A stretch of DNA of 11,072 nucleotides from NCBI GenBank assembly GCA_002449595.1, contig DJXE01000035.1, forward strand, positions 1 to 11,072, in the 5' to 3' direction. Below are positions 1-11,072 of the stretch, piece after piece. Source of the stretch: Lachnospiraceae bacterium UBA7012. GTDB taxonomy: Bacteria; Bacillota; Clostridia; Lachnospirales; Lachnospiraceae. The notes under the pieces were generated by a model. It was not told where the DNA came from. It saw only the letters and a program-made list of their open reading frames with translations, and made no database searches. The position numbers and the translations under genes were made by a program. Position 1 is the first letter of the stretch; each line of letters opens with the position of its first letter.

Positions 1-453
1 GACGCCCCTGCCCCAGAAGGTGTAAGCCTTGCTGTCGGGAAGGATCGCATCGCCGTAGATCCTCGCCAGCGAAAACAGGCCCGGATCCCAGCCGCAGGAG
101 ATCAGCGCGAGATGGCCGGCTTCCTTTGCGGCGCGGTCGACGTTTTCGAAGTGCTGCGGGACGTTCGCGTGCGTGTCAAAGCTGTCGACGACGTTGAAAT
201 ACTTCACATATTCCGGCGTCTGCTTCGGCAGGTCAGTGGCGCTTCCGCCGCAGATGACGAGCACGTCGATCTTGTCGCTCCACTCCGGCGCTTCCGCCGC
301 GGGGACGACCTTCACGTCCGTCGCCGTCTTCACCGTCGCGGGATCCCGCCTCGTGAAAACTGCCGCAAGCTCCAGATCGTCATTGCGCGTGATCGCCGCC
401 TCGATTCCTCTGCCCAGGTTACCGTAACCCATAATGCCGATTCGAATACTCAT
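1..453 (-). CDS. ddh: meso-diaminopimelate D-dehydrogenase, N-terminal part (cut by window edge)
   Basis: This enzyme catalyses NADPH-dependent reductive amination of tetrahydrodipicolinate to meso-diaminopimelate in one step, feeding lysine and peptidoglycan synthesis in the cytoplasm. The visible 151 residues start MSIRIGIMGYGNLGRG, a Rossmann nucleotide-binding loop (G9-x-G11-x-x-G14). CGGSATDLP lies at about 68-76, VDSFDTH at 89-95 (D90 and D94 match substrate-contacting positions of the Corynebacterium enzyme as I recall it), and CGWDPGLFS at 120-128. The end of the visible part, FWGRG, is also typical of the family. The full protein should be about 320-330 residues, so roughly half is missing to the left. 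The start is ATG at 453 with GAGGG a few bases upstream. It lies 127 bp after the cytoplasmic GH13 gene behind a candidate promoter, and its function is unrelated to sugar uptake, so it is probably a separate unit. Identification is firm. Confidence 0.93.
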   Translation of the reverse strand, partial: MSIRIGIMGYGNLGRGIEAAITRNDDLELAAVFTRRDPATVKTATDVKVVPAAEAPEWSDKIDVLVICGGSATDLPKQTPEYVKYFNVVDSFDTHANVPQHFENVDRAAKEAGHLALISCGWDPGLFSLARIYGDAILPDSKAYTFWGRGV

Positions 454-515
454 CTTTTTCCCTCAATCTTTCTGTCTGCTTCTGCTGTCTGTTGTAGTTC
501 TGATTGACGATAAAT

Positions 516-544
516 ATTTTATACGCAGAATTCGCGATTTTAAA
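516..544 (-). promoter_or_regulatory. Candidate sigma-A-type promoter for ddh
   Basis: On the minus strand TTTAAA (544-539, four of six matches to TTGACA) is followed after exactly 17 bp by TAAAAT (521-516, five of six matches to TATAAT). An overlapping TATAAA lies at 523-518. The stretch is clearly more AT-rich than the flanking genes and sits about 65 bp upstream of the ddh start. No intrinsic terminator was seen between the GH13 stop (581) and this site, so readthrough from the sugar operon into ddh is also possible. Confidence 0.42.
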
Positions 545-580
545 GAGCATATTTCACGACTGCGAGCCAAGGCGTATGCA

Positions 581-2134
581 TCAGCGCAGGATCGCAAACG
601 ACTGCGGGCCGAGGCACACCGCCCCGTCATCCTTGCAGGAAGCCTCCCCGATCCGGAACAGGACTTCCGCGCCGGGACCATGCAGGATGCCGGCGGGAGA
701 GCTTTTCTCCTCGCCTGAAGGATTGACGGCGATCGTGAGATCTCCTCTCTTATAGATGAAAAGCGGATCGCCCTGGATCGCATGCAGCACCTCAAACGAG
801 GTATCCGCCTGAAGCCCCGGTTCCGCGTGGCGCAGCGCCAGGATCTCGCGCACCGTGTTCAGCAGCGAATCCTTCAGGATCTCCTGCGCGGCTACGGACG
901 GCGCGTTTTCTCTGCTGTCGACCGGCAGGTAAAGGTCCTCCGCGCGGCCCGTCGAAAAGCCCTTGTTCGCCGACTCATCCCACTGCATCGGCGTGCGGGA
1001 GCCGGTCCTCGTGTAGCCGCCTTCCTTTGTGCGCAGCTCCTCGCAGTACCGCATGCCGATCTCGTCGCCGTAATACAGGAACGGGACGCCCGGCATCGTG
1101 AAGATCATCGCGAAGGCGAGCTTTCTCTCGCGGTCGCTCAGCGTCCAGGACGGGCGCGGCGTGTCGTGGTTGCAGGTGATGAAGCTGATGAAGCCGTGGT
1201 CCTTCGACGCCTCGTAGCGCGGCAGGAAATCGTCAAGGAACCTTGTGATATCTCCGCCGCCGTCCTTCAGGAAGTAGCTGTGGTCGCCGCCTGCCGTCTC
1301 GTAGTCGCGCATCAGCGTGTTGTAGCCGTTGCCCGCGTGATCCAGGTAGAAGTCCATGTCGAATCCGGCGCCGGTGATCGCGAGCTCCGGATGCCCCCAC
1401 TCCGCGACGAATGCGGCCTCGGGGAATTCCTTTTTCACCGAGAAAAGGTCTCTCCAGACAGCGCAGGTTCCCGTCCGCTTGTCGTCGTCGCCCTTGACCA
1501 GGGACTCCGCCATGTCGACGCGGAAGCCGTCGCAGCCGTGCGAGAGCCAGAAGCGCATCACTTCCTTGATCGCCTCGCGCGTCGCGCGCGGGCCGGGGTC
1601 GTCGATGCCCTGCTGCCATGCCTCCGTCGGCTCCTTCCAGCCGTAGTTGAGCGCGGGCTGGCACTTGAAGAAGTTCAGCATGTAGACGCCGTTGCGCTCG
1701 AATTCGCCGCCGATGTACGGGCGGCCGGGAATCCCCTTGATCCAGTGGTCCGTCCAGATGTAGCGGTCGGAGTACTCGTTGCGCTCCGCCTCGCCGCTCT
1801 TCAGGAACCACTTGTGCTCCTCCGACGTGTGCCCCGGCACCAGGTCCAAAAGCACGTGGATCCCGCGGGCGTGCGCCTCGCGGAACAGGCGGAACAGGTC
1901 CTCGTTCGTGCCGTAGCGCGGCGCGGCCATCATGTAATCCCTCACGTCGTACCCGGCGTCCTTGAACGGCGAGTCAAAGCAGGGGTTGATCCAGAGCGCG
2001 TTGCAGCCGAGTCCCTTGATGTAATCCAGTTTTTCAATGATTCCCTGGAAATCTCCGATGCCGTCCGCATTCGTGTCATAGAAGGACTGCGGGTAGATCT
2101 CATAGAATACTGCGTCTTTCAGCCATGCAGGCAT
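581..2134 (-). CDS. Cytoplasmic GH13 alpha-glucosidase-like enzyme
   Basis: This is a glycoside hydrolase family 13 enzyme of 517 residues with no signal peptide. It probably hydrolyses short imported alpha-glucosides in the cytoplasm. Motifs in order: DTNADGIGD (20-28), a calcium-site type loop; region I DLVPGH (97-102); region II GFRVDMAES (203-211) with nucleophile D207; region III AEWGHPE (244-250) with acid/base E245; region IV CNHDTPRP (321-328) with D324. RTPMQWD (380-386) is shared by oligo-1,6-glucosidase and trehalose-enzyme-like subfamilies. The C-terminal about 90 residues form a short beta domain. Region I has Gly where the usual Asn stands. The start at 2134 has GGAGGA about 8 bases upstream. 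It is the last sugar gene of the cluster, 166 bp after the anchored GH13 gene. The exact linkage specificity (alpha-1,4, alpha-1,6 or trehalose-type) cannot be read from the sequence. Confidence 0.88.
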   Translation of the reverse strand: MPAWLKDAVFYEIYPQSFYDTNADGIGDFQGIIEKLDYIKGLGCNALWINPCFDSPFKDAGYDVRDYMMAAPRYGTNEDLFRLFREAHARGIHVLLDLVPGHTSEEHKWFLKSGEAERNEYSDRYIWTDHWIKGIPGRPYIGGEFERNGVYMLNFFKCQPALNYGWKEPTEAWQQGIDDPGPRATREAIKEVMRFWLSHGCDGFRVDMAESLVKGDDDKRTGTCAVWRDLFSVKKEFPEAAFVAEWGHPELAITGAGFDMDFYLDHAGNGYNTLMRDYETAGGDHSYFLKDGGGDITRFLDDFLPRYEASKDHGFISFITCNHDTPRPSWTLSDRERKLAFAMIFTMPGVPFLYYGDEIGMRYCEELRTKEGGYTRTGSRTPMQWDESANKGFSTGRAEDLYLPVDSRENAPSVAAQEILKDSLLNTVREILALRHAEPGLQADTSFEVLHAIQGDPLFIYKRGDLTIAVNPSGEEKSSPAGILHGPGAEVLFRIGEASCKDDGAVCLGPQSFAILR

Positions 2135-2300
2135 GTTTGTTTCCTCCGTTTTACTTTGCTGTGTGTGACTATTGCTGTGTTTAATTGCTGTACTGGTGCT
2201 GTTATTGCCTGTTGTTGCGATTGCCTGTTGCTATGCTTGTCTGTTGTTGCACTCGTCTGCTGTTGTGATTGCCTTTTGCAGAGTGCTTTCTTCTGCTATA
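2135..2300 (-). other. 166-bp spacer / leader between the two GH13 genes
   Basis: On the transcribed strand this spacer is rich in CAA, CAG and ACA triplets and poor in G and U. It ends in a good Shine-Dalgarno sequence (GGAGGA, 2142-2147) for the cytoplasmic GH13 gene. I see no stable hairpin, terminator or convincing promoter in it. About half of it is a 16-bp degenerate tandem repeat, listed separately. An open CA-rich leader of this kind should be weakly structured and accessible to ribosomes (inference). Confidence 0.6.
2204..2283. repeat. 16-bp degenerate tandem repeat, five units
   Basis: On the plus strand five consecutive 16-bp units align: attgcctgttgttgcg (2204-2219), attgcctgttgctatg (2220-2235), cttgtctgttgttgca (2236-2251), ctcgtctgctgttgtg (2252-2267) and attgccttttgcagag (2268-2283). 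The core TTGYCTGTTGTTG is best kept in the first three units. The last unit is the weakest. Further attgctgt-like words occur to the left (2171-2203) out of strict register. Confidence 0.7.
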
Positions 2301-4169
2301 TCAGTTTGACTGTTTCGTCAGGATCGCGATGCCGCGCGGCGGTAACGTGATCACGCCGTTTTCAAATGTGACCGGTTCCTCCGAGACGGTGAGCATTGCC
2401 GCTAGATTAGTGAAATCTCCGATTGCGTCCGCAGCAGACAGATCGATCTGCCGCTCCTCCTCGGATGTACTGAATATGATGAGCACGGGGTCCATCTCTT
2501 CTGCTTTGCCGGTTCCTTCCGTGGCGGTCCCTTCTGCACCAGTTCCTTCCGCGCCAGTCTCTTCCGCGGTGCGCAGGAACGCTCCGACGTCCTCGCTCGA
2601 AAGCTCATCCAGCGGCTGCGTTTTTCCGCATGCAATCGCAGGGAAAGCACCTCTGACTCTAATCGCATTTCTGAAATAGTTCAAGATGGAGTTCGGGTCC
2701 CCGTCCTGCTGTGCGACGGATCCGAATTTCACTGCCTGCGGCTCCATGTCCGGCGGGCCGGCGCAGACATTGATGCCTTGCGGCAAGTCTTTTCCTGCTT
2801 CTGCGGAAGTGCCGTCTGTCCATGGCATCGGCGCGCGCTTGTTTTCGTCCTTGCCTGAGCCCTTCATGCCGAGCTCTTCGCCGTAATAGAGGAAGGCGCT
2901 TCCCGCCTGGAGGAGGTTCAGCGTGCCGGCGAGCTTCGTCTTCGAGCCGTCGTCGTACGCGTAGTATCCGGTGCTGCGCGCCATGTCGTGGTTCGTGTAG
3001 AACGGCGCGTTGACCGCCTGCTCCGAGAAGGAACGGTACAATTCTTCCTCGTCCCGCATGTCCTGTGCGAAGCTGGCCGCGGATCTCGCTCCCTTCACGG
3101 TCTGCGCGATCCTGCCGTCCGCGCCCGCAAATGCAAAGTCAAACAGCGAGTCGATCCCGCTCTCGTAATAGCGGGCGTAGATCTGCTGATTCTCCCACGC
3201 TTCTCCCACGAGATAGGCGTCCGGGCGGATCTCCTTCACCGTGTCATTCAGCCACGCAAGAAATTCAATATTCGCCGCATGGTCATCCGTATAGAAGGAA
3301 GTCACCGCGTCGAGGCGGAAGCCGTCCACGCCCTTATCCAGCCAGAAGCGGACGATCTCGCGGATCTTCTCCCGCACTGCTTCATTCGACAGGTCAAGAT
3401 CCGGCATGCCGGACCAGAAGCGCGCTTCGTAATAAAGATTGGTACCTTCGAGAGGCTCGTAGCCGGCCTGCTTTTCATTTGAGAAATTGTAATACGAGAT
3501 CTCCGGGCACGCCTCCGCATTTCCCTCTGCGGTGCGAAGTGCATCCGCAGCAGCCTGGAACCAGGGATGTTCCGTCGACGTGTGGTTGAGCGGCAGATCC
3601 AGGATCACCTTGACGTCCCGGGCGTGGCACGCCTCAAGGAATGCTTCCAGATCGGCCATCGTCCCATACTGCGGGTCGACGTCCATATAATCTGTCACGT
3701 CATACTTGTGGTACGTCGGCGAGGGGAAGACCGGCATCAGCCAGATGCGGCCGCAGCCGAGGTCGTCCGCCGTCTCCGGATCGCCGTCATTCACATAGTC
3801 CAGTGCCTTGATGGCACCTTGCAAGTCCCCGATCCCGTCGCCATCACTGTCCGCAAACGAGTAAACGAAGATCTCATAGCTCGTCCTGCAGCGGTCATCC
3901 GGCAGCTGCGCGGGCTGAAGCTGCGCATTCAGCGTCTCCATGGAAGCCGCCGCGCCGCTTTCGCCCGCAACACTGCTATCTTCTGCAACACCGCTTTCTC
4001 CTGCAGCACTCTCATCAGGCACAGCAGCGGCTACATTCTCACCCTGCGCATCGCTCTCACCTTGCGCATTCTTCGGCGCAGAAGAAACGCGCACGATCAT
4101 CGGAATAAGGAGAGCCGCTACTAGCAGCAATGCAACGATCAATATGATTCTCTGCCGCCATTTTCCCAT
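2301..4169 (-). CDS. Membrane-anchored extracellular GH13 alpha-amylase-type enzyme
   Basis: This 622-residue family 13 glycoside hydrolase is probably displayed outside the membrane, where it would cut alpha-glucans or maltodextrins before import. A basic N-terminus (MGKWRQR) and a hydrophobic segment at about 8-27 form a signal peptide or uncleaved anchor. There is no lipobox cysteine. An Ala/Gly/Glu/Ser-rich linker (about 31-78) follows. Catalytic motifs: DSDGDGIGD (107-115); region I DLPLNH (191-196); region II GFRLDAV (283-289) with nucleophile D287; region III VGEAW (321-325) with acid/base E323; region IV TNHD (392-395) with D395. FLYYGEELGM lies at 426-435. The C-terminal beta domain contains a repetitive insert (about 535-555). 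The start at 4169 has GGGGAG about 7 bases upstream. The 451-bp gap before it carries the 75-bp repeat array. Exo- or endo-action and exact substrate are not readable. Confidence 0.88.
   Translation of the reverse strand: MGKWRQRIILIVALLLVAALLIPMIVRVSSAPKNAQGESDAQGENVAAAVPDESAAGESGVAEDSSVAGESGAAASMETLNAQLQPAQLPDDRCRTSYEIFVYSFADSDGDGIGDLQGAIKALDYVNDGDPETADDLGCGRIWLMPVFPSPTYHKYDVTDYMDVDPQYGTMADLEAFLEACHARDVKVILDLPLNHTSTEHPWFQAAADALRTAEGNAEACPEISYYNFSNEKQAGYEPLEGTNLYYEARFWSGMPDLDLSNEAVREKIREIVRFWLDKGVDGFRLDAVTSFYTDDHAANIEFLAWLNDTVKEIRPDAYLVGEAWENQQIYARYYESGIDSLFDFAFAGADGRIAQTVKGARSAASFAQDMRDEEELYRSFSEQAVNAPFYTNHDMARSTGYYAYDDGSKTKLAGTLNLLQAGSAFLYYGEELGMKGSGKDENKRAPMPWTDGTSAEAGKDLPQGINVCAGPPDMEPQAVKFGSVAQQDGDPNSILNYFRNAIRVRGAFPAIACGKTQPLDELSSEDVGAFLRTAEETGAEGTGAEGTATEGTGKAEEMDPVLIIFSTSEEERQIDLSAADAIGDFTNLAAMLTVSEEPVTFENGVITLPPRGIAILTKQSN
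2512..2571. repeat. 15-bp x 4 in-frame minisatellite in the GH13 C-terminal domain
   Basis: Four consecutive 15-bp units on the plus strand: gttccttccgtggcg (2512-2526), gtcccttctgcacca (2527-2541), gttccttccgcgcca (2542-2556) and gtctcttccgcggtg (2557-2571). They encode a pentapeptide array of the type GT-G/A-x-E in the anchored GH13 protein, at about residues 535-555. The array interrupts the C-terminal beta domain. Confidence 0.82.
3955..4075. repeat. 18-bp repeat array encoding the hexapeptide linker of the anchored GH13
   Basis: Four 18-bp units lie at 3955-3972, 3973-3990, 3991-4008 and 4009-4026; for example ccgctttcgcccgcaaca and ccgctttctcctgcagca. After a short break come two more, 4040-4057 and 4058-4075 (caccctgcgcatcgctct, caccttgcgcattcttcg). 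They encode six-residue units such as AGESGV, AEDSSV, NAQGES and DAQGEN. The result is an acidic, Gly/Ser/Ala-rich flexible spacer between the membrane segment and the catalytic domain. Confidence 0.78.
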
Positions 4170-4620
4170 TTCATTTCTCCCCGCACACGATAATCCGACT
4201 GTTACTCTTTCCTACAAAGGCGGAATGCTACCACATCTGTACTGTTTGTAATTTCTTCTTCGCTAATCGGCAGCTGCTACGCCTTCGCGCAGAGGAGAAG
4301 TGCTACCGCATCAGCCTTTTTAGAAATTTCTTCTTCGCTATGCGGCAGCTGTTACGCCTTTCTGCAAAGGAAATAAGCTACCGCATGAGTCTTTTTAGAA
4401 ATATCTTCTTCGCTATGCGGCAGCCGTTACACCTTCTCGCAAAGGAGAAATGCTACCGCATCAGTCTTTTTAGAAATTTTCTCTTCGCTATGCGGCAGCT
4501 GTTACGCCTTTCTGCAAAGGAAAAATGCTACCGCATCAACTCTTTTGAAATTTCTTCTTCGCCATGCGGCAGCTTTTACACCTTTTTGCAAAGGAGAATT
4601 GCTACCGCATCACCTTTTTT
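4170..4620. other. 451-bp gap between GH35 and anchored GH13, mostly tandem repeats
   Basis: This gap begins 10 bases after the GH35 stop region with the 75-bp hairpin repeats (4227-4621). It ends with a 57-bp non-repetitive leader (4170-4226) that supplies the Shine-Dalgarno sequence GGGGAG (4177-4182) for the downstream GH13 gene. I see no protein gene I would defend here. Base composition is clearly more AT-rich than the flanking genes. Confidence 0.75.
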
Positions 4621-4621
4621 T
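4227..4621. repeat. 75-bp tandem repeat array, five units plus a partial sixth, forming serial hairpins
   Basis: Units begin with gctaccgcat-type words at 4227 (diverged: gctaccacat), 4302, 4377, 4452, 4527 and 4601 (partial). Unit lengths are 75, 75, 75, 75 and 74 bp. Each unit contains a run like ctttttagaaatttcttctt, then atgcggcagc, then cctttctgcaaagg. The atgcggcagc arm pairs with gctaccgcat of the next unit, giving hairpins spanning about 4265-4311, 4340-4386, 4415-4461, 4490-4536 and 4564-4610. Each has an inner CCTT(T)/(A)AAGG stem (4282-4295, 4357-4370, 4432-4445, 4507-4520, 4581-4594). In minus-strand RNA the one imperfect outer pair becomes a G-U wobble, so four hairpins have a full 10-pair outer stem. 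The first (4265) is diverged. I do not recognise a named repeat family; the layout recalls modular intergenic elements such as pneumococcal BOX. Confidence 0.9.
4564..4621 (+). terminator. Possible plus-strand intrinsic terminator at the end of the repeat array
   Basis: Read on the plus strand, the last hairpin (arms 4564-4573 and 4601-4610, inner stem 4581-4594) is followed four bases later by seven T residues (4615-4621). The other units also have a run of four or five T a few bases after the stem. On this strand the outer stem has one A-C mismatch. No plus-strand gene needs it, so its role would be to stop antisense transcription into GH35 (inference). Confidence 0.33.
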
Positions 4622-6996
4622 CAGCTGTTTATTCTAATCTCGTACAGTGTCTCCGTATGGATGCCGATGACGCGGCAGGCTTTGCCGTCGTGAAGCTCCG
4701 GAAGGTGTTCCAGGAAGACTTGTTCGTCTTGCGTGAGCGGCTCGATCTCGAGGTCGGCGTCCAGTGTCCCTGCCTTTCGCTCTGCTTCTGTCTGGATGCG
4801 GTCCGCGGCGATCTCCCAGACTTGGCCTGTGTAGAAATTGTCCGCCGCGAGCTGCTGCTCTTTCAGAAGCTTTGCAGTGTTTCCCTCATAAGAAATCATG
4901 AGCATCGTACGAATGGCACGAACCGGCTTATCTGCATCAATGCCGCCTAAGAGGTGCTCTGTGGTCGTGCCGCTTGATAGCCGCTCAGAAGTCTCGTTGC
5001 TTGAGAGTTGCTCTGCAGCCGCCGCGGCAGCATCACTTGTGAGCCGCTCCGCGCGCAGCTTCCAGCAGCCGTCTTTCTTCGCGTCGCGGATGAGGTCCGC
5101 GGAAGCGCGGTTCGTCAGCGTCTCGTTCAGGATGTATTCCGTGAAGCCGCCGGCGCCGCCCGACACGCGGGAAAAACCTTCCGGCACTGCATCAAGATCC
5201 GGGAAGATGCGGAATGACACTTCCGCCTCGGAACGAACGGATTGAAGGAGTGTGAGATTTCCATCCGCGTCTGTCACGGCGTCAGCCGTACTGATCACAA
5301 GATGCTCCTTGCCGCTAACAACAATCTTGGCCGCGTGCAGCGCCTCTTCTTCCGAGAGCGTGAGGAACCTGGCGGCGCCCCGTTCCATCCGATACTCCGG
5401 GTCCTTGCCATCTAAAGTGTAGAAGACAAATACGTCCCTCGCTCCAGTGGCGGTTTTCCCGACGGCATTATCTCCTGTGACGTTTTCAACAGTACTATTT
5501 TGTACAGGTTCATCACCAGCCGCGCCGTGCAGGATGCACAGCGGAACCGCGCAGGCAGACGCGAGCACAGCTTCGCCAAGCGGCAGATGGAACGGCCAGA
5601 AGAAGCAGTCGCCGTCCTGGACATCATGCCTACCGAAGTCCGCAGCGACCCGAAGGCCAGACACCCCCTCCGGCACATAAGCACACAGCTGCGCCTCCGG
5701 ATGCGCAGCCATCGCGCAGCGGCGCACATAATTATTTACAAAGAAGAATCCCGCCCCCGACGCCGGATCAAACCGCACCGCAGTGCGCAGGCTCGTCAGG
5801 TCGTCCGCGTCCGCCGCGTTGCCCGGCTGGGGAACGTATGTCGTCCGGCAGAGGACGTCTTCATAATCGTGAACGAACGTCGCCAGCATGCGGACTCTTC
5901 TCCAGGTGTCCGTGAGCTGTCCGTACTCCCTGACCGGCGCGTTGAAGTCATACGATTTCACCGGCAGGTCGTTCGGGTAGCCGGTCTCCCGGGATTCCTG
6001 CAGCGTTGTCAGCTTGCCTTCCGGGTTGGTCCCGCCGTGGTACATGTAGTAGCCGAGCAGGTTGCAGCCGCTTCCGAGTTTCACTGCGGACATCGCGGCG
6101 ATGTCACGAGCAGTCGCGACCGGCCGGCGGTGTCTCGTCACCTGGAGGCCTCCGCCGAGCTCCGCGGTCAGGTAAGGAAACTTCGTCATGTCGAAGGTGA
6201 TCCCCTCCCCGAGGCCGTAATCGGAGCCGATCCCGTGGTCGTTCCGCTCCATCGTGAAGACGTAGTTCGCGCTCGGCTCGATCGGCGTCGTCCTCGGATC
6301 CCAAGGTGCCTCGCAATAGCCTCCCATCACCGGGAGCATGCCGCCCGTCACGGCGCCGCCCCATCCGGTCGCGGTCCACAGCGGCGCGGAAAAGCCGATC
6401 TCCTCCGCCATCGCGCGGAGCGTCCGCATGTGCTGTTCGCCCGCCTCTCCGGTCTGGCCGCCGCAGTGGCCGTACTCATTTTCAACCTGAATTCCGATGA
6501 TCGGCCTGACTGGCTCATCACCGTTACCTTCCGCAAAGAAGAAGCCTTGGGCCTGTTCAAAGACCTTTTCATAAAATCTTCTTACATAGCGCAGGTAGGT
6601 GGGATCGTCGCTCCTTAGCTGCGAGATCTCCCCGCTCTGTTCCTTCTGCATCAGCCAGTCCGGGAATCCGCCGTTCCTGACCTCTCCGTGGACCCACGGC
6701 CCGATCCGCAGGAAGCACTTCAGGCCGCACTTCTGAACCAGCGCAAGAAAAGCGCGCAGATCTCTCTGCCCGCTGAAATCAAAAACGCCTTCCTCTTCCT
6801 CGTGATGGATCCAGATCGTGTAGGCGGACACCACGTCCACGCCGCCCGCCTTCATCCTGCACAGTTCTCTCTCCCAGTCCTGCCGCGCGACCCGGCTGTA
6901 ATGGATCTCGCCCATGACCGGGAACCACGGCTCTCCGTCGACGGTGAGATACTGCGGCGTAAAGCCGATGACACTGCTGTTTCTGATCCTGTTCAT
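4621..6996 (-). CDS. Cytoplasmic GH35 beta-galactosidase
   Basis: This 791-residue family 35 glycoside hydrolase probably removes terminal beta-galactose from imported oligosaccharides. There is no signal peptide. The N-terminal TIM barrel (about 10-390) carries family hallmarks: VMGEIHYSR (27-35), FLRIGPWVHGEVRNGGFPDW (95-114), and IQVENEYG (169-176) with acid/base E174. TAELGGG (277-283) has E279 as the likely nucleophile, and YYMYHGGTNP (316-325) follows. The remaining about 400 residues are a beta-rich C-terminal part with two low-complexity inserts. The open frame runs upstream to 7254, but that part overlaps the regulator gene and has no family similarity. ATG at 6996 gives a natural N-terminus, with GAGAGGG upstream at a rather long spacing (about 13). 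It starts 32 bp after the regulator stop, so the two are probably co-transcribed. Galactosidase versus a related exo-beta-activity is not proven. Confidence 0.88.
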   Translation of the reverse strand: MNRIRNSSVIGFTPQYLTVDGEPWFPVMGEIHYSRVARQDWERELCRMKAGGVDVVSAYTIWIHHEEEEGVFDFSGQRDLRAFLALVQKCGLKCFLRIGPWVHGEVRNGGFPDWLMQKEQSGEISQLRSDDPTYLRYVRRFYEKVFEQAQGFFFAEGNGDEPVRPIIGIQVENEYGHCGGQTGEAGEQHMRTLRAMAEEIGFSAPLWTATGWGGAVTGGMLPVMGGYCEAPWDPRTTPIEPSANYVFTMERNDHGIGSDYGLGEGITFDMTKFPYLTAELGGGLQVTRHRRPVATARDIAAMSAVKLGSGCNLLGYYMYHGGTNPEGKLTTLQESRETGYPNDLPVKSYDFNAPVREYGQLTDTWRRVRMLATFVHDYEDVLCRTTYVPQPGNAADADDLTSLRTAVRFDPASGAGFFFVNNYVRRCAMAAHPEAQLCAYVPEGVSGLRVAADFGRHDVQDGDCFFWPFHLPLGEAVLASACAVPLCILHGAAGDEPVQNSTVENVTGDNAVGKTATGARDVFVFYTLDGKDPEYRMERGAARFLTLSEEEALHAAKIVVSGKEHLVISTADAVTDADGNLTLLQSVRSEAEVSFRIFPDLDAVPEGFSRVSGGAGGFTEYILNETLTNRASADLIRDAKKDGCWKLRAERLTSDAAAAAAEQLSSNETSERLSSGTTTEHLLGGIDADKPVRAIRTMLMISYEGNTAKLLKEQQLAADNFYTGQVWEIAADRIQTEAERKAGTLDADLEIEPLTQDEQVFLEHLPELHDGKACRVIGIHTETLYEIRINS
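4951..5013. repeat. 27-bp in-frame repeat in the GH35 C-terminal part
   Basis: Two full 27-bp units (4987-5013 and 4960-4986) and the start of a third (4951-4959) encode EQLSSNETS, ERLSSGTTT and EHL, following a run of Ala codons. The insert is Ser/Thr/Glu-rich and lies far from the catalytic barrel. It looks like a surface loop grown by duplication. Confidence 0.65.
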
Positions 6997-7028
6997 GCTG
7001 CTGTTTTTTCCCTCTCCAATGTGTTTCT

Positions 7029-8024
7029 CTATGACGTGCTCTCCCGCAGGATCACCTGGTAATTGCGGATCACGACGCCTTCCGGCTGCGCGCCGGCGAT
7101 CACTTCGAGGAGCTTCTCTCCCGCCGCGGCGCCAAGCCTGCGGTCGTCGATGTCCAGTGCGGTGACCGCGGGCGACGAATTGGCCAGGAATGAGCTGTTG
7201 TAGAACGAGGCGAGCCGCAGCTGCTCCGGGATGCGGATGTGCCGGATGCGGCACTCGCTCATGACCATTCCGGTCAGCTTTTCATCCATGCAGACCAGCA
7301 CGTCCACGCCCTTCTTCATGACGTCCGTTAGCACTTGCGCGGCGTGCGGGTGGTCCTCGACGCCCATGTAGATCAGGTCCGCGTCCGGCTTCAGCCCGGC
7401 CTGCTTGTAGGCCAGCTCGAAGCCGCGCCGGCGCGTCTCCGTGATGATGTGCGTGCCGTCACCGCCGAGCAGCGCCATCCGCCGGTAGCCCTTCGCGAGC
7501 AGGACCGAAGTCAGCTCGCTGCAGGCCGCGAGGTGGTCGTTGTCGATCTGGATCAGCTCCTTGTCCGGGCTGCTGCCAATGACGACGAAAGGCATGCCGC
7601 TCTGCTTGAGGTACTCGGCCGCCTTGTCGTCAAAGAGCGTCCTGGTCAGGATCACGCCGTCGACCTTGTGGTTTTCGACGAGCCGACGGAGGTTGTCGAC
7701 GTCGCTGCGCCCGATCATGGACATCAGGATGTCGTACCCCCGCGGCGTGATGCTGTCGCTGATCCCCTGCAGGCAGCGGTGGAAATACCGGAGGTCAAAG
7801 ATCTCATAGTCGATCGGACACACGACCCCGATATTGTACGTCTTGCTCTGCGCGAGTCCCTGCGCGACAGCGTTCGGTTTGTAGTTGTATTTCTCGATGT
7901 ACTGCCGGACGCGCTCCGTCGTTGCCGGCGAGATCCGCCCTTTGCCCGAAATGGCGCGGGAGACCGTCGACTTCGACATGCCGAGCGCCTCGGCAATATC
8001 ATCGATGGTTATCTTTCCACTCAT
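7029..8024 (-). CDS. LacI/GalR-family transcriptional regulator
   Basis: This 331-residue DNA-binding sugar-responsive regulator probably represses the cluster until a pathway sugar binds. The N-terminal helix-turn-helix is clear: ITIDDIAEALGMSKSTVSRA (5-24), with recognition helix residues S17, K18, S19. The hinge (about 50-62, PNAVAQGLAQSKT) has L57 where family members insert a leucine into the minor groove. The rest is a periplasmic-binding-protein-like sensor domain starting at YNIGVVCP (63-70), and the length is normal for the family. The start at 8024 lies 22 bp after the malG-like stop and has only a weak ribosome binding site (GGAACAAT), so translational coupling is likely. Its place between importer and hydrolase genes suggests local control. 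I found no clear palindromic operator in the window; it may lie upstream of the binding-protein gene, outside it. Confidence 0.92.
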   Translation of the reverse strand: MSGKITIDDIAEALGMSKSTVSRAISGKGRISPATTERVRQYIEKYNYKPNAVAQGLAQSKTYNIGVVCPIDYEIFDLRYFHRCLQGISDSITPRGYDILMSMIGRSDVDNLRRLVENHKVDGVILTRTLFDDKAAEYLKQSGMPFVVIGSSPDKELIQIDNDHLAACSELTSVLLAKGYRRMALLGGDGTHIITETRRRGFELAYKQAGLKPDADLIYMGVEDHPHAAQVLTDVMKKGVDVLVCMDEKLTGMVMSECRIRHIRIPEQLRLASFYNSSFLANSSPAVTALDIDDRRLGAAAGEKLLEVIAGAQPEGVVIRNYQVILRESTS

Positions 8025-8046
8025 ATTGTTCCAGATGTTTCAGGTA

Positions 8047-8922
8047 TCAGCCTTTGACCGCGCCGCCGGTGACGCCTTCCACGTAGTATTTCTGCAGGCA
8101 CATGAAAAGGATCGTGACCGGAATCGCGACCAGAATGCCGCCCGCGCAGAATCTTGTGAAGTATCCCTGGTAGTCGTTGGTCCAGACCCAGCGCGTCATC
8201 GCGACCGCGACGTTATAGCTCTTGTCATGGCCGAACGCGACGTACGACGCGAAGATGTAGTCGCACCAGGGTGCCATGAACGCAACGAGTGCCGTATAAA
8301 TGACGATCGGCTTGGAGAGCGGGATGATCATCTGTACGAAGATCTGCGCCCTCGTCGCGCCGTCGATCCTTGCCGCCTCATCCAGCGCCTTCGGGATCGT
8401 GTCGAAATAACCTTTGCAGACGTAATAGCCCATGCCGCAGCTCGCGATGTAGACGAGGATCAGGCCGGGCACCGCGCCCGCCTGCGTGAGGCCGAACTGC
8501 TTGAGCAGGAAATACATGCAGATCATGGTCAGGAATCCGGGGAACATGCCGAGGATCAGCCAGAACCGCATGAGCAGCTCCCTGCCCCTGAAGCGCATCC
8601 TGGAGAGCGCGTAGCTCACGCACAGGACGATGACCGTCTGCAGGATCGCGACGACGATCGCGATGAGGACCGTGTTGCCGTACCACTTCAGGAAGTTGGT
8701 CTCCCCGGAGAACAGGAACCTGTAGTTATCCAGGGAAAAGCGTTTCGGAATGATATAGTCGACCATGCCGCCGTACTCGGACGAATAAGAGCGGAAGCTC
8801 TGCATGATCAGCCCGAAGAACGGGAACAGCCAGACGATGCTGATGAGGATCAGCAGCAGATAGGCGAAGAAGTTCCCGATCGCGCGCTTGCGTGACATGG
8901 ATGCGTAATTCTTCTCTTTCAT
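8047..8922 (-). CDS. malG: MalG-type sugar ABC transporter permease
   Basis: This is the second membrane subunit of a type I carbohydrate importer, 291 residues. Hydrophobic segments at about 17-38, 83-106, 117-140, 150-169, 205-227 and 258-277 give the expected six helices. The cytoplasmic EAA loop, EAARIDGATRAQIFVQMIIP (182-201), contacts the ATPase. The C-terminus is the usual short KYYVEG-type tail of MalG proteins. I chose ATG at 8922, which overlaps the stop of the upstream permease as TGATG. A GTG one codon earlier (8925) sits slightly better relative to the AGGAGGG site. The overlap implies strict co-translation with the malF-like gene. No ATPase gene is present, so a shared MsmX/MalK-type ATPase elsewhere is expected. 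Related importers also carry galacto-oligosaccharides (GanQ-type), so maltose specificity is not proven. Confidence 0.88.
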   Translation of the reverse strand: MKEKNYASMSRKRAIGNFFAYLLLILISIVWLFPFFGLIMQSFRSYSSEYGGMVDYIIPKRFSLDNYRFLFSGETNFLKWYGNTVLIAIVVAILQTVIVLCVSYALSRMRFRGRELLMRFWLILGMFPGFLTMICMYFLLKQFGLTQAGAVPGLILVYIASCGMGYYVCKGYFDTIPKALDEAARIDGATRAQIFVQMIIPLSKPIVIYTALVAFMAPWCDYIFASYVAFGHDKSYNVAVAMTRWVWTNDYQGYFTRFCAGGILVAIPVTILFMCLQKYYVEGVTGGAVKG

Positions 8923-10307
8923 CACTGGAATCCCTCCTCATCTTTGACTGAAGGCAGCGTGTTGTACACGATGAGCGAGACGACCGCCGTCACGATGAAG
9001 ACCATGATGCCGATGACCGCCGCCATCTTGTAGTTCGTGTCCGTGACCGTCATCTTGTAGAGCCAGGTGACAAGCAGGTCGGTGTAGCCCGCGTTGCCGG
9101 TCAGCTTCATGGACTGCGGACGGCCCTGCGTCAGCAGGTAGATGACGTTGAAGTTGTTCAGGTTGCCCGTGAACTGCGTCAGCAGGAACGGTCCCGTGAC
9201 GAACAGCATGTACGGAAGCGTGATCTTGAAGAACATCTGGACCGGGTTCGCGCCGTCGATTCTGGCGCTCTCATACAGGTCCTCAGGGATGTTCATCAGA
9301 AGGCCGGTTGCAATCAGCATCAGGTAGGGAATGCCAACCCAGATATTGATCACGATGATCATGACTCTCGCGAGCGTCGGGTTCGTCCAGAACGGGATCG
9401 GGCTCGAGATCCAGCCCCACTTCATGAGGTACCCGTTCACGATGCCGTCGTTGCCGAACATCTTCATGATGTACAGGAGCGAGACGAACTGCGGTACAGC
9501 GATGGTGAGAACCAGGATCGTGCGCCAGAGCTTTTTGAACTTAATGCCCTTCTTGTTGATCAGCATCGCGACCGCGAGGCCGAGGAAGTAGTCGATGAAC
9601 GTCGCGAAGAACGCCCAGACCAGCGTCCAGATCAGGACGGTGATGAACGTGCTGCCGAAGCCGGTGGTGCCGAAGGAGAACAGGTTCTTGAAGTTCTCCA
9701 GGCCGACCCATGTGAACAGGTTCGTCGGCGATTGGTGGTTCGCGTCATAGTTGGTGAACGCGACGCAGATCATGAAGATGATCGGCAGCACCGTAAACAC
9801 GAAGATGCCCAGGCACGGAAGCGCCAGCAGCGTCTTGTCGAAGTTTTCGTCCAGAAGGGAAGCAAGGAACTTCTTGTTGGTCGGGAGCTTCTTCCCCTGC
9901 TTCAGAAGGGTCTCTTCCACCAGGTTCTCGCGCAGGTTCATACGCCAGACGAGGATGAAGAAACCGATGATGATGATCGTCAGAATGCCGAACAGGAGGA
10001 TCAGGAAACTGTTGTCCCCGTATACCGTCTTGCGGCCGATCTTCTGCGTGGCGACCGTGCCGAGCGTCGTGATCTTGCTCAGGTACTTGCCGCCGAACCC
10101 GATCATATAGGCGATGAACGCGATCTGCGCTCCGAGGAACAGGAGTCCCTTCACGATCTGTCCGCGCATCAGCGGGCCAAAGCCCATGATCAGATAAGAG
10201 AGTTTTGTTTTCCAGTCGCCGGAAGCAAAGGTCGTTCCGATCTCTTTGAGATTGCTTCCGAGCATGCCGGCCGCGCTTTGCCCGCCGGCTTTATTCTTTC
10301 CCGCCAT
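8922..10307 (-). CDS. malF: MalF-type sugar ABC transporter permease
   Basis: This is the first membrane subunit of the importer, 461 residues, longer than the six-helix permeases and typical of MalF proteins. A soluble N-terminus (about 1-48) is followed by helices at about 50-72, 100-121, 161-184, 218-246, 264-283, 312-336, 362-378 and 428-449. A charged loop of about 40 residues lies between the second and third. The EAA loop ESARIDGANPVQMFFKITLP (346-365) marks the ATPase contact. SPTNLFTWVGLENFKNLF (193-210) is also characteristic. The start at 10307 has GGGGGAT about 8 bases upstream. It lies 79 bp after the binding-protein gene, with a terminator in between, and overlaps the malG-like gene by one base. 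The substrate is inferred only from family and neighbours; a GanP-type galacto-oligosaccharide role is an alternative. Confidence 0.9.
   Translation of the reverse strand: MAGKNKAGGQSAAGMLGSNLKEIGTTFASGDWKTKLSYLIMGFGPLMRGQIVKGLLFLGAQIAFIAYMIGFGGKYLSKITTLGTVATQKIGRKTVYGDNSFLILLFGILTIIIIGFFILVWRMNLRENLVEETLLKQGKKLPTNKKFLASLLDENFDKTLLALPCLGIFVFTVLPIIFMICVAFTNYDANHQSPTNLFTWVGLENFKNLFSFGTTGFGSTFITVLIWTLVWAFFATFIDYFLGLAVAMLINKKGIKFKKLWRTILVLTIAVPQFVSLLYIMKMFGNDGIVNGYLMKWGWISSPIPFWTNPTLARVMIIVINIWVGIPYLMLIATGLLMNIPEDLYESARIDGANPVQMFFKITLPYMLFVTGPFLLTQFTGNLNNFNVIYLLTQGRPQSMKLTGNAGYTDLLVTWLYKMTVTDTNYKMAAVIGIMVFIVTAVVSLIVYNTLPSVKDEEGFQ
8932..8938 (-). promoter_or_regulatory. Ribosome binding site that decides the malG start
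   Basis: AGGAGGG on the minus strand lies inside the last codons of the upstream permease gene. It is 9 bases from ATG (8922) and 6 bases from GTG (8925), so both starts are possible. The TGATG stop-start overlap favours coupled initiation at ATG. Confidence 0.7.
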
Positions 10308-10331
10308 ATTCTTATCCCCCGCTTTTTTGAG

Positions 10332-10370
10332 AAAAAGGGAGCCGGCACTGGTCTCCCATTGCCGGCCCCC
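10332..10370 (-). terminator. Intrinsic terminator / attenuator between binding-protein and malF genes
   Basis: On the minus strand an 11-pair stem forms from GGGGGCCGGCA (10370-10360) and TGCCGGCTCCC (10347-10337), with one G-U pair and a 12-base loop, followed by TTTTT (10336-10332). This is a strong Rho-independent terminator. In a maltose-type operon it would lower permease expression relative to the abundant binding protein, with partial readthrough. The T run is followed by CTC and an A6 run, so it can itself pair with downstream A residues. A weaker alternative stem, GGGAG with CTCCC, uses the same 3' arm. Confidence 0.85.
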
Positions 10371-10386
10371 GATCCGTTTCGAACAA

Positions 10387-11072
10387 TTATTTCGCGTAGG
10401 AGATGCAGGTATCCTGGAAGGTCTGCAGGACTTTCATGATGTCTTCGTCGCTGCTGTCAGGAGTCAGGTTGCCCTGTCTGACGTCATCGCCGAGGCCGGT
10501 CGCCAGCGTCCAGTAGTCGCCGGGATACTGGCCCTGCGGGATGTCGAACTGCAGCTGTTCCGCCAGAGCGGAGAGCGCAACGTCGGACTTGACTGCTTCA
10601 GAAGCCTGCACGTTCTTGTTGGACGGGCCCCAGCCCACTGCCTCGTAACGGGCTGCCTGGGACTCTTCCGCTGCCAGGTAGTATGCGAGCGCATCGCAGA
10701 CCGCCAGCTTGTTCTCGTCTTCCTGAGGCTTCACACCGAGGAGCTTGAATCCGCCGAAGCCGGACATCTGGTAGGTGTTGCCGTCCGCTCCCTTGAAGGA
10801 AGGAAGCTTCGCGCATGCGTAGTTCTCACCGAAGAGTTCCTGAATCGTGCCGGAATCCCATGTGCCGTCGACGATCGCTGCGACGTTGGTCGCTTCGCCG
10901 GCTGCGGAGCCGTTCTGGAAGGAAGGAGAAGCATTGAGCTTGATCATTTCCTTCATCGCGACGACGCCCTTGTCGGAAGCGTAGTCAACATTTGCTGCTG
11001 TAAAGTTGCCTGCGTCATCGGTTTCATACTCGAGCTTGCAGCCGGTTCCAAAGAAGAACGCGGTCTGATACC
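10387..11072 (-). CDS. malE: Maltose/maltodextrin-type extracellular substrate-binding protein, C-terminal part (cut by window edge)
   Basis: The last 228 residues of a family 1 (MalE-like) sugar-binding protein are visible. The coding frame stays open to the right edge, so the gene continues beyond 11072 and the signal/lipoprotein region is not seen. Typical elements are NGSAAGEATNVAAIVDGTWD near the middle, then KLPSFKGADGNTYQMSGFGG, a segment common to MalE-like proteins before the second hinge. AYYLAAEESQAARYEAVGWG follows, then a helical C-terminus ending in SYAK. The protein would sit outside the membrane and deliver oligosaccharides to the permeases encoded next. It is the first gene of the visible operon and is followed by a terminator, as expected for a highly expressed binding protein. 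Whether the ligand is maltodextrin or a galactose-containing oligosaccharide cannot be told from this part. Confidence 0.88.
   Translation of the reverse strand, partial: YQTAFFFGTGCKLEYETDDAGNFTAANVDYASDKGVVAMKEMIKLNASPSFQNGSAAGEATNVAAIVDGTWDSGTIQELFGENYACAKLPSFKGADGNTYQMSGFGGFKLLGVKPQEDENKLAVCDALAYYLAAEESQAARYEAVGWGPSNKNVQASEAVKSDVALSALAEQLQFDIPQGQYPGDYWTLATGLGDDVRQGNLTPDSSDEDIMKVLQTFQDTCISYAK

Follow-up and report, generated by a model that had tools for sequence, protein, structure and literature searches.

A two-box tandem repeat between GH35 and GH13 genes of a Lachnospiraceae genome, probably one locus of a dispersed non-coding minisatellite

The tandem array that fills the GH35-GH13 gap on the minus strand of the window (the whole stretch of 11,072 nucleotides analysed here, from Lachnospiraceae bacterium UBA7012) is probably one locus of a dispersed, non-coding, intergenic minisatellite of the MIRU-like kind, with a rigid two-box B-A core and, so far as searched, confined to its own genome. 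The family is dispersed, has grown in tandem on a B-A core and is absent from the relatives searched; in the window it widens an otherwise tight gene pair, and four of its units form hairpins in the sense strand. The assembly of this genome is 63% complete, and the family is known from this one genome.

Tandem Repeats Finder, run on the window, recovered the array with 5.6 copies and 82% matches, confirming that a 75-bp tandem array between the two genes, as first proposed from the sequence, is real (see the table). Every unit begins with GATGCGGTAGC on the minus strand, and a pattern derived from the unit matched four times in the window, as compared to none in 200 dinucleotide shuffles. The original prediction counted five units of 75/75/75/75/74 bp and a partial sixth; the period of about 75 holds, and there are six box-A units with box A to box A steps of 74/75/75/75/75 bp. 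Its distance of about 10 bases from the GH35 stop was right as to adjacency, but the array begins directly behind the stop codon and the first box A lies at 4609. Unit 1 carries GGCGAA in place of the box B sequence AGCGAA, and unit 6, the last, reaches into the ribosome-binding region of the GH13 gene. Elsewhere in the window, Tandem Repeats Finder reported a 16-bp tandem repeat between two GH13 genes (2204-2278; 4.7 copies at 69%).

Table. Features of the window array and its flanking genes (window coordinates)
Feature	Position	Strand	Support or remark
GH35 gene, upstream; stop codon 4621-4623	4621..7092	-	Pfam PF01301
GH13 (alpha-amylase family) gene, downstream; start codon uncertain	2301..4169	-	Pfam PF00128
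Tandem array, period 75 (one step 74), six box-A units	4199..4619	-	Tandem Repeats Finder
Box A of unit 1 (TGCGGTAGCA)	4600..4609	-	
Remaining box A starts, running down	4535, 4460, 4385, 4310, 4235	-	
Box B of unit 2 (AGCGAA)	4484..4489	-	
Exact box A + box B pairs, spans	4484-4535, 4409-4460, 4334-4385, 4259-4310	-	
Unit 1 predicted hairpin; 10-bp outer stem including box A, inner CCUUU stem	4564..4610	-	fold z -3.39
Unit 2 predicted hairpin	4490..4536	-	fold z -3.18
Unit 3 predicted hairpin	4415..4461	-	fold z -3.43
Unit 4 predicted hairpin	4340..4386	-	fold z -3.38
Unit 5 region, altered 3' arm, weak fold	4253..4312	-	fold z -0.37; 65 of 200 shuffles as good
Unit 6, diverged, without such a hairpin	4170..4237	-	fold z +1.44; worse than 190 of 200 shuffles

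The minus strand of the window carries six full-length genes (two GH13, GH35, a LacI-type regulator and two permeases) and two partial genes, for a solute-binding protein and diaminopimelate dehydrogenase. The GH35-GH13 gap is 451 nt here, taking 4169 as the GH13 start, where a codon model favours 3941. In six of the seven relatives measured the gap is 42 nt or less: to the nearest start it is 0 in G017, 21 in G020, 24 in G057, 27 in G048 and 42 in G016, and in G012 it is 17, or -25 as an overlap. These values suggest that the window copy may have widened a formerly tight junction; against this reading, the gap of the seventh relative, G015, reaches 199 nt without needing an array. G043 yielded no GH35-GH13 pair in this comparison. 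The GH13 homologues of G015, G037, G048, G043 and G005 (L053, L056, L058, L059 and L063) each had one stop inside the match. A stretch of 3,291 bases in another genome (G042:C58, L104) was 99.3% identical to window positions 5570-8860, without reaching into the array; since the best GH13 of G042 is 60% identical, this is probably a misplaced contig.

The sequence ATGCGGTAGCA was found 57 times in the own genome, as compared to twice for its reversed control, and alignment of the matches revealed two boxes and exact 75-bp steps. The two-box pattern TGCGGTAGC-N34..38-AGCGAA gave 56 matches in this genome, all with a 37-nt gap even though 34 to 38 were allowed. Over 649,227 bases of the own genome, the starts of A and B were 46 nt apart in all 56 pairs closer than 120 nt, box B was followed by the next box A after 29 nt (64 cases), 28 nt (7) or one of four other values (once each), and consecutive A boxes were 75 (63) or 74 nt (7) apart, apart from 20 steps of 52-54 nt that come from another family. 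The module thus consists of box B (AGCGAA), 22-23 nt and box A (TGCGGTAGCA), with a 37-nt gap from A to the following B and a period of 75, in some cases 74. In 16 of the 17 loci checked, the first box A is preceded at 28-29 nt by a box B with no more than one change, and no box A lies one period earlier (three or more changes in 9); the window array alone lacks such a box B. Behind the last box A, 14 of the 17 loci show no further box B (two or more changes); among the other three, C4(-) and C6 run off the contig and C12(-) has a box B after its last box A. Because B precedes the first A and is mostly missing after the last, the arrays can be described as B-A modules in series, with a 37-nt gap between one and the next. 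Lone B-A modules occur at C84, C50 and C79, C12(-) reads B-A-B, and a further site near the end of C12, found by reading, has A (one change), 37 nt and B. A similar sequence, ATTACGG(T/A)CTAAAT, follows both the lone modules L107:14918 (C84) and L161:3479 (C50). The original prediction had set conserved arms against more variable spacers; what is conserved genome-wide is the two short boxes, which it had left merged with the rest of the unit.

Thirteen tandem arrays of 2 to 14 box-A units were located on 11 contigs (C4 with two, C6, C12, C62, C86 with two, C88, C95, C109, C130, C134 and C177; the C62 array contains a run of N), together with at least five smaller sites. The second array on the window's own contig (L103, G000:C86) lies beyond the window at 14240-14735 (a tandem-repeat call places it at 14310-14727), has a period of 75/150, carries ATGCGGTAGCA and runs opposite to both neighbouring genes, and in it two unit types, I and II, alternate, as they do in several arrays. 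These types were assigned with two hand-set consensus strings. From 93 rows we dropped 12 (C8, C79, C124, C182, the chance row C86:18131 and four short or N-holding units), leaving 81, of which 71 have a box B of at most two changes: 26 are type I, 27 are type II and 18 are other, five of these from the window; C4:358 and C12:3807 were sorted among the 71 without a proper box A. A rough codon model called genes over the arrays in none of the 16 examined. By the same model, the window array, C62, C12(-) and C134 run in the direction of both neighbours, C86b and C12(+) run against both, and the remaining arrays have a mixed arrangement or lie at the end of a contig; a cruder gene model differed on some of the array neighbours.

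The sequences between the boxes vary from array to array. When A-B spacers were compared between groups, the observed identity was reached by 2 of 500 column shuffles for window-II and for window-C88, 4 for II-C88, 12 for II-C177, 22 for window-C177, 32 for I-II, and 74 to 125 for the other four pairs; for B-A spacers the figures were 0 for I-II, 5 for C88-C177 and 136 to 429 for the other eight. These shuffles suggest that some arrays still bear signs of shared ancestry, having gained or lost hardly any bases, and that other arrays bear no such signs.

Such a constant A-B distance could also point to a protein-binding DNA array, in which a factor would contact boxes A and B on one helix face, in chromosome structure or regulation, and the tandem form would allow cooperativity. 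The span from the start of A to the end of B, 52 bp, is about five helical turns; the A-B distance is the same in 56 of 56 pairs, although between types most spacers are about as alike as chance would make them; the arrays occur in both orientations; and another family of this genome repeats box A at 52-54-bp steps. That other family comprises the tandem arrays L169:9297-9757 (C182) and L165:6570-6843 (C124), in which box A occurs together with CAACCGCA or CTACCGCA and no box B occurs at the family distance. The full 75-bp period, by contrast, does not amount to complete turns of 10.5 bp each, and common ancestry accounts for part of the A-B constancy, because the window/type II and window/C88 spacers are more alike than in 498 of 500 column shuffles. 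We consider a binding array unlikely, as judged from sequence.

The refuting outcome named at the start, a unit that occurs only here and is a chance local duplication without wider meaning, is partly borne out for the full 75-bp unit, of which the own genome contains no other close copy, but not for the boxes and their spacing, which recur genome-wide. In blastn against the own genome, the window array gave seven rows at E<=1, two of which are the array itself and five of which are weak, and two of these five fall within other arrays of the family (C95 and C88). The covariance model built from the copies (R1), a check that had been proposed, went part of the way: in the own genome it recovered the six window units plus two weak rows (E 4.6 and 9.6), which are family sites on contig C12, and over the genus it gave one weak row elsewhere (G055, E 0.07). 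The 56 two-box pairs across the own genome refute the 'only here' form of this explanation, and a chance duplication is left with very little probability. Of the functions first listed, the miniature repeat family was right in substance, as 13 arrays of this genome share the two boxes at the same spacing.

Searches beyond the own genome returned little. The window array gave short blastn matches in 3 of 145 other relatives (E 0.006-0.009); within the genus, 60 of 62 genomes showed some match at E<=5, the best outside the own array having E 0.00996 over 22 nt. None of the other 61 genomes of the genus matched the two-box pattern with gaps of 34-38. When gaps of 35-39 were allowed and the search took in 397 genomes drawn from the taxonomic family (the own genome included), single matches appeared in 8 of the 396 others, at nine sites with lengths of 50, 53 or 54 and never 52, similar to the reversed control with seven matches in six other genomes. 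A search of plasmids gave no match. The exact-arm pattern hit 17 stretches in genome_contigs and one in viral_contigs, none with the inner CCTTT/AAGG stem, and the two-box pattern with gaps of 36-38 hit at least 120 stretches of viral contigs, with one match each among the 80 listed; both sets were taken as chance. The literature searched listed no comparable family from Clostridia or Lachnospiraceae, which is no proof of its absence from print.

A period of 75 would also suit protein-coding repeats of 25 residues (DAVA...SEYF), decayed at some loci. The frame beginning GAT GCG GTA GCA is open in several arrays, and the 14 units at C134 give 378 codons; over types I and II it has, among plus-strand frames, the lowest number of stops (8 in 53 units) and the highest synonymous share, and the 378-codon product passes the Pfam cut-off for FAS_N with a whole-protein E of 2.2e-10, no single stretch of it passing. 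A third-position excess is typical of genes. The differences at codon positions 1/2/3, 1873/1423/1943 in type I and 2376/3144/3035 in type II, have no such excess, and the per-codon score of the frame is -0.143, as compared to 0.333, 0.444 and 0.476 for three neighbouring genes. Stops interrupt the arrays of C86 (the window included), C88, C177 and C109, steps of 74 bp occur, which argues against a coding repeat, and none of 1031 candidates was a homologue of the frame product at E<=0.001. On the codon positions, the codon score, the stops and the lack of homologues, we reject the coding repeat, which is hardly credible, and the arrays are most likely non-coding.

In the window array the original prediction saw five serial stem-loops. 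In the predicted fold of the minus-strand RNA, units 1-4 form hairpins in which AUGCGGUAGC and GCUGCCGCAU pair around an inner CCUUU stem, but unit 5 folds weakly and unit 6 lacks such a hairpin (see the table). The proposed pairing of atgcggcagc with gctaccgcat stands on the minus strand, that of the genes, where the arms contain one U.G pair, and fails on the plus strand, where a C.A mismatch lies at the same place; for the array region as a whole the fold z is -5.22 on the minus strand, as compared to -2.48 on the plus strand. Selection on RNA structure, which had been suggested, finds no support here: 1 of the 19 predicted pairs in the window array has a two-sided change, the covariation term is unfavourable, and family arrays occur in both orientations relative to neighbouring genes. 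A scan for a series of intrinsic terminators (stem plus T run, coding strand) gave one site in 3900-4900, at 4114-4128 and outside the array, as compared to a mean of 1.3 in shuffles, and Rfam at its gathering score had no match in the window. A polarity step or protection of mRNA ends by the window array, both raised at the outset, is a plausible candidate role.

The hairpins differ across the family. In type I, 82.7% of the stem cells are paired, as compared to 39-53% in slid controls, and the covariation score was reached by 4 of 500 shuffles; because related sequences can exceed shuffles, we take this as modest support for covariation in the alignment. In type II, 72.4% are paired, as compared to 42-56% in slid controls, and covariation is no better than in shuffles. 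Mean fold z on the plus/minus strands was -2.0/-2.4 for type I, -0.9/-0.3 for type II and -0.8/-0.7 for the others. Wobble pairs gave no strand preference in type II (GU 48 plus, 46 minus) and a slight one in the stem of type I (12 plus, 6 minus). As fold and covariation differ among the types, the hairpins are a non-uniform property of the family. Rfam searches over eight other loci returned one S10-Clostridia leader (C109), away from the array; a leader of this kind points to Clostridia. The units are 75 nt long and the boxes resemble the D- and T-loops of tRNA; ARAGORN found no tRNA-like unit in 13 loci.

Relatives may carry repeat families of their own. Tandem Repeats Finder was run on a sample of 788,764 bases (260,000 from G043, 100,000 from G042, 140,000 from G015, 220,000 from G017 and 68,764 from four more) and gave four rows in G043, five in G042, two in G017 and none in G015 or the four small samples; no such array appeared in the samples of G015, G017 and the four small ones. 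The congener G042 has a 62-bp array with inverted repeats (L373:9444-9975), and a query with its unit found 27 matches in G042, which by our own count make up 12 loci on 10 contigs, none in the own genome and, among the other 61, one 20-nt match (G030). This family steps by 62, or by 50 and 12 counting both arms, and is unrelated in sequence to the 75-bp family. A second 62-bp tandem array of G042, with a different unit, lies at L373:19528-19755 (G042:C99). In G043, 13 TGTCGA...TTCGACA palindromes stand at steps of 41 or 42 at one locus in 260,000 bases (L350:12300-12910, G043:C24). A private dispersed family is thus established for two genomes and hinted at in a third, given the 12 loci of G042 and the single locus of G043. 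A broader and distinctly tentative reading would take in the 75-bp B-A modules, the 62-bp palindromic units of G042 and the 41/42-bp palindromes of G043: each species of the genus might have its own fixed-pitch satellite, unrelated between species, held at exact spacing by a co-evolving trans-acting factor (a binding protein or a mobilising enzyme), with families turning over.

For the minisatellite reading that we prefer, slippage during replication or unequal recombination would lengthen and shorten the arrays, and the B-A module itself may have moved between intergenic sites. Four strong predicted hairpins in a shared mRNA could hold back 3'-to-5' decay of its GH35 portion, and the window array may loosen GH13 expression from that of GH35. 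Mycobacteria supply the best-known cases of dispersed tandem families within operons. A rigid two-box family in a clostridial genome, missing from the relatives searched and found beside a congener with a different one, offers a natural test of how repeats originate, spread and replace each other, and the same genomes allow a test of whether such repeats tune operon expression.

Among known systems, CRISPR arrays share the regular period and the alternation of conserved and variable stretches, but they hold unique spacers between near-identical repeats, whereas here the between-box stretches recur across loci as types (26 type I and 27 type II units) and the conserved parts are two short boxes. 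REP/BIME elements, as the available text of PMC3733652 describes them, are likewise extragenic, dispersed and hairpin-prone, in species-specific families with GTAG tags, and box A contains GTAG. On that model, the family of the window array would consist of palindromes tagged with GTAG, and a transposase of the IS200/IS605 type (RAYT) that reads box A would have spread them. A REP palindrome measures 20-40 bp and has GTAG unpaired at one of its ends, whereas our units are 75 bp long and share a single orientation within an array; the GTAG of box A lies within the 10-bp stem in window units 1-4 rather than at an unpaired end, and 5 nt from the stem in type I. As for a transposase behind the dispersal, the Y1 family (Y1_Tnp, PF01797; RAYT-type) had no match in the 63%-complete own genome, as compared to matches in 10 of 14 control genomes. 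The available text of PMC3733652 places tagged palindromes mostly in Proteobacteria and, to that extent, makes no mention of Firmicutes or Clostridi. We regard a REP/BIME-like origin as improbable.

The REP hairpins of malE resemble the window array in standing behind a gene of a sugar operon as a possible barrier to 3' decay, and MalE expression rose with a REP hairpin behind malE (cited in the available part of PMC4942690); their sequence is unrelated as far as known, and the barrier here is a predicted one. A further parallel is MIRU-VNTR of Mycobacterium tuberculosis, as seen in the rnc-fpg1 gap and described in the available part of PMC2734929: both place tandem arrays between genes at many loci, in some cases within operons, and fpg1 mRNA drops with shorter repeats. 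VNTRs are defined by copy numbers that differ between strains. The rigid two-box core with fixed spacing is a feature of the family described here, and the likeness that we claim is one of kind rather than of sequence. In both systems the repeat belongs to one lineage and occupies a gap that is otherwise short, namely 358 bp in M. tuberculosis, 303 in M. bovis and 279 in M. microti as compared to 54 or less elsewhere (PMC2734929, same part), and 451 nt here as compared to 42 or less in six of seven relatives; and, as in MIRU, tandem units of tens of base pairs recur here at many intergenic loci, in 13 arrays on 11 contigs.
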